Assembly: GCA_009695265.1 (NCBI GenBank)
Contig: SIBE01000003.1
Location: 1 to 48,626, forward strand
Length of the DNA: 48,626 bases
Source: Pedosphaera sp.
GTDB taxonomy: Bacteria; Verrucomicrobiota; Verrucomicrobiia; Limisphaerales; SIBE01
Reading direction: 5' to 3'
The position numbers were made by a program, and so were the translations under genes. Below are positions 1-48,626 of the stretch, piece by piece (position 1 is the stretch's first letter; the number at the start of each line of letters is the position of its first letter). The notes under the pieces were generated by a model. The model was not told where the DNA came from. It made no database searches and saw only the letters and a list, made by a program, of their open reading frames with translations.

Positions 1-600
1 GGCAACCAAACGGGACTCTGGGTTTTGACAGGAAGCCCCTACCGCGTGTCCGGGGATGTGTTTGTTCCGGCGGGCCAGGTGTTAACCGTCGATCCCGGCG
101 TGGTTGTGGAGTTTGCGGGTGTAGCGGACGGGTTGTACGTGGATGGCACATTGGTGGCGCGAGGGACGGCGGCAGCGCCGATCACGTTCACATCGGATAA
201 GGTGGCCAAGGCTCCAGGACAATGGAAGGCGCTCTATTTTCGGGTGGGCGGAACGAACTCGGTGCTGGAGCAATGTGTGGTGGAATATGGCGCGGCGGAG
301 GGGTGGGTCAACGAATTGATCTCGGTGGATAGGGTCGCGCCACTGTTGACGAACTGCGTGGTGCGGGGGAGCCGGGCCAATGGGATCAGCCTGTTTGGCG
401 CGGATGCGCGGATTTTGAACTGCCAGTTTACCGGCAATGGTTTGGTGGGAGACGGCTACCCCGTGTTGATGAGCGCTGATTCGCTTGCGACGTTGCGAGG
501 GAATACGGCGAGCGGGAACACGAACAACGCCATTGGAGTGCTGGGTAACTTCACTCGGACGGGAGTTTGGACGAAGGATGGGATGTGCCGTACACTCTGA
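1..600 (+). CDS. Beta-helix surface protein, upstream fragment (partial, frameshifted)
   Basis: The frame is open from the first base, so the gene begins outside the window. The translation reads GNQTGLW at the edge and then one beta-helix module: a TLTIEPG-like strand (VLTVDPGVVVEF), DGLYVDGTLVARG, APITFTSD and a long helix-repeat stretch. The frame ends at 598-600, but its continuation lies in the frame that opens at 567. The text around 545-600 (GNFTRTGVW, then WDVPYTLTADV in the other frame) matches the module start seen at base 1, so the two pieces were very probably one gene. The break is either a real frameshift or a sequencing or assembly error. Probably a secreted or surface carbohydrate-binding or adhesin-like protein; substrate unknown. 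Confidence 0.6.
   Translation, partial: GNQTGLWVLTGSPYRVSGDVFVPAGQVLTVDPGVVVEFAGVADGLYVDGTLVARGTAAAPITFTSDKVAKAPGQWKALYFRVGGTNSVLEQCVVEYGAAEGWVNELISVDRVAPLLTNCVVRGSRANGISLFGADARILNCQFTGNGLVGDGYPVLMSADSLATLRGNTASGNTNNAIGVLGNFTRTGVWTKDGMCRTL
127..315 (+). repeat. 189-bp direct repeat, copy 1
   Basis: Nearly identical at DNA level to 678-866, offset 551 bases with no gap. Both copies encode the DGLYVDGTLVARG to GWVNE part of a beta-helix module. Synonymous differences are few, so the duplication is recent or kept alike by gene conversion. Confidence 0.9.
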
Positions 601-2636
601 CGGCAGACGTGGCGGTGGTGGCCAATCAGACGCTGACGATCGAGCCGGGGACGACAGTGCAGTTTCAGGGAGTGGAGGACGGGTTGTACGTGGATGGCAC
701 ACTGGTGGCGCGAGGGACGGCGGCAGCGCCGATCACGTTCACGTCGGATAAGGCGGCCAAGGCTCCGGGACAATGGAAGGCGCTCTATTTTCGCGTTGGC
801 GGAACGAACTCGGTGCTGGAGCAATGTGTCGTGGAATGCGGCGCGGCAGCTGGGTGGGTCAACGAATCCGTCAGCATCGATCGAACCACGCTGCTCATCG
901 CGAATGTCACCTTCCAACTGAGTGGTGGCGACGGGTTGTTTGTGAACAACGCGTCGCTCCAAATCCGCGACAGTCGTTTGGTCCGCAATGTTCGTGACGG
1001 GTTGCGAACGGTTGGTGCCGCTCAACCCGCGATCCATCAAAGCGTGATTAGCGGAAATGGCGGAATGGGTGTGGAAAACCTGACTCCAACAGCGATTCTC
1101 GATGCTCGGAACAACTATTGGGGCGATCCCAGCGGGCCGCTCGACATTTTGAACACCGATGGCCGCGGCCAAACGAATCCCAATGGCAAGGGTGACAAGG
1201 TCAGTGAGTACGTCGATTGGAGCGGATTCTTGTCGAGTGATCCAAGAGCGTCGGTGATCGGAGTGCCGGAGATCGAGGTTTTGGCTGAGGGTTTGGATTT
1301 TGGCACGGTGAACCTCGGGAGCAGCGTCGAAAGGGGAATCACGATTCGGAACATCGGGAGCGCATCGCTGACGATCCATTCGGTGACTTCGGATAGCACG
1401 CGCTTCGTTCTCATTTCGCCTGCGCCTCCCTTCAATGTCCCCACGAATGGTCAGCAGAGTCTCATCCTCCGATTCACTCCTGACGTCACAAACCGCGTCA
1501 CCGCCACACTTTCGATCGCGAGCGACGATGCCGACGAAGCGACATTGCGGGTGGCGTTGGCTGGGTCGGGCTTGGTGGCCGCGACCAACAATCCAGCTCC
1601 GGTCGCGGGCGCGTTGTTTTCGGATAGTTTTAATCGCCCGGATGCGGATCGCTGTGATCTCGGAGCGGGCGACAACGTGCTCGGAGGGTCGGGAACGCAT
1701 CACTACCTGCCGTTGTTCCCCACAGGCGGGAATAATCCACTGAACCCAATTGGCGTCAGTTTGCTCGGCGGCATCTTGTCCAACCACAGCCTCGACTACG
1801 GAGGCGTCCAATTCGTCGCCGATGCCAATCCCTGCGCGCGCTCGTCGGTAGGTGAGAACCTCAGTCAGGACTTGAACATTCGCGTTGAGTTGCGCGTGCC
1901 CACCGACACTACAAAGCGCGTCACCCAGGCTGGGCCGTTCTTCCGCGCGCGTCCGGCGGTGGCTGGTGACGGCATCATCGGCGGCGCGAATACTGGCTAT
2001 TGGGTGCAACTCCATAGCACGGGCAAGGTCAATGTAAAGGACTTGGCCACAGCCTCGGTTCTGGCGAGCAGCGGTGCGCCGGCGACCTTTGATCCGACGG
2101 TGATGCACTCGATGGAAGTTGCCGCGCGCGGCGAAACTTTGGAGGTCGCGCTCGACGGCCGGTTGCTCGTGTTCGAACAGTCAGGGGTTCGCGCCGTTTC
2201 AGTGCGGATAGCCGCGTCGGCCGTCGGCGCGGCGGGCTTGGCCTTTGGTGCCGAGCCGAATCGTGGTCAGATCGGCGGACAAACGGCGGACAACATTGTC
2301 GTTCGGTCTCCCGCTTCTTTGTCCGCTCTGCCTCGGCAGGATAACTTTGCACTCGTGACCGAGTTGCGCCTCGAAGTCACCCGGGAAGGTAAGGGCATCA
2401 CGTTGCGATGGACCGCCCAAGAGCACGTTTTTCTGGAAAGCACATCTGACCTGACGTCGCCCGCGACATGGACCGCAGTGGCCAGCGTCCCTACGACTGT
2501 GGCAGGCGTCAACTCGGTCATCCTTCCTTTAAACAGCGGACGTCAGTTTTTCCGATTACGGACTTTTAGCGCCGGGCTCGGCGGATTCGCAGCCGCCCCG
2601 CGCATGCTTTCCGCCAACGGAGCCATCTCCGAATGA
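567..2636 (+). CDS. Beta-helix / choice-of-anchor D / concanavalin-like multidomain surface protein
   Basis: The downstream and larger part of the broken surface-protein gene (689 codons). Residues about 5-220 form a right-handed parallel beta-helix and carry the typical NNYWGDPSGP motif near residue 183. Residues about 235-335 (LDFGTVNLGSS, ITIRNIGSASLTI, ASDDADEATLRVALAGSG) form a choice-of-anchor D / ASH-like Ig domain. Residues about 350-575 (FSDSFNRPDADRCDLG) resemble a concanavalin-like or DUF1080-type jelly roll. The last 90 residues (ITLRWTAQEHVFLESTSDL ... RQFFRLRTF) match the short C-terminal beta domain common on verrucomicrobial exported proteins. The ATG at 567 is probably only an in-frame codon after the frameshift, not a true start, because no signal peptide follows. 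Extracellular location is inferred. Confidence 0.7.
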   Translation: MDEGWDVPYTLTADVAVVANQTLTIEPGTTVQFQGVEDGLYVDGTLVARGTAAAPITFTSDKAAKAPGQWKALYFRVGGTNSVLEQCVVECGAAAGWVNESVSIDRTTLLIANVTFQLSGGDGLFVNNASLQIRDSRLVRNVRDGLRTVGAAQPAIHQSVISGNGGMGVENLTPTAILDARNNYWGDPSGPLDILNTDGRGQTNPNGKGDKVSEYVDWSGFLSSDPRASVIGVPEIEVLAEGLDFGTVNLGSSVERGITIRNIGSASLTIHSVTSDSTRFVLISPAPPFNVPTNGQQSLILRFTPDVTNRVTATLSIASDDADEATLRVALAGSGLVAATNNPAPVAGALFSDSFNRPDADRCDLGAGDNVLGGSGTHHYLPLFPTGGNNPLNPIGVSLLGGILSNHSLDYGGVQFVADANPCARSSVGENLSQDLNIRVELRVPTDTTKRVTQAGPFFRARPAVAGDGIIGGANTGYWVQLHSTGKVNVKDLATASVLASSGAPATFDPTVMHSMEVAARGETLEVALDGRLLVFEQSGVRAVSVRIAASAVGAAGLAFGAEPNRGQIGGQTADNIVVRSPASLSALPRQDNFALVTELRLEVTREGKGITLRWTAQEHVFLESTSDLTSPATWTAVASVPTTVAGVNSVILPLNSGRQFFRLRTFSAGLGGFAAAPRMLSANGAISE
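678..866 (+). repeat. 189-bp direct repeat, copy 2
   Basis: Second copy of the sequence at 127-315, offset 551 bases. Because 551 is not a multiple of three, the two copies lie in different reading frames, which locates the frameshift between them. Confidence 0.9.
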
Positions 2637-2639
2637 AGA

Positions 2640-2938
2640 CAGGCGCTTGGCGGTCGTAGTGCCCGTTTTCCTTGGTCTTTGGTGGCAGCCAGGTTTTGGA
2701 CCGAGTTGAGGACCGAAACCAGGACTTTGCCTTGGTGGGAGGCATCGAGGACCTGGTATTCGTAACCTTCGGTGGCTTCGCAGATGACCTGCGGATGCGA
2801 GAGTTTGGCTAGATGTTTGGACAACTGAGTATGGTCTGGGGCATTGTTTTCGAACTCGATCTGATGGCCATTTGAGTGGACTTGGAGCGTGGCTTTGGTG
2901 ATGTCCATTCCGACATAGGTGGTGGTGTTTGGCGTCAT
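2640..2938 (-). pseudogene. IS110-family transposase, N-terminal remnant
   Basis: Starting from the ATG at 2938, the minus strand encodes about 95 residues of an IS110-type DEDD transposase N-terminus: TYVGMDITKATLQVHSNG holds the first catalytic Asp, and VICEATEGYEYQVLDA the conserved Glu region. The family is normally about 300-400 residues. Here similarity stops after VSVLNSVQNLAATKDQGKR, before the remaining catalytic residues and the C-terminal transposase_20 domain, so it cannot be active. The frame runs on across the 3' end of the beta-helix gene, but that part looks like unrelated sequence. The remnant abuts the stop codon of that gene at 2636 and suggests an old insertion and deletion here. 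Confidence 0.8.
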
Positions 2939-2995
2939 GTTATGTTCCTTTTTCAGCGCGAGATAAATGTGTTCGGATTCACTCGCTGGCGTCGG

Positions 2996-3029
2996 ACAAC
3001 CTTTTGTTGCATATGCGACGAAAGGTTGT
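2996..3029. promoter_or_regulatory. 34-bp near-palindrome, copy A
   Basis: The left arm reads ACAACCTTTTGTTGCAT and pairs with the right arm at 15 of 17 positions plus two G-T wobbles. It differs from the perfect palindrome at 3859-3892 at four positions, two of which form a compensatory A-T to G-C change. It lies 7 bases beyond the stop of the PaaX-like gene and 57 bases upstream of the IS110 remnant's ATG. It could be an operator, a mobile-cassette end or a hairpin. Confidence 0.75.
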
Positions 3030-3036
3030 CGTGAGA

Positions 3037-3822
3037 TCAGGGGCGGTGGAACGTGCGCAGTTGTCGGCTGGCGTCCCCGAGCACTTCCACCCTCCGCCGC
3101 CACGCCTGTTGCCCCAGGTAATCGGACGGCAGAATCCGGCCGGGCAGCAGCGGATCGTTCGTCACCGCCTCCATCCAGCCCTCGCGCTCCGCTGCCGCCC
3201 AACGCAGCAACGACTTCGCCCCCGCAGCGTTACGCAGCGTGTCGCCCGGTCGCTCGTCGAGGATTTTCAGATGCCGGGCATAACGGCGGTTGATGCGCTC
3301 GAAGTCCCACGCGCCCGCGACGATTTCCGGGTCCGATTCCCCCGCGCAGGGCCGCGCCTCCAGCAGGAGGAGCGATTCCACATTTATCTTCCCGCCGCCG
3401 AGAATCTGTCGTTCCTCCGTCAGCGCATCGGGCGTGACCCACACGCTTTTTTGCAGGCAGCCGAAGCCTTTGTAGCGCAGGTAGCGGCGCAGCCGTTCGC
3501 GCTGTGTATTTTGGCCCGTGGGCACGTCGAAGAGCACCAGTCGCCATTGCCCATCCCAAGGGCGGGCCCAGCGTTCCTCCGGGTCGCGCCCGCCCAGGAC
3601 GTGCAACCGCCCCTGCGCGGACAGCCTATAGAGCCGGTCATTGGGGGCGCTGGCGTCGCGCTCCAGGAGCTGTTGCTGCTCCAAGGTGGCGACCTGGCGC
3701 ATGAGGCCGTTGCGATAGGCCCAGCTTTCGTAGGAGTCGGTCAGGTTGCGAAAGGTCGGGCGCGCGAGCCTGTCAGCGGACCAAAGCAGGAGATTCAGGA
3801 ATTCCTCTGTCTTGGGTTGCAT
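3037..3822 (-). CDS. PaaX-family transcriptional regulator
   Basis: PaaX proteins are GntR-like repressors, first known from phenylacetate catabolism, where an acyl-CoA ligand releases them from DNA. The protein is 261 residues from the ATG at 3822 (MQPKTEEFLNLLLW, the usual start of the family). A TTG at 3852 would add ten residues and is possible. The N-terminal third is a winged helix (FRNLTDSYESWAYRNGLMRQ ... LYRLSAQGRLHVLGG). The centre (WDGQWRLVLFDVP ... RRYLRYKGFGCLQKSVWV) is the ferredoxin-like, Cas2-related PaaX domain. The C-terminal part (AGAWDFERINRRYARHLKIL) is the PaaX C-terminal domain. There are no phenylacetate genes nearby, so the target is unknown. The 34-bp palindromes on both sides suggest self-regulation, since one covers the region just upstream of the start. 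Confidence 0.88.
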   Translation of the reverse strand: MQPKTEEFLNLLLWSADRLARPTFRNLTDSYESWAYRNGLMRQVATLEQQQLLERDASAPNDRLYRLSAQGRLHVLGGRDPEERWARPWDGQWRLVLFDVPTGQNTQRERLRRYLRYKGFGCLQKSVWVTPDALTEERQILGGGKINVESLLLLEARPCAGESDPEIVAGAWDFERINRRYARHLKILDERPGDTLRNAAGAKSLLRWAAAEREGWMEAVTNDPLLPGRILPSDYLGQQAWRRRVEVLGDASRQLRTFHRP

Positions 3823-3858
3823 GCCGGAAGCATGGCCGGAGGTTTGAAACAACGCAAT

Positions 3859-3892
3859 ACAACCTTTTATTGCATATGCAATAAAAGGTTGT
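3859..3892. promoter_or_regulatory. 34-bp perfect palindrome, copy B
   Basis: ACAACCTTTTATTGCAT followed by its exact reverse complement. It lies 36 bases upstream of the ATG of the PaaX-like gene (6 bases from the alternative TTG), in the right place for an operator of a dimeric repressor. The near copy at 2996-3029 brackets the gene on the other side. Confidence 0.8.
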
Positions 3893-3895
3893 TAA

Positions 3896-4190
3896 GTCCC
3901 ATCAAACCGCTGCGTTGTTGACAGCGACGTCGTCTTCCCTCTCCACGCCAACCCCGACCCGCAAAGCGGCAGGCTCTTTGCCAAAGGCCCGTCGGACGTT
4001 CTTGACCACGCCACCGGCGAAATCGCCAGCGTCAGCGAACTTGGCATTGATGCGACGAAGAACCTTCCCGGCGAAGGATCCAAACGCCCCTGGCCGCCGC
4101 TTTGTTGCGAAGCATTCGCGCTCAGAGTTGCGCTGCTGGTGTGCCATCGCGCTATTCACCAAGTCTTTTCGTTATTTGGTGCTAATCTCT
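3896..4190 (+). other. Possible gene remnant between the paaX palindrome and the DUF47 gene
   Basis: This 340-base gap (3893-4232) holds a frame open from 3896 to a stop near 4190. Its translation reads like protein sequence in part (DSDVVFPLHANPDPQSGRLF, then DVLDHATGEIASVSELGIDA), but it has no start codon and begins immediately after the palindrome and a TAA. It may be the tail of a gene cut off by arrival of the paaX unit. No family was recognised. A promoter-like TATAAT for the next gene lies at 4197-4202. Confidence 0.3.
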
Positions 4191-4202
4191 AATTGCTATA
4201 AT
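4172..4202 (+). promoter_or_regulatory. Candidate promoter for the DUF47-pit pair
   Basis: A consensus -10 box TATAAT lies at 4197-4202, 30 bases before the ATG at 4233, in an AT-rich stretch. The -35 is weak (TTATTT or TTTGGT near 4172-4180). No clear Pho box was seen. Confidence 0.4.
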
Positions 4203-4232
4203 ATTACGTTTGTGTCACAAAGCGTGCGCTTT

Positions 4233-4859
4233 ATGTTTTCCCTACAAAAATTTTTTGGCAAAGACGATCAATTCCTGGATCTCCTGGAAGCTTCGGCTGA
4301 AGAGTGTCGAGCGAGTGTTCAGGCGTTGGATCACAATCTAAAACCGAGCGCCAATCTTTCACTGGATGAATTTGTATCCTCCCGCAGGAAGAGCAAGCAG
4401 ATCACGAATGAGATCGCGGAGTTGCTGTGCAAAACATCTGTTACCGGCTTGGAACGAGAGGACATCGAATCCATCGCGAACTCGCTCTACAAAATTCCTA
4501 AAACCGTCGAGAAATTCGCGGAACGTTTTATCGCGTTTGCCAATCATCTCCGAGACGTGAAGTGGGATAAGCAACTTGCGCTGCTTGATCAAGCGACGCA
4601 AACAGTGCTCGCGATGGTACGCGAACTTCGAGCCAAGTCGCATCTGGAAAAGATCAAAGGCCAGAATGATCTGTTGCAGAAAGTTGAAGGGGAGGCTGAC
4701 GACCTCATTTTGCTGTGCCTCAAAGATCTCTGCAACGGTACTCATGACCCGGTGAAAATCATCATTCTGAAGGACCTGTACGAACTACTGGAGAAGGTCG
4801 TCGATCGTTGCCGCGATACCGGGAACATTATTTCGAACATCATTCTCAAGAATTCTTGA
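4233..4859 (+). CDS. DUF47 family (PhoU-like) phosphate transport accessory protein
   Basis: The protein has 208 residues, the usual length for the DUF47/TIGR00153 family, an all-helical PhoU-like fold found next to PiT transporters and thought to control them. Typical elements are the start MFSLQKFFGKDDQFLDLLEA and the C-terminal ILKDLYELLEKVVDRCRDTG, the conserved metal-binding-type helix of PhoU-like proteins. The reading frame is open further upstream, but the ATG at 4233 gives the normal family start and sits 30 bases after a TATAAT box. Only 4 bases separate it from the phosphate transporter gene, so the two are co-transcribed and probably translationally coupled. Cytoplasmic. Confidence 0.9.
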   Translation: MFSLQKFFGKDDQFLDLLEASAEECRASVQALDHNLKPSANLSLDEFVSSRRKSKQITNEIAELLCKTSVTGLEREDIESIANSLYKIPKTVEKFAERFIAFANHLRDVKWDKQLALLDQATQTVLAMVRELRAKSHLEKIKGQNDLLQKVEGEADDLILLCLKDLCNGTHDPVKIIILKDLYELLEKVVDRCRDTGNIISNIILKNS

Positions 4860-4863
4860 ACGC

Positions 4864-5958
4864 ATGGCGGCCCTGATCTTTCTCATCATTGTCCTGGTTG
4901 TGGTTTTGGGGTTCACCTATACGAACGGCTTCCACGACGCGGCTAACGCCATCGCCACGGTCGTCTCGACCAAAGTCCTGACTCCCCGCCAAGCCGTGTT
5001 GATGGCCGCGATTGCTAATTTTATCGGAGCACTCGGTGGCGTCGCCGTGGCGAAAACAATCGGGGCAGGCATGGTGGACGCAAACTTCATCACTGTGTAC
5101 ACGGTGTTTTGCGCCATGCTGGCGGGTATTATTTGGAACCTTGTTACCTGGTACTTAGGAATTCCGAGTTCCTCGAGTCACGCGCTTATCGGCGGTCTCG
5201 TGGGGGCTGCGCTCGCATCGGCCAAGAATAACTGGAGCGTGATTCTTTGGTCCTATCAGAAAACAGATCCAAAGACCGGCCATGTCGCCATGGATGGAGT
5301 TTACCACAAAGTCATCATCCCGATGATTTCCTCTCCGATTTTCGGCTTCGTCGGCGCGTTTATCATGATGGGGATCATCTTCGCGATGATCCGTCACTGG
5401 AAACCGTACTGGGTAAATCACATCTTCGGAAAAGCGCAGTTATTCAGTGCCTGTTACATGGGATGGGCTCACGGTTTCGCCGATGGGCAAAAGACGATGG
5501 GAATTATGGCGCTGGCATTATTCGCAGGGAGTAAGTCAGTCGATTGGGCTCATGTGCCTTCCATTTTTCAGTTTCTACATACCCCAAAATTCGAAATCAC
5601 GACATGGGTGAAATGGTCTTGCGGCATCGCGATGGCGATGGGCACGTATGTCGGCGGCTGGCGGATTATTCACACTCTTGGACACAAGCTTGTGCGAATT
5701 AAGCCGGTTCACGGTTTTGCGGCCGAATGCACCGGAGCCACCATTCTCTACATTGCCGGCACGTTGGGCATGCCGATCAGCACAACTCACAGTATCACCA
5801 CCAGCATTATGGGAGTGGGCTGTGCGCGACGTTTTAGCGCGCTGAATTATACATGGGTGGAACGAATTCTCTGGACCTGGGTATTGACGATCCCAGCTAC
5901 GGCATGCCTGGCTTATGCTTTCATGTGGTTAATGTCAGCGGCAGGTTGGGATAAATAA
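4864..5958 (+). CDS. pit: PiT-family inorganic phosphate transporter
   Basis: Low-affinity phosphate (or metal-phosphate) symporter of the inner membrane, 364 residues with about ten hydrophobic segments. The family's duplicated halves are visible. The N-terminal signature is YTNGFHDAANAIATVVSTK at about residues 18-36, and its partner in the C-terminal half is AECTGATILYIAGTLGMPIS followed by TTHSITTSIMGVG. A soluble loop after about residue 130 (SYQKTDPKTGHVAMDGVYHK) separates membrane blocks. It follows the DUF47 gene by 4 bases, the usual arrangement, with DUF47 as likely regulator of transport. Phosphate is the probable substrate; sulfate permease members of the family differ in these motifs. 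Confidence 0.94.
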   Translation: MAALIFLIIVLVVVLGFTYTNGFHDAANAIATVVSTKVLTPRQAVLMAAIANFIGALGGVAVAKTIGAGMVDANFITVYTVFCAMLAGIIWNLVTWYLGIPSSSSHALIGGLVGAALASAKNNWSVILWSYQKTDPKTGHVAMDGVYHKVIIPMISSPIFGFVGAFIMMGIIFAMIRHWKPYWVNHIFGKAQLFSACYMGWAHGFADGQKTMGIMALALFAGSKSVDWAHVPSIFQFLHTPKFEITTWVKWSCGIAMAMGTYVGGWRIIHTLGHKLVRIKPVHGFAAECTGATILYIAGTLGMPISTTHSITTSIMGVGCARRFSALNYTWVERILWTWVLTIPATACLAYAFMWLMSAAGWDK

Positions 5959-6180
5959 TACTGCGTCGCCTTCTGACCTCGGGGTCACCCGAATAGCTTC
6001 CGCTCTCGGGGCAGATGCCGATCCCTCATTTTCTCGATGTGTGGAGTTCCCCAAACTCCGAGCTGAAGAACTCATTCGGCTGTCCTGTCTCGCGTCAGTC
6101 TGATGATGAATTGGCATTACCAATCGAGCGACATTTGGCTCCGACGCGCGGCCCGCCATGAGCTGCGACGAGCAGTCGTG

Positions 6181-7317
6181 TTAGGACAGGGCTTCAGCGC
6201 GCGCCCAGGCATCAGCGCCGAGGATCTCGTCGAGGGTGGGGTGGGGCACCGGTTGATGCCGTTCCATCGCTCGTTCCACAGCGACGCTGATCTGTTCGAA
6301 GCTAATCTTGCCGGAGCAGAAGGCATCCACCGCGACTTCGTTCGACGCGTTCAAGACCGCTGGCATCGTTCCGCCGAGTTCGCCGGCGCGGCGGGCCAGG
6401 TTTAAGGCTGGGAAGCGATTGAGGTCAGGCTCCTCGAACGTTAGGGAACCGAGTTTGGCCAAATTCGTTTGGACTCGGTCGCTGCTTACTCGGTCGGGGT
6501 AGGTCAGAGCGTATTGAATCGGGAGGCACATGTCGGGCGAGGAAAGTTGGGCGATGATTGAGCCATCAACGAACTCGACCATCGAATGGACGATACTCTG
6601 CGGATGAACCACTACCTGGACGCGATCCATGTCAATATCGAAGAGCCAGCGCGCCTCGATCATCTCCAAGCCTTTGTTGAAGAGTGTCGCCGAGTCGATG
6701 GTGATCTTCCGGCCCATGACCCACGACGGGTGCTTCAGAGCGCGTTGAATTGTAATACTCGGAAAGTCTTCTTTGGGCGTTGTCCGAAATGGCCCGCCTG
6801 AGGCTGTGAGCCAGAGGCGTCGAACAGAATTTGCCGGCCTATCCTGCAAGCATTGAAAAATCGCCGAATGTTCGCTGTCCACGGCGAGGACTTTCACGCC
6901 ATGCTTCCGTGCTTCGCTCATCACAATCTGCCCAGCCATGACCAGGATTTCTTTCGAGGCGACCGCGATGTCTTTCCCGGCGCGAATCGCGGCGAGCGCG
7001 GGTTGCAACCCGGCCGTTCCAACGATCGCTATCAAAACAATGTCGGCTGAAGGAAGCGTGGCGAGCTGGAGCAAACCTTCAGCACCCGCATAAACTCGAG
7101 TGATTGTGCCAAGGGCGCCGGTTAACTCTTTCGCATCATCGTGACTCGCGACAGAGATGGCTTCGGGCCGATGTTTCAAGGTTTGTTCGGCCAACAATTT
7201 TGTGTTGCTCCCGGCGGCCAATCCGACCAGTCGAATGTGCTCCGGCAAATCTTCAGCCACTTTGAGAGTGCTCGTGCCGATGGAGCCGGTGCTGCCGAGC
7301 AGAACGACGTTTTTCAT
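6181..7317 (-). CDS. dxr: 1-deoxy-D-xylulose 5-phosphate reductoisomerase
   Basis: Converts DXP to 2-C-methyl-D-erythritol 4-phosphate with NADPH, the committed step of the MEP isoprenoid pathway. The protein has 378 residues, close to the usual 385-400. The NADPH motif GSTGSIGTSTLKV is at residues 8-20. VAVASKEILVMAG and VDSEHSAIFQCL carry the substrate and metal ligands, LTASGGPFR and WVMGRKITIDSATLFNKGLE the active-site loop region, and VHPQSIVHSMVEF the C-terminal signature. It starts at the base adjoining the cdsA stop, so it is the last gene of a purA-uppS-cdsA-dxr transcription unit. In many bacteria rseP follows dxr; here the next gene is the convergent phosphate transporter. Confidence 0.97.
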   Translation of the reverse strand: MKNVVLLGSTGSIGTSTLKVAEDLPEHIRLVGLAAGSNTKLLAEQTLKHRPEAISVASHDDAKELTGALGTITRVYAGAEGLLQLATLPSADIVLIAIVGTAGLQPALAAIRAGKDIAVASKEILVMAGQIVMSEARKHGVKVLAVDSEHSAIFQCLQDRPANSVRRLWLTASGGPFRTTPKEDFPSITIQRALKHPSWVMGRKITIDSATLFNKGLEMIEARWLFDIDMDRVQVVVHPQSIVHSMVEFVDGSIIAQLSSPDMCLPIQYALTYPDRVSSDRVQTNLAKLGSLTFEEPDLNRFPALNLARRAGELGGTMPAVLNASNEVAVDAFCSGKISFEQISVAVERAMERHQPVPHPTLDEILGADAWARAEALS

Positions 7318-8229
7318 TCAGTTTGTCAGAATATGCCTGAGGTAAAGATACATGAGCGGCGCATTAAACAGCAGGCTGTCCATCAAGTCGAGGATGCCGC
7401 CGATGCCAGGAAAGAGACGGCCGGAATCTTTGACGCCAGCTTCGCGTTTGAACAAGGATTCGATCAGGTCACCCACCACCGCCGAAACGCTCAAGGTGAT
7501 TCCCAGCACGATTGCATGGAGGCGGTTCATCCCCGCCAGCTTCCCTTCCGCAAAATGGGCGAAGACGCAGCTGGCGAGAGTCGAGATCACAATCGCGCCG
7601 CCGAAACCTTCCCAAGTCTTGTTGGGGCTGATCCGGGGGACCATCTTGTGTCTGCCGATCAGCGAACCGGTGACGTAGGCGCCCAGGTCGCTAAACTTTG
7701 TCACCAGAATAAAATAGAGGATGTAGTAGGAGCCTTGGATATTGGGAAAGAACTTGATCTTCTGGATGAAGTTCAGCAGCCAGGGCACATACATCAATCC
7801 GAACAACGTCGTTGAAATCGCGAGAATCCCCGCCGTGTTGCTGCGAGACACAAATTGGCGGATGCAGAGGCCGAGCACAAAAATGATAAGGATGCTCGTC
7901 TCGAAATCATTGGCTTTGGCCGGATCAATGTGAGGCCCCAACGTGCCCGATAAGTAGAGGAAGGTGCTGGACATGAGCAGAAGGCCCCCAAAAATGCCCC
8001 ATCCTTTGAAGCAGGCCAATTCTCTCTTGCCGACCAAATCGTAAAATTCCGCGAGGCCGAACCCGGCGATGACCATCATGATCGCCAGCAAACCGTAGTT
8101 CGAGACCAACTTGTTCCCGGAGAAGAGGGCGGCCAGAACGATAGTCCATAACGCAACTGAGCTGATCAAGCGGCGCATGAGAACAACAGGCTTGGAGAGT
8201 TGCTGCTGTTGCGGTTGTTCGGAAGACAT
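7318..8229 (-). CDS. cdsA: Phosphatidate cytidylyltransferase
   Basis: Makes CDP-diacylglycerol from phosphatidic acid and CTP for all phospholipid synthesis. The protein has 303 residues with about eight membrane segments. SPNKTWEGFGGAI and the C-terminal signature SLFKREAGVKDSG ... DSLLFNAP identify the family. The usual PGHGGILDR stretch of the signature reads PGIGGILDL here, so the conserved His and Arg are replaced, while the Asp and the KREAGVKDSG lysines remain. The pgsA product encoded at 33028 uses the CDP-diacylglycerol made here. It is followed with no gap by dxr. Confidence 0.93.
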   Translation of the reverse strand: MSSEQPQQQQLSKPVVLMRRLISSVALWTIVLAALFSGNKLVSNYGLLAIMMVIAGFGLAEFYDLVGKRELACFKGWGIFGGLLLMSSTFLYLSGTLGPHIDPAKANDFETSILIIFVLGLCIRQFVSRSNTAGILAISTTLFGLMYVPWLLNFIQKIKFFPNIQGSYYILYFILVTKFSDLGAYVTGSLIGRHKMVPRISPNKTWEGFGGAIVISTLASCVFAHFAEGKLAGMNRLHAIVLGITLSVSAVVGDLIESLFKREAGVKDSGRLFPGIGGILDLMDSLLFNAPLMYLYLRHILTN

Positions 8230-8432
8230 CGCTTTGGAAATTAGCGATCTGACAACGGCTGTCTAGATCATTCAGTCAATCCGCCAATGCTTGTTGGTGC
8301 GCAGTGGAGATCGACAACATTCTCCGCCGCTTGGAGGACTCGATTGGAAGTTTAGCTGCAAGAGGTCGAAAGGATAGGATGCTCAGTAGGGGCCAACCGC
8401 TCCCGCAGCGCGAACAAACATCATTCTCTTGA

Positions 8433-9170
8433 TTACAACCCTCCAAAACGACGGTGCCGACGCGCGTATTCCTCCAAGGCTTCGAAAAGCTGTGCTCGCC
8501 GAAAATCCGGCCACAGAGTTGGGGTGACGACAAATTCAGCATAAGAGATTTGCCACAGCAGAAAATTGCTGAGGCGCATTTCGCCGCTGGTGCGGATTAA
8601 CAAATCCGGGTCTGGCCAGTGGCCCGTGTAAAGGTGCTGGGAGACGAGCTGCTCCCCGATCTCAGCCGGTTCGATGGTTCCTTCTTTCGCTTTGGCAGCA
8701 ATACGTCGCACGGCTTCGACGATCTCCGTGCGGCTCCCGTAGCTCAGCGCCAAAATTAGCGTCAGGCCGTTATTCCGAGCCAAGGCGGCCTTGGTTTTCT
8801 CGAGCTGTTCCTGCACAAACTCCGGCAGCCGGTAAATCTGTCCGATGGCTTCAAGCCTGACATTGCTTCGATTCAACTCGCCGATTTCGTTCTTCAGATA
8901 ACGCGCCAGATACCGCATCAAGGTATCGACTTCGTCTTTGGGGCGATTCCAGTTCTCGACAGAAAACGCATAAAGCGTGAGGTATTTGACCCCCACTTCG
9001 CCGGCGGCCCTCAGAGTGACGCGAACCGACTCGACGCCGTTGCGATGCCCTTCGACTCTTGGCAAATGCCGTTCTTTCGCCCAGCGCCCGTTTCCATCCA
9101 TGATAATCGCGACATGGGCTGGCAGCAGCGCTTTGGCCTCTGGGCTAAGATGTAATACAGGTGCGGTCAT
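8433..9170 (-). CDS. uppS: Undecaprenyl diphosphate synthase
   Basis: A cis-prenyltransferase that extends farnesyl diphosphate with isopentenyl diphosphate to the C55 carrier used for peptidoglycan and O-antigen. The start at 9170 (MTAPVLHLSPEAKALLPAHV) is preferred over longer frames because AAGGGA lies just upstream and family similarity begins soon after. The protein has 245 residues. The catalytic segment HVAIIMDGNGRWAKERHLPR has the key Asp; FSVENWNRP and DLLIRTSGEMRLSNFLLWQ are the further family signatures. purA ends 40 bases upstream. A gap of about 200 bases without visible genes separates it from cdsA. Confidence 0.96.
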   Translation of the reverse strand: MTAPVLHLSPEAKALLPAHVAIIMDGNGRWAKERHLPRVEGHRNGVESVRVTLRAAGEVGVKYLTLYAFSVENWNRPKDEVDTLMRYLARYLKNEIGELNRSNVRLEAIGQIYRLPEFVQEQLEKTKAALARNNGLTLILALSYGSRTEIVEAVRRIAAKAKEGTIEPAEIGEQLVSQHLYTGHWPDPDLLIRTSGEMRLSNFLLWQISYAEFVVTPTLWPDFRRAQLFEALEEYARRHRRFGGL

Positions 9171-9210
9171 TTTCCCTTGGAAAACGGCAACGCGCGAATT
9201 GGAGACTGGC

Positions 9211-10479
9211 CTAGAGGAAGATCGTCTGATCTCGCGAAGGCCCGACCGATGCAATCGTCAGTTTGGCGTCGGTAAGTTCCGCGATCGCTTTGAGGTAGCT
9301 TCGCGCCTTCGCAGGAAGCTGTTTCCACTGCTTCACTTGATCTGTCGGTGTCTTCCATCCTTGGAATTCCGCGTAAATCGGTTCACATTTGGAAAATGTT
9401 TCGATGTCGTTCGGCACGTAGTCAACTCGAAGTGAACCGTAGCGATAGCCGATGCAGACTTTGATGGTCTCCAATGAATCCAACCCATCCAAGTTCGTGA
9501 CGGCTAACTCATCGATGCCATTCACCATGGTCGCGTGACGGGTGGCGACGGCGTCGAACCATCCACAACGGCGCGCCCTGCCCGTGGTGGCTCCGAACTC
9601 GCGGCCCATGTTATGGAGCATGTCGGCTATCTCCGCATTCTCCGTCGGCAACGGTCCTTCCCCGACGCGTGTCGTGTAGGCTTTCATCACGCCGACGACT
9701 CGATCCATACGGTTCGGAGGAACTCCAGAGCCCGTGCAAGCACCGCCTGCCGTTGTGTTGGAGGAGGTCACAAACGGATAGGTCCCGTGATCGATGTCAA
9801 GGAAAGTGCCTTGCGCGCCTTCGAAGAGAATACTCGCTCTGCGACGAGATGCCTCGTGCAGTTTGACAACGGTGTTCGTGACAAAGGGGCGAAGTTTGTC
9901 GCCGGCAGCTCGGTAGGCATCGTGGACTTTTTTGAAGGAGAGAGGTGCTGCGCGGAACGCTTTGAGAATCTCGTTATTTTCTTTGATCTTCTGGCGAAGC
10001 ATCGGTTCGAAGCGAGAGGGGTTAATTAGGTCGATCATTCGCAAGCCGGTCCGCGCCGCTTTATCGCCGTAGGCTGGACCGATGCCGCGCTTCGTGGTGC
10101 CGATCTTGTTCTTGCCTTTCAGGATTTCGCGTTGTGCGTCGATCTCGCGGTGATAGGGAAGCACGAGGTGCGCGGTTTCGCTAATCATCAAGTTGCTATC
10201 GATCTTGATCCCGAGTGCGACCAAGCCTTCAATTTCTCCCACAAGGCTCACAGGATCGATGACGACGCCATTGCCAATGACGCAAAGTTTCCCTTGGCGC
10301 AGAATCCCCGAGGGCACGAGATGCAGTACGTACTTCTGTTTTCCAATAAAAACTGTGTGCCCCGCGTTATTGCCGCCTTGGGTTCGCACCACGATGTCCG
10401 CTTCCTCGGTTAATACATCGATGATCTTGCCTTTGCCTTCATCGCCCCACTGGGCACCCACTAAGATTGTATTCGCCAT
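9211..10479 (-). CDS. purA: Adenylosuccinate synthetase
   Basis: Joins IMP and aspartate using GTP to form adenylosuccinate, the first step of AMP synthesis. It is 422 residues from the ATG at 10479 (MANTILVGAQWGDEGKGK); an in-frame ATG eight codons upstream is less likely. The GTP-binding QWGDEGKGKIID motif holds the catalytic Asp. QGGNNAGHTV holds the catalytic His. GTTKRGIGPAYGDKAARTG is the IMP-binding signature, and TGRARRCGWFD and ITNLDGLD-like (VTNLDGLDSLE) stretches are also conserved. A minus-strand terminator upstream at 10501-10533 separates it from the giant delta-60 gene, so purA probably begins its own operon. Confidence 0.97.
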   Translation of the reverse strand: MANTILVGAQWGDEGKGKIIDVLTEEADIVVRTQGGNNAGHTVFIGKQKYVLHLVPSGILRQGKLCVIGNGVVIDPVSLVGEIEGLVALGIKIDSNLMISETAHLVLPYHREIDAQREILKGKNKIGTTKRGIGPAYGDKAARTGLRMIDLINPSRFEPMLRQKIKENNEILKAFRAAPLSFKKVHDAYRAAGDKLRPFVTNTVVKLHEASRRRASILFEGAQGTFLDIDHGTYPFVTSSNTTAGGACTGSGVPPNRMDRVVGVMKAYTTRVGEGPLPTENAEIADMLHNMGREFGATTGRARRCGWFDAVATRHATMVNGIDELAVTNLDGLDSLETIKVCIGYRYGSLRVDYVPNDIETFSKCEPIYAEFQGWKTPTDQVKQWKQLPAKARSYLKAIAELTDAKLTIASVGPSRDQTIFL

Positions 10480-10500
10480 AATTAAATGATCCAATGCCGA

Positions 10501-10533
10501 CAATAAAAAGCCCCGAACTGTAAACTTCGGGGC
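10501..10533 (-). terminator. Rho-independent terminator (minus strand)
   Basis: An 8-bp perfect stem GCCCCGAA / TTCGGGGC (10510-10517 and 10526-10533) with an 8-base loop, followed on the minus strand by TTTTTATTG. It lies 225 bases beyond the delta-60 gene stop and 22 bases before the purA ATG. It would stop transcripts arriving from the large gene; a leader attenuator for purA is less likely. Confidence 0.75.
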
Positions 10534-10757
10534 GCTTGCTCGGTATTTACAGGAAAAAATTAAAGAGATGACAGAACCGTGTCAACGTCGGAATCAACAC
10601 CTGTGGCCGGTTGGAGGCATCTGCGAAAAAGGACAGGTCCAAACCACTCCCTCTCGATCGACGTTCGGCATGCGGCCGGAAATAGTCCCAGAAGTTGGCT
10701 TTCATCTCTTGCTCGTCACTTCGCTGCATTTGCCATAGTCAGGGACTGGTTCGGCCG

Positions 10758-13700
10758 TTACGGAGCAGCCAGCACGGCTCTGTAAAAGCGGGCACCCGCA
10801 CTGGTCGTGCTCGTATCCTCAAACTCCAGTAACACCCCTGTAGCGCTGATTGTTTTGACGGGGCTCCAGTTCACCAAATCTGTCGAAACATCAATCCTGT
10901 ATTGTTTTCCCGGCTGCGAGGTTAAAGTCATTCGGAAAGGACTGCCCGGAGATCGAGGCGCAGTGAAGAGCTTTAGAGAGCTCACGTCGCCGTTCAGTCG
11001 CGCAACACCCCCCCGCGCCGCGCCGTTCACCGCAGTGAAAAATCCACCGATGAGAATCTTTCCATCGGGCTGTATCGCAATGGAGGAGAGTGAGATGACG
11101 TCTGAGAACGTGAGTTTTGGGTTGTAACCGGTGTCCAGACTCCCATCGGTGTTCAGCCGCGCCAAGCCGATTCTCGGGAAGCCATCCACCGAAGTGAAGC
11201 CCCCTCCGATAAGTACTTTCCCGTCGGCTTGCACAGCGATGGACTCAACAAAGTCGTTCGGACCTGCGCCCCTGCCAAAGCTGGTATCCACAGAGCCATC
11301 CCCATTCAGGCGCACCAAATTGGTTCGGCTGACATTATTCACCGACGTGAATTCACCACCGACGATCACCTTTTTGTCCGGTTGAATCGCAAGAGCGTAA
11401 ACGGCGGAATTCATTCCTTGAATACCCGATCCAGTGTTGAAGAGCGTGTCCACGTTGCCATCGGCATTCAACCGGGCGATCCGGTTCTGAGGCACTCCAT
11501 TGACTAGCGTGAAGAAACCGCCAATGACAACTTTCCGGTCCGGTTGACCAGCCATCGCAGTGGCCCAATCATCGATTTGTGTTGGACCGAAACCTGGGTC
11601 GAGGGATCCATCAGCCTGAAATCGCACGACCTCGTTGAGGTTAACCCGATTCAGTGAATCGAAGATTTCATCAGACACAAAGAACGTCCCATCCGGCTGT
11701 ACGGTCAAGGAATTCACAAAGCCCAGATCAGGGGCAAATCGAGTATCGACTGATCCGTCGGTATTGAGCCGCGTCACCCCATTGAATCCGCCGACGATCT
11801 TGCCGTCAGGTTGCAGCCCCATTTGAAGAAACTGCAAGATCTGGGCGCCCGCGGGTGCCTGGGGAACGAAGCTTGGATCAATCGAGCCATTGGGATTGAG
11901 TCGGACGATTCCCGGGTGACCCGTGGCGTTCACCGAGGCGAAGTTTCCCGCAACCAGCACCTTCCCATCTTTCTGGATCGCAATCGCGGTCACGGGAGGA
12001 AGGTTTCCTGGTGGAACAGGGATGTTTATCTCGGCAAAGCTGAAGTCGAGGTTTCCCGGTTTCTGATTGTCGATGATGCGGACCGTGTGATTAGTGGGTG
12101 ACCCGAGCAGCGCGCCTGAGCTCACATTGAACAGAGAGAGGTTGATCGTTTCATCATCTTCCGCGATCGGATCATCAAAGATGGAGATGGTGATCGTCTT
12201 CTCGACCTCCAGCGGACCAAACCGAAAGGTGCCGCTCTTGGGGGCGTAATCTGCTCCTGGCGTCGCTGTGCCGCCGCTCACGCCGTAGTCAAGGGTAAAT
12301 GCCTCGACGCTGTCTCCGAACCGGCTCACCTTGACTGACACAGTGGCGTTAGTCTCGGTGGCGGATGTGCTCGGAGTCGAGAATTCAAAGCTGCTGGTCC
12401 GGATGTTCGTGCTCAGGAGTCGAGAGACTCGATTGGTCTGGGTGCCGTCCGGCGAGACAAAAGTTGCACCGATCAAAATTTTTCCATCGAGCTGCAGAGC
12501 CATGGCGGCGACGGACTCCGTTTCTTCATAACCGAGTTCATTTCTATAGGTGGTGCCAAAATACGGACCGAAAGTGCCGTCCAAAGATCCGTCGCCATTA
12601 AGCCGAGCAATGCCGTGACGATTGATCTCATCCACTGTCAGGAATGTTCCGCTCAGCAAAATCTTTCCGTCGCTCTGCACGAGAAGGGATGTCACGAGTC
12701 CGGCTGTGGTGACGCCAGCATCATCACGGTCCTTGACTCCGGTGCTGGGGTCGAAGCTCAAGTCAATCGATCCGTTCGCATTCAGACGAGCAATGCCACT
12801 GCGGCCAAGGTCATCCACGGTTGTGAAATCACCTCCGATGATGACTTTCCCATCCGGTTGCAGGGCGATCGTCTCCACGCTGGCAACGTCACCGATCACA
12901 CCGGCGCCAGGGTTGAAACTGACATCGCCCGAGCCGTCCGCATTGATGCGTGCCACGTTGATGCGCGTGAGCCCATCGACATCTGTGAACTGTCCGCTGA
13001 TCAGGACTTTGCCGTCCGTTTGAAGCGCGATTCCGGAGATCCATGGCGCTAAAAAGTTCATGTCAAAACTGCTTATGCCTCCGCCACTGTTGAAGCCAAC
13101 ATCGACCGACCCATTTGCATTCATCCGCGCTAACGTCTTGCGGATCACTCCGTTCACGGAATCAAAATTCCCTCCGACGAGTATCTTGCCGTCTTTTTGA
13201 AGAACTAGGGTGTAAACACCGGGCGAGACGCTCCCGCTCACACCGGACCCAGGGTCGAAGCTTGTATCCAAGGACCCATCTGAATTAAGCCGGGCGATAC
13301 GGGTTCGATCAGTGGATCCGACATGAGTGAACTCGCCGCCGATGACGATCTTCCCGTCCGGCTGCACGGCCAAAGCGTGCACGCGGCCGTCCGGTCCTCG
13401 ACCGACGGTTGTGAAGCTGGCATCCCGGCTCCCATCGGAATTCAGGCGAATGATTCGGATTCGGTTCGTGGAGTTTGGTTGTGCGAATGTTCCTCCCGCC
13501 AGCACTTTTCCGTCGGGTTGCAACGCAATGGAACTTACGAAATCGGTTGGCAATGTTGCTCCGTTGAAGGCGTTGTCGAGCAAGCTGCCTCGATGCTCGT
13601 TGTCCATGATGTATAGCCGCCCGGTCGCTTGATTTCCTAGAACCGCGCCGCCAGTCGGCTTGGTCAACGCGAGCTGAACCGTTTCGCTCCCTTCGGCAAA

Positions 13701-14057
13701 GGGATCATCCAAGAGCGGGATGGAAAACGTTTTGCGTGTCTCGCCCGTCGCGAAAGATAGCGTGCCGGACTGAGGCGTGTAGTCGATGCCTGCTGTCGCC
13801 AACCCTTTGCCAGTGGCGTAATCAACGGTCACCGCCTTGTTGCCGCTCCCGCTGCGCGTCACGGTTATAGTCACCGAACCGGTATCTTCATCTCCAAAAT
13901 AAAGCGGCGAAGAGAACTCGATGGCGTCACTGGTCTGCTGCGCCAAGCAGATGCTGGGCCCGCTCAAGAAGTTTCCCAAACCCAGAGCAAGCAAAAGGAT
14001 TGTCACGGGCAGATAACAGTGACCGGTGGTTCGATTGATTTGATTTGAAGTTGCCAT
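10758..14057 (-). CDS. Calx-beta / delta-60 repeat exported protein
   Basis: A 1099-residue exported protein. An N-terminal hydrophobic segment (VTILLLALGLGNFLSGPSIC) ends in an AQQ-type cleavage region. Residues about 45-150 form a Calx-beta domain (DYTPQSGTLSFATGETRKTF, EGSETVQLALTKP). Seven delta-60 repeats follow, each with the pattern ALQPDGKVLIGG ... RLNSDGSLDTSF. A second Calx-beta domain comes next (DYAPKSGTFRFGPLEVEKTI), then seven more delta-60 units. The last 75 residues (FRMTLTSQPGKQYRIDVSTD) form the C-terminal beta domain seen on other verrucomicrobial exported proteins. Each block of seven repeats would suit one seven-bladed propeller. Function unknown; an adhesin or surface polymer-binding role is inferred. 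A terminator follows at 10501-10533. Confidence 0.9.
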   Translation of the reverse strand: MATSNQINRTTGHCYLPVTILLLALGLGNFLSGPSICLAQQTSDAIEFSSPLYFGDEDTGSVTITVTRSGSGNKAVTVDYATGKGLATAGIDYTPQSGTLSFATGETRKTFSIPLLDDPFAEGSETVQLALTKPTGGAVLGNQATGRLYIMDNEHRGSLLDNAFNGATLPTDFVSSIALQPDGKVLAGGTFAQPNSTNRIRIIRLNSDGSRDASFTTVGRGPDGRVHALAVQPDGKIVIGGEFTHVGSTDRTRIARLNSDGSLDTSFDPGSGVSGSVSPGVYTLVLQKDGKILVGGNFDSVNGVIRKTLARMNANGSVDVGFNSGGGISSFDMNFLAPWISGIALQTDGKVLISGQFTDVDGLTRINVARINADGSGDVSFNPGAGVIGDVASVETIALQPDGKVIIGGDFTTVDDLGRSGIARLNANGSIDLSFDPSTGVKDRDDAGVTTAGLVTSLLVQSDGKILLSGTFLTVDEINRHGIARLNGDGSLDGTFGPYFGTTYRNELGYEETESVAAMALQLDGKILIGATFVSPDGTQTNRVSRLLSTNIRTSSFEFSTPSTSATETNATVSVKVSRFGDSVEAFTLDYGVSGGTATPGADYAPKSGTFRFGPLEVEKTITISIFDDPIAEDDETINLSLFNVSSGALLGSPTNHTVRIIDNQKPGNLDFSFAEINIPVPPGNLPPVTAIAIQKDGKVLVAGNFASVNATGHPGIVRLNPNGSIDPSFVPQAPAGAQILQFLQMGLQPDGKIVGGFNGVTRLNTDGSVDTRFAPDLGFVNSLTVQPDGTFFVSDEIFDSLNRVNLNEVVRFQADGSLDPGFGPTQIDDWATAMAGQPDRKVVIGGFFTLVNGVPQNRIARLNADGNVDTLFNTGSGIQGMNSAVYALAIQPDKKVIVGGEFTSVNNVSRTNLVRLNGDGSVDTSFGRGAGPNDFVESIAVQADGKVLIGGGFTSVDGFPRIGLARLNTDGSLDTGYNPKLTFSDVISLSSIAIQPDGKILIGGFFTAVNGAARGGVARLNGDVSSLKLFTAPRSPGSPFRMTLTSQPGKQYRIDVSTDLVNWSPVKTISATGVLLEFEDTSTTSAGARFYRAVLAAP

Positions 14058-14276
14058 AGTATTTATCTGTCTTGGACGGGCCTGCCCGCCGCTCGACGAA
14101 TCGGGTTAGAGTTTCAGAGGCGGACGTTCCCCGTGCCTCGTCTCCAGCCGCTGATGAAAGAATAGTTTATTTCGGAGCTGTTGTCACGGCGCAGGAGTCT
14201 GCTTCAGTTGGGGTGTGTTGGGCGTTTGTTTGAGCGCGCTTCGTTTTGTCACTTTCATTTGATGATGGAAACCCTC

Positions 14277-14304
14277 TTGCGCAGCGGGGTCGGCCTGCTA
14301 TAAA
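14277..14304 (+). promoter_or_regulatory. Candidate promoter of the small Lys-rich exported protein gene
   Basis: TATAAA at 14299-14304 with a weak TTGCGC -35 at 14277-14282 (16-base spacer), 38 bases before the ATG at 14343. The rest of the 285-base divergent gap shows no gene. Confidence 0.35.
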
Positions 14305-14342
14305 GCGGCGTCAACAGGTCAACTCGATCAAACGGAAAAACT

Positions 14343-14768
14343 ATGCATAAAGCAATCACTTGTATCCTTACATCCAGCTTACTCATGACGATTGCCCTCA
14401 CGGCGCCAATGACGCTGGCAGCCAACGCGAAAAAGCCTTCCGCAGAAGCGCCCGCAAAAAAGAAAAAAGTAGTTCAACATTCTGTCGATGGCAAAATTAA
14501 AGCGGTCGATAAGACGTCCATGACCATCACGGTCGAAGGAAAGCTGAACAAGCAGCATGTCGTTCATATCAATTCACAAACGCGAATGACGAAAGTAGGT
14601 AAGCCCGCAACTTTGAACGATGCAACGGTCGGCGAAAGTCTAAACGCCCGGGTCGTGAAAAGCGCCGCTGGGACCGAAGATGCGGTTTCGATACGTTTAG
14701 GACTCAAAGCCAAGGTGCAGCCCGCCAAAAAGAAAGGCGTTACAAAAGCCAAGGCAAAAAATCCGTAA
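14343..14768 (+). CDS. Small Lys-rich exported protein
   Basis: The protein has 141 residues. A signal peptide (ITCILTSSLLMTIALTAPMT, cleavage after TLAANA) is followed by a charged Lys/Ala linker (KKPSAEAPAKKKK), then a single small domain of about 70 residues (VDGKIKAVDKTSMTITVEGK ... GESLNARVVKSAAG). It ends in a Lys-rich tail. The central part resembles the small OB-like DUF5666 type domain that often follows signal peptides, but the match is by pattern only. It is divergent from the delta-60 gene. Periplasmic location is inferred and function is unknown. Confidence 0.75.
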   Translation: MHKAITCILTSSLLMTIALTAPMTLAANAKKPSAEAPAKKKKVVQHSVDGKIKAVDKTSMTITVEGKLNKQHVVHINSQTRMTKVGKPATLNDATVGESLNARVVKSAAGTEDAVSIRLGLKAKVQPAKKKGVTKAKAKNP

Positions 14769-14863
14769 CAGCTCGCCGCCTCTGTCGCTGAGTATTGTTC
14801 CGTCACATTAACTTCGTCTCGATTCCGTTTACGAGATGATGGTTCGGCACGAGCCTGATCAAA

Positions 14864-14899
14864 GCGCGCGCGCACTCGATTCTGTGTGGGCGCGCGCGC
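14864..14899. terminator. GC-rich inverted repeat between convergent genes
   Basis: Two 10-bp arms, GCGCGCGCGC at 14864-14873 and 14890-14899, flank a 16-base loop. The arms lie between two convergent genes (ends at 14768 and 14930). No T-run follows, so it may act as a bidirectional transcription block rather than a classical terminator. Confidence 0.4.
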
Positions 14900-14929
14900 C
14901 GATCGCCGCTTGGGAGCAGCGCGTGTGAC

Positions 14930-15649
14930 TCAAGAGAGCTTCTTCTTCGCCTCTTCTGGCACAGTTACTTTTGTGGTGCCAACCTCTTTGATCTCAACGG
15001 TCGTGGCGCGGTCAACCTCCCGGTCAGTTCCGTTGAAGTTCACCGTGCCTTTTACCTTGAACTCGTACTTCGAGAGAGCGCCGTCCTTCAGCCAGAACTT
15101 CACCGAGCCTTTGGCATTGCTGATTGTCGGACCGTCACCGCCAGGTCGTCGGAATGTCAGCAGCGTTTTCGCCCCCTCTTCACTGAGGTCGCCGGAGTAG
15201 GCGTCGCCCTCTTTTTTGAGGTTCTTTGCAGATGAAGCAAGTTCGGTGGTCTGAACTGCCGGCGTCTTGACATTCCGGACCATCATCGGCAGAAATCGCG
15301 CCGCGCCTTCGGCGTTATCAAGCTCTGAGAGCGACTGCCAACCGCCATCCTGATTGGTGACAGCCGCTTTCTCGCCTTTAATCACGGCTTGCGTCGTGTT
15401 ATCACCGAAGCTCATCGTGATGTGGGTAAAACCGTCTTTCTCGGTCTTGCCTTCCGTTGGACCTGGCCGAAACTGGCTGCCTTCAGGAACGACAACAGTC
15501 GTTTTCCAACTGTAATTGCCCTTCTCGGCAAGTTTCTTCGCCGCATTCGTGATGTCACTTTGGGGACTCGAGTCCGCCGCGAGCAGTGAGCTCGCCAGCA
15601 GGACCGTTGCACAGATCAATATGTTTTTGTTCATCGAGAGGTCTTTCAT
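14930..15649 (-). CDS. Exported protein of unknown function
   Basis: The protein has 239 residues. The start at 15649 is supported by GAGGAAA nine bases upstream; a second Met (MNKNILICATVLLASSLLAA) begins the signal peptide proper five codons later. The mature part starts ADSSPQSDITNAAKKLAEKG and is rich in beta-forming and charged segments (YSWKTTVVVPEG, KFWLKDGALSKYEFKVKG, TTVEIKEVGTTKVTVPEEA). This pattern is like LolA/LppX-type half-barrel proteins that carry lipids, but no firm family match can be claimed. It ends in KKKLS. Periplasmic location is inferred. It is convergent with the small Lys-rich protein gene. Confidence 0.75.
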   Translation of the reverse strand: MKDLSMNKNILICATVLLASSLLAADSSPQSDITNAAKKLAEKGNYSWKTTVVVPEGSQFRPGPTEGKTEKDGFTHITMSFGDNTTQAVIKGEKAAVTNQDGGWQSLSELDNAEGAARFLPMMVRNVKTPAVQTTELASSAKNLKKEGDAYSGDLSEEGAKTLLTFRRPGGDGPTISNAKGSVKFWLKDGALSKYEFKVKGTVNFNGTDREVDRATTVEIKEVGTTKVTVPEEAKKKLS

Positions 15650-16089
15650 TTAGATTTTCCTCGTTTGAAATAGAGGGGTTGTTTTGGGCTTCGGCCGACA
15701 GTAAACCGCAGATGCGCGATGACGCAAGCCAGAACAATTCAGCAAATCTCTTGTTGACTCCCGCCCCTCTGAAACCGGAACTTCCAGTGTTGCGGTAGGT
15801 AGTCCCGGCTTCAGCCGGTGGGGCGTCGGCAAGTCCACAGGCGTTGGATTCTCGCACGCGATGCCGCCTGAAGGCGGGACTACATGCGTGCCAAAATGAG
15901 CAAGCCAAGCACGAAGCGCGCGTGGCAGCACCGATGAACTGCGTTGCCGTAACCGAGGGTGCACGCCAAGAGGCGATGTTTCCAACCCGTTGGGGCAAAA
16001 TCGTCCGCAAGGAAGTTCATTGGAAGAATTGCTGAGAACAATTGGCTTTCACTTGCCGAGGATGGCGGGATCGGTTACATAGGTTACTC
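15650..16089. other. Intergenic region with a REP-like element
   Basis: A 440-base gap between divergent genes. Apart from the inverted repeat at 15799-15883, no gene, clear promoter or RNA was recognised. The frame before the PSD1 gene is open for 16 codons upstream of the chosen start. Confidence 0.4.
15799..15883. repeat. REP-like inverted repeat
   Basis: Arm 1 (15799-15818) reads GTAGTCCCGGCTTCAGCCGG. Arm 2 (15864-15883) reads CCGCCTGAAGGCGGGACTAC. The two are reverse complements except for three positions around the palindromic core. Each arm also contains a small palindrome of its own (CCGGCTTCAGCCGG; CCGCCTGAAGGCGG). Similar dispersed units are known from intergenic DNA of related bacteria. 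Confidence 0.65.
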
Positions 16090-18723
16090 ATGGCGCAACT
16101 TATGCAACACACGTTCGCTCATGCCTGCTCTTCGGTTGTAGAATTTTACCGCAACCTCTCCTTCGTTCTCACCGTTGCTTTGTCGCTCGCAGCGGTCAGC
16201 ACGCGAGCCGCAGATGCGCCGCCTCTGGACCAGTTAATCCAAATCCGGGCCAATCCGCCCGGAACCGCCGCCGAGAAATCTTCCACGGCAGAGGGGCTCG
16301 CGTTCTTCGAGAAAAAAATCCGTCCCATCCTGGCCGACAAATGTTACAAATGCCACTCCGCTGATTCCGAGAAGGTCAAGGGCGGGCTTTTGCTCGATTC
16401 GCGCGAAGGAATCCGCAAAGGCGGCGACTCGGGTCAGGCCATCGTCCCCGGTGACTTACGAGCAAGCCTGCTCATCAAAGCGATTCATTATGGAGACGAA
16501 GATCTCGCCATGCCTCCGACGAAGCAAGGAGGCAAACTTCCAGATGAAGTCATCGCCGATTTCGACAAGTGGGTGCGGATGGGCGCGCCCGATCCTCGCG
16601 AAGGCAAGGCCCCTCTGGCGAAACAAGGCATCGACATCGAGAAGGGCCGACAGCACTGGGCATTTCAGATGCCGAAGAAAATCGGACTCCCTCGAGTGAA
16701 GGATGCGAGGTGGTCGCGCTCCGATCTTGATCGATTCGTTTTGGCCGAGCTCGAAACCAAGGGGCTGAAGCCCGTTGGCGATGCTGAGAAGGCGACTCTG
16801 CTTCGCCGTGTTCACTTCGATCTCATCGGCCTCCCTCCAACAGCGGAGGAAGTTGGAGCTTTCGCGCAAGATATTTCACCGAAGGCTTTCGAAAAAGTCG
16901 TGGACCGCTTGCTCGCCACGACGCAATTCGGCGAACGCTGGGGCCGTCATTGGCTCGACGTGGCCCGTTACGCCGAATCGAGCGGCAAGGAAGTCAACAT
17001 CTCCTATCCCCACGCCTGGCGGTATCGCGATTATGTCATCAAGTCCTTTAACGATGACAAGCCTTACGACCGCTTTCTGAAGGAGCAACTTGCTGGAGAT
17101 CGGCTGCCTGCTTCGGACGACACTCAACGTGCCGAGCAACTCGTGGCTACTGGGTTTCTAGCCGTCGGGCCGAAGTCGCACAACACGCGGAACCCACGCC
17201 AGTTCGCGCTCGATCTCGCGGACGAGCAGATCGACGCCGTGTCGCAAGGGATGCTCGGGTTGACAATCGCTTGCGCGCGCTGTCACGATCACAAATTCGA
17301 TCCCGTGCCGCAGGTCGACTACTACGCGTTGGCTGGCATTTTTCTAAGCACGGAAACGGACTTCGGCACGCCCCGTTTTGTCCAGAATAACAACGTCGCG
17401 CCGTTGATCACGCTGCCCAAAGGCGCGGATGTTTCCGATGCGTCGCCGATGCCGCGGCAACAGCTCGCGGCAATGAGGCGTCGGCTCGAACAGGCGCAGA
17501 GGACTCGCGACGAATTGCTGGCCGAGGCGCGGGCCGGCAACGAACGTCCCATGGGGGCAAATCCACGCCTCCTCGGTGCCACGACTCAGATCGCGATCTT
17601 GGGAAAGCAGTTGAGCCGCTATGATGAAAACGGCCAGCCATTGCGCATCGCGATGGGTGTGGGAGACAGACTGTATCCGCGCGATACCCAGGTTCTTGGC
17701 CGCGGCGAAATTGACAAGCCGGGGCAGACCATTCCTCGTGGCGTGCTTCAGGTCCTCTCGCCAAAGAAGCCATCGGAAGTCACGGAAGGCAGCGGTCGGC
17801 TCGAGCTTGCGAACTGGATTGCCTCGCCGGAGAATCCTCTCACAGCGCGCGTGATGGCGAACCGCGTTTGGCTCAATCTTTTCAACCAGGGCCTCGTGCC
17901 AACTCCCGACAACTTCGGAGCGAGCGGCCAGAAGCCGTCGAACCCAGCGCTGCTCGATTATCTCGCCGTTTCGTTTGTCGAAAGCGGCTGGTCTGTGAAG
18001 AAGCTGATCCGTCAGATCGTGCTGAGCCACACGTATCAGCTCGCCTCGGATTACGACGCGCGCAATTACGCCGCGGACCCGGACAACATCTACCACTGGC
18101 GAATGAGCAAGCGCCGCCTGGACGCCGAGGCCATTCGCGACGCCATCCTGTCCGTGGCTGGCAAGCTCGACCTTACACCTCCCCAAGGCTCCCCTGTCGC
18201 CAGCGCCGAAGGTCCCGTCCTGCAGCTCATCCGACCGATGCCTGCCTTTGGTGGTGGCAGGTTTGGTGGTCCGACAACGGGTGACGGCGGCAGCCCGTTC
18301 AACTCAGACCGCGCCGTTCGTTCAGTCTATCTCCCGATCGTCCGCGATCACGTTCCCGATGCGCTTGCCGTGTTCGACTTCGCCGAGCCAAGTCTCGTCG
18401 TCGGTAATCGCGAAGACACCACTGTGCCCTCGCAGGCGCTCTACCTGATGAACAGCGCCTCGGTGCAGAAACTGGCCGAGGCGATGGCTGACCGGCTTTT
18501 CGCAAAAGATCTGAACGACGTTGAACTGGGCAAAGCCGCGTTTCAACTCGCTTTCTCACGGTCGGCGACAGACCGCGAGATTAAGGCAGCCAGTCAGTTC
18601 TTCACGCGTTTCAACGCAGCCGAATCCACGAAATACTCGACGAAAGAACTACTCGGGCGCGCCGGAGTCGTCGCCTTTTGCCAGGCGTTGTTCGGCAGCG
18701 CCGAATTTCGTTATCTCAATTAA
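16090..18723 (+). CDS. PSD1/DUF1549-DUF1553 protein with planctomycete-type cytochrome c domain
   Basis: An exported c-type heme protein of 877 residues from the ATG at 16090. The longer frame (893) begins upstream with no signal-like sequence. A hydrophobic segment (LSFVLTVALSLAAVSTRAAD) is the signal peptide. Residues about 70-165 form the PSCyt1 domain with CYKCH. Residues about 200-410 form PSCyt2/DUF1549 (FDLIGLPPTAEEV, RWGRHWLDVARYAESSG), with a second CxxCH site, CARCHDHKFDP. Residues about 590-870 form PSD1/DUF1553 (NPLTARVMANRVWLNLF, YHWRMSKRRLDAEAIRDAIL, AFCQALFGSAEFRYLN). The DUF1501 gene follows after 69 bases, as usual for the pair. A role in extracellular oxidation or polysaccharide use is suggested from genome context in these phyla; the biochemical function is not established. 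Confidence 0.92.
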   Translation: MAQLMQHTFAHACSSVVEFYRNLSFVLTVALSLAAVSTRAADAPPLDQLIQIRANPPGTAAEKSSTAEGLAFFEKKIRPILADKCYKCHSADSEKVKGGLLLDSREGIRKGGDSGQAIVPGDLRASLLIKAIHYGDEDLAMPPTKQGGKLPDEVIADFDKWVRMGAPDPREGKAPLAKQGIDIEKGRQHWAFQMPKKIGLPRVKDARWSRSDLDRFVLAELETKGLKPVGDAEKATLLRRVHFDLIGLPPTAEEVGAFAQDISPKAFEKVVDRLLATTQFGERWGRHWLDVARYAESSGKEVNISYPHAWRYRDYVIKSFNDDKPYDRFLKEQLAGDRLPASDDTQRAEQLVATGFLAVGPKSHNTRNPRQFALDLADEQIDAVSQGMLGLTIACARCHDHKFDPVPQVDYYALAGIFLSTETDFGTPRFVQNNNVAPLITLPKGADVSDASPMPRQQLAAMRRRLEQAQRTRDELLAEARAGNERPMGANPRLLGATTQIAILGKQLSRYDENGQPLRIAMGVGDRLYPRDTQVLGRGEIDKPGQTIPRGVLQVLSPKKPSEVTEGSGRLELANWIASPENPLTARVMANRVWLNLFNQGLVPTPDNFGASGQKPSNPALLDYLAVSFVESGWSVKKLIRQIVLSHTYQLASDYDARNYAADPDNIYHWRMSKRRLDAEAIRDAILSVAGKLDLTPPQGSPVASAEGPVLQLIRPMPAFGGGRFGGPTTGDGGSPFNSDRAVRSVYLPIVRDHVPDALAVFDFAEPSLVVGNREDTTVPSQALYLMNSASVQKLAEAMADRLFAKDLNDVELGKAAFQLAFSRSATDREIKAASQFFTRFNAAESTKYSTKELLGRAGVVAFCQALFGSAEFRYLN

Positions 18724-18792
18724 TCAACCGCGCTTAAACGCAGAGAATGGAAATGGCGCTCGGAATCATCCCTCTCCTTCACCCACAGATAT

Positions 18793-20214
18793 ATGAACAC
18801 GACCACCAACTCTTTTCGTTTCTCGCGCCGTGAAGCGCTGAAGGCTCTCTGGAGCGGCTTTGGCTACGTCGCCTTCGCCGGCCTGGCGGCGCGGGCTGCG
18901 GAAAAGGACGCGCTGAAGGCGAGTCCGTTGTCGGCCAAGAAGGCCCACTTCACTCCCCGGGCCAAGCACGTGATCTTCCTCTGCATGAGCGGTGGACCCT
19001 CGCACGTGGACACGTTCGACTACAAGCCGAAGCTGAACGAGGATGATGGCAAGTCGGTAAACAATCGTTTTCGTGGCGGGACAGCCAAGCTCCTTGGTTC
19101 ACCGTGGAAATTCGCGCAGCATGGCCAGAGCGGCCTCTGGGTTTCGGAGCTGTTCCCCGAGGTTGCCAAACTAGCGGACGACCTCTGCCTCATTCGCTCG
19201 ATGCAAACCGATCTGCCGGCCCATCCGCAGGCGTTCCTGCAAATGCACACCGGCAGTTTCCAGTTCGTCCGGCCATCGCTCGGCGCATGGACACTCTACG
19301 GGCTTGGAAGTGAAAACGAAAACCTCCCCGGGTTTATCACGCTCAATCCTCCGCTGAACAATGGCGGTTCTCAAAACTATGGCAGCTCGTTTCTCCCGGC
19401 AATTTACCAGGGAACGCGCATCGGCTCTGAAACCCGCGCTTTTGGTCCCGCGATGGCTGCTGGTGGCGAGGCCAAAATGCCTAACATTGCGAATACCAAG
19501 CTCTCCGCGGCTGGGCAGCGTGCCCAGATTGATTTCATCCAGGAGCTGAACCGCGAGCGAGTGCAGCGCGACCAGTTCAACCCGCAGGTCGAAGGCGTTA
19601 TCGAATCCTACGAACTTGCCTTTCGTATGCAGAGCGCCGTGCCGGACGTGATGGACCTCTCGAAGGAATCCCAGGCTACTCGAAATTTGTACGGCCTCGA
19701 TGGCGGTAGCACCGGCAACTTTGGTCGGCAGTGTCTGCTGGCGCGCCGTTTCATCGAAGCTGGCGTTCGCTTCGTGGAAGTCGGCTCCGGTGGCTGGGAT
19801 CAACATCGCAACCTCAAGGCCGACCATGAGCGCAACGCACGCTCCGTGGACCAACCTATCGCCGGGCTCCTCACGGATCTGAAGCAGCGCGGGCTGCTCA
19901 AAGACACACTGGTAATCTGGGGCGGCGAGTTCGGACGCACGCCCTTCGCTCAGAATGACGACGGACGGGATCACAACAACAAGGGTTACACGATCTGGAT
20001 GGCGGGCGGCGGCGTCAAAGGCGGGCTCGCCTACGGACAGACGGACGAGTACGGTGCCGAAGCGGTGGAGAACAAAGTTCATGTCCACGACTTCCACGCG
20101 ACTATTCTCCACTTGCTTGGCCTCGACCACGAGAAACTCACCTACCGTTACGCAGGCCGTGATTTCCGATTGACCGACGTCAAAGGCAATGTCGTGAAGG
20201 ACATCATGGGCTGA
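18793..20214 (+). CDS. DUF1501 exported protein (sulfatase-like fold), partner of the first PSD1 gene
   Basis: The protein has 473 residues. It opens with a Tat signal, SRREALKALWSGFGYVAFAG, so it is exported folded. The core shows the DUF1501 features IFLCMSGGPSHVDTFDYKP near residue 57, LVIWGGEFGRTPF, GRDHNNKGYTIWMAGGGVKG and HVHDFHATILHLLGLDH. These Asp/His-rich motifs correspond to metal-site motifs in alkaline-phosphatase-like enzymes, though activity is not shown for the family. It lies 69 bases after the PSD1 gene in the same direction, the standard pair. It is about 40 percent like its homologue at 25719 by eye, so the pair is duplicated in this window. Confidence 0.92.
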   Translation: MNTTTNSFRFSRREALKALWSGFGYVAFAGLAARAAEKDALKASPLSAKKAHFTPRAKHVIFLCMSGGPSHVDTFDYKPKLNEDDGKSVNNRFRGGTAKLLGSPWKFAQHGQSGLWVSELFPEVAKLADDLCLIRSMQTDLPAHPQAFLQMHTGSFQFVRPSLGAWTLYGLGSENENLPGFITLNPPLNNGGSQNYGSSFLPAIYQGTRIGSETRAFGPAMAAGGEAKMPNIANTKLSAAGQRAQIDFIQELNRERVQRDQFNPQVEGVIESYELAFRMQSAVPDVMDLSKESQATRNLYGLDGGSTGNFGRQCLLARRFIEAGVRFVEVGSGGWDQHRNLKADHERNARSVDQPIAGLLTDLKQRGLLKDTLVIWGGEFGRTPFAQNDDGRDHNNKGYTIWMAGGGVKGGLAYGQTDEYGAEAVENKVHVHDFHATILHLLGLDHEKLTYRYAGRDFRLTDVKGNVVKDIMG

Positions 20215-20571
20215 GCGTTGAATGAAGCCAAGGAACCGGCGGTGTTCCGGATACCTCGGGTTGTTCGCTTTCTGGCTTTGGTGAATTGTTGAAAAATACT
20301 TCGTGACAAATAGCCCGGCGTCCACTAGAGAGTTGCCTGCCCCTCCAGTTCAGCGGAAGACGAAGATGGTTTGGGCGTTGTTATTATAAGGAATGACGCG
20401 CCGTTCTGAGTTGGAGCCTACAAAAGTCTAAAGCATCGGATTTGCGATAATGGAACCTTCCCTGACCCACCTGTTCCAATGCCGTAAGCAAAGGTCGTCG
20501 GGTGTCGGTTTTGTGTCGTTAGGGCGTGAACATCAATGCAACAAACAAAACCTCAGAAGAAAAGGATTTAG
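20215..20571. other. Intergenic region before the duplicated ThuA-like protein gene
   Basis: A 357-base gap. A short hairpin GGAAC / GTTCC lies near 20233-20249, and AAAGGA before the ATG at 20572 is a good ribosome binding site. No gene or terminator T-run was seen. Confidence 0.4.
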
Positions 20572-22440
20572 ATGAAAAATCTCGCGAATCATTCGTCCCG
20601 TATTCAGCGATTCTGCATTCTCTCGGTTTTGATTCTCACCGCGTTGCTGAGTCAACCCGCCACCCATGCGGCAAAGATTCTCTACATCGTCAATTCGTTT
20701 TCCGATCCGAGTACTCCAGCTCTCGGCAACGATCAGGAAGTGTTCGACCGCCTCACTAGTCAGGGGCATAAGGTGACCTTGGCCGATGATGATACGGTAT
20801 CGGTGGCCGACACGACAGGGATGGAACTGGTCCTTATTTCGTCGAGCGTCGGGAGCGGTGCTGCGGGAGTAAATCCTCTCTCGATTAACACGCTGCGAAC
20901 GGGCCGCATTCCGGTGATTTCTTATGAGCCTGGGCTCTACGACGAGTTGATGTTTCAGAGAGAAAACACGTTCGGCAATGCGAACGGCCACACATCGCTC
21001 GCCATTTCGGCTGCGAATAAGGGCCATCCACTCGCCGCTGGCAAATCTGGAACTGTTGATATCGTCGCCCCGGGAGATGGCGCAGTCGTGAGTTCTTCGG
21101 CTCTCCCTTACACTGTGGGCACGAACGCGATTATTATTGCCACCAACGCCACGCCTGATGTCGATGTGGGTCACATTTCAATGTGGGCTTATGACACCGG
21201 CTCCCGTCTCGCCGACAACACAACAGTGGTGCCGAGTCGGCGAGTCGCCCTCTTCTTCAATGCCACCACGGCACCTGGGTCGTACAATGACGTTGCCTAC
21301 GCTCTTTTTGACGCGGCCGTAAAATGGGCTTTGGAAAGCGCGCCGAAGGGATTGTCGCCGACCGCCAGCATCACGGCTCCGACCGCAGGGGCCACGTTTG
21401 CCGCCGGAGCGGCCATCACAATCAACGCGACCGCCGCCGATGCGGATGGAACCGTGACGAAGGTCGAGTTCTTCGCAGGGACCAATAAAATCGGAGAAGA
21501 CACGACTAGCCCCTACAGCATTATTTGGAATAACGTCGCATCGGGTCGTTACCTCTTGACGGCCAAAGCCACGGATAACACCGGTAATATCGGAGCTTCG
21601 GCTGAAGTTAAAATCGTGGTAGGCACTCCTCCGCTCGAGGTTGCCTTTGTCATCGGAGCTTTGCCGCCCAACGCCAGCGAAGCCGCTTTGATCCAGCGCT
21701 TGGTTAAGACCGGACTCGTGGTAACGCCCATTGACGACGACGCTGCGGTTCCTTCCGACATCAATGACAGGGCTTTGATCCTCGTCGCTTCGACCTCAGG
21801 ATCGGGTAACATTACGAAGTATCGCGATGTCCCCGTCCCGATCATCAACTGGGAATGGGCTGCCTATGATGGTTTGGGAATGGCTGAGGCGGATGGCGGG
21901 ACCATAGATAACAGCGAGACCCAAATTGATATTGTTGATGCGACTCATCCGTTGGCGGCTGGCTTGCCGAAGGGGCTGAGGACTATTTTCCCCGCGGCGG
22001 CGGCTCAAATGGCTGCTGGCGAACCCGTGCCCAGCGCGAAGATCGTTGCAGTGGCGGCCGATGGGTCTGGTCGGGCCATGCTTTTCGGATTTGAAAAAGG
22101 AGCTCTATTATCCGAGGCGGTGGTGCCCGGTTTGAAAGCTCCCGCGAGACGAGTCGGGATCTTTCTGGGTGGCGACACATTCAGCGGACTCAATGCGGAC
22201 GGGCTAAAGATTTTCGACGCCGCAGTGAACTGGGCAATGAATCGTTCGGCAACTCAACCTCCGGGAAAGTTTAATTCACCGACAATTCAAGGGAAGGCGA
22301 TCGTCGTTTCCTGGGCCGGAGCTGGCAGACTTCAGCAAGCCGACGCTGTAGCCGGACCGTGGAGTGATGCGCCAGTTCAGACCAACCCGCAGACCGTGGG
22401 CATCGCCGGAGCGATGAAGTTTTATCGCCTTCAACAATAG
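20572..22440 (+). CDS. Exported protein with two ThuA/GATase-like domains around an Ig-like domain
   Basis: The protein has 622 residues with a signal peptide (FCILSVLILTALLSQPATHA). Residues about 33-255 (ILYIVNSFSDP ... LFDAAVKWALESAP) and about 355-555 (LEVAFVIGALPPN ... IFDAAVNWAMNRSA) are related domains. Both have VTLADDD or VTPIDDD, HPLAAG, RRVA/GIF and the FDAAVKWA ending. The pattern is that of ThuA/type-1 glutamine amidotransferase-like flavodoxin folds. Between them, residues about 260-350 form an Ig-like domain (TITAPTAGATFAAGA-type, DADGTVTKVEFFAGTNKIGE). The C-terminus (KAIVVSWAGAGRLQQADAVA ... MKFYRLQQ) is the verrucomicrobial sorting-type beta domain. AAAGGA precedes the ATG. 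It sits between two PSD1-DUF1501 pairs in the same direction. Function unknown. Confidence 0.8.
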   Translation: MKNLANHSSRIQRFCILSVLILTALLSQPATHAAKILYIVNSFSDPSTPALGNDQEVFDRLTSQGHKVTLADDDTVSVADTTGMELVLISSSVGSGAAGVNPLSINTLRTGRIPVISYEPGLYDELMFQRENTFGNANGHTSLAISAANKGHPLAAGKSGTVDIVAPGDGAVVSSSALPYTVGTNAIIIATNATPDVDVGHISMWAYDTGSRLADNTTVVPSRRVALFFNATTAPGSYNDVAYALFDAAVKWALESAPKGLSPTASITAPTAGATFAAGAAITINATAADADGTVTKVEFFAGTNKIGEDTTSPYSIIWNNVASGRYLLTAKATDNTGNIGASAEVKIVVGTPPLEVAFVIGALPPNASEAALIQRLVKTGLVVTPIDDDAAVPSDINDRALILVASTSGSGNITKYRDVPVPIINWEWAAYDGLGMAEADGGTIDNSETQIDIVDATHPLAAGLPKGLRTIFPAAAAQMAAGEPVPSAKIVAVAADGSGRAMLFGFEKGALLSEAVVPGLKAPARRVGIFLGGDTFSGLNADGLKIFDAAVNWAMNRSATQPPGKFNSPTIQGKAIVVSWAGAGRLQQADAVAGPWSDAPVQTNPQTVGIAGAMKFYRLQQ

Positions 22441-22496
22441 TAGTTGAGCCAACCGATATAGCTCTTCCATTTAGCAACTCCTAAAATGGTAAAAAC

Positions 22497-25400
22497 ATGT
22501 TAACCAAACTGGCGGCTCTGAGCTGGCTTGGCTTTGCCTGCGGATCTTTCGCGTCCACGCCGAACGCGAAAGACCTTCAGTTCTTCCAGGATAAGGTCCA
22601 GCCGGTATTGGCGGAGAACTGCTATAAGTGCCACAGTCATTCGGCTGAGAAAATCAAAGGCGGCTTAGTGTTGGATTCACTCGCGGGCTTGCTGAAAGGA
22701 GGCGATTCTGGCCCGGCTCTCGTCCCAGGCAAACCCGACGAAAGCCTTATCATCAAAGCCATTCATCAAACGGATGAGAACCTTCAGATGCCTCCCAAGG
22801 GCAAAAAGCTGAGCACCGACAAGATCGCTGATCTAGAGAAATGGGTTCAAATGGGTTCTCCATGGCCGGGCACCGAACCTGGAAAGGTCAAAGTCCGAGG
22901 CAAAATCTCGGATGAAGACCGTGCTTGGTGGGCTTTTCAACCGGTTCGCGATCGGAAAGTGCCAATCGCCGACGATAGCAGTTGGTGGAGAAATCCGATC
23001 GACCGATTTGTTTTCGATAAACTTCGTTTTGAAGGCCTCGAGCCTTCCCAGGAAGCCGATCGTCGAACATTGATTCGCCGACTCTATTTCGACCTCTGGG
23101 GTTTGCCTCCTTCGCCGGAGGAAATCAATGCTTTCTCTTCAGATGCATCGCCTCGCGCCTACGAGACATTGGTCGATCGGTTGCTGGACAACCCGCACTA
23201 CGGCGAACGGTGGGCGCGTCATTGGCTCGACCTGGTACGCTACGCTGAATCCGACGGCTTCAAGGCGGATTCGTTCCGGCCTCAGGTCTGGCGCTATCGC
23301 GATTACGTTATCAAGTCGTTGAACGAAGATAAGCCCTATGACAAATTCGTTCGCGAACAACTGGCGGGGGACGAGTTGGCGCCGGGTGATCCCGATGCGA
23401 TTGTCGGGACGATGTTTCTGAGGCACGGGATTTATGAATACAACAATCCTGATGCGAAGGGGCAGTGGGAGGCGATTCTCAACGAGCTCACCGATGTCAC
23501 GGGTGATGTCTTCATCGGCGTCGGGATGAGTTGCGCCCGTTGTCACGATCACAAGTTCGATCCGATTCTTCAGAAGGATTATTACAGGCTTCAAGCATTC
23601 TTCACGCCGATCGCATTGCGCGATGACCTGGTGGTGGCCACCGCCGAGGAGCGGTCGAAATACGGTGAAAACCTGGTCAAATGGGAGGAGATGACCAAGG
23701 AGATTCGCTCCCAAATTGCGACCCTTGAAGAGGAGTATCGTCGGAAAAATCTCCAAGGCGCGGCGCGAAAATTCCCTGAAGACATTCAGGAGATTTTGCT
23801 CAAAGCCGAGTCCGAACGAACCCCTTACGAAGAACAAATTGCCCAGCTTGCATATCGACAGGTGGCCCCTGCTTTCGAACAGATCGAGACTAAGCTGAAA
23901 GGCGAGCAAAAGCAGAACATGGCCGAGCTTCGCAAAAAGCTTGCCGAGTTCGACGCCTTCAAGCCCCAGCCGTTGCCCCTTACCGTCACGGTCAGCGATG
24001 TGGGGCCGACAGCTCCGCCGACTTTCATTCCCAAGTCTCGCAACAAGGAAGCGATCGCTCCGGGTTTTCTAACGCTGTTGCAAGAATCGTCGGCGGAAAT
24101 CAAACCGGTTTCGACTGCGCCCAATTCCACTGGGCGACGCACCGCGCTTGCGCAATGGTTGACCCAGCCTGATAACCCACTCACGACCCGGGTCGTCGTC
24201 AACCGTATCTGGCAAAATCATTTCGGACGGGGGATCGTGTCCACGGCGAGCGATTTCGGAAAACTTGGCCAACCGCCGTCTCACCCGGAGCTGCTCGATT
24301 GGCTCACCTCGAAGTTTGTTCGGGAAGGATGGAGTTTCAAAAAGCTCCACCGCCTCATTCTGACTTCGGCAACTTACAGACAATCCTCGACGCAGCCACC
24401 TTCTGAACTCGCTCTGAAGAAAGATCCGGAAAACATTTTGCTTTGGCGGATGAGCCCTCGGCGGCTCGATGCGGATCAAGTCCGCGACACGATTCTGGCG
24501 GCCTCCAATGAGTTGGATTTTGAAATGGGCGGCCCTAGCGTCGATGCCTCGAAACCGAGACGTTCCATTTACACAAAGGTCCGGCGCAACACGCACGATC
24601 CTTTGCTTCAAGCTTTCGATGCGCCGGATAATCTTGGCAGCACTCCGCAGCGTAACATCACGACGACCCCGACGCAGGCGCTGCTCATGTTTAATAGCCA
24701 GACTGTCGTGCAACGCGCCAAGGCGCTAACGAGCCGGCTGAAACGATCGCAATTGTCCAGCGATTCCGACTTAGTTTCAGCAGCGTTTAAATTGACACTC
24801 GGACGTGAACCGGAATCCTGGGAAGCCTCGGAGCTGACTACGTTTCTTCACCAACAGACAGAACGCATCATCCGGGGATTGTCCAAACCCAAGCCCGTTC
24901 CCTTTCTTGCGGAACCACTGCCCGCACGCGATGGCAAAGCGGCCGTGTTCGACCGCGATGGCCCTCAAAACCGGTTTGAGGTTCCGAACAGCCCCTCGCT
25001 TCCAGATCAGGATTTTACAATCGAAGCCATCGTGCTGGTGAAATCGGTCAATGGCGATGGTGCCGTTCGGACGATCGCCTCCCAGTGGAACGGTGCTAAG
25101 ACACAATCCGGCTGGTCCTTTGGCGTTACGGGAAAGAAGTCTTTGCACAAGCCGCAACACCTGGTCCTGCAATTGGCCGCAAGCTCCGCGAAGGGTGGAA
25201 GTTACGAGGAGATTTTCTCGGACTTGGCGATTGATCTGAACAAGACCTACTACGTTGCGGCGTCGGTGCGGCTAGGAGAAACCAATCAATCCGGCGTTAC
25301 GTTTTACGCGAAAAACCTGGCGAACGATGAGGATCCGCTTCAGGTCGCGCATGCTGGACATCAAGTCAGCGAGCGTCTTCACGCCGTGGTGCCGTTCACC

Positions 25401-25703
25401 ATCGGCTCCGTGGCGACTGACAATTCAGGATATCAATTTCAAGGTCTCATCGATGAAGTGCGTTTGACGAGCAAAGCGCTAGGGCAAGAAAAGCTGATGG
25501 TCAATGCAGAAGGCCCTACCTCAGATACCGTCGGCTATTGGCAGCTCAAATCAGAGAAGGACTTCTACAAGGACCGATCAGCGCACGGCAATCACATCAA
25601 GGTGAATGTGCAGGACACTCACCACATTGACCCTCGGACTGCGGCGCTCGAAGACCTTTGTCATGTCCTGTTCAATGCGAATGAATTCTTCTACGTGGAT
25701 TAA
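22497..25703 (+). CDS. PSD1/DUF1549-DUF1553 cytochrome-type protein with inserted LamG domain
   Basis: The protein has 1068 residues. A signal peptide (LTKLAALSWLGFACGSFAS) is followed by PSCyt1 with CYKCH at residues 42-46. PSCyt2/DUF1549 follows (FDLWGLPPSPEEINAF, RWARHWLDLVRYAESDGF) with CARCHDHKFDP. A coiled, Glu-rich segment lies at about 400-480. DUF1553 follows (NPLTTRVVVNRIWQNHFGRG, LLWRMSPRRLDADQVRDTIL). Near residues 800-1045 a LamG/concanavalin-like domain appears (FTIEAIVLVKSVNGDGAVRT, YQFQGLIDEVRLTSKALGQE). It sits inside the DUF1553 C-terminus, because the family's terminal helix (EDLCHVLFNANEFFYVD) follows it. The insertion probably adds carbohydrate binding. The DUF1501 partner begins 15 bases on. 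Confidence 0.92.
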   Translation: MLTKLAALSWLGFACGSFASTPNAKDLQFFQDKVQPVLAENCYKCHSHSAEKIKGGLVLDSLAGLLKGGDSGPALVPGKPDESLIIKAIHQTDENLQMPPKGKKLSTDKIADLEKWVQMGSPWPGTEPGKVKVRGKISDEDRAWWAFQPVRDRKVPIADDSSWWRNPIDRFVFDKLRFEGLEPSQEADRRTLIRRLYFDLWGLPPSPEEINAFSSDASPRAYETLVDRLLDNPHYGERWARHWLDLVRYAESDGFKADSFRPQVWRYRDYVIKSLNEDKPYDKFVREQLAGDELAPGDPDAIVGTMFLRHGIYEYNNPDAKGQWEAILNELTDVTGDVFIGVGMSCARCHDHKFDPILQKDYYRLQAFFTPIALRDDLVVATAEERSKYGENLVKWEEMTKEIRSQIATLEEEYRRKNLQGAARKFPEDIQEILLKAESERTPYEEQIAQLAYRQVAPAFEQIETKLKGEQKQNMAELRKKLAEFDAFKPQPLPLTVTVSDVGPTAPPTFIPKSRNKEAIAPGFLTLLQESSAEIKPVSTAPNSTGRRTALAQWLTQPDNPLTTRVVVNRIWQNHFGRGIVSTASDFGKLGQPPSHPELLDWLTSKFVREGWSFKKLHRLILTSATYRQSSTQPPSELALKKDPENILLWRMSPRRLDADQVRDTILAASNELDFEMGGPSVDASKPRRSIYTKVRRNTHDPLLQAFDAPDNLGSTPQRNITTTPTQALLMFNSQTVVQRAKALTSRLKRSQLSSDSDLVSAAFKLTLGREPESWEASELTTFLHQQTERIIRGLSKPKPVPFLAEPLPARDGKAAVFDRDGPQNRFEVPNSPSLPDQDFTIEAIVLVKSVNGDGAVRTIASQWNGAKTQSGWSFGVTGKKSLHKPQHLVLQLAASSAKGGSYEEIFSDLAIDLNKTYYVAASVRLGETNQSGVTFYAKNLANDEDPLQVAHAGHQVSERLHAVVPFTIGSVATDNSGYQFQGLIDEVRLTSKALGQEKLMVNAEGPTSDTVGYWQLKSEKDFYKDRSAHGNHIKVNVQDTHHIDPRTAALEDLCHVLFNANEFFYVD

Positions 25704-25718
25704 TCGCGAAGCCGACTT

Positions 25719-27185
25719 ATGAACTCGATGAATGGCCAATCAATTCCGGTCCCCCACGGCGAAGTCGCTCAGACGCGGCGCGATTTTCTGATGCGCTCTG
25801 GAGGCGGTTTCGGCTCGCTCGCGTTGACTTACCTGCTCGGAAACCGATCGGTGTTTTCGGCCACAGGTCCAGCCAAAGCAGTGGTTTCTCCGCTCGCTCC
25901 GAGACAGCCTCAACTTCCGGCAAAGGCCAAGAGCGTCATTTTTTTGTTCATGGAAGGCGGTCCCAGCCACATCGACCTGTTCGATTACAAACCCAGGTTG
26001 AACGAGATGGCAGGGAAGCCATTGCCACCGAGCTTTGGGAAGATCATCACTGCGATGGGAGAGTTCGGTTCTCCGGTGCTCGCGTGCAAGCGCGCTTGGA
26101 AACAGCATGGTCAAAGCGGCCTCTGGATCTCTGACTGGCTGCCCCACACGGCCGAATGCGCGGACGACTTAGCTGTTCTTCGCTCCTGCTGGGCCAATGG
26201 CATCAATCACTCGACAGGCATTTGCCAGATGAACACCGGCGCCACGCTCGCTGGCCGGCCTTGCCTCGGTTCGTGGGTCACTTACGGATTGGGCTCCGAA
26301 AACCAAAACCTACCGGCGTTCGTCGTCATGCAAGACAGCAACGCCACCGTTGTCAATGGTCCCCGCAACTGGAGCGCGGGCTTCATGCCAGCGTTGTACC
26401 AGGGCACACGGCTTTCGATTGGCGCCGAACCAATCGCCAATCTCAACCCGCCCGCTGGCTCAACGGAGGAGCAGCAATTTGCCAAATTGCAATTGCTCGA
26501 TCAGCTCAACTACCGCCATGCCCAAAGCCGCAAAGTGCAATCCGAGCTCGATGCCCGCATTGCCAGCTACGAACTTGCTTTCCGCATGCAGGCCGAGGCG
26601 CCCGAGGCCGTGGATGTTTCCGATGAGAGCGAGGCCACGAAAAAGCTTTACGGCATGGATCAAAAAGAAACCGAGGCCATGGGCCGCAATTGCCTTCTCG
26701 CCCGTCGCCTCGTCGAACGCGGCGTCCGCTTTGTGCAGATTTATCACGGCGCCGGGAACAAATGGGACGCGCACACTAAGATTGAAAAGAACCATTCCGA
26801 AATGTGTTTGGCAATGGATAAGCCGGTCGCCGGGCTATTGAAGGATTTGAAAGCGCGCGGTCTTCTCGACCAGACGTTGGTCCTTTGGGGCGGTGAATTC
26901 GGCCGAACTCCCATGTCTGAAAAGGGCGACGGCCGCGACCACAACCCTACTGGCTTCACCATGTGGATGGCTGGCGGCGGCGTCAAAGGAGGTCAGGCGA
27001 TCGGTGCCACGGACGAGGTCGGTCTCCACGCCGTCGAGGATCGCTTGCACGTCCATGATCTGCACGCCACCATTCTCTATCTGCTCGGGCTGGATAATAT
27101 GGGATTAGTTTATCGCTACAAGGGCCGACCCGAACGCCCAACGCTCAACGAGGGCGAGGCGTACAGGAAGATTACCGGCGCTTAA
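25719..27185 (+). CDS. DUF1501 exported protein, partner of the second PSD1 gene
   Basis: The protein has 488 residues. It starts with a Tat signal (AQTRRDFLMRSGGGFGSLAL). Family motifs are FLFMEGGPSHIDLFDYKP, GQSGLWISDWLPHTAECADD, LVLWGGEFGRTPMS, GRDHNPTGFTMWMAGGGVKG and LHVHDLHATILYLLGLD. The start is 15 bases after the stop of the LamG-bearing PSD1 gene, tight enough for co-translation. It is a diverged copy of the DUF1501 protein encoded at 18793. The two pairs may serve different substrates; this is inferred from the LamG domain on its partner. Confidence 0.92.
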   Translation: MNSMNGQSIPVPHGEVAQTRRDFLMRSGGGFGSLALTYLLGNRSVFSATGPAKAVVSPLAPRQPQLPAKAKSVIFLFMEGGPSHIDLFDYKPRLNEMAGKPLPPSFGKIITAMGEFGSPVLACKRAWKQHGQSGLWISDWLPHTAECADDLAVLRSCWANGINHSTGICQMNTGATLAGRPCLGSWVTYGLGSENQNLPAFVVMQDSNATVVNGPRNWSAGFMPALYQGTRLSIGAEPIANLNPPAGSTEEQQFAKLQLLDQLNYRHAQSRKVQSELDARIASYELAFRMQAEAPEAVDVSDESEATKKLYGMDQKETEAMGRNCLLARRLVERGVRFVQIYHGAGNKWDAHTKIEKNHSEMCLAMDKPVAGLLKDLKARGLLDQTLVLWGGEFGRTPMSEKGDGRDHNPTGFTMWMAGGGVKGGQAIGATDEVGLHAVEDRLHVHDLHATILYLLGLDNMGLVYRYKGRPERPTLNEGEAYRKITGA

Positions 27186-27334
27186 GCTTTGACACTGTCC
27201 GACGAGAACCGCAGGGGTCGATAACAATTTCCCTTGAGAAAACCCGCCCTCCGATGCGAGCGGGAGCTTGCTTCAGTGGTTGTGTCGTTTCACAGGACGC
27301 CTCCAGCCCGGATGGAACGAAGATATGGACCATC

Positions 27335-28144
27335 TCACCGGGAGGTCACTTCGCGAAACCGCGCCTCGTAACACTCATGGTTCGTGCCCATGAGCCGGTC
27401 CCAGACGTTGAAGTAGAGGCCGTAATTTCCGCGCACAAACTCGTGGTGCATCACGTGGTTCGTCGGCGTGTTCAACACATTCCCAAGCCATGAATCCATG
27501 AGCGCGCGTGGATAGATCTCAAAGCCGGCGTGGCCAAGCACATTGAAACCCACCTGCCAGAGCATGAAGATCAGGAACGCCAAGGGGTGGAGCGGATAGA
27601 GGCACACGGCCAGCGGGAAAATCCCGGCCTGCACCACCGCCTCAGCCGGCGCAAACGCATACGCTGCCCACGGAGAGGGATTTGTCGAGCGATGATGCGT
27701 GACGTGCGCCCACCGGAAAATCCGCCGGTGGTGCAACAGGCGGTGTGTCCAATAAAAATACGTGTCGTGCAGCACGATCGTCACCGCGATGCTGGCCCAG
27801 AACCAACCCGCGCCTCGCGCGCCCAGGTCCAGGTAAAGCCGCGTCCATCCCCGTTGTGTGGCCCAGATCGTGGTGACCCCCACCACCCCGTAGATCACCA
27901 CTGTCCGCAGGGAATACCGGACCTCGCGCCACACGTCCTGGCGAGCCGGATTCGCCGGTAGAATTTTTCGTCGTACCCAGCGCGGTCGGAGCCACACATA
28001 CCCGAGTAACCAGGCTGTGCCGGCGAAAAGCGTGTAGCGGATTCCGTCACTCACCGCGATCCGTGCAATCGTTCGAAGAAAGTCAGCGCCAGTTTCCAGC
28101 GACGGAAACAAGGACCGCATGACGGTGGAACTGCTCATGGCCAC
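27335..28144 (-). CDS. Membrane fatty acid hydroxylase / sterol desaturase family protein
   Basis: A di-iron membrane oxygenase-type protein of 269 residues (ATG at 28144; an ATG two codons on is also possible). Several hydrophobic segments surround the histidine clusters. HDTYFYWTHRLLHHRR is at residues 126-141, and WAHVTHHRSTNPSPW at about 145-159. The third cluster, TNHVMHHEFVRGNYGLYFN, is near residue 230. These fit the HX3-4H, HX2HH and HX2HH pattern of the family, which hydroxylates lipid acyl chains or acts on sterol-like lipids. The substrate cannot be read from sequence. It is oriented opposite to the flanking genes and its promoter region is the 265-base gap 28145-28409, where no strong signals were seen. 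Confidence 0.9.
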   Translation of the reverse strand: MAMSSSTVMRSLFPSLETGADFLRTIARIAVSDGIRYTLFAGTAWLLGYVWLRPRWVRRKILPANPARQDVWREVRYSLRTVVIYGVVGVTTIWATQRGWTRLYLDLGARGAGWFWASIAVTIVLHDTYFYWTHRLLHHRRIFRWAHVTHHRSTNPSPWAAYAFAPAEAVVQAGIFPLAVCLYPLHPLAFLIFMLWQVGFNVLGHAGFEIYPRALMDSWLGNVLNTPTNHVMHHEFVRGNYGLYFNVWDRLMGTNHECYEARFREVTSR

Positions 28145-28409
28145 AACCTAACCTGCGCGGGCCGTGCTGGTCAATCCGTCCCACTGCCGCCCGCGGGACG
28201 AACTCTAGCCACGAGGCCGTCTCTCACTATCTTGACAGCTCGTTTCATCCAACGCTCACTTCCCGGGAGCGGGTGATTGCCGAGGAGATGGTTTGGTCCT
28301 GGCCTCAGCCGACTCGCCCTGTCTGCCTTCGCTGTTTCAATGTTTCGCATTGGACACATCGACATCCGCATGATTTTATTCCAGCAATCAACCCTCTTTC
28401 GATGCCGAT

Positions 28410-29777
28410 ATGAACGTTCACGAAACTCGCGCAAGCACGCGCCGCCAATTTCTCGCTAGAACCGGCCGCGGCGCAGCGGGCGCAGCAATGGCCTGGTCGG
28501 TGTTAGGCTGCTTAAGTCCATCCGCATTCGCTGCCCACCAGAAGCGGTTGCGCGTGGCGGCTATCATCACCGAATACTCCTACCGCAGCCATGCGCACGT
28601 CATCCTCGAAAACTTTCTGGAGCCCTACCTGTTCAACGGGAAGCTGATTTCCTCGGGCATGGACCTGGTCAGCATGTACGTCGATCAGATTCCCGCCAAT
28701 GATCTGTCTCACGCTATTTCGACGAAATACAATATCCCGATTTATCGAACCATTGCCGAGGCGCTGTGTTGCGGGGGTGAGCGTCTTGCGGTGGACGCGG
28801 TGCTTTCGATCGGTGAATTCGGTAATTATCCCGTCAATGGCAAGGCGCAGATGGAATATCCACGCAAGCGGTTTTTCGATGAAATCGTCGCCGTTTTCCG
28901 GAAAAGTCGGCGGGTGGTTCCGGTCTTCAATGACAAACATCTGTCGTATCGCTGGGATTGGGCAAAGGAGATGTGTGACACCGCGCGGCAGATGGCCATT
29001 CCATTCATGGCTGGCAGCTCCGTGCCGCTGGCGGAGCGAACGCCGTCTTTGGAATTGCCGCCGCGGGCCCGAGTCGAGGAAGCCATCTCGATTCACGGCG
29101 GAGGAGTCGAGTCGTATGACATCCATGGACTCGAAGTGCTCCAGTCCATGGTTGAAGGCCGTCGTGGTGGAGAAACCGGAGTTGCCAAGGTGCAATTCCT
29201 CGAGGGTGAAGCACTCTGGCAGGCGGCGAAAGATGGACGCTGGTCACCGGAACTTGCGGCTGCGGCACTCGCGGCGAAGCCAGTTCCGGGGCTGCCATCC
29301 GCTCAGGAATTGATGCGGCCGATGGCGAAAGTAGGTGATGGTCGGCCATTTGTTGCGCACGGCATTCTCGTAAGCTATCGCGATGGCACGCGCGGCACGA
29401 TGTTGTCCGCAGGCATCACTGGGACTCGTTGGTATTTCTCCTGCCGATTGGTGGGCGAAGCCAGGCCGCGCGCGACCAGCTTTTACGTCGGCCCGTGGCA
29501 GAATCGCAATCTCTTCAAAGCGCTGTCGCACGCCATCCAAACGCATTTCCGCGAGCGCCGTGCGCCCTATGCGGTCGAGCGCACTCTGATGACCACGGGA
29601 ATCCTCGACGCGGCGATGGATTCGCGCGTCAAGGGCGGTGCGGTGCTGGAGACGCCTCAATTGCTCTTTGCCTACAAGCCGCGCGGTTTCCGGTCGATGC
29701 GCGAGATGGGCGCGAGCTGGAAGATCATCACGGAATCCCGGCCCGAGCCGAAAGGGATCGAGTACGGCGGGGAATAA
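28410..29777 (+). CDS. Tat-exported protein of unknown function
   Basis: The protein has 455 residues. The N-terminus ASTRRQFLARTGRGAAGAAM is a Tat signal ending at SAFAAH. The mature part starts with a Rossmann-like strand (RLRVAAIITEYSYRSHAHVI) and continues FLEPYLFNGKLISSGMDLVS. The region ALCCGGERLAVDAVLSIGEF has a Cys pair, and later FNDKHLSYRWDWAKEMCDTA and GGGVESYDIHGLEVLQSMVE look conserved. The composition and opening resemble oxidoreductases and secreted hydrolases found in this phylum, but no family can be named. A sterol-desaturase homologue is divergent upstream and a PQQ-like propeller gene is convergent downstream. Confidence 0.78.
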   Translation: MNVHETRASTRRQFLARTGRGAAGAAMAWSVLGCLSPSAFAAHQKRLRVAAIITEYSYRSHAHVILENFLEPYLFNGKLISSGMDLVSMYVDQIPANDLSHAISTKYNIPIYRTIAEALCCGGERLAVDAVLSIGEFGNYPVNGKAQMEYPRKRFFDEIVAVFRKSRRVVPVFNDKHLSYRWDWAKEMCDTARQMAIPFMAGSSVPLAERTPSLELPPRARVEEAISIHGGGVESYDIHGLEVLQSMVEGRRGGETGVAKVQFLEGEALWQAAKDGRWSPELAAAALAAKPVPGLPSAQELMRPMAKVGDGRPFVAHGILVSYRDGTRGTMLSAGITGTRWYFSCRLVGEARPRATSFYVGPWQNRNLFKALSHAIQTHFRERRAPYAVERTLMTTGILDAAMDSRVKGGAVLETPQLLFAYKPRGFRSMREMGASWKIITESRPEPKGIEYGGE

Positions 29778-29944
29778 CGAGGGGCTGGATCCGGGATCGA
29801 TTCCAACTCCTCAAACGCCCGTCACGTTTTCTCTGCCTCCTTCCTTTGCTCGGCGAGTTTGAGCAGCACAGCGAGCTAGAGATGGTCGAGTGAGTCAGTG
29901 AGCAAACCGGCCAACACCTCCACCGACTTGATTCAGCGTGGCGC

Positions 29945-30832
29945 CTATCGATCAAGCACGCGGACGGTGGTCAGGGATTTGATGAGAATGTGGTCGGCCC
30001 ATTTCCAGATGACTTTTTTGTCACGAGTGATTTCGAAAGCGTGAGCACCCTTTCCTTCCTGCCCGCGCAGGAAGTTGCCCACGATTAAGTTTCCGTTCGC
30101 CAAGGGTTGGATGCTGGACGCCCATGTGATGTTCAGGTCGGGCGCATCGGCGGCGGTGAATTGCCAGGCGATTTTTTTGTCGGGCGTGACTTCGATGACG
30201 CGCTTCTGAGTGCCGCAGGAGATCAGTGTGTTGCCGTTGGGCAAGCGTTGTGCGTCGCCCGCGTTCTCGACCCCGGTGTATTCCCAGACGAGTTTGCCAT
30301 CCACGTCCACCTCGCGCACCGCACCTTCGCCTTCGTGGGCGGCGAGGATGTTTCCGTTTGGGAGTTGGTGGATGTTGCGCACCTGGAGGTGATAACTTTC
30401 ATGGCTCGTCCTCAGCGGCGTGACTCGGACGACCTTTCCTTTCGGATCTACTTCAACAGCCTGGCAGGGGCCTTGTTCCGCCACGAGAGTGTTACCGTTC
30501 GCAAGGCGTTCGCAACCGAGCACCTGTGGGCACTTGCTGACGTAGTTCCACACTTCTTCGCCCTTGCGCGTGATTTCGCGCACCCCGGTTGGTTTGCCGC
30601 CGTAAGCGTAGATCACGTTACCGCTCGGCAGGACTTGGAAGAGGACAGCGATGCTTGGGGGTGTGTGTTCCCAGACCACCTTGCCTCTGGCGTCCAGCTC
30701 GATGAGGCGATTGGGCCCCTTGCCATATTCGAAGAACATCAGCCGATGCTGGACGTCAGGATCAGCGGCAATACAACTAACCGACGAAAACATCGTCAGG
30801 GCAATAGCGGCAACGGACTTGAAAAGTGTCAT
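29945..30832 (-). CDS. Exported PQQ-like beta-propeller protein
   Basis: The protein has 295 residues. The signal peptide is FKSVAAIALTMFSSVSCIAA. The mature protein consists of about six repeats of the type RLPNGNTLISCG ... VIEVTPDKKIAWQF and HQLPNGNILAAHEGEGAVRE, which fold as PQQ-like beta-propeller blades. It is of the type seen in arylsulfotransferase-like and ASST-type propellers, but no catalytic His can be assigned. Stop at 29945. It is convergent with the Tat protein gene. Periplasmic; substrate unknown. Confidence 0.8.
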   Translation of the reverse strand: MTLFKSVAAIALTMFSSVSCIAADPDVQHRLMFFEYGKGPNRLIELDARGKVVWEHTPPSIAVLFQVLPSGNVIYAYGGKPTGVREITRKGEEVWNYVSKCPQVLGCERLANGNTLVAEQGPCQAVEVDPKGKVVRVTPLRTSHESYHLQVRNIHQLPNGNILAAHEGEGAVREVDVDGKLVWEYTGVENAGDAQRLPNGNTLISCGTQKRVIEVTPDKKIAWQFTAADAPDLNITWASSIQPLANGNLIVGNFLRGQEGKGAHAFEITRDKKVIWKWADHILIKSLTTVRVLDR

Positions 30833-31286
30833 AGTGAATTGAGGGTTGCGTCATTGATTAAGGAAACAAGCGCGGGGCGCCCGCAAGCCTGATGCGGGGA
30901 ACATCGAACGTCCGCCGATCGATGAAGTTTGAGCCGACTGACGTCGGTTGCTACGTTGCTTATGGATCACGCGCGCTGTTGCTGGTGAGGAGGTCTCGAT
31001 GTGTTCGCGGGCGCCTGTGACGGTGCGGGACGAAGACATCGTCCGAGCTTCTTCAACAAGACTTGCAGTGGGGATGGGCATGGAAAGAGTCTTAGAAGTT
31101 GTCGGCCGACCGTCAACCTCAAATGGCCTTATCTCAGGATAATTTTCGTGTGCCAGCCGTCTTTCAATAGTGGGAAGTGCGCGTGTGGCATCGAGCTGGT
31201 TTAACGGCGGATTGGTGAGTTGCGGCTAAGGTCCTCATTGTTTTCCTTTGCCTTCTACCAACCGCCTCGCTTAGTTTCCTGGCATT
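30833..31286. other. Intergenic region between divergent propeller and rimO genes
   Basis: A 454-base gap. No gene, terminator or clear promoter was recognised; a short GCCGACTGACGTCGGT palindrome-like run lies near 30933-30948. Confidence 0.4.
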
Positions 31287-33044
31287 GTGAAAACTAGTAG
31301 TTTGAAGCAGCGTCCGGTCCGAGTTGGACTGATTTCCCTGGGGTGCGCCAAGAATTTAGTGGATGCCGAAGTCATGCTGGGTTCACTCATGTCGGACGGC
31401 TTGGAGATTACGAATGACGCCGCGAGCGCTGATGTCGTCATTGTCAATACGTGCTCTTTCATCGATGCCGCGCAGGAGGAAAGCGTGGATACTATTCTTG
31501 AATCCGCCGAGCTGCGCGAAGCTAAAAACCGCGGGCAAGGGTTGATCGTTTCAGGCTGTTTGCCCCAACGTTTTCGCGAGGCATTGCCAAAGCTCTTACC
31601 GGAGGTGGACGCGTTCATGGGCATAGATCAAGTCTCCCAAGTCACTGAGATTGTTCGGCAGGCGCTTGAACATCGGGCGACTCGGCTTCAGGGGATTCCT
31701 CCCACCGGCAAAACGAAACGAGAGGGGGGGGGGATCGTGGCTCGACTGGCTGAGTTTGGTAAAGACCAACCCGACGCAAAGAGAGAGAGCAACCACGAGG
31801 AAAACCTCCGAGGCACTGACAAATTCGGCAAGACCAAAACGGTAATCGGGCCTGCCGCGCCTGCGAAGAATTCGCCTTTGAGCGCATCACGGATTACACC
31901 GGGCCGATCACAGCCGCCAGGTCCACTGGTGAATGTGAATCCGCGGCCCAATTACATTCCCGACTACACGACGCCCAGGTTTCGACTCACGCCGAAACAT
32001 TTCGCGTACGTGAAAATTGCGGAGGGTTGCAATCACCCTTGCAGCTTTTGCACCATTCCTCGAATGCGCGGATCGCATCGAAGCCGACAGCCGGGCGACA
32101 TCATTCAGGAGGCTCGGCAATTGATTGCTGAAGGTGTCAAGGAATTGAATTTAATCTCTCAGGACTCGACGTACTACGGCCTCGATTTGCGACCGAATCG
32201 GAAGGGCTCGATAGCGGCGCCGGAGCGGTTCAAGGAAGCGGCCAAGGCTTTACCAGCCGATGCGCCGACGCTTTGCACGTTGTTGCGCGCCCTCAATGAG
32301 TTGCGAGGTGATTTTTGGATTCGATTGCTTTACACCCATCCCGCGCACTGGACGGATGAATTGATTCAGACGATTGCGGCATGTCCGAAAGTGGCTCGGT
32401 ATGTCGATATGCCTTTGCAGCACATTCACGAGAACATGCTGGAACGAATGCGGCGCGAAACCTCGCAACAGCACATCATCGATCTTATTGCAAAAATTCG
32501 CGCGGGCATCCCGGGCATAGCCCTTCGAACGACTTTCATCGTAGGATTCCCGGGAGAAACCGAAGCTTATTTTGAGACGCTCCTGGAATTTATTCGCGAG
32601 ACGAAATTTGAAAGACTTGGGGTCTTCACCTATTCGCCGGAGGAAGGGACCCGAGCGGCCAAGATGATGAATCAGATCGGCCCGACGGTCAGAAAACGGC
32701 GTCGAGAGAGAGCGATGGCTGAACAACTCAAAGTGGCGCGCCAGGTTTCCGAATCGTTCGTCGGACGGAAAATCAAAGTCTTGGTTGAACACGAAGCAAG
32801 CTCTAAGGAATTGTTGAATGCACGTGTGAGTTCATGGGAGCACGGGTTGATCCGAAGCGCCACACAGTCGAGCGAGCTTCTGTCAGGCCCTTATTTAGTG
32901 GCGCGCAGCCAAGCGGATGCTCCTGATATTGATGGGCGTGTCTATGTCCGTGCGAAATTGCCTTTAAACCGGTTTGCTCGGGTCAAAGTGATTGGGCATA
33001 CCGATTATGATTTGATAGCCCAGCCGGATGAACGTACCCAATAA
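31287..33044 (+). CDS. rimO: Ribosomal protein S12 methylthiotransferase RimO with linker insertion
   Basis: A radical-SAM enzyme that methylthiolates Asp88-type residues of ribosomal protein S12. Residues 12-115 form the UPF0004 domain with its three cluster Cys: ISLGCAKNLVD (C20), VNTCSF (C56) and VSGCLPQRF (C91). The radical-SAM triad is CNHPCSFC (C248, C252, C255), followed by GSHRSRQPGDII. VDMPLQHIHENMLERMRR and a C-terminal TRAM domain follow. The usual length is about 440 residues; this one has 585. Most of the excess is a low-complexity insert at about residues 132-218, and a smaller one of about 30 lies near 299-330. The insert contains ten consecutive G bases (31724-31733). The start is GTG with no strong ribosome site. 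The pgsA start overlaps the end by 17 bases. Confidence 0.92.
   Translation: MKTSSLKQRPVRVGLISLGCAKNLVDAEVMLGSLMSDGLEITNDAASADVVIVNTCSFIDAAQEESVDTILESAELREAKNRGQGLIVSGCLPQRFREALPKLLPEVDAFMGIDQVSQVTEIVRQALEHRATRLQGIPPTGKTKREGGGIVARLAEFGKDQPDAKRESNHEENLRGTDKFGKTKTVIGPAAPAKNSPLSASRITPGRSQPPGPLVNVNPRPNYIPDYTTPRFRLTPKHFAYVKIAEGCNHPCSFCTIPRMRGSHRSRQPGDIIQEARQLIAEGVKELNLISQDSTYYGLDLRPNRKGSIAAPERFKEAAKALPADAPTLCTLLRALNELRGDFWIRLLYTHPAHWTDELIQTIAACPKVARYVDMPLQHIHENMLERMRRETSQQHIIDLIAKIRAGIPGIALRTTFIVGFPGETEAYFETLLEFIRETKFERLGVFTYSPEEGTRAAKMMNQIGPTVRKRRRERAMAEQLKVARQVSESFVGRKIKVLVEHEASSKELLNARVSSWEHGLIRSATQSSELLSGPYLVARSQADAPDIDGRVYVRAKLPLNRFARVKVIGHTDYDLIAQPDERTQ
31724..31733 (+). repeat. 10-G homopolymer within rimO
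   Basis: Ten consecutive G bases encode the end of E146 and G147-G149 of RimO. Such tracts are prone to slippage; a one-base change would end translation before the radical-SAM domain. Confidence 0.85.
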
Positions 33045-33600
33045 ACTGACGGTTTCGCGGTTGGGGCTGACGGTAGCTTTTCTGGCGGCAATTTTCTGTC
33101 AATTGCCATTCTCGAAGACAGTAGCGTTGATTCTATTTTCAATCGCGGGATTGACCGATTACTTCGACGGAAAGATCGCCCGCCGCGACAAGCTCATCAC
33201 AAATTTCGGCACACTGATGGATCCGTTGGCTGACAAGATTCTCACTTGTTCGGCTTTCATTGCGTTTGTGGGGTCTGGAAGGATGGCTGCCTGGATGGTG
33301 GTAATCATCGTGACACGGGAATTGGCGATCACAGGCCTGCGCCTCCTGGCGGCTTCAAAACAAGTGGTTCTCGCCGCCGAAGGTTATGGTAAACATAAGA
33401 CCATTTCGCAGATTGTGGCGATCATTTCCATGCTGGTTTTGATCAGCTATCCGGAGTGGGGACCTTGGGGGAGAGCGGCTCTTGAATGGTGGGTGCCACT
33501 CTTCACGGAAGTGTCGAAATGGGTGGCGGTGTTTCTGACCTTGAGTTCAGGCGTTCTCTATTTTGCCCGCAACCGTGTCCTTTTCTTGCATGATCTCTGA
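33028..33600 (+). CDS. pgsA: CDP-diacylglycerol-glycerol-3-phosphate 3-phosphatidyltransferase
   Basis: Makes phosphatidylglycerophosphate from CDP-diacylglycerol and glycerol-3-phosphate. The protein has 190 residues with about four membrane segments. The CDP-alcohol phosphotransferase signature DG-x2-AR-x8-G-x3-D-x3-D is present as DYFDGKIARR, followed by GTLMDPLADKIL. The start at 33028 overlaps rimO by 17 bases, so translation is coupled. pgpA follows 6 bases after its stop and would carry out the next step. It uses the CDP-diacylglycerol made by cdsA in this window. Confidence 0.95.
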   Translation: MNVPNKLTVSRLGLTVAFLAAIFCQLPFSKTVALILFSIAGLTDYFDGKIARRDKLITNFGTLMDPLADKILTCSAFIAFVGSGRMAAWMVVIIVTRELAITGLRLLAASKQVVLAAEGYGKHKTISQIVAIISMLVLISYPEWGPWGRAALEWWVPLFTEVSKWVAVFLTLSSGVLYFARNRVLFLHDL

Positions 33601-33606
33601 TCCCTG

Positions 33607-34128
33607 ATGAATGGCTTGGTGCTATTGTTGGCTCAGGGGTTCGGTTCGGGTCGCGCACCGTTTGCGCCGGGGACCTTTGGGTCTCTGGTCGGTTTGCTGT
33701 GGTTCTTTCTATTGCTCGAAGTTCCGTCGGGTCTGTTTTACGTAGGTGCTTTGGTTTTTGGGATCGCTCTTTCCGTCTTAATTGGAACTCAGGCCGAAAA
33801 ACTTTTGGGCGAAAAGGATCCCGGTTCGGTCGTGATCGATGAAATTGTTGCTGTGCCGCTCTGTTTTGCGAGCTGGGTTTTTATTCTTTTTTTCGAAGAG
33901 GGTCGATGGCCATCCGCTGAATATTTTTTCCGCCTCAAAACGTGGCCATGGACTCTCGGAGTTTTTGTCGCATTTCGGTTTTTTGATGTGGTGAAACCTT
34001 GGCCTGTGCGCCAAAGCCAAGCGCTGCCGCGCGGTTGGGGCGTGACGGTGGATGATGTTTTGGCTGCTTTATATGTGAATCTGTGCGTTTTGGTGGTCTT
34101 CGCCGGTCGATCTTTGTTGTCTCCCTGA
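33607..34128 (+). CDS. pgpA: Phosphatidylglycerophosphatase A
   Basis: Removes phosphate from phosphatidylglycerophosphate to give phosphatidylglycerol. The protein has 173 residues with three to four membrane segments. The start MNGLVLLLAQGFGSGRAPFA and PGTFGSLVGLLWFFLLLEVP match the PgpA family, which also shows DPGSVVIDEIVAVPL with the conserved Asp/Glu pair (residues about 73-87). FFDVVKPWPVRQSQALPRGW is the C-terminal signature and GVTVDDVLAALYVNL follows. It is 6 bases after pgsA and ends a small lipid operon rimO-pgsA-pgpA. Confidence 0.93.
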   Translation: MNGLVLLLAQGFGSGRAPFAPGTFGSLVGLLWFFLLLEVPSGLFYVGALVFGIALSVLIGTQAEKLLGEKDPGSVVIDEIVAVPLCFASWVFILFFEEGRWPSAEYFFRLKTWPWTLGVFVAFRFFDVVKPWPVRQSQALPRGWGVTVDDVLAALYVNLCVLVVFAGRSLLSP

Positions 34129-34228
34129 GATGAGTCATCCGCGCGCATGATGCGTGGAAATGATTAATCACCCCTGAAGGCGTTGCGGCCACGCGGTGCC
34201 TGAGGCGGGTGAGAATCACTTGGGCCGC

Positions 34229-34326
34229 AACCCCCCGTGGGGTTTGAAGAATGTCGCACTCGCGCACCCAGGGTTGGTCCGAGGACGGACCAGCCTTGGG
34301 CTTCACGTTCCAGCCCCGTTAGGGCT
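34229..34326. repeat. Multi-hairpin intergenic element
   Basis: Three hairpins in 100 bases lie within the 346-base gap after pgpA. They are AACCCC / GGGGTT (34229-34244), TGGTCCG-AGGA-CGGACCA (34275-34292) enclosed by CCCAGGG / CCTTGGG (34268-34300), and AGCCC / GGGCT (34312-34326). The pattern is like intergenic elements of Verrucomicrobiota genomes. The rest of the gap (34129-34474) holds only the promoter candidate below. Confidence 0.6.
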
Positions 34327-34410
34327 GAAGAGACGGCTTGGACTTGTGTCGAATGTTGATAAGACGCGAATGGCCATTGCGTCGGCTAAAGTATTTTTTG
34401 TCAAAATACG

Positions 34411-34438
34411 TTGACACTCTAAATGGTTTTATTAAAGT
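34411..34438 (+). promoter_or_regulatory. Candidate promoter of the pseudopilin gene
   Basis: TTGACA at 34411-34416, a perfect -35 box, then a 16-base spacer and TAAAGT as a weak -10, 37 bases before the ATG at 34475. A sigma-70 type promoter is plausible. Confidence 0.5.
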
Positions 34439-34474
34439 GCGACGACCGTAACCCAAAATTAACCGAAAGAAATT

Positions 34475-35188
34475 ATGAACCGCGTTTTTCGAAAATATAA
34501 AGTCGGAGCCTTCACGCTCATCGAGCTCTTAGTCGTCATCGCCATCATTGCTATTCTGGCAGGAATGCTTCTGCCCGCGCTGGCTAAAGCTAAAGCCAAA
34601 GCCCAACGTATCAAATGCGTGAACAACCTTAAAAATGTCGGTCTGGCCTTCCGTATTTTTGCGACGGACAACGGCGACCGATTTCCCATGAGCATTTCGT
34701 TTACTGAAGGTGGTTCTTCAGAGTTTACGGTCGTAGCCGCTGCTCAGTCGAACTGGTTTCATTTTGCCGCAATGTCAAATGAGCTGAGCACTCCTAAGAT
34801 CATCGTTTGCCCGAGCGACGGTGCCAAGACAGAGGCGACGAACTGGACGACCCACATTGGTCTTCTCAAGAACAAGGCGACCAGTTTCTTCGTGGGTCTT
34901 GATGCGGACGAAACACGTCCTCAATCCGTTCTGTCGGGTGATCGGAACATGACCAATAACCTCCCTGTTCGCTCGGATATTGATAAATCTGAGATCATCA
35001 ACATCGGCACCAACCACACCGGCGCGCTCGGTGCTGGATGGACCAAAGACCTCCATCAGAATTCAGGCAACCTGGCTCTGGGTGATGGAAGCGTGCAGCA
35101 GCTCAGCACTGGTCGTCTTCGCGAGCAGTTGAAGAACACGGATAGCACTCTTAACCCGATTGCTTTTCCGGGCCAGTCTCCTAAGTAA
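34475..35188 (+). CDS. Type II secretion-type pseudopilin (prepilin N-terminal motif, H-X9-DG type)
   Basis: The protein has 237 residues. A short charged leader ([12 protein letters not shown]) precedes the prepilin peptidase site and hydrophobic helix [40 protein letters not shown] then gives the alpha-helical spine. The soluble part ends in [16 protein letters not shown], close to the DG-type motif of the H-X9-DG pseudopilin group that is expanded in Verrucomicrobiota and Planctomycetota. It is inserted in the inner membrane and assembled into pseudopili. Such genes occur in many copies per genome, and this one is not in a gsp cluster, so its role is uncertain. A strong terminator follows. 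Confidence 0.88.
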
Positions 35189-35219
35189 TCTAACTTTCCT
35201 TAAAAAAGAAATTAACCAA

Positions 35220-35249
35220 GGCATCCGAAAGGATGCCTTTTTTATTTTC
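35220..35249 (+). terminator. Rho-independent terminator after the pseudopilin gene
   Basis: A 7-bp stem GGCATCC / GGATGCC (35220-35226 and 35231-35237) with the stable GAAA tetraloop, then TTTTTTATTTT. The T-run overlaps the stop of the convergent epimerase gene at 35242. Confidence 0.88.
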
Positions 35250-36210
35250 CAGTCGCAGCGGCTGTCAGTTCGATAATCTGCCTGAGCTCTGTATTTGGCC
35301 GGAATTGAATTGTTCGGAAAAGTTTATCAACAATCGGTTTGCGCCGCAGCATGTCTTGAAAGCCGGCGGAGTAGGCTTCTCCGTAGGGAACGAGTGCGAG
35401 CGGTGAGTTAGATCCCAAGGTGCGAATGACTAGCTCGGCAAGCTCTCTGATGCTGATTTCGTCTGTTCCTCCGATATTGAAGACCTGACCTGGTGCAGTC
35501 GGACATTTTCGGAGGCGGACAAGCGCTTCGACGGTATCCTGCACATAACAAAAGCAGCGTGTTTGGCCCCCGTCTCCATAGACTCTCAGTGGAGCCCCTG
35601 TTTTGGCGGCTGCTATGAACCGCGGCAAGACCATTCCATAGCGGCCAGTTTGGCGCGGACCCACTGTGTTGAAGAGACGGGTGATGATGACGCTCAATCC
35701 TTTTTCTTTCGCATACGCCAGCGCAAGGAATTCATCCATCAGTTTCGAGCACGCATAACTCCACCGGCCTAAATGTGGCGGGCCAATGATCAGATCATCC
35801 TCCTCGTCGAATCCTGGCTTTTGACTTTTACCATAAACCTCGGAGGTGGAGGTCAATAATAAAGGGATTCCGCAGTCTCCGGCAGCCCGCAGAATCGCTT
35901 CGGTTTCGTGCAGATTGGTTTCGATCGTGCGAATGGGTGAATGAACCACCAGTTCGACTCCTACGGCGGCAGCGAGATGGTAAATGAAGTCCGCGTTGGC
36001 AGCTAGTTCGTGCAGTGGGGATTCCGAAACCTTGCCTTGAATCAGGTGCAGGTCAGGATGCGAGAGCACCGCCCGAAGGTTATCTAGGCTGCCAGTCGAA
36101 CAATCGTCGATGACTGTCACTGAGTTGCCGTCGGCTAGGAGCCGTTCCACCAGATGGGAGCCAATAAATCCAGCCCCTCCGGTGACTAAGATTCGCTGAG
36201 GATTCTTCAT
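35242..36210 (-). CDS. NAD-dependent nucleotide-sugar epimerase/dehydratase
   Basis: An extended short-chain dehydrogenase of 322 residues. The Rossmann motif ILVTGGAGFIGSHLVERLL is at about residues 7-25. LLTSTSEVYG and the catalytic pair YACSK (YxxxK) follow. YGDGGQTRCFCYVQDTVEAL and GQVFNIGGTDEISIRELAEL are typical for UDP-glucuronate decarboxylase and UDP-glucose epimerase types. Substrate identity cannot be settled; the sequence most resembles UDP-xylose synthase-like members. Its start overlaps the end of the amidase gene by 4 bases, so the two are co-transcribed and may serve envelope synthesis. Confidence 0.88.
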   Translation of the reverse strand: MKNPQRILVTGGAGFIGSHLVERLLADGNSVTVIDDCSTGSLDNLRAVLSHPDLHLIQGKVSESPLHELAANADFIYHLAAAVGVELVVHSPIRTIETNLHETEAILRAAGDCGIPLLLTSTSEVYGKSQKPGFDEEDDLIIGPPHLGRWSYACSKLMDEFLALAYAKEKGLSVIITRLFNTVGPRQTGRYGMVLPRFIAAAKTGAPLRVYGDGGQTRCFCYVQDTVEALVRLRKCPTAPGQVFNIGGTDEISIRELAELVIRTLGSNSPLALVPYGEAYSAGFQDMLRRKPIVDKLFRTIQFRPNTELRQIIELTAAATGK

Positions 36211-37328
36211 TCTGATAGCGCCGTGGCGACCGCTTGAGCAAGTTTCTGTCGGTAATCAGCATTGGTAATCAGTCGAGCTTCCTCTGAATTCGAAATGTAA
36301 CCGCCTTCCAGCAATACAGCCGGGCGCTTCTGGCCTTGCAGGACGGTCATAAAACGGGCTCGACGGAGGCCTCGATCCTTGCGCCCAGTGGACTGAAGCA
36401 AGGCTCTATGCAAGCGGATAGCATATTGGAGATTTTGGGCGTCGAACGTATTATTTGGAAAAACAAGAGCCGGATCATCTTCGTAATCACGCGTCAGATT
36501 AGACGGCATGCCCACCGGAGTTAGGCAATACGTTTCGACGCCTCCGTGGTCGAGCCGGGCCGATTGTGACTCGACGGAGTTAAAGTGAAGGCTGATGAAA
36601 AGATCGGCTTGAACTTTGTCAGCGAAGGCAACCCTGCTCGATAGCGAAAGGTCTATGTCTTTCGTCCGTGTGAGAAAAACCGTCCAGCCATTTGCCATTA
36701 AAAGCGGCTGAATCCGGAGCGCCCAATCCAAGGTATAATCTTTTTCGCACCTGCCATTGAGAACGCATTTGGCACCGGTATTCTTGCCGCCGTGCCCTGG
36801 ATCGATGACGACGACGCGGGTCGTCTTTTGAAGAGCGGCTGGCAACTTAGTCAGTGGTGCGAAATTCTTTGCGATGTCCAGGGCATTGACCACAGGTTGC
36901 CCGTTGGTGAACCGAGGTCCAAAACCTAGTCCGAGGCTCAATCCGTTCCAGTAAGCCACTCGACTCCCGATTACAAGGGTGACCACACTGGCGGGACTCT
37001 GCGATTCATAAGCAAGATGTGGATTACCCTTCACTTGGTGCGGTTTTTCGTAGCCGTTCGTTTGGCTCCAGGTTGCCCAGGACACCCATTCATCGCGGAT
37101 ACGATCAATGCGTGGCGTCACACTTGCGCTTGGAATCGCTGGACTCGGCGCGGTAGGAGGCGGTTCATTCGTTTCCGTTAACACATCCCGGCCTTTGGGT
37201 GCTGGTTCTGTGGAGAACGTTTGGATTTCGATGGGCGTGATCTTGGGCTTCGACTTGGGAGGAGTTGGGCAGCCTGTGAGCGCGAGGAGAGCGAGAAGCA
37301 AGGCAGCGGTTTTGCGGAGATTCAACAC
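36207..37328 (-). CDS. N-acetylmuramoyl-L-alanine amidase (Amidase_3) lipoprotein
   Basis: A zinc amidase that cuts the bond between MurNAc and the stem peptide. The frame is open further upstream, but the GTG at 37328 gives an N-terminus (LNLRKTAALLLALLALTGCP) that is a lipoprotein signal with Cys after TG. The longer form would overlap ubiX. A Pro-rich linker (PPTAPSPAIPSASVTPR) leads to the catalytic domain. VVVIDPGHGGKNTGA has the first zinc His, NGRCEKDYTLDW the Glu, DLFISLHFNS the second His and AVLLEGGYISN the catalytic Glu. The total is 373 residues. It is anchored to a membrane facing the periplasm and probably works in cell division or remodelling. A 4-base overlap with the epimerase gene. 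Confidence 0.87.
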   Translation of the reverse strand: MLNLRKTAALLLALLALTGCPTPPKSKPKITPIEIQTFSTEPAPKGRDVLTETNEPPPTAPSPAIPSASVTPRIDRIRDEWVSWATWSQTNGYEKPHQVKGNPHLAYESQSPASVVTLVIGSRVAYWNGLSLGLGFGPRFTNGQPVVNALDIAKNFAPLTKLPAALQKTTRVVVIDPGHGGKNTGAKCVLNGRCEKDYTLDWALRIQPLLMANGWTVFLTRTKDIDLSLSSRVAFADKVQADLFISLHFNSVESQSARLDHGGVETYCLTPVGMPSNLTRDYEDDPALVFPNNTFDAQNLQYAIRLHRALLQSTGRKDRGLRRARFMTVLQGQKRPAVLLEGGYISNSEEARLITNADYRQKLAQAVATALSE

Positions 37329-37479
37329 GACGACATTTTGCGTAACTCCTCGGATGACACAATGCAGAAATGGTTCAAACTGCCATTTCCTGGAGAGCGT
37401 GCAGTCCTGCGAACGATTTCCCGTGTGTGCTAGCTCAAAGGCTTGGACTCCGCCGTCAACTCCCACTAAGCTGACTTGG

Positions 37480-38037
37480 TTGAGAATCCTTGTCGCCATT
37501 ACTGGAGCCAGCGGCGCGCTTTATGCGCAACGTTTATTCGATAATCTCGATGCGCGTGAGCACGAGGTTCATCTCGTCATGAGCAGCTACGCGCGAGTTG
37601 TCATCGAAGAGGAACTTCCCCAAGGCCTTCGGTTGCCTGAAGGAGTGGCTACCCACGGTCTAAAGAGCATGAATGTGCCGTTCGCAAGCGGATCGAACCC
37701 TTTCGACGTCATGGTCGTTATTCCATGCACGATGGGAACCTTGGGACGAATCGCGCACGGCTTGAGCGAGGATGTGTTGCTTCGTGCTGCCGATGTCATT
37801 TTGAAGGAACGTAAGAAGTTGATTTTGGTGCCTCGGGAAACGCCATTTAATCTGGTGCATCTTAAAAACATGGAACTTCTGTTGCTTGCGGGAGCGATTA
37901 TCCTTCCGGCAAATCCTTGTTTCTATACTCATCCAAAGACGATTGAAGAGGTGGTGGACACCGTTGTCGCGAGAGTTCTCGACCACATGGGAGTGCCGCA
38001 GAGGCTCGTGGCGCGTTGGAGAGAGGAGAAGGGATAG
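37480..38037 (+). CDS. ubiX: UbiX-family flavin prenyltransferase (MqnM-type)
   Basis: Makes prenylated FMN for a UbiD-type decarboxylase. It has 185 residues from the TTG at 37480 (LRILVAITGASGALYAQRLF). The frame is open much further upstream but there it lies antisense to the amidase gene. The flavin-binding start VAITGASGALYAQ, VMVVIPCTMGTLGRIAHGLS, RKKLILVPRETPFNLVHLKN and the ending PANPCFYTHPKTIEEVVDTV match UbiX. In the futalosine route the UbiX homologue MqnM supports the MqnL decarboxylase, which is not seen here. MqnP, MqnE and MqnA follow in the same direction, so this gene very likely serves menaquinone synthesis. Confidence 0.9.
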   Translation: MRILVAITGASGALYAQRLFDNLDAREHEVHLVMSSYARVVIEEELPQGLRLPEGVATHGLKSMNVPFASGSNPFDVMVVIPCTMGTLGRIAHGLSEDVLLRAADVILKERKKLILVPRETPFNLVHLKNMELLLLAGAIILPANPCFYTHPKTIEEVVDTVVARVLDHMGVPQRLVARWREEKG

Positions 38038-38050
38038 GCCCGAGAAGACG

Positions 38051-38072
38051 GAAGATGGCGGATGGAAGATGG
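38051..38072 (+). repeat. Left imperfect inverted repeat of the S23-type gene unit
   Basis: The sequence GAAGATGGCGGATGGAAGAT (continuing GG) matches, in inverted orientation with one 6-base gap, the sequence at 38497-38526. Together they bracket the four-helix-bundle gene. Confidence 0.6.
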
Positions 38073-38092
38073 AACTGAAATCGAGAACCACT

Positions 38093-38476
38093 ATGATCAT
38101 CAGAAGCTTTCGCGATTTGAATGTCTATGAAATGGCCCGTGAGCATGCCCGGAAAATCTTCGAGATCAGCAAATCATTTCCCAAGGAGGAGCGGTATTCA
38201 TTCACCGATCAAATCCGTCGGTCATCAAGGGCAGTGACCGCCATGCTTGCCGAAGCATGGGCTCGCCGTCGTTACCGGGGAGCATTCGTCAACAAGATTG
38301 ACGAATCACTCGGTGAGGCAATGGAGACCCAAGCGTGGTTGGACCACTCCGTGGATTGCCATTACATCACATCGAGTCAGTTCCGCGAACTGGATGGTGG
38401 TTGGCAAAGCATCGGGGCCATGCTAAACCGAATGATCGAGCGCGCCGATGATTTTTGTAAGCCCCGACCCCGTTAA
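38093..38476 (+). CDS. Four-helix-bundle protein, S23 / 23S rRNA-intervening-sequence type
   Basis: The protein has 127 residues from the ATG at 38093. SFRDLNVYEMAREHARKIFE, FTDQIRRSSRAVTAMLAEAW, FVNKIDESLGEAMETQAWLD and QSIGAMLNRMIERADDF are the four helices typical of the S23 family (TIGR02436), small pentameric helical bundles. Members were first described as ORFs in intervening sequences of 23S rRNA genes, and relatives (Avd) work with diversity-generating retroelements. Here the gene sits between ubiX (55 bases) and mqnP (8 bases) and is bracketed by imperfect inverted repeats. It has no link to menaquinone chemistry, so it is probably an inserted passenger unit. Its function is unknown. 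Confidence 0.88.
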   Translation: MIIRSFRDLNVYEMAREHARKIFEISKSFPKEERYSFTDQIRRSSRAVTAMLAEAWARRRYRGAFVNKIDESLGEAMETQAWLDHSVDCHYITSSQFRELDGGWQSIGAMLNRMIERADDFCKPRPR

Positions 38477-38484
38477 GCGTACCC

Positions 38485-39408
38485 ATGCCACCACTGCCAT
38501 CCTCTGACGTCCATCCTCCATCCTCGCTTTTTTCTTTAATCGGTACCTGGGCTGATTTCGTCAAGCTCTCCCATACGGTTTTTGCGCTTCCATTCGCACT
38601 TGCCTCGATGGCCGTGGCCGCGCGCGAGAACCGTGGCTGGCCCGGTTGGCGGATATTCCTCCTAATTCTGGCCGCCACAGTGTGCGCGAGGACAAGTGGC
38701 ATGGCTTTCAACCGGATAGTTGATCGCAAGTTCGACGCCGCCAATCCTCGGACAGCGGCGCGCCATTTGCCGGCTGGGACCATTTCATTGAGCAGCGCCT
38801 TGGTGCTCTGTGTGCTGAGCGGTTTCGGGTTGCTCACGGCGAGTTATTTTATTAATCCCGTTTGCTTTTATCTTTCGCCGATAGCGTTGTTCATAGTCTT
38901 CTTTTACTCGCTGACCAAGCGCTTTACGGACTTCACTCACATCTATCTCGGAGTTGCATTGGCCTTGGCTCCTTTGGGAGCGTGGCTCGCGGTGAATGGA
39001 TCCTTGGCTTTTTCGCCATTTCTTTTGGCCCTAGCCGTGGTGTCTTGGCTGGTGGGGTTCGATATCATCTATGCAATTCAAGACTACGAATTCGATCGCC
39101 GACATGGCCTGCACTCATTGGTGGTTCGGTGGGGAGTGAAGAACGCTTTGAAATTTGCTTTTCTTTGCCACATCGCGATGTGGACACTCTTAGCCTTGTT
39201 CGGGTTGATTTCAAGATTTCGAGTGGCATACTCCGTCGGCTTGTTTATCATCCTAGGCAGTTTAATATTGGAGCATTGGCTGGCGCACAAACGAAATTTG
39301 AAGTGGATCAACACCGCTTTTTTTCGATTGAATGCGTTGATCAGCCTGATTTTCTTTATTGTCACGGTAACTGAGGTGGCATTCCCAGCGTTTAAACTAA
39401 TTCGATGA
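38485..39408 (+). CDS. mqnP: UbiA-family prenyltransferase, menaquinone (futalosine) type
   Basis: An integral membrane prenyltransferase of 307 residues with about eight hydrophobic segments. It transfers a polyprenyl chain to the naphthoate or related ring. The Mg-diphosphate motif 1 is NRIVDRKFDAANPRTAAR (ND-x-x-D-x-x-x-D pattern, here N-R-I-V-D-R-K-F-D), and motif 2 is YAIQDYEFDRRHGLHSL. Close relatives are the MqnP enzymes of the futalosine route. The first 18 residues (PPLPSSDVHPPSSLFS) are encoded by the right inverted repeat of the inserted S23-type unit. The original start may have been elsewhere; GTWADFVKLSHTVFALPFAL marks the true family start. mqnE overlaps by 4 bases. Confidence 0.88.
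   Translation: MPPLPSSDVHPPSSLFSLIGTWADFVKLSHTVFALPFALASMAVAARENRGWPGWRIFLLILAATVCARTSGMAFNRIVDRKFDAANPRTAARHLPAGTISLSSALVLCVLSGFGLLTASYFINPVCFYLSPIALFIVFFYSLTKRFTDFTHIYLGVALALAPLGAWLAVNGSLAFSPFLLALAVVSWLVGFDIIYAIQDYEFDRRHGLHSLVVRWGVKNALKFAFLCHIAMWTLLALFGLISRFRVAYSVGLFIILGSLILEHWLAHKRNLKWINTAFFRLNALISLIFFIVTVTEVAFPAFKLIR
38497..38526 (-). repeat. Right imperfect inverted repeat of the S23-type gene unit
   Basis: On the minus strand it reads CGAGGATGGAGGATGGACGT followed by CAGAGGATGG, similar to 38051-38072. It overlaps the first codons of the mqnP frame. Confidence 0.6.
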
Positions 39409-40574
39409 ACTTTTTGCTCGAACGGAGTGAGTTGCGGGACCTTTATGTCAAGGTGGCCGCGAACGAGCGTATTTCGGAGGCGGACGCCCTTCGCCTTTTT
39501 CAAAGCAAGGACCTAAATGCCTTAGGGGCTATTGCCGACTTCGTCTGCGAGCGAAAAAACGGGAATCGCGCGAGCTACATCCTCAACCGCTACATCAACT
39601 ACTCCAATTACTGCATCCTGAGCTGCCAGTTTTGTGCGTTCGCTCGCAAGAAGCGGGATGCCGATGGCTTCCAATTCACGATCGAAGAAATTGTGCAAAA
39701 GGCTCGCGAAGCTTTGTCGGTTCGCATTACCGAATTGCACATTGTGGGAGGATTACACCCCAACCTTCCGTTCGCCTATTACACCGAAATGTTGCGGGCG
39801 TTGAAGGCGCTTGATTCACGGCTCCAACTGAAGTGCTTTACCGCTATCGAGATCTTGCACTTGGCTTGGTTGGCTAAGAAATCGGTGAAGGATGCGCTTG
39901 TTGAACTCCGCGATGCAGGTCTCGATTCCTTGACCGGTGGTGGTGCTGAAATCTTTCGCAAGGAAGTCCGCTCCGCCATCGCGAAAGGGAAGGAGTCGGC
40001 TCAGGAATACCTCGATGTACACGGGACTTGGCATCGCTTGGGCGAGCGTAGCACCTGCACGATGCTTTACGGTCACATCGAATCTCTGGAAGATCGAGTC
40101 GATCACCTTCGGTATCTGCGCCAGCTCCAGGATGAAACCCACGGGTTCACAGGCTTCGTTCCTTTGCCCTACCAACCGGAAAACAATCGTATTCCGGTCA
40201 AAACTCCACCCACCGGATTTGATACGCTCCGCACTCTCGCTGTCAGCCGAATTTATTTGGATAACTTCGATCACATAACGGCGTACTGGGTTGGCATGGG
40301 ATTGAAGCTAGCTCAAGTGGCTCTCAGTTATGGGGCCGATGATCTGCACGGGACGATTCTCGAGGAGAATATTTTCCACATGGCTGGGGCCAAGTCGCCG
40401 CAGTTGCAAACCGAAGCTGAGATGATTAAAGCCATCCGCGAAGCTGGACGTGTCCCCGTCCAGCGCAATACTTTCTATGAGCCAATCAAGGAGTGGGACA
40501 CGATCGGAGCATTCGCGCCCGAAACGCCGATTGAAAAAGCCAAAGCATCAGAACAGAGTTTGGCCAGCGCCTAA
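39405..40574 (+). CDS. mqnE: Aminofutalosine synthase (radical SAM)
   Basis: A radical-SAM enzyme that joins the chorismate-derived 3-enolpyruvylbenzoate with S-adenosylmethionine to give aminofutalosine. The protein has 389 residues. The cluster motif YCILSCQFCAFARKK has C70, C74 and C77. ELHIVGGLHPNLPFAYY, LDSLTGGGAEIFRKEVR, CTMLYGHIESLEDRVDHLRY, LQDETHGFTGFVPLPYQPEN and VALSYGADDLHGTILEENIF are typical of MqnE. MqnC differs in the GHVET and GGGAEIL regions, so MqnE is preferred. It overlaps the mqnP end by 4 bases. Confidence 0.93.
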   Translation: MNFLLERSELRDLYVKVAANERISEADALRLFQSKDLNALGAIADFVCERKNGNRASYILNRYINYSNYCILSCQFCAFARKKRDADGFQFTIEEIVQKAREALSVRITELHIVGGLHPNLPFAYYTEMLRALKALDSRLQLKCFTAIEILHLAWLAKKSVKDALVELRDAGLDSLTGGGAEIFRKEVRSAIAKGKESAQEYLDVHGTWHRLGERSTCTMLYGHIESLEDRVDHLRYLRQLQDETHGFTGFVPLPYQPENNRIPVKTPPTGFDTLRTLAVSRIYLDNFDHITAYWVGMGLKLAQVALSYGADDLHGTILEENIFHMAGAKSPQLQTEAEMIKAIREAGRVPVQRNTFYEPIKEWDTIGAFAPETPIEKAKASEQSLASA

Positions 40575-40780
40575 TCCCGATGAGCTTTGAAGATGAGATC
40601 AGGACGGGACGAGTTTTCGTCCTTTGGCGAGGTGCCTATCCGGAGTGATCTGTAACGAAGGATTAACGAAGCCAGAGGGTCAAGGGACAATTGAATTCGT
40701 CTCATCATGAAAGCGATTTGGAACATGCTGGACCGGCCTCTCACCGCCGCACTCTGCGAGGTAGATAGCGAACGAAGGGA

Positions 40781-41665
40781 ATGATGAGCGACGAAATCCC
40801 GAAGCTGCGCATGGCCGCTCGCGAAACGGCGGAGGAATTGGCGCACCGCCACCAGCGGGAGCAACGAGCCGCGTCGCTTCAACGGGAGAGCGAACTAGGT
40901 GTTTCGCTGGCTCCGTTCCGTGTCGGATCTGTTCCGTATTTAAATGCCGTTCCCCTCACGCGCGGCCTCGAAGACCAGGTCATCTTCCTCCCGCCTTCCC
41001 AATTGGCTGCGAAATTGAGGGCTGGCGAGTTGGACGCGGCGTTGGTGAGCGTGACTGAGGTGCTCATGAACGACGGATACGATGTCTTGGACGGTGTTGC
41101 GGTGGCTTCTCTTGGTGAAGTCAAGAGCGTGTTCCTGGCCCATCGCATTCCTTTTTCTGAAATGAGAGAAGTTTTCTGCGACACGGCGTCGTTGACCAGT
41201 GTGACCTTGCTGCGTCTATTGCTGATGGAGCGGGGGTTGCAGCCCGAGTTCAAGCCGTTGCCGAGTTACGCCCTCGATACAATGCCAGATTGCGTGTTGT
41301 TGATAGGCGATCCCGCCCTTGATTTTCTGCGAGGCTCTCATACTCACGAGATTTGGGATCTTGGGGCTGCCTGGTTTGAGCTGACGCACTTGCCCTTCGT
41401 TTATGCAGTCTGGGCCTTGCGGAGAGGGGTGGAAAATGAGCGTTTGCGTCGCCAGCTCCGCGAAGCCAAAGAATTCGGGTTGGACACCCTCGACTATATC
41501 ATCGGGAGCCGAACCGACTATGACCACGCCTTCCGCAAAGATTATTTAGGCTGGCATATCCATTACCATCTCGGCGCGGATGAGAAATCCGGATTGGCCA
41601 AGTTCATGGAATTGTTGCGTCGGCATCGTTTGGGACCTGTGTACGAACCGAGGTTCGTCGCTTGA
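40781..41665 (+). CDS. mqnA: Chorismate dehydratase MqnA
   Basis: Converts chorismate to 3-[(1-carboxyvinyl)oxy]benzoate, the first step of the futalosine menaquinone route. The protein has 294 residues. The first 45 residues (a charged, helical tail) are not typical of the family, whose core begins at RVGSVPYLNAVPLTRGLE. LAAKLRAGELDAALVSVTEV, VLLIGDPALDFLRGSHTHEI, WFELTHLPFVYAVWALRR and the C-terminal helices fit. The start (ATGATG at 40781) has GAAGGGA just upstream. A 206-base gap separates it from mqnE. Neither MqnB nor MqnC and MqnD is visible in the window. Confidence 0.92.
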   Translation: MMSDEIPKLRMAARETAEELAHRHQREQRAASLQRESELGVSLAPFRVGSVPYLNAVPLTRGLEDQVIFLPPSQLAAKLRAGELDAALVSVTEVLMNDGYDVLDGVAVASLGEVKSVFLAHRIPFSEMREVFCDTASLTSVTLLRLLLMERGLQPEFKPLPSYALDTMPDCVLLIGDPALDFLRGSHTHEIWDLGAAWFELTHLPFVYAVWALRRGVENERLRRQLREAKEFGLDTLDYIIGSRTDYDHAFRKDYLGWHIHYHLGADEKSGLAKFMELLRRHRLGPVYEPRFVA

Positions 41666-41872
41666 TGGTTGTTCCGGCTAATCGGCAGCTCGGCTCCTTG
41701 GAGCCTTGCCGATTCAGGACAATCAATGATTCCAAGAGATAGGTTTCGAGCGGTGGATTTTCAACACGAGCGACAGAAATGAGCGAAAGAAATCTTGATT
41801 CTGTTGAAATTCAGTTTAAATGAATGTTATCCCGTTTAGGATCGTCCCTGGATTCTGACTAACTATTATATT

Positions 41873-42712
41873 ATGAAAAACCAAATTGCTCGATTCTTAT
41901 GCCAACTCGGTTTAGCTATCTTAATTCTCCTGCCCGCTGGATCTGCGTTGGCTGAGCCGAAGCGTCTGCTCGTTGTGACGACGACCGCTGGGTTCCCGCA
42001 CAGTTCGATTCCTACGGCTGAAAAAATTCTGGCGAAAGTTGGAGAAAAAAACGGCCTTTTCACGGTCGATTATGTGCGCAGTGGCCCCCGTCCGAAAGAT
42101 CAAGCTGAGGCAACTGCATGGATGGCGAAGATGACGAAGGACCTGGCTGAGAAGATGAACCTCGAGGCCCTCAAGCAATACGATGGAGTTATCTTCGCCA
42201 ACACCACCGGCATCCTGCCCTTACCCGACAAGCAAGGGTTTCTAAATTGGGTCAAGTCCGGCAAGGCCTTCGTTGGCATGCATTCGGCAAGCGATACATT
42301 TCACGCGCAAGAGGGAGTGGACCCGTACATCGAGATGCTTGGCGGCGAGTTCCGGACCCACCATGCGCAGGCCGGAGTTGAATGTCTGGTGCAGGATCCG
42401 AAACACCCCGCGACACGGCAGCTTGGCGAATCCTACTGCATCGCCAAGGAAGAGATATATCTGATGAAGAATTACGATTCCAGCAAAGTGCATGAGCTGC
42501 TGGTGCTGGATAAACACCCGAATCAAAAAAGCCTTTTCGGGCGATTCCCGATCGCTTGGTGCAAGAAATATGGTCAAGGGAATGTGTTTTACACTTCGCT
42601 AGGCCATAACGAAAGCGTCTGGGAAGACAGCACCTATCAGAAACATATCGAAGGCGGTATTAAGTGGGCGCTCGGCTTGGAGTCAGGCGACATCGCTCCT
42701 CAAGTCAAATGA
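41873..42712 (+). CDS. ThuA-domain exported protein
   Basis: The protein has 279 residues with a signal peptide (LGLAILILLPAGSALAEPKR). The ThuA fold (glutamine amidotransferase-like, without its catalytic triad) is recognised by KRLLVVTTTAGFPHSSIP, YDGVIFANTTGILPLPD, GKAFVGMHSASDTFH, LGGEFRTHHAQAGVECLVQD and KKYGQGNVFYTSLGHNESVW. In trehalose or sugar utilisation clusters ThuA proteins act on or bind sugar oxidation products. The next two genes (DUF1080 and Gfo/Idh) follow with overlapping stop/start codons, so the three form one operon. Confidence 0.92.
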   Translation: MKNQIARFLCQLGLAILILLPAGSALAEPKRLLVVTTTAGFPHSSIPTAEKILAKVGEKNGLFTVDYVRSGPRPKDQAEATAWMAKMTKDLAEKMNLEALKQYDGVIFANTTGILPLPDKQGFLNWVKSGKAFVGMHSASDTFHAQEGVDPYIEMLGGEFRTHHAQAGVECLVQDPKHPATRQLGESYCIAKEEIYLMKNYDSSKVHELLVLDKHPNQKSLFGRFPIAWCKKYGQGNVFYTSLGHNESVWEDSTYQKHIEGGIKWALGLESGDIAPQVK

Positions 42713-42738
42713 TTCAACCAGACCAACTCCTCAATCGA

Positions 42739-43362
42739 ATGAAAAAATCACTCTCACTCCTGGCGCTTCTCACAGTCATCAGTGTCGGCCCATCGGCATT
42801 CGCCGCCGAGACAAGCGCCGACGGTTTCCGTCCGCTGTTCAACGGCAAGGATCTCGCGGGCTGGAAACTCCGGCGTCCCGACGGACATCAAAGCTGGACG
42901 GTCAGGGATGGTGTGTTGATCAATACTGTGGACAAAGGTGAGCACGGCACAGACCTCGTGACGGACGAGAAATTCTGGAACTTCACTGCCCGCTTTGAAT
43001 ACAAGATACCAGCTGGTGCTAACAGCGGCTTTTATCTCCGAGGCCGCCACGAAATCCAAATCCTCGATGATTACAAGACCGGGAAACCAAGCATGGGCGG
43101 CAACGGCGCGATCTATCAACATACGCCAGTATCGAAGTTCGTCTCGAAGCCCGCTGGTGAGTGGAATACCGCTGAAGCCACGATCGTCGGAAACAAGATT
43201 ACTCTGATTCTCAACGGCGAAAAAGTGCATGATAACGTGGAATGTCTGAAGGCGACCGGGAGCGAGATCGACAACAAAGTGAATGAACCCGGTCCGATCT
43301 TTCTGCAAGGTGACCATGGCTCCGTCAGCTTTCGTAATATGCGGATCAAGGTTTTGAAATGA
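42739..43362 (+). CDS. DUF1080 (3-keto-glycoside hydrolase type) exported protein
   Basis: The protein has 207 residues from the ATG at 42739. An in-frame ATG at 42709 overlapping the ThuA stop (ATGA) is also possible. The signal peptide is KKSLSLLALLTVISVGPSAF. The jelly-roll core starts FRPLFNGKDLAGWKL and includes SWTVRDGVLINTVD, NFTARFEYKIPAGANSGFYL and GSVSFRNMRIKVLK, typical of DUF1080. Family members act on 3-keto-glycosides made by oxidoreductases, which fits the Gfo/Idh gene that follows. Stop and next start overlap (ATGA at 43359-43362). Confidence 0.9.
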   Translation: MKKSLSLLALLTVISVGPSAFAAETSADGFRPLFNGKDLAGWKLRRPDGHQSWTVRDGVLINTVDKGEHGTDLVTDEKFWNFTARFEYKIPAGANSGFYLRGRHEIQILDDYKTGKPSMGGNGAIYQHTPVSKFVSKPAGEWNTAEATIVGNKITLILNGEKVHDNVECLKATGSEIDNKVNEPGPIFLQGDHGSVSFRNMRIKVLK

Positions 43363-44738
43363 ACAAGAACACTAATCAAGCTGATCTGAATCGCCGTGAG
43401 TTTCTCAAGGGCAGTTCATTTAGCTCTCTCATGGCGCTGATGGGTGGCATCGCGATCCAAGCGGACGATAAACCCAAGGCCGGGGATGCCCCCACGAACT
43501 ACAAGACCACCGGCGCACCAGTTAAATGCGCGCTGATCGGTTGCGGAGCTTGGGGGCGCGAGATTCTCAAGACCCTGGCTATCTTGCCCAACGCTCCGAT
43601 GGTGGCAGTGTGTGATACCTACGGAGTTAGCTTGCGTCGCGCCAAGGGATCGGCCCCGCAAGCGGAATCGCACGAGGACTACCGAAAGGTGCTGGAAAAA
43701 AAAGATGTCCAAGCCGTTATCGTCGCCACACCGACTCATCTTCACCGGGAGATTGTTTTAGCCGCTCTTCAAGCAGGCAAACATGTGTACTGCGAAGCTC
43801 CCCTGGCGGCAAGTGTCGAGGACGCGCGGGCCATTGCCACTGCTGCGCGAGCTTCCCTCAAGGTACACTTCCAGTCGGGCTTGCAGATGCGATCAGATCC
43901 GCAGAGGCAGTTCCTCCTCCAATTTATCCGGTCGGGAGCGATGGGGAAAACGATCAAAGCTCGCGCCCAATGGCACAGAAAGCAAAGCTGGCGCTATACT
44001 TCAGCTAGTGCGGAGCGCGAGAAAGATTTGAATTGGCGGCTGCAGAAATCCACCTCGCCTGGGTTGATCGGTGAAGTCGGCGTTCATCACTTGGATACTG
44101 CCTGCTCGTTTATCAATACACTTCCGATTTCCGTGACAGGCTTCGGCGGAATTATGCGCTGGAACGATGGAAGAGAAGTGCCGGACACGATTCAGGCTGT
44201 CTTTGAATTTCCCGAAGGCATCCGCTTATCCTACGAAGCGACCTTGGCAAACTCCTTCGATGCCGATTACGAAGTGTACTACGGAACTGACAGTGCCATC
44301 ATGGTGCGCGACAACAAGGCTTGGATGTTCAAGGAAGTTGATGCACCGCTCCTTGGTTGGGAAGTTTACGCGCAGAAGGACGCCTTTTACAAAGAAACGG
44401 GCATTGCATTGATTGCCGACGCCACCAAATCAGTCAAGGCCGCGAGTTCGGGCGGCGAGGAGGCTGCCTACGCCGAGGCTCCGCTGCGTCACGCCTTGCA
44501 ATCATTCATTGTCAACTCGAACGCCCACAGTTCCGGTGTGGAAGATTTTAGCGCCAACTTCGACGTGAACGACGCCGCTGCTCTCAAGGAATATCTGGAG
44601 AGCATCAACAAGGTCAAACAGCCGCATGCTGGCTATAAAGAAGGATACGAGACTACGGTGGCTGTCCTTAAGGCGAACGAAGCTATTCTCAAGGGACAGA
44701 AGATAGAGTTTCGGAAGGAATGGTTTTCTTTGAAGTGA
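43359..44738 (+). CDS. Tat-exported Gfo/Idh/MocA family oxidoreductase
   Basis: The protein has 459 residues. The Tat signal DLNRREFLKGSSFSSLMALM is followed by the Rossmann fold KCALIGCGAWGREILKTL (GxGxxG at 61-66). IVATPTHLHREIVLAALQAG follows. In the next motif, HVYCEAPLAASV, Ala147 replaces the Lys of the usual EKP motif, which normally acts in catalysis. The C-terminal Gfo/Idh domain is present with GEVGVHHLDTACSF. Start overlaps the DUF1080 stop by 4 bases. Possible role: NAD(P)-dependent oxidation of an exported sugar. Because of the missing Lys the protein may be a non-catalytic relative or use another mechanism. Confidence 0.92.
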   Translation: MNKNTNQADLNRREFLKGSSFSSLMALMGGIAIQADDKPKAGDAPTNYKTTGAPVKCALIGCGAWGREILKTLAILPNAPMVAVCDTYGVSLRRAKGSAPQAESHEDYRKVLEKKDVQAVIVATPTHLHREIVLAALQAGKHVYCEAPLAASVEDARAIATAARASLKVHFQSGLQMRSDPQRQFLLQFIRSGAMGKTIKARAQWHRKQSWRYTSASAEREKDLNWRLQKSTSPGLIGEVGVHHLDTACSFINTLPISVTGFGGIMRWNDGREVPDTIQAVFEFPEGIRLSYEATLANSFDADYEVYYGTDSAIMVRDNKAWMFKEVDAPLLGWEVYAQKDAFYKETGIALIADATKSVKAASSGGEEAAYAEAPLRHALQSFIVNSNAHSSGVEDFSANFDVNDAAALKEYLESINKVKQPHAGYKEGYETTVAVLKANEAILKGQKIEFRKEWFSLK

Positions 44739-44800
44739 TGATCGCTCGGAAATTGCCAGGTTAGAACGCTCAATTTTTGAAACAGAATAATGCTAAAGCA

Positions 44801-45472
44801 ATGAAATCATACCGATCACATATCATCGGAAATATTTTTGTTACGCTGTTGCTCTCCGTCTTTGTCCGAGTGAACACTGCGGAAACTTGGGTGACTTATT
44901 TTGCCGCGCCCAACGGAAGCAAAGTGAAAGTCGAAGGCACATCAACGCTCCACGATTGGATCATGGAAAGCCAGATTATCGGAGGCAAACTGGAATTTGA
45001 ATCCGGTTTCCAACTCGACCCGTCCCTCAAACCTGGAAAAATTATCGCTCGAGTCCAGGTTAACACGCCAGTCCGATCGCTCAAAAGCAGCAAGGACTCG
45101 ATGGATCAAGTCATGCAGCAGGCCATGAAGCAGGATAAGTTTCCGAAGATCGAGTACCGCTTAACGGAATTGGTGCTGAAAGAGGCTCCGAAAGCGCCAG
45201 AGGGTCCCTACCTATTCGATTCCAAAGGCGAGTTAACGATCGCCGGAACAACCAATAAGATCGCTATGCCGGTGACGATCCTGCGAGTTTCGCCCACTCG
45301 ATTAAAAGTCTCTGGAGCGACCAATGTTAAGATGACCGAGTATGGCGTGACACCGCCTGCACCGAAGATTGCTCTCGGAGCGATTAAAACTGGCGACGAC
45401 ATTAAAATTCTCTTTGATTGGGTAGCGGTGCAACGCTCAGAAACCGCGAAAGCGCCAGAGAAAACCCAGTAG
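44801..45472 (+). CDS. YceI-family exported lipocalin-like protein
   Basis: The protein has 223 residues from the ATG at 44801. A hydrophobic signal (IIGNIFVTLLLSVFVRVNTA) is followed by the YceI barrel: KVKVEGTSTLHDWIMESQII, MDQVMQQAMKQDKFPKIEYR, YLFDSKGELTIAGTTNKIAM and MTEYGVTPPAPKIALGAIKT. Known YceI proteins bind isoprenoid-quinone or other amphipathic ligands in the periplasm. It follows the sugar operon at 60 bases, so joint transcription is possible but unproven. The downstream hairpin at 45508-45548 may end the transcript. Confidence 0.88.
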   Translation: MKSYRSHIIGNIFVTLLLSVFVRVNTAETWVTYFAAPNGSKVKVEGTSTLHDWIMESQIIGGKLEFESGFQLDPSLKPGKIIARVQVNTPVRSLKSSKDSMDQVMQQAMKQDKFPKIEYRLTELVLKEAPKAPEGPYLFDSKGELTIAGTTNKIAMPVTILRVSPTRLKVSGATNVKMTEYGVTPPAPKIALGAIKTGDDIKILFDWVAVQRSETAKAPEKTQ

Positions 45473-45827
45473 CTCCTCTCGTTTGCCGAGGCCGCCTCTA
45501 AATACTTAGCGGGCTTTGGCACACACGGAATTTCAGCCAAAGCCCGCTCACTGATAAGAGACAGGAAAAACTCCGGCCCCCTAAATTCGATTTACCTCCT
45601 GATACTCAGACGCCTTGCTGCGCAGAGTTCGCTAGTGAACGCTCGTCGCAAGAACTGTCAGCTAACCGGCGAACTTGAGTGATACCGAGATGACCACTTT
45701 TCAGATCGCTTGGCAATCGAAAAATGGAGAATTGCCGCAAAATTTTGGCAACGTATCGATGGTGTTACTGAGCACAAACTGAACTTCGATCGAGCGCCAA
45801 TTCAAGACGCGTGACTTCTCGACCGGC
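45473..45827. other. Intergenic region with hairpin
   Basis: A 355-base gap after the YceI gene. It holds the hairpin at 45508-45548. Otherwise it is AT-moderate sequence without a recognisable gene, RNA or clear promoter for the GTG-start hydrolase gene at 45828. Confidence 0.4.
45508..45548 (+). terminator. 13-bp perfect inverted repeat after the YceI gene
   Basis: Arm AGCGGGCTTTGGC (45508-45520) pairs perfectly with GCCAAAGCCCGCT (45536-45548); loop 15 bases. No T-run follows. It may act as a transcription block or a structured 3' end. Confidence 0.5.
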
Positions 45828-47876
45828 GTGGTTATCATTCGATCCGTGATACCCAGATCTCTTCAAGGCTTTTTCTGCGGATTACAACTGCTCGCAGCCA
45901 TGCCGCTGCAAGCCCAAGAATCCCCAGCCCAGCGCCATCAAATGGTTCAGAAATCTTTGAAGGAAACGGCTGCAAAAATCTCCGCGCAATCGTTGGCTTC
46001 GATCCAGACTCTGGCTGGTTGGCAACAGCAGCGACCTGTCGCGCGACGCGAGGTTCTCTACATGCTCGGCCTCGATCCGATGCCGAAGCGCACCCCGCTC
46101 AAGGCGAACGTCACGGGCATTTTGGATCGCCCAGGTTACCACATTGAAAAGATTGCCTTCCAAAGTCTGCCTGGACTCTACGTGACCGGTAATTTGTACC
46201 TGCCGCATCACCCGATCGGTCCGCTTCCGACGATCCTCTACGTTTGCGGTCACTCACCACATCCGATGGGCGCGAAGTGGGATTATCAGGACCGCGTCCA
46301 GTGGTTCGCCGAGCACGGTTACGCCTGCCTGATTCTCGACACACTCGAATTTGGGGAAGTAGCCGGCATCCATCACGGCATTCATGACCTGAATATGTGG
46401 AGCTGGCTCTCGCTTGGATACACACCCGCGGGGGTTGAAGTATGGAATGCGATGCGGGCTGTGGATTACCTAGAGACGCGCCCGGAGATTGATAAGCACC
46501 GCATCGGCATTACTGGCATTTCCGGAGGCGGAGCGGTGACGTGGTTTACCGCTGCCGTCGATGAACGGATCGCCGCGGCAGTTCCAGTGTGCAGCACTTA
46601 CACCGTGGGTTCGCAAGCAGCTCATTGGGTTGCCGCTGGCCAATGCGATTGCATTTATTTCCACAATACTTTCCTCAGAGATTTGCCCCTGGTCGGTGCC
46701 TTGATTGCTCCGCGTCCGTTGCTGATTTGTAGCGGACAGAAAGATGGCGACTTTCCGCCTGATGGCTACCACGAGGTGTTTCGTCGAGCGAAACAGGTCT
46801 ATGATCTCTATGCCGGAGCCGATGGCAGCGCAGGTCGGATCATGGAAGTGGACGATGATGTCGGGCACACGGATGCTCCACTCTTCCGCAAAGAGGCTCG
46901 GCAATGGATGAATCGGTGGTTGAAGAATGATTCGAGCCCATTGGCCATCGAGGCGATTGCGGCGACGAGAACGGAAACGGCTGAGGCTCTGGCTTGCCTT
47001 GGTAAACTTCCACGGGATGCCGTGAATTACCAAATTCATAATCGCTTCAACGCAACTGCCACGATGAAGAATTGGCGTTCGTTACCGCAATGGCAGAAGC
47101 ATCGGGAGGCGTTGATTCCGGAGCTCAAAGAAAAAGTCTTTAACGGGTTTCCACGAGAAACAATTCCATTCGATACAAAGGTCAATCGCAACACCGGCGG
47201 GTGGGCGGCTCGTTACGCCGAATACAAAGACGTCACCTTCAACAGCGAATCGGGCGTTCGCATTCGCGCTCAACTCCTGACGGCAAAGGATCATTCCAAA
47301 GATGCACCTCTCCTGATCTACGCCAAGCGAGCTGGAGACTCGATCTACTTTCTTGATTTCGATGAGCTGTTGCCGCTGCTGGGGCGCTACAATGTGCTGG
47401 TCGTTAATCCGCGCCTGACTGAGCATCCCGTGACACCTTTTGAGTACGCCGAGATTGAACGCAGCGCCTCGTGGGTCGGTCGCACCGTCGCTTCAATGCA
47501 GGTGTGGGATATTCTACGCGCGGTTAAATGGGCGGTCGAAGAAGAGAAGATTTCCCCTCGCTTCGTAGCTCTTCATGGGAAAGGAGAGATGGGAATCCTC
47601 GCTCTTTACGCAGGATTGTTCGATGAGCGCATTCACCAGATCATTCTCCAGGATCCCCCTGCCTCCCACTGGCGCGGTCCGGCGCTGCTCAATGTGCTTC
47701 GCATCACCGACATCCCAGAGGTGGCAGGTGCCTTTGCTCCTCGCAGACTCGTTTTCTTGAACGAGATCCCCGACGCTTTCATTTCTACCCGGCAGATCTA
47801 CAAACTTCATAAGTCACACGGACAGTTAGCCAAGGCAGGAAGTTTGGCGGAAGCATTGGAAATTTGGAAATATTAG
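45828..47876 (+). CDS. Two-domain alpha/beta hydrolase (acetyl xylan esterase type), exported
   Basis: The protein has 682 residues from a GTG at 45828 (an internal GTG at 45846 is also possible). A weak signal peptide (GFFCGLQLLAAMPLQAQE) precedes it. Residues about 100-370 form an alpha/beta hydrolase of the acetyl xylan esterase / peptidase type: GITGISGGGAVTWF holds the nucleophile Ser232, SGQKDGDFPP Asp306 or Asp308, and DVGHTDAPLF His347. Residues about 450-682 form a second, related but degenerate domain: the elbow reads VALHGKGEMGILALYAG, with no Ser at the nucleophile position. It fits esterase work on plant polysaccharide. It lies downstream of the sugar operon. Confidence 0.85.
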   Translation: MVIIRSVIPRSLQGFFCGLQLLAAMPLQAQESPAQRHQMVQKSLKETAAKISAQSLASIQTLAGWQQQRPVARREVLYMLGLDPMPKRTPLKANVTGILDRPGYHIEKIAFQSLPGLYVTGNLYLPHHPIGPLPTILYVCGHSPHPMGAKWDYQDRVQWFAEHGYACLILDTLEFGEVAGIHHGIHDLNMWSWLSLGYTPAGVEVWNAMRAVDYLETRPEIDKHRIGITGISGGGAVTWFTAAVDERIAAAVPVCSTYTVGSQAAHWVAAGQCDCIYFHNTFLRDLPLVGALIAPRPLLICSGQKDGDFPPDGYHEVFRRAKQVYDLYAGADGSAGRIMEVDDDVGHTDAPLFRKEARQWMNRWLKNDSSPLAIEAIAATRTETAEALACLGKLPRDAVNYQIHNRFNATATMKNWRSLPQWQKHREALIPELKEKVFNGFPRETIPFDTKVNRNTGGWAARYAEYKDVTFNSESGVRIRAQLLTAKDHSKDAPLLIYAKRAGDSIYFLDFDELLPLLGRYNVLVVNPRLTEHPVTPFEYAEIERSASWVGRTVASMQVWDILRAVKWAVEEEKISPRFVALHGKGEMGILALYAGLFDERIHQIILQDPPASHWRGPALLNVLRITDIPEVAGAFAPRRLVFLNEIPDAFISTRQIYKLHKSHGQLAKAGSLAEALEIWKY

Positions 47877-47901
47877 TCTCAAGGCGATTTAAGGATTCAC
47901 G

Positions 47902-48452
47902 ATGAATTGGAAACTCTTTATTGCACTCGGTCTGGTTGTCGCTTCAACGTCGGCTCCGATGCAGCTTGCCGAGCCGCGGTTCTGCCTCCAGGCGACTCAG
48001 TGAACCTCCGCGCTTTCGGTGGAATCCAGCCGCGCATCTCTCCGGACGGGTAATGGATTGCTCTTTGTTGCCAAGGGGCCTTCTGTCGCATTCCTGCCAT
48101 CGGTGGAACACTCACGCGGCTTACGGTCGGCGAGGGCTTCGATGTGGAACCTGCATGGTCGCCCGACGGCAAAACAATCGCGTACGTTAGCACGGCCAGC
48201 TTTTGGGCGGGACAATTGCAATTGATCAATGCCGACGATGGCGCGCCTATCAAGCTGCCCGCGGCGATGCGTGCAGACTGTCGGATGTTTTTTCATCCCG
48301 ATGGCCGTCGATTGCTCGGGCGTTTTGGCTTAGCGAGTCCGCCGGATCGCGTTGCGTGGTTTGATTTGAAGACCGGGGTTGTCAAACCGGTCGAGAAGCG
48401 TCCGGGCGATCCGGTGGTTGTTCGCGCGCCGTTCTGCTTCTCACCGGATGGT
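47902..48452 (+). pseudogene. Broken TolB/PD40-type propeller gene
   Basis: An ATG at 47902 opens a signal peptide (NWKLFIALGLVVASTSAPMQ). The gene then shifts frame near 47980, where the reading becomes LPPGDSVNLRAFGGIQPRIS followed by PDG and a TAA stop at 48049-48051. Beyond it the same frame continues with WIALCCQG, RLTVGEGFDVEPAWSPDGKT, FFHPDGRRLLGRFGL and FCFSPDG. The PDG repeats are typical of TolB-like WD40/PD40 propellers that often precede amidohydrolase or prolyl-oligopeptidase domains. The gene ends abruptly where the insertion sequence begins. Confidence 0.75.
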
Positions 48453-48626
48453 TGTAGAACGACAATTAAGATTTTCCACGCCTTGACTCACGGTTTTTGT
48501 TACCGAGTTCAGGCCGTTGCCTCAGTAGAATGTTACCAGAATTCAAAGGCAATAAATGGAAACTATCAGCAAACCGGCACGGAAGGAAATTGTGGAAGCA
48601 GTCAGGATCCGATATGGGAAATCATC
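48453..48626 (+). mobile_element. Left end of an insertion sequence (cut by window edge)
   Basis: Homology to the propeller gene stops where TGTAGAACGACAATTAAG begins. The following 100 bases are non-coding and lead to a transposase-like start. This is a likely terminal inverted repeat; the other end is outside the window. Confidence 0.6.
48556..48626 (+). CDS. Transposase/integrase start (partial)
   Basis: The ATG at 48556 begins METISKPARKEIVEAVRIRY followed by GKSS. This is reminiscent of the start of integrase-core transposases, in which such an opening precedes a helix-turn-helix. Only 23 codons are visible, so the family is not certain. Confidence 0.55.
   Translation, partial: METISKPARKEIVEAVRIRYGKS

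Follow-up and report, generated by a model that had tools for sequence, protein, structure and literature searches.

A PaaX-family gene bracketed by copy-specific palindromes: a possible REP-like repeat system in Verrucomicrobiota and Kiritimatiellota

In a group of verrucomicrobial and kiritimatiellotal genomes, a PaaX-family gene stands between two copies of one palindrome, whose sequence is specific to each gene copy; gene and palindrome change together, and further copies of the palindromes are dispersed between genes. We put at about one half (0.5) the probability that this locus represents, within a REP-like repeat system run by a protein with a PaaX/Cas2 fold, the unit that carries the gene. 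In the literature covered, REP-type repeats are attributed to a single enzyme family, the IS200-related HUH transposases, and the closest known arrangement, the REPtron, comprises a RAYT (TnpA_REP) gene together with its cognate REP, BIME or REPIN repeats (PMC3116915, PMC6006769, PMC3733652). The locus described here lies in a 48,626-nucleotide stretch of Pedosphaera sp. DNA (the window), of which a first-pass annotation had been made from the sequence.

The window locus and its protein

The two 34-bp palindromes that the first-pass annotation placed on either side of a PaaX-type gene are present as described (Table 1) and differ from each other at four positions. Two of these, positions 11 and 24, form a true two-sided change (G-C vs. 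A-T); the remaining two give G-T in the left copy, and these are mismatches in DNA. When folded as DNA hairpins, the right copy has a z-score of -8.6 and the left copy of -2.8. Four palindrome matches were found in the window against 0.00 expected and none in shuffled windows; these shuffles, together with the random placements among relatives described below, rule out chance palindromes. The stop codon of the gene lies 7 bases from the left palindrome, as noted before. For the start, previously given as 6 to 36 bases from the other palindrome, the larger distance is the most likely one (ATG 3822 rather than TTG 3852), because the conserved family N-terminus M(Q/K)PKTEE begins there in the alignment to relatives. 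An Rfam search matched no known structured RNA.

Table 1 Features of the window locus and its immediate neighbours
Feature	Position	Strand	Remarks
Possible IS110 transposase N-terminal remnant	2662..2937 (approximate)	-	Neighbour outside the unit
Downstream palindrome (3' side of gene)	2996..3029	.	15/17 Watson-Crick pairs
PaaX-family protein gene, 261 aa + stop	3037..3822	-	Winged helix, Cas2-like centre (D99), PaaX_C
Upstream palindrome (5' side of gene)	3859..3892	.	Perfect 17+17; centre 53 bases before start codon
UbiD C-terminus-like gene remnant	3896..4190	+	Neighbour outside the unit, adjoins upstream palindrome

No catabolic partner is seen near the window copy, in agreement with the first-pass annotation. 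Support for the IS110 remnant proposed there is weak, as its match to DEDD_Tnp_IS110 (E 5e-4) does not reach the Pfam cut-off. The gene remnant on the other side does resemble the C-terminal end of UbiD, and a homologue beside another truncated paaX-like copy matches UbiD_C; the window copy has no Pfam match of its own. UbiD C-terminal fragments recur near several gene copies (in the window; at L015, 2414-2926, where the fragment occurs twice in a row; and at L025, 1780-1935), and are also found at L043, L048, L050 and L078, about 1.5-2.5 kb downstream of the paaX-like gene. Elsewhere in the window, a 241-bp direct repeat (76-316 and 627-867, 87% identical) lies in surface-protein-like reading frames.

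PaaX-family proteins are annotated as transcription repressors. The window protein, with an N-terminal winged helix, a Cas2-like centre and a PaaX_C end, matches PaaX_M at E 6.6e-18 and falls slightly under the PaaX_C cut-off; across 63 family members, Pfam finds PaaX_M in all and PaaX_C in 62, placing them within the broad PaaX family. The score against TIGR02277, the phenylacetate PaaX equivalog, is 57.9 bits, far under the cut-off of 264.55. By its sequence, the protein is a diverged PaaX-family member. An AlphaFold model built from 63 relatives (mean pLDDT 77, poorest in the N-terminal winged helix) is matched best by E. coli PaaX (8a39) in Foldseek, and VIA gives Z values of 13.7 for Rv0674, 13.2 for PaaX and then about 8 for Cas2 structures. 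While a Z of 8 by itself is weak evidence for Cas2, the relationship, already proposed in the first-pass annotation, is strengthened by the sequences: alignments of the central domain to Cas2 bring together the FD(V/L/M)P and QxSV(W/Y) motifs of the two (individual matches are weak), 13 of the 63 members match the Pfam Cas2 model (E up to 0.01), and D99 of the FDVP motif, which closes strand 1 at the catalytic position and corresponds to the aspartate of Cas2 FDMP, is invariant in 63/63. The QxSVW motif is likewise invariant in the PaaX-like family. The Cas2-type aspartate is replaced by Q, Y, S or V in the five catabolic or actinobacterial PaaX regulators compared, and is missing from E. coli PaaX and Rv0674 as well. 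Any enzymatic activity of the Cas2-like domain is putative. Pairwise dN/dS values are mostly 0.14-0.23 (0.37 for one very close pair), and for this reason we consider the protein to be maintained.

Several other assignments were rejected. PADLOC returned only weak Cas2 matches, arguing against a defence-system protein; no relative occurs in viral contigs or phages, so that phage cargo is discarded; and plasmid cargo is discarded since the plasmid matches are distant actinobacterial PaaX proteins (25-31% identity) and the palindrome has no plasmid match.

Palindromes matched to their gene copy

Relatives of the gene are present in 17 of 58 related genomes, with up to four matches per genome when fragments are included. 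From the species genomes, 96 candidates were confirmed and 80 loci kept, and every named one belongs to Verrucomicrobiota or Kiritimatiellota. Among the 76 relatives with full flanks, a strong 30-bp palindrome is found upstream in 53, downstream in 52 and on both sides in 41, compared with 0 of 2305 random placements; none of five canonical PaaX controls has comparable bracketing palindromes. Flanking palindromes at many other paaX-like genes, the first-pass annotation's own check of a palindrome-gene-palindrome unit, are thus present and support its reading as such a unit. With looser thresholds and similarity between the ends required, 47 of the 63 aligned members have a matched pair. The palindromes of the units measure 30-38 bp across copies, and the centre of the upstream one lies 50-55 bases before the start in most relatives.

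The palindrome sequences of different copies vary widely, from AACCTTTTGTTGCATATGCAACAAAAGGTT to AGCGTTGTGTGTCGATCGACACACAACGCT and CGAAAAATCGGGCAGGTGCCCGATTTTTCG. End-to-end agreement averages 26.1/30 within a copy, a mean somewhat inflated by the 18/30 threshold for a matched pair, vs. 14.3/30 between copies. In a shuffle test of the match to a copy's own end the observed value was 1228, and 10,000 shuffles reached 809 at most; for 34 of the 47 matched pairs, no other end scores above the copy's own partner. Because the palindromes differ greatly between copies and match within a copy, gene and ends co-evolve. The clearest single case of concerted end change is the orthologous locus L051/L053 (82% identity over 4 kb), where both palindromes have gone identically from GTCGCATATGCGAC to GTCCCACGTGGGAC with the outer arms unchanged. 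Correlating protein with DNA specificity by domain gives a partial r of 0.37 for the C-terminal and 0.19 for the N-terminal part. We also observed that in G061, the genome of L051, most of the dispersed palindromes listed have the centre of the sister unit L053, CCCACGTGGG, and not the CGCATATGCG of its own unit, as if the resident palindrome specificity had changed recently.

Gene copies within one genome have diverged, and several occupy conserved orthologous positions. Truncated copies exist in which the 3' part of the gene and its 3' palindrome are all that is left; a number of seeming truncations at contig ends reflect assembly edges and were left out of the evidence. In two copies of one genome (L016 and L032, both G035), the proteins are almost the same over their N-terminal halves and have diverged over the C-terminal ones, a pattern that suggests recombination between gene copies.

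Dispersed copies and repeated units

Palindromes matching the resident unit number 74 in genome G050 and 38 in G004, with 0 for reversed-pattern controls, and 18 and 15 in the sister genomes G073 and G074; a search with a general pattern gives a few to 24 in others. Some gene-bearing genomes have few or none, and most related genomes without the gene have no such palindromes. The dispersed types agree with the genome's own resident units in G032. The window's own genome contains three additional palindromes, two of which sit within a 132-bp repeat (98% identity) at different intergenic places. In G004, 32 of the 38 copies are identical over 24 bases, the unpaired central CC included, which suggests that they were copied from one source and not selected independently. 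Just one of about 120 dispersed palindromes is intragenic, vs. 76-85% of control positions, as judged with a simple codon-usage gene finder. Neighbouring genes are convergent at 21 sites and divergent at 2 in G050, the reverse holds in G004, and G073/G074 are mixed, so that there is no consistent promoter position. The palindrome feet in G004 and G050 read RCAAC/ACGAA plus mirror images, and a GT[AG]G-type tetranucleotide is absent from them. Two further observations concern the surroundings of these sites: on contig C73 of G050, the gene between two palindromes 918 bp apart reads as methyltransferase-like instead of PaaX-like (L213, 98-1040), and in G074 another intergenic repeat, about 60 bp long (GGTTCATGGGTAGG...), is dispersed in many copies beside palindromes (about 30 places listed for query part 2183-2250).

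Palindromes are dispersed not only singly. In G050, 18 of 25 intervals between neighbouring palindromes are 75-77 bp; the spacers are related (mean best identity 0.56, with 96-98% in some, vs. 0.32 after shuffling); and when doublets are compared pairwise, the alignment spans both palindromes in 150 of 153 pairs and the homology ends a median of 6-7 bases beyond the 24-mer. The boundaries are not always clean, as homology extends >30 bp further on one side in 16 of the 150. Taken together, interval, spacer and homology-edge data define a repeated unit of palindrome-52 bp-palindrome, bounded by palindromes like the gene unit. By their sequences, the small dispersed units do behave as copied units. 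For the gene-bearing unit, which the first-pass annotation took for a possible mobile cassette, neither a transposition event nor a clean empty site nor a target duplication was seen, and at the PhoU-like orthologous loci for the window copy the alignment of the flanks stops short of the palindrome. The sister genomes G073 and G074 have orthologous intergenic regions with and without a palindrome (L278/L309, L262/L288, L265/L290, L272/L293). The differences are larger intergenic blocks (about 325 bp in the clearest case) that contain other repeats; they indicate that the sites are unstable, not that a palindrome was inserted by itself.

In G004 the palindrome core is fixed, and offsets 5-8 outside the 24-mer vary between copies and pair within a copy (26, 28, 22 and 17 of 30, vs. 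shuffled means of 15, 16, 9 and 12). Such arm covariation is absent in G050 and G073/G074. It would be predicted by hairpin selection, by a hairpin step in copying or by template-switch repair, and not by plain operator contacts. The first-pass annotation had read compensatory change as selection for the palindrome; the covariation is real in this one genome, but template-switch repair would also yield it.

Possible explanations and what they would mean

In the REP-like system that we favour, a protein dimer would bind the palindrome through its winged helix, repress its own promoter from the upstream copy, and take part in copying palindromes to new extragenic sites; the Cas2-like active site (D99) would probably act on the extruded hairpin, together with host replication and repair. 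The organisation is like that of a REPtron: each repeat type has a single gene with its palindromes on both sides, gene and repeat co-evolve, the palindromes are dispersed in intergenic DNA singly and as doublets, and the distribution is patchy. In contrast to the HUH-Y1 transposase of a REPtron, the protein here has a PaaX/Cas2 fold, and the palindromes are longer, often perfect, and have no GT[AG]G foot. No HUH-Y1 (TnpA_REP) domain was found among the 63 proteins, for which Pfam gives PaaX domains and weak Cas2 alone; since the protein is no HUH transposase and the palindromes have no GTAG tag, the system cannot be classed as a REPtron. Our more specific proposal, that the PaaX/Cas2-fold protein itself recognises the palindrome, processes the hairpin and copies the palindrome around the genome as a second, independently evolved REP system, is held more tentatively. 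The protein shares fold and domain order with PaaX regulators (E. coli PaaX 8a39 and catabolic actinobacterial PaaX), but differs from them in the bracketing palindromes, the equivalog score, the lack of catabolic neighbours at the window copy and the invariant Cas2-type aspartate. Similarly, the central domain has the fold and the FD(V/L)P and QxSV(W/Y) motifs of Cas2/VapD, but is fused to a winged helix and PaaX_C and is tied to dispersed palindromes. A literature search, with most subscription journals and preprints outside its coverage, returned no matching paper on PaaX and Cas2, or on PaaX and palindromes or transposition.

The main competitor, which we regard as less likely, is a global regulator or chromosome organiser: a PaaX-like dimer that represses its own gene from the upstream operator, has dozens of other fixed binding sites around the genome and moves no DNA, the sites having spread through duplication and selection. 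Noc, MatP and ParB are proteins that bind dozens of fixed dispersed sites. The PaaX fold with its winged helix and the near-identity of the dispersed sites would be expected of such a regulator, and the near-constant position of the upstream palindrome suits a plain autorepressor as well as it does a REP-like system. The conserved orthologous positions that the diverged gene copies often occupy speak for a regulator too. They count against the REP-like reading, as do the gene-bearing genomes with few or no dispersed palindromes, the larger blocks by which the sister genomes differ, and the failure to find a transposition event, empty site or target duplication. On the other hand, a regulator does not account for sites that are not consistently at promoters, for a repeated unit that runs from palindrome to palindrome with related spacers, for the G004 arm covariation, unexpected of operator contacts, or for a second site at the 3' end of most copies that has no obvious regulatory reason.

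It is improbable that the gene is a passenger, merely binding palindromes or happening to lie between them while they are spread by an unseen HUH/REP transposase or by replication slippage or template switching. The REP-type architecture and, for template switching, the G004 arm covariation are compatible with this, but palindrome type follows the PaaX copy in the 47 matched pairs, which makes either route less likely; in addition, the palindrome foot carries no GTAG-type tag and genomes without the gene mostly have no palindromes. Least probable is a conventional small insertion sequence, in which the whole unit of ~0.9 kb transposes: like IS200/IS605 elements the unit is short, with one gene and hairpin-forming, matching ends, several copies occur per genome and truncated ones keep only the 3' part and palindrome, but no Y1 HUH transposase was found in the protein, the ends are long palindromes of the same sequence, copies within a genome are diverged rather than recent duplicates, several sit at conserved orthologous positions, and inspection of the window copy by eye found no target duplication.

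A genome architecture known until now from REP repeats with their transposase occurs here with an unrelated protein of the PaaX/Cas2 fold. Should the protein spread the palindromes, it would belong to a new class of mobile-DNA enzymes and would link Cas2-like domains functionally to mobile DNA; should it bind them and no more, it would be a regulator that evolves fast and has dozens of sites in the genome, and a clear example of co-evolution between protein and DNA. With about 50 protein-palindrome pairs matched by nature, the question can be tested directly.
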